A DNA stretch of 5,806 bases from Bacillota bacterium (GTDB taxonomy: Bacteria > Bacillota > Bacilli > Alicyclobacillales > Alicyclobacillaceae). Numbering within the stretch: the first letter of the stretch is position 1; every line of letters starts with the position of its first letter. The translations under genes were made by a program, and so were the position numbers. The notes below the pieces were generated by a model. The model had not been told where the DNA came from. It was given only the letters and a program-made list of their open reading frames with translations, and did no database searches. The stretch is taken from NCBI GenBank assembly GCA_021820805.1, contig JAKADF010000247.1, forward strand, positions 1 to 5,806. The letters are read 5' to 3'. Shown here piece after piece: positions 1-5,806 of the stretch.

Positions 1-137
1 ATTTGCTTTGAAAAATCGTTTCGCAACATCCCAACATCCCCCACTTCAACCATCTATAAAACTATTATAATACATTTATAGAATAAATTGGAGTGATTTT
101 TTCGGAGGTCTCTCTTGGGGAGTTCTCAATTCGTAAA
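1..137. other. Intergenic, no supported gene
   Basis: I see no supported gene here. A TATAAT box lies at 66-71 on the plus strand, but the -35 position (43-48, ACTTCA) is poor. The overlapping ATTATA at 64-69 reads TATAAT on the minus strand, again without a good -35. A minus-strand ATG at 53 is open for 17 codons to the window edge but has no ribosome binding site, so I do not call it. The stretch is AT-rich and looks like ordinary spacer between an unseen left neighbour and the riboswitch leader. Confidence 0.5.
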
Positions 138-166
138 TTCATAGGCTGAAGTCGTGTCTTTATAAA
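138..166 (+). promoter_or_regulatory. Candidate sigma-A promoter of the riboswitch-antiporter unit
   Basis: TTCATA (138-143, 4 of 6 to TTGACA), a 17-nt spacer and TATAAA (161-166, 5 of 6 to TATAAT) would start transcription near 173, about 30 nt before the fluoride aptamer. An alternative -10 is TATTAT (177-182) with a weaker -35 (GTGTCT, 154-159), starting near 189, closer to the aptamer. A promoter must lie in this stretch for the riboswitch to work, but which pair is used is a guess from consensus matching. Confidence 0.35.
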
Positions 167-200
167 TTACTGTGTTTATTATGAAATCAGAATATTGAAT

Positions 201-252
201 ATCACGGTGATGGAGCTCACCGTTAAACTCCGATAGGATAATGGCTCCTACA
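201..252 (+). promoter_or_regulatory. Fluoride riboswitch aptamer (crcB motif)
   Basis: Binds fluoride, as a Mg-F cluster, in the nascent mRNA leader and controls transcription of the downstream antiporter. The secondary structure matches the crcB motif. P1 pairs ACGGTG (204-209) with CACCGT (218-223) around a loop containing ATGGAGCT (210-217). An A-rich joint TAAAC (224-228) follows. A short hairpin TCC/GGA (229-231 with 236-238) has loop GATA. The conserved 3' segment TAATGGCTCCTAC (239-251) closes the aptamer. Loop bases GGAGC (212-216) are complementary to GCTCC (244-248), giving the diagnostic pseudoknot. From memory, the well-studied Bacillus cereus crcB aptamer has the same order, including GATGGAG in the P1 loop and TAATGnCTCCTAC at the 3' end. 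The 3' segment is also the 5' arm of the terminator below. Only a covariance-model score is missing. Confidence 0.94.
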
Positions 253-286
253 GATCATTACGATTTGTAGGAGCCATTAAATTTTA
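239..286 (+). terminator. Riboswitch expression platform: intrinsic terminator
   Basis: AATGGCTCCTACA (240-252) pairs perfectly with TGTAGGAGCCATT (266-278). With the T239-A279 pair and inner GATC/GATT pairing (253-256 with 262-265, one G.U), the stem reaches about 18 bp around a 5-nt loop (257-261). A modest T-rich tail (ATTTTAT, 281-287) follows. The 5' arm contains the aptamer's pseudoknot bases 244-248, so aptamer and terminator are mutually exclusive. This predicts termination without fluoride and read-through with it. The tail is shorter than in typical strong terminators, so some basal read-through is likely. Confidence 0.9.
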
Positions 287-430
287 TATGTGATTTAGGT
301 ACATATGTTGAAGTTTAAGCCCGAAAGTTGTGGACGCTTGTCCTGAATGGACATCCGCCTTGTACGACTTCCTTTCTTTCACATACGGTATTTCAAGTTG
401 CCAATTGGACTAGGCAGCAATGCCATATGG

Positions 431-436
431 AGGAGG
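431..436 (+). promoter_or_regulatory. Ribosome binding site that decides the antiporter start
   Basis: A perfect AGGAGG stands 8 nt before GTG at 445, the ideal spacing. The in-frame ATG at 427 lies upstream of this site and has no Shine-Dalgarno of its own. The in-frame TTG at 328 also lacks one. The GTG is therefore the best-supported start, and the apparent 39-residue N-terminal extension from TTG 328 is untranslated leader. Confidence 0.85.
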
Positions 437-444
437 AAAACGGG

Positions 445-1779
445 GTGTTTAGTTTAGCAGGGGCGGATTTGGCTAGATTTTTGTTTGCTATGGTTGTTCT
501 TTTGGCAGCTGCGAATTTACTTGGTTACGTAGCTGAAAGACTCACTATCCCACGGGTTATCGGGGAGGTTGCTGGGGGGCTCGTCCTCGGTCCTACGCTT
601 TTTGGCGCATTGTTTCCGTCAGCTTTTCACTGGTTGTTTCTTGGCTTTTCCTCGGAAGGCAGCTTGTTCGGGCTGATTTATCAACTTGGGATGATTTTGC
701 TTTTGTATACGGCTGGACTGAAGTTCCAATCCAGATTTGCAAAAACAGATATAAAAACAGGGATTGCGATCATTATCGGTTCCACGGTCATTCCATTCAT
801 AGTTGGCTGGCTTTCGACTTACTTGTTTAACCCCGCGCAATTCTTAGGTCCAGATCACAGTGTTGTTGCCTTGAAAATTATTGTCGCTATCTCGATTGCC
901 GTGACGTCAATCCCAGTCATCTCGAAAATATTTTCAGACCTTGGGATCATGCATTCTCGCTTCGCAAAAATTATTGTTGCCATCGCTGGTGTCCATGACC
1001 TTATCCTGTGGGTTGCGTTAGCGGTCGCATCAGGGATCGTTTCTGCACACGGTGCTGGCGGCATCAATGCCTGGGTGGTTTCCAAGAGCCTAGTCGTCAC
1101 CTTCGCATTCCTGTTTGTCTGCATAGCTGTAGTTCCCTGGGGTCTGAGGAGGATCACGTCAAAACGTGCGAATTTCTTGTTTCGTGCTTCCTTTTTGGGA
1201 TATTTCCTTGTCATCTTGTTTGCACTGGCAGATATTGCAGGGTATCTCCAAGTAGACGTGATGTACGGGGCATTGCTTGCTGTTATTGCAACTAAGTTTG
1301 CCTTGCCAGAGCACTTGTTCCATAGGCTTGAAAGGGGTGTAAATGAAATTTCCTTTGCGTTTTTCATTCCATTGTACTTCGCTATCGTTGGACTTCAACT
1401 GAATCTGTCGAAGGATTTTAGTCTCGGTTTCTTTGTCCTCTACCTGATATTTGCCACTATCGTACAAAGCGTTGTTGTCTATTTCACATGCAGACTTATC
1501 AAGACTGATAAGCTCACAAGCGTTAACTTTGCTGCAGCAATGAATGCCCGTGGTGGTCCAGGCATTGTGCTTTCTACTGTGGCGTATTCTCTTGGCATCA
1601 TCAACCAAGACTTCTTTGCCATTCTCGTCATGCTGGCACTTGTAACCTCCTGGATGGCAGGTTCGTGGTTACGGCATGTCCTGCGTAGTGGGAAGAGACT
1701 TATGCCTGGTGATGAACACCTGATCATTCAAAAGGCTCAAGAAGAGGTTCAGTTTGATTTGGCTCCAAGTGCAGAGTAA
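445..1779 (+). CDS. CPA2-family cation/proton antiporter under fluoride-riboswitch control
   Basis: Integral membrane monovalent cation/proton exchanger of the CPA2 (Na+/H+ exchanger, KefB/NapA-like) fold, 444 residues from GTG 445, with about 12-13 hydrophobic helices. Residue numbers count that start. Family hallmarks in order: PRVIGE (36-41) and GGLVLGP in TM2, LYTAGL (87-92), TSIPV (154-158) in the broken helix TM4, VHD (183-185) in the ion-site helix TM5, PLYFAIVGL (309-317), and NARGGPGIVLS (367-377). The usual CPA2 Asp-Asp pair reads His184-Asp185, keeping the universally conserved second Asp. There is no C-terminal TrkA-N/RCK or USP domain. The tail after the last helix is about 30 residues and charged, so ligand gating by NAD or glutathione is unlikely. 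The gene is alone on its strand behind the fluoride riboswitch. Na+/H+ antiporters are a known class of fluoride-riboswitch target, so a role in fluoride or acid-fluoride tolerance is inferred. The ion exchanged cannot be read from sequence. Confidence 0.93.
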   Translation: MFSLAGADLARFLFAMVVLLAAANLLGYVAERLTIPRVIGEVAGGLVLGPTLFGALFPSAFHWLFLGFSSEGSLFGLIYQLGMILLLYTAGLKFQSRFAKTDIKTGIAIIIGSTVIPFIVGWLSTYLFNPAQFLGPDHSVVALKIIVAISIAVTSIPVISKIFSDLGIMHSRFAKIIVAIAGVHDLILWVALAVASGIVSAHGAGGINAWVVSKSLVVTFAFLFVCIAVVPWGLRRITSKRANFLFRASFLGYFLVILFALADIAGYLQVDVMYGALLAVIATKFALPEHLFHRLERGVNEISFAFFIPLYFAIVGLQLNLSKDFSLGFFVLYLIFATIVQSVVVYFTCRLIKTDKLTSVNFAAAMNARGGPGIVLSTVAYSLGIINQDFFAILVMLALVTSWMAGSWLRHVLRSGKRLMPGDEHLIIQKAQEEVQFDLAPSAE

Positions 1780-1792
1780 AGCAGATAGAACG

Positions 1793-1830
1793 GGGGAGCA
1801 AACCGCCAAAAATATCGGAATTTGCTCCCC
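1793..1830 (+). terminator. Hairpin just after the antiporter gene, probable terminator
   Basis: GGGGAGCAAA (1793-1802) pairs perfectly with TTTGCTCCCC (1821-1830), starting 13 nt after the TAA. The 18-nt loop could close further through CCG/CGG (1803-1805 with 1816-1818). The position fits a transcript end. The following bases (ATAAGTATTA) are not a proper T tract, so it may act as a weak terminator or as an mRNA 3' stabiliser. Confidence 0.5.
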
Positions 1831-1982
1831 ATAAGTATTAGGGGTATGGAGATGGTATATATGGATATAAAATAAAGTTAAGCGGATTGCAGTGAAAATT
1901 AATCGTCTATTAATGAAAAAAAGGAAAAATTAAAAGTTCAGCACGCTATTCGAAACCGGCAAGCAATGTGTGTCGATTACTG

Positions 1983-2014
1983 ATTTTCCGTATCTTCGGA
2001 TGGAAAATTTCAAT
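1983..2014 (+). terminator. Hairpin with T-rich tail, possible terminator
   Basis: ATTTTCC (1983-1989) pairs with GGAAAAT (2002-2008). Inside it, ATC/GAT closes a TTCG tetraloop (1992-1994 with 1999-2001), with a 2-nt bulge on the 5' side. TTCAATTTTT follows. The UUCG loop and T tail are terminator-like, but no intact gene ends nearby. It could be a leftover of the decayed region or a backup for read-through from the antiporter. Confidence 0.4.
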
Positions 2015-2097
2015 TTTTAAGTATAAAGATTTTCGGAATTCCAACAGAGTGTACCCTATGCCACAAAGGCAATCCTTATCAGAAGAAGAAAAGTCCA

Positions 2098-2124
2098 GCA
2101 AGGTGTGATGTTTTGACACCTTGT
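2098..2124 (+). repeat. Inverted repeat (8-9 bp stem)
   Basis: CAAGGTGT (2099-2106) pairs with ACACCTTG (2116-2123) around a 9-nt loop, extendable by a G.U pair at 2098/2124. There is no T tract and no gene end beside it, so a terminator role is unsupported. Confidence 0.5.
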
Positions 2125-2658
2125 TACTTTGTGAGGCTGTAGAACAAATTTACCCCTGTATTGTACGGCTCGATTAAAATAAGAGCCTCAGTGAACCCAC
2201 TTGAAATTTTTATGATTACTGGTTAAAGTTGCCCCAAAGTTAGGAATGATTTTCTGTTTTTGTGCTGTTTACATAATTGATTTGCTGATAATGGGTTCGT
2301 GTTAGACGTATAAATGTTTTAAAATAGGGTAATAGAGTTTTCTGTACTATTTGCGTTATGTATGTAATAGTTGAACTTGAGCTTGCCGTAATGAGTCGAA
2401 ATTGCTGATTATTCTTAAACGAGGGCGAATGTGTAATTAGAACGCTTCTCAAAATTAGTATAATTATGCGTGTTATTGTATATTTGCTTTTAAATTAGTA
2501 ACGCGCTGGCTTCTATCTCGTAGACGGTTAGTATACGACTTTGCTTTTCTTCTAGGTCCGCGTTGCTGCCTGTTGAGCTTCGCCAGTATACGCTTTAATT
2601 TTGAATGTAAAAATGGAAGTCCAACGAAGACCATATGATACTAGAACTTTGAGTATAC

Positions 2659-3056
2659 AAGTTTATTTTTCGCGAATGGCTTGTAAGAGCAAAAAAGGCT
2701 CTTTCAAAGAAGCAGAAAGGTTCCGAAAACAGGAAAAAGGTGAAGTTAAAGGTTGCACGAATTACGAATCGGAGAAATGACTTTTTACACAATCTTACAA
2801 CCACGATTGTGCACGAAAACTCAAGAGATCTCTGCTGAGAGTACGCAGGTAAAAAACATGTTCCGCAATCACTACTTGGCAAAGATTATTGTAGATGTGA
2901 GTTGGGGCGAACTCGTAAGACAATTGATCTATAAGTTTGAATGGAACAACAGGACATTTAATAAAAATCGATAAATTCAATCCGTCGAGTAAAAGGTGTT
3001 CAACAGTTGGCTGTGGGTATCATATGGGAAAAAACTCCTGGCATATCCGTATATGA
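2659..3056 (+). pseudogene. tnpB: Decayed TnpB (IS200/IS605-type OrfB) C-terminal half
   Basis: Relic of the RNA-guided nuclease gene of an IS200/IS605-family element, recognised by joining three frames. Frame 1 (2659-2835) reads AKKALSKKQKGSENRKK, then LKVARITNRRNDFLHNL, the conserved helical region before RuvC-II, and ends at TGA 2836. Frame 2 (about 2831-2960) continues with QVKNM, NHYLAK and SWGELVRQL..KFEWNNRT, the block after the RuvC-II Glu; the Glu position survives but the usual EDL reads EST. Frame 3 (2961-3053) gives IDKFNPSSKRCS followed by GCGY, the start of the zinc-finger region, then stops at TGA 3054. The N-terminal half with the RuvC-I Asp is not recognisable, and the HDRD-type RuvC-III motif is lost. 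A trace resembling the family's N-I-x-x-E ending may persist to about 3100. At least two frameshifts make it non-functional. No TnpA partner or intact element ends are visible. Confidence 0.85.
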
Positions 3057-3300
3057 ACATATAGTTTGATCAACAAAATTACTGAAGAGCCGTTATTTAT
3101 CGGAATCAGGCCGAATTTGCCAAAATCCGCATGAAACTCTTTTCTGTCTTAAAAATGATTTTCTACTTCTTAAAGAAAAAATCAATTTTAAGTTAATTTT
3201 TTGCTTCTCAGTACGTAAAAATCGCATCTTGTTGCAAAAAACCTACATATGATTTTCGCTTATGGTCACAATATCCTGCGTAACAAAAATTAAACTACCA
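3057..3300 (+). other. Spacer between TnpB relic and the Gln-rich gene
   Basis: AT-rich, with stops in every frame and no gene. It would correspond to the right end of the former IS200/IS605-type element, where such elements carry a subterminal hairpin and the guide-RNA scaffold, but no boundary can be fixed. A long AT-rich hairpin (3148-3192) sits here. A sigma-K/sigma-E-like CATATGAT (3246-3253) lies about 50 nt before the next ribosome binding site, without a convincing -35. No sigma-A promoter with good spacing is evident. Confidence 0.45.
3148..3202 (+). terminator. AT-rich hairpin with T tract
   Basis: CTTAAAAATGATTTT (3148-3162) pairs with the segment 3178-3192 (14 of 15 pairs; the mismatch is 3155/3185). 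TTAATTTTTT follows (3193-3202). The shape is that of an intrinsic terminator with an unusually AT-rich stem. It may have ended transcription of the former transposase gene, or be a leftover of the element's right-end structure. It also insulates the gene at 3315 from upstream read-through. Confidence 0.45.
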
Positions 3301-3314
3301 AAAGGATGATTAGC

Positions 3315-3626
3315 GTGCATCAAGTTCTTCAAGACCTTCAACAACTTCGTTCCCTTTGTCAACAACAAGTTCAAATTGAGCAACAGAGCCTCAATTTATG
3401 CAACCGAATCGGACAAACGATTTCACAAATACAAGCATCACAACAAATACCGTTTGTTGGCCCAAACCAAAGCGATCCCCAATTTGGCCAAGGTGCGCTT
3501 ACCATGGGTAGCAATATTAGCCCCACACAGGGTTACAATCCTTCAGTGCTGAACCAAGTTATGCAAGCTGAGAACCAATATCGACCCACACAGCCATTGC
3601 AGCCTTACGGTGGGCAGTGGCAATAA
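3315..3626 (+). CDS. Small Gln-rich protein of unknown function
   Basis: 103 residues from GTG 3315, chosen because AAAGGATGAT (3301-3310) is a good ribosome binding site about 8 nt upstream. An in-frame ATG at 3306 sits inside that site and would leave it no spacing. 26 of 103 residues are Gln, and there is no Lys. Residues 1-40 form a likely amphipathic or coiled-coil helix (VLQDLQQLRSLCQQQ onward) with Cys15 and Cys29 exactly two heptads apart. Residues 41-103 are a disordered-looking Gln/Pro/Gly/Asn tail ending in GGQWQ. There is no signal peptide or membrane segment. It has its own terminator and stands alone between two mobile-element relics. I do not recognise the family. The composition recalls small spore-coat or spore-surface proteins of Bacillales, which is only a guess. 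Confidence 0.72.
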   Translation: MHQVLQDLQQLRSLCQQQVQIEQQSLNLCNRIGQTISQIQASQQIPFVGPNQSDPQFGQGALTMGSNISPTQGYNPSVLNQVMQAENQYRPTQPLQPYGGQWQ

Positions 3627-3669
3627 CAGCAGCATTTGTTCCAATTTTATATTAAACAGTTAAATGTAC

Positions 3670-3726
3670 AGGGCATGATTGGAGCTCCTTATCACGGGTA
3701 CTGGAGACGGTCATGCCCTTTTGTTC
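3670..3726 (+). terminator. Intrinsic terminator of the Gln-rich gene
   Basis: AGGGCATGA (3670-3678) pairs perfectly with TCATGCCCT (3711-3719), starting 43 nt after the stop codon, and a T run (3719-3722, then GTTCGTTT) follows. The 32-nt interior can form further pairs, for example CTCC (3685-3688) with the downstream GGAG, so the whole forms a long compound hairpin. It is a convincing transcript end and argues against the open frame 3636-3878 that overlaps it. Confidence 0.75.
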
Positions 3727-4119
3727 GTTTCTTGAGTTATCCGTACCACAGCGATATAGGTATTGCATTTCGTTTAATTTGTAGTGAATTACACCTGACA
3801 TTAAACATTGTATTTGAAGCCGGATTTAACGAATTATTAGTTGCTTTTTTGCAAAAGGACAACGGATTTTTCTGGTAAAGCTCTTAGACGTATAAAAGCG
3901 GATCGCTAAGCTTTTTTCTGTATTTTGTCTGCGGTAGAGATCTCTTATTAGTTCGGGTTGGACCTATTGCTCAACTAGAATTAAGTACATTTAGCGTCGG
4001 ATGGCAAAATTACTCCCAAATCCGTAAATTCCATCATGGATGGAAATAAACACCAAGTCAAAATATATTCTTAAACGGAGTCAGCGCGGGAGCGTAATGA
4101 TGAAGGTACGTATTGGCGA
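3727..4119. other. Spacer without a supported gene
   Basis: No gene is supported. A terminator-like structure lies at 3877-3917: AAAGCT pairs with AGCTTT, an inner AGCG/CGCT hairpin forms (3897-3900 with 3904-3907), and a TTTTTT run ends it. A perfect 7-bp hairpin with a 3-nt loop, TTCCATC (4029-4035) with GATGGAA (4039-4045), stands shortly before the integrase relic. From about 4075 plus-strand frame 1 may already carry the degraded beginning of that relic. Confidence 0.5.
3877..3917 (+). terminator. Possible terminator-like hairpin
   Basis: AAAGCT (3877-3882) pairs with AGCTTT (3909-3914). An inner 4-bp hairpin AGCG-GAT-CGCT (3897-3907) fills the loop, and TTTTTT (3912-3917) makes the tail. 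No supported gene ends immediately upstream, so its target is unclear. It may be a second terminator behind the one at 3670. Confidence 0.35.
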
Positions 4120-4490
4120 AGAGAAGGAAGCGGCTACCAGAAGCACTTCCGTTATTTGTCGAATTGGATGTCAGATGCCCATCTTGAAACCAATGAAATA
4201 TCCCAAATTACAGCGCCAATTCTACGAGAATACATTTACTACTACTTAAGCCTCAAAAAAAGCCTTTTACGAAAACCATCTGGACAAGGCTGACGCCGAG
4301 AAAGCATGAATTGGATTAGCACCTAAAGCAATCACCGTTCGTTTGACTACATTGAAGGCAATGTTTCATTAGCAACAAGGGCTTACACCGACAGCCCTCG
4401 TAAAAAATTAAAAAAGCAGCGGGCGAACGAGGATGCCATTGAAGCTTTTACAGATGACCAATTGGACACACTTCTTGATCCAGTGTACCT
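4120..4490 (+). pseudogene. Decayed tyrosine recombinase (phage integrase/Xer-like), N-terminal part
   Basis: Relic of a tyrosine recombinase, seen only after joining frames. Frame 1 (about 4120-4290) reads GYQKHFRYLSNWMSD, then EISQITAPILREYI, the core-binding SAM-like domain of Xer/integrase proteins, and ends at TGA 4291. Frame 2 continues with FYENHLDKAD and AITVRLTTLKAMF, with TGA at 4307 and TAG at 4370. Frame 1 resumes (about 4372-4488) with RKKLKKQRANEDAIEAFTDD and QLDTLLDP, the linker into the catalytic domain. The catalytic Arg, His-x-x-Arg and Tyr region is absent, because recognisable sequence stops near 4490. The protein is therefore both frameshifted and truncated. No intact start, ribosome binding site or att site is visible. 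It indicates a past phage, genomic-island or transposon insertion between the antiporter and the YwaF-like gene. Confidence 0.82.
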
Positions 4491-4621
4491 ATCGGGGGTT
4501 TCGAGATTAGTGGAATCGCAGAACTCGTACAATTACAGTCTACTGGCTTTTTATTTTGGGGTTTTTTCCATAAACTGCATCATACGTTCATAATTCAACG
4601 TAGGTAAATTTATTATGTGCG
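4491..4621. other. Spacer between integrase relic and minus-strand unit
   Basis: Frame 1 of the plus strand stays open to TAA 4591 but no longer resembles a recombinase. An inverted repeat TACGTT (4583-4588) with AACGTA (4597-4602) lies about 20 nt beyond the stop of the minus-strand gene and could be its weak transcript end. No T tract follows it on the minus strand. Confidence 0.4.
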
Positions 4622-4876
4622 TTAGCAGCAACAGGTCTCCCCATTCGATCGCGACGATAAGTTTTCCAACTTTTCTCCAATCGTCACATAGTCGCCAGAG
4701 GACGGCATTTCTTCTGCTCCCGTTCCCACAATACTTACTTTAAAGTATGTGCGCTTCATTTGATCGAGTGACGTTAATAGTAACCAATGATCCATGTAAT
4801 CTGCTGAAGGGTTCGGGAGGCAAGCCTGAATATGTTGATCATTATTTTTATGAAACCCTAAGCGCCTTGACCACAT
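4622..4876 (-). CDS. 84-residue protein of unknown function ending in Cys-Cys-Cys
   Basis: 84 residues from ATG 4876, chosen because GAGGTGA stands 8 nt upstream. A TTG at 4897 would add 7 residues and has no site of its own. The chain begins MWSRRLGFHKNND. A central stretch DHWLLLTSLD (29-38) followed by TYFKVSIVGTG (43-53) looks like alternating beta strands. The end is polar and finishes TCCC. There is no signal peptide or membrane helix, so it is probably a small soluble cytoplasmic protein. I do not recognise the family. It follows the YwaF-like gene on the same strand after a 102-nt gap, so co-transcription is possible, but a separate start cannot be excluded because a perfect palindrome lies in the gap. 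The terminal Cys triplet could bind metal, be modified, or be fortuitous. Confidence 0.6.
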   Translation of the reverse strand: MWSRRLGFHKNNDQHIQACLPNPSADYMDHWLLLTSLDQMKRTYFKVSIVGTGAEEMPSSGDYVTIGEKLENLSSRSNGETCCC

Positions 4877-4956
4877 GCGCAAGGTCACCTCTGTCAATTC
4901 TTGACTTATAACGGAGCATTTCTAATGAATCAAAGATACGGATTTACAGAATTGTA

Positions 4957-4968
4957 TGTAATATTACA
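4957..4968. repeat. 12-bp perfect palindrome, operator-like
   Basis: TGTAATATTACA is perfectly self-complementary. Outer TTGT (4952-4955) and ACAA (4969-4972) extend the symmetry with one unpaired A at 4956. With no loop it cannot be a good RNA hairpin, so a dimeric DNA-binding protein site is more plausible. It lies 10 nt beyond the end of the YwaF-like gene and about 80 nt upstream of the 84-residue gene, a position suited to control of the latter. No regulator can be named from the motif alone. Confidence 0.5.
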
Positions 4969-4978
4969 ACAACCTCGT

Positions 4979-5743
4979 TTATTCCATACCCAACGTTTTC
5001 TGTTGCTTCAATCGATAAAACAGTTCCCAGGGCAGGTATAATGCAATCCAAACAATAAATACGACAAGGATCGCGATAAATATGTACCCGGGAGAGCCTA
5101 CCCATGAGGCGAAAACTTCAAGCAACGTACCTTCAGGCGGCTTTAAAAGATACAAGTAATTACTTCCAAGCAGGTGATCAACGACCAGGTCTATGATAAT
5201 GAGACTGGAAAACAAGCCGGAAATTTTATATAGGTTTCGAATTTGTGGTTTAAACTCACCTGTAATCAACATAAACAGAGGTACGTATACAATCAGAGAA
5301 TGAGTCACAATAAATATCAGAAATCCCCAACTGACAAAATAGTAACCTTGGGTATCGGGTGTAAGCATTGCAAGAAAGGCACCTGGCATTCCACATGCAT
5401 AGACAAACTCCATAAGAATGCGGTTTCGCGACAAAACCATTAATGGAATAACAATATACATCGTTCCGCAGAGTTGTAAAGGTAACTCGGTCATAACGCC
5501 AAAATGTCTAACCAAGAACAGCCAAAGCTCATTTACAATATTAAAGAAGGGGAGCAAAAATGCGAGTACAAGTACATACCTCGACCGCACTTTCTCATTT
5601 TTATCCTTAAACGCGATAGTGAGAAGGGTGTATACAGTTAAAAAGAAAAACAAAATCGTCAGATGCCTGGTAGAGAAGGCTGGCGTTCCAAATTGCCGCG
5701 GAACGACATTGTCGAATGAGAAGAAATATTTCAGCCCCTCCAT
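4979..5743 (-). CDS. YwaF-like integral membrane protein (TIGR02206 family)
   Basis: 254-residue polytopic membrane protein of the TIGR02206/YwaF family (related to TMEM164). ATG 5743 is preferred; AAGGA with GTGAT upstream resembles an extended Shine-Dalgarno. An in-frame GTG at 5752 would add 3 residues but lies too close to that site. About 6-7 helices: roughly 28-45, 56-78, 88-104, 112-127, 136-160, 175-191 and 218-240. Family signatures include FSTRHL (23-28), ELPLQLCGT (86-94), a His at 148 in THSLIVY, and SNYLYLLKPPEGTLLEV (194-210). Length is normal for the family. Its biochemical role in bacteria is not established. Human TMEM164 is reported as a phospholipid acyltransferase using a Cys/His pair, and Cys92 and His148 here are the candidates for that pair; this mapping is from memory and is inference. 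Alone or first in a minus-strand unit. No clear promoter is visible before the window edge. Confidence 0.9.
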   Translation of the reverse strand: MEGLKYFFSFDNVVPRQFGTPAFSTRHLTILFFFLTVYTLLTIAFKDKNEKVRSRYVLVLAFLLPFFNIVNELWLFLVRHFGVMTELPLQLCGTMYIVIPLMVLSRNRILMEFVYACGMPGAFLAMLTPDTQGYYFVSWGFLIFIVTHSLIVYVPLFMLITGEFKPQIRNLYKISGLFSSLIIIDLVVDHLLGSNYLYLLKPPEGTLLEVFASWVGSPGYIFIAILVVFIVWIALYLPWELFYRLKQQKTLGME

Positions 5744-5806
5744 ACTAATCACAATCCTTCAATCGTATGTGTGGATTAAAGAAAACTATTTATGTTTACT
5801 TAATTA
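5744..5806 (-). other. Upstream region of the YwaF-like gene
   Basis: This 63-nt AT-rich leader lies before the YwaF-like start on the minus strand. A TACGAT box about 20 nt before the start could be a -10, but no acceptable -35 sits 16-18 nt further upstream. The promoter may lie beyond the window. AAGGA followed by GTGAT, just before ATG 5743, is the ribosome binding site. Confidence 0.4.

What the first reader, a model, noticed from the sequence alone, without database searches (positions are those of the whole stretch)
201..1779. Fluoride riboswitch controls a lone CPA2 antiporter rather than a Fluc or CLC-F channel
The leader at 201-286 shows every diagnostic element of the crcB-motif fluoride riboswitch: P1, the GGAGC/GCUCC pseudoknot, the UAAUGGCUCCUAC 3' segment, and an overlapping terminator. 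The only gene it can serve is a CPA2 antiporter. Na+/H+ antiporters are a known but little-characterised class of fluoride-riboswitch target. The pairing suggests that this antiporter subclass works in fluoride tolerance, perhaps by exporting protons released when HF dissociates in the cytoplasm or by moving fluoride itself. This is the most functionally informative signal in the window.
Basis: partly seen in the sequence, partly recalled or inferred. Interest (0 to 1): 0.8.

Follow-up and report, generated by a model that had tools for sequence, protein, structure and literature searches.

The report
Fluoride-switched antiporter with sporulation promoter
A fluoride-sensing RNA switch sits in front of a lone ion-exchanger gene in an Alicyclobacillus-like bacterium, and between the two lies what looks like a conserved spore-formation promoter, so the exchanger appears to be wired both to fluoride stress and to sporulation.

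Summary
RF01734 matches 197-257 with 44.5 bits (gathering 34). An 18-bp terminator (239-279) shares its 5' arm with the pseudoknot: a transcriptional ON switch. It can serve only a 444-aa exchanger with the NapA fold. The pairing is a known kind (a review ranks Na+/H+ antiporters next after exporters) and recurs: the switch precedes orthologs at 16 of 33 loci L001-L033, and among 104 switches in 27 related genomes this exchanger is the second target after Fluc (17 switches, 15 genomes).

A sigmaK-type mother-cell promoter, AC-N16-CATAnnnTA (364-390), is conserved with or without the switch, shares its -10 with dpaA in the same genomes, and follows none of the 86 other switches. Its -10 lies in a hairpin predicted to mask the ribosome-binding site of read-through RNA more than of sporulation RNA. 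So the gene probably has two inputs. The exchanger is unusual: His-Asp in place of Asp-Asp, and Gln at or beside the place where about 95% of CPAs have Lys or Arg. Direct fluoride export is not supported; proton export is unlikely in an acidophile.

The parts
177..182 (+). TATTAT, putative -10 box of the vegetative promoter that makes the leader
   Evidence: TATAAT, TATGAT or TATTAT within 50 nt upstream of the aptamer in 11 of 17 antiporter leaders, against 17 of 800 random 50-nt stretches
197..257 (+). fluoride riboswitch aptamer (RF01734); P1 206-209/218-221, pseudoknot 212-216/244-248
   Evidence: 44.5 bits, gathering 34, E 3.9e-10; letters checked; aligned with 17 aptamers of relatives
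239..279 (+). intrinsic terminator hairpin, 18 bp, overlapping the pseudoknot strand
   Evidence: hairpin kept in the relatives with changed letters (by eye)
364..390 (+). sigmaK-type mother-cell promoter AC-N16-CATACGGTA
   Evidence: dpaA control; 0 of 86 other switches; 5 of 7 new loci
367..446 (+). predicted hairpin: 5' arm (367-392) carries the -10 element, 3' arm (419-446) the ribosome-binding site
   Evidence: folds; arm co-evolution over 27 leaders; pairing of 427-435 is 0.78 in read-through RNA and 0.18 in RNA begun at 397
429..436 (+). Shine-Dalgarno sequence GGAGGAGG
   Evidence: read from the sequence
445..1779 (+). CPA2-type cation/proton exchanger, 444 aa (GTG start); His184-Asp185 at 994-999, Gln341 at 1465-1467
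1793..1830 (+). hairpin after the gene (GGGGAGCAAA..TTTGCTCCCC), possible terminator without a clear T run

Best explanation
The locus is a CPA2-type cation/proton exchanger gene with two inputs. In growing cells a vegetative promoter makes a leader that terminates unless fluoride stabilises the aptamer's pseudoknot; fluoride lets polymerase read on into the gene. During sporulation a second promoter of the sigmaK type, downstream of the terminator, makes a short mRNA that bypasses the switch. The -10 of that promoter lies in the 5' arm of a hairpin that pairs with the ribosome-binding site, so long fluoride read-through RNA is probably translated weakly and short sporulation RNA more freely. 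The protein most likely exchanges a monovalent cation for protons without net charge and helps restore cation and pH balance after HF entry, next to Fluc, which removes fluoride. Shown here: the switch, its recurrence, the promoter motif and its specificity, and the fold. Inferred: switching, promoter use, translational masking, substrate and physiological role.
For: Switch. Recurrence: RF01734 over cut-off upstream of 16 of 80 ortholog loci, all 16 within L001-L033, and of 4 of 8 further loci (one of the 8, L255, repeats L012). Regulon: 104 switches over the cut-off in 27 of 30 genomes: CrcB/Fluc 35, this exchanger 17 (group of 18 less one unrelated CPA seen); CRCB confirmed on one representative. 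In print: the second of two tandem aptamers before the A. ferrooxydans ortholog (L004; LJCO01000051.1/58159-58221) is one of the switches that PMC13273304 re-tested by in vitro transcription with NaF and NaCl (I read that section; its percentages are in the figure and were not seen). Promoter: exact AC-N16-CATAnnnTA within 150 nt upstream in 13 of 34 leaders against 0.04 in shuffles, 7 or more of 8 letters in 24 of 34 against 1.28, with a peak at spacer 16. Before dpaA the -10 form CATAnnnTA/G stands in 25 of 29 cases against 24 of 580 random stretches. Behind the 18 antiporter-group switches the exact motif occurs 8 times, behind the others 0 of 86; in new loci 5 of 7 exact. Hairpin: own arms pair at -17.5 against -14.45 kcal/mol permuted, 0 of 5000 deals as strong, coding-region control p 0.88.
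Against: No expression data. The promoter motif was first seen in the same leaders on which it was then counted, so only dpaA, the 86 other switches and the 7 new loci are independent. The dpaA control bears on the -10, not on the whole motif: 16 nt upstream dpaA has CC in 21 of 25 cases and AC in 1, the exact AC form is found in 1 of 29, and with C alone spacers 15, 16, 17 and 19 all score high there (17, 22, 25, 21 of 29). 10 of 34 leaders fall below 7 of 8 letters, among them switch-bearing L002, L018 and L020, and new switch-bearing L251 and L256 lack the motif. The window's own hairpin arms rank only 11th of 27; only 11 of 26 leaders fold at z -2 or lower. If the hairpin really masks the ribosome-binding site, the fluoride route would make little protein, which sits badly with a fluoride-tolerance role. 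The link between hairpin strength and switch (p 0.006) ignores kinship. PMC517825 gives the B. subtilis sigmaK gap as 14-16 between a 5-nt and a 10-nt element (passages); the form AC-N16-CATAnnnTA is recalled.
Confidence: 0.68

Rival explanations
1. An ordinary member of the known class 'fluoride riboswitch plus Na+/H+ antiporter': fluoride is the only relevant input, and the CATA element and hairpin are parts of an extended RNA leader rather than a promoter.
For: The association is known (PMC11139923, passages). The leader folds (z -3.3, 1 of 200 shuffles as good) and its arms co-evolve, as an RNA element would. The -35 letters differ from those before dpaA.
Against: In L010, L012, L014 and L019 the motif is kept at 7 of 8 letters although their arms pair poorly (rank 18 to 23 of 27). 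Bacillaceae-type orthologs without switch have it exactly in 5 of 29 cases against 0.09 in shuffles, and the -10 is that of dpaA. Fixed spacing to an upstream AC has no place in the hairpin.
Confidence: 0.2
2. The exchanger itself exports fluoride or HF, as a third kind of fluoride exporter.
For: It is the second commonest target of the switch in this group, and in 4 of 15 genomes no switched Fluc was found. Position 8 seems to lack the usual Lys/Arg, so the site is not standard.
Against: Asp185 of the cation site and the NapA fold are kept; the HD site is shared by orthologs without a fluoride switch; 11 of 15 genomes also have a switched Fluc.
Confidence: 0.06
3. The leader is a second riboswitch or RNA thermometer that opens the ribosome-binding site on a second signal (pH, cation or heat), so fluoride and that signal act as an AND gate.
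For: The masking hairpin co-evolves and is stronger in leaders with a fluoride switch (p 0.006, kinship not corrected).
Against: An Rfam scan of 270-470 gave only three matches far below their cut-offs. Predicted masking of the window's site is unchanged from 37 to 60 C (0.78). In the alignment of 18 leaders the invariant columns before the start codon are those of CATA and the T of its TA (leaders chosen for having CATA).
Confidence: 0.1

Closest known systems
Fluoride riboswitch (crcB motif, RF01734)
   Same: Aptamer, pseudoknot and overlapping terminator; a tandem aptamer before the A. ferrooxydans ortholog was tested in vitro in PMC13273304
   Different: About 160 nt and a second, sporulation-type promoter lie between terminator and gene; PMC13273304 says that most start codons lie 28 nt after the termination site (passage)
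Riboswitch-associated Na+/H+ antiporters (Baker et al. 2012, cited through PMC11139923; C. difficile CLC plus NhaP-type pair in PMC11477304)
   Same: A cation/proton exchanger under a fluoride switch
   Different: Stands alone, is of NapA-like type with an HD site, and has a second, developmental input
NapA (5bz2) and KefC (8bxg)
   Same: NapA fold; conserved Asp of the ion site; broken helices at 152-156 and 365-370 in the model
   Different: His184 in place of NapA D156 or KefC Q155; Gln341 at or next to the place of NapA K305 or KefC K307; no RCK domain found
sigmaK-dependent mother-cell promoters (PMC517825, passages)
   Same: CATAnnnTA -10, as before dpaA in the same genomes (25 of 29), with C 16 nt upstream
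   Different: AC at that place, where dpaA has mostly CC; lies downstream of a riboswitch terminator, its -10 inside a hairpin that would mask the ribosome-binding site
T4 gene e type layout (recalled, from no call)
   Same: Late promoter inside the 5' arm of a hairpin, so that only short RNA is translated
   Different: A bacterial chromosomal gene with a riboswitch on the long transcript; translation not tested

Membership tests
Fluoride riboswitch RF01734 | covariance score over gathering | tested here: met
   44.5 against 34 bits
Fluoride riboswitch RF01734 | P1, pseudoknot and overlapping terminator | tested here: met
   letters; terminator
Fluoride riboswitch RF01734 | fluoride-dependent read-through | not testable with these tools
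   only a relative's element has been assayed in print
CPA superfamily (PF00999) | Pfam score over cut-off and NapA fold | tested here: met
CPA2 as modelled by NCBIfam TIGR00932 | score over curated cut-off 238.3 | tested here: not met
   107.6 bits, E 7.6e-31: related, but below the model's cut-off
Electrogenic NapA/NhaA-type CPA2 | Asp at position 6 | tested here: not met
   His184; definition from PMC6181914 passages
Electrogenic NapA/NhaA-type CPA2 | Lys at position 8 | tested here: not met
   Gln341 by the family alignment, Ser342 by the NapA alignment; neither is Lys or Arg
Kef-type K+/H+ exchanger | QD motif and RCK domain | tested here: not met
   HD; only PF00999 found in 444 aa; definition from PMC11150392 passages
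Fluc (CrcB) or CLC-F | CRCB or CLC domain | tested here: not met
   only PF00999 found
sigmaK-type promoter | CATAnnnTA -10 and AC at fixed spacing | tested here: met
   364-390; controls; the AC and its spacing are recalled, not taken from a call
sigmaK-type promoter | mapped start and dependence on sigmaK | not testable with these tools
   no expression data

The most novel reading that the evidence does not exclude
Fluoride sensing and spore formation are joined at one exchanger gene in acidophilic spore formers. The switch releases a long mRNA that is held translationally idle by a hairpin, while the sigmaK promoter hidden in that hairpin gives the active mRNA, so fluoride primes or supplements a protein needed in the mother cell or spore. 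The exchanger belongs to a CPA group with a rearranged ion site (His-Asp with Gln at position 8), possibly suited to low pH.
Probability: 0.3. Interest if true: 0.75.

Novelty: new variant of a known kind. Interest (0 to 1): 0.55.

Why it matters
Antiporters have been listed as fluoride-riboswitch targets since 2012 (cited through PMC11139923), and I met no worked-out role for them in the papers I saw. Here one exchanger can be followed through relatives with and without the switch, and a second, developmental input appears in both. That gives a direct test of whether fluoride, sporulation or both call for it. The ion site also offers a testable exception to the Lys/Arg rule at position 8: within this family positions 6 and 8 vary together (ED-K, QD-E, HD-Q).

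Tried and rejected
Idea that the HD site marks fluoride-linked exchangers: rejected. All 116 of the 120 listed homologs that were aligned (420 aa or longer) carry HD, as do all 33 loci L001-L033, with or without switch, and 31 of 45 readable loci of L034-L080, none with a switch over the cut-off (L046 and L049 gave no full frame).

Idea of a second known riboswitch between terminator and gene: an Rfam scan at E up to 10 of 270-470 gave three matches far below their cut-offs. RNA thermometer: predicted masking does not change between 37 and 60 C.

In-frame N-terminal extension from TTG 328 (some relatives have longer frames too): judged chance by eye, as spacer lengths differ and the better start sits behind a Shine-Dalgarno; not tested formally.

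Viral contigs: 17 stretches matched a pattern, none encodes a relative. Plasmids: 221 records with a match, one at 80% or more, on an A. fastidiosus plasmid, the same record as L008.

One search read half of the dpaA loci on the wrong strand and one search stopped with an error; both are superseded, which leaves out L214 (a partial match), hence 29 of 30. (a germination family) was run as a sporulation check and not used further. GerN: the literature search was seen as a listing only; the protein was not compared with GerN.

NapA K305 is opposite Ser342, not Gln341, in the HMMER alignment, next to a two-residue insertion; the ED group puts its Lys in column 341. Position 8 is therefore either 341 or its neighbour; no distance was measured in the model. 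The 396 proteins come mostly from three searches whose queries were of HD, QD and ED type, so their proportions mean nothing.

Papers: PMC11139923, PMC7266159, PMC5533749, PMC8814607, PMC2864571, PMC517825, PMC6181914, PMC11150392, PMC10043782, PMC11477304 and PMC11751092 were read as passages around search terms; PMC13273304 one section and passages. Baker 2012 and Stockbridge 2012 are not held and are cited through others. A search for 'fluoride riboswitch' with 'sporulation' found 2 papers, neither about a fluoride-switched sporulation gene in the passages shown. One for 'fluoride', 'CPA2' and 'antiporter' found 10, of which I saw titles and the starts of abstracts. I can say no more than that about what is in print.

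Full report
What is there. The window is a 5.8-kb contig from an Alicyclobacillus-like bacterium; its genome is not held. The nearest named orthologs in the genome scan are from A. ferrooxydans and A. tolerans (86%). The fluoride riboswitch is genuine: RF01734, 197-257, 44.5 bits against a gathering score of 34, with P1, pseudoknot and terminator in place. Because the terminator's 5' arm holds the pseudoknot's 3' strand, ligand binding should block termination: an ON switch. A -10-like TATTAT (177-182) ends 14 nt before the aptamer; such boxes occur within 50 nt in 11 of 17 antiporter leaders against 17 of 800 random stretches.

How common the pairing is. A scan of public genomes found 448 relatives of the exchanger, of which the best 80 were kept. 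Rfam scans of all 80 loci found a fluoride switch over the cut-off upstream of 16, with 17 aptamers because L004 has two in tandem. All 16 lie among the 33 nearest loci; the 47 others, from Bacillaceae, Paenibacillus or distant groups, have none (L074 has only 154 nt upstream). On a tree of 45 proteins the switch needs at least 4, most simply 6, changes, and the window sits in a clade of four that all have it (97/92). So the switch was gained or lost repeatedly.

The regulon. Of 30 genomes behind these loci, 29 had an RF01734 match at E 0.001 or better and 27 one over the cut-off, with up to 10 over the cut-off in one genome. The 27 are mostly Alicyclobacillaceae or Bacillota MAGs; one is a Bacillus. 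I took the 104 over-cut-off switches, fetched their surroundings and grouped the first downstream frame: CrcB/Fluc 35 in 22 genomes, the exchanger group 18, a TerC-like group 11, an NADHdh/HycD-like group 10, then MutS-like, enolase, sigma factor and others, and 2 without a frame. One of the 18 is a different CPA, leaving 17 in 15 genomes. Pfam on one representative each supports CRCB, NADHdh, MutS_V, Sigma70 and enolase; TerC came out just below its cut-off. 11 of the 15 genomes with a switched exchanger also have a switched Fluc; unswitched Fluc genes were not sought. So the exchanger is a frequent additional member of the fluoride response. A review (PMC11139923, passages) states that Na+/H+ antiporters are the commonest riboswitch-linked class after the exporters; that part is known.

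What lies between switch and gene. The coding start is 187 nt behind the aptamer; the median in 16 switched antiporter leaders (L027 left out) is 188.5 nt, against 75 nt for Fluc (the Fluc figure uses the longest frame and is rough). The space holds a conserved element: AC, 16 bases, CATAnnnTA; in the window AC 364-365 and CATACGGTA 382-390. This is the form I recall for sigmaK promoters; PMC517825 gives a 5-nt and a 10-nt element 14-16 apart (passages). In 34 leaders (33 loci and the window) 13 match all eight letters against 0.04 in shuffles (maximum 1), and 24 match seven or more against 1.28; of spacers 10 to 23, 16 gives 13 and no other more than 4. In 29 Bacillaceae and Paenibacillus-type orthologs without the switch 5 match exactly (0.09 expected) and 10 match seven or more (1.71 expected); in 18 from distant groups none matches exactly and 2 match seven (0.56 expected).

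Controls outside the discovery set. Before dpaA, a sigmaK gene in B. subtilis (recalled), the same genomes have the -10 form CATAnnnTA/G in 25 of 29 cases against 24 of 580 random stretches, and C-N16-CATAnnnTA in 15 of 29 against 6 of 580. But the letters 16 nt upstream are CC there (21 of 25), whereas the antiporter leaders have AC (17 of 27), and because that region is C-rich dpaA does not fix the spacing. So dpaA supports the -10, not the AC. In the 320 nt behind the aptamer the exact motif follows 8 of 18 antiporter-group switches and 0 of the 86 others. In 7 new non-redundant loci it is exact in 5, three of them without a switch (one, L254, is close to L016).

The hairpin. In 26 leaders folded, the ribosome-binding region is paired with mean probability 0.38 to 1.00, and less so in RNA begun at the promoter in 24 of 26; only 11 of 26 fold at z -2 or lower against simple shuffles. 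Over 27 leaders with a CATA element, a leader's own two arms pair at -17.5 kcal/mol on average; with arms dealt anew the mean is -14.45, and none of 5000 deals reached the observed value, while the start of the coding region as a control gave p 0.88. The window's own arms rank 11th of 27, and six leaders without a switch rank 18th or lower. Leaders with the switch have the better ranks (16 against 11 leaders, p 0.006, kinship not corrected). In the window the site is paired 0.78 in read-through RNA and 0.18 in RNA begun at 397. The simplest reading is that RNA arriving from upstream is translated poorly and RNA begun at the sporulation promoter more freely.

Mechanism. HF enters at low outside pH and releases fluoride and protons inside (recalled). 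Fluc can let fluoride out. In an acidophile the pH gradient drives protons inward through a cation/proton exchanger, so I do not think it exports the protons set free by HF. More likely it moves K+ or Na+ out, and the small inward proton flow lowers the pH difference that traps fluoride, or it corrects cation balance. In sporulation the same exchanger may serve the mother cell or the spore, as GerN-type exchangers do in germination (recalled). These last steps are inference.

Verdict. What I did not find described in the papers I saw are the sporulation-type promoter inside the leader, its specificity for this gene among fluoride-switched genes, the masking hairpin and the HD-Q site.

Noticed in passing
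L004:2624-2687 and 2735-2797; further pairs: Tandem fluoride riboswitches: eight arrays among the 104 switches (seven pairs and one triple, G022:C209:33866-34170; less than 250 nt apart), three of them in G009. A literature search for 'fluoride riboswitches' with 'tandem' listed 10 papers; the passages of one name no tandem fluoride pair.
   Followed up: partly
L178 (G024:C61:1400-1476): A fluoride switch before a different, distant CPA with a TD pair at the ion site.
   Followed up: no
fluoride-switch cluster 2 (11 genomes): A TerC-like membrane protein (26.7 bits, cut-off 27.8) is the third commonest target of the fluoride switch in this group.
   Followed up: no
L008 (plasmid) and L032 (chromosome), A. 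fastidiosus: Two copies in one genome: the plasmid copy has the fluoride switch, the chromosomal one does not; both have the exact sigmaK-type motif.
   Followed up: partly
window 4041-4600 +: Frame-broken stretch that reads like the N-terminal part of a tyrosine integrase (by eye); described only.
   Followed up: no
window 4979-5752 -: TMEM164-like membrane protein (PF14808, 136.2 bits; TIGR02206, 119.8 bits).
   Followed up: no
window 3306-3626 +: Gln-rich 106-aa frame without Pfam or NCBIfam match.
   Followed up: no
G008:C2:22260-38299 (L139): One 137-kb replicon carries a cluster of fluoride switches (6 over the cut-off and 1 below it within 16 kb), like a fluoride-resistance island.
   Followed up: no
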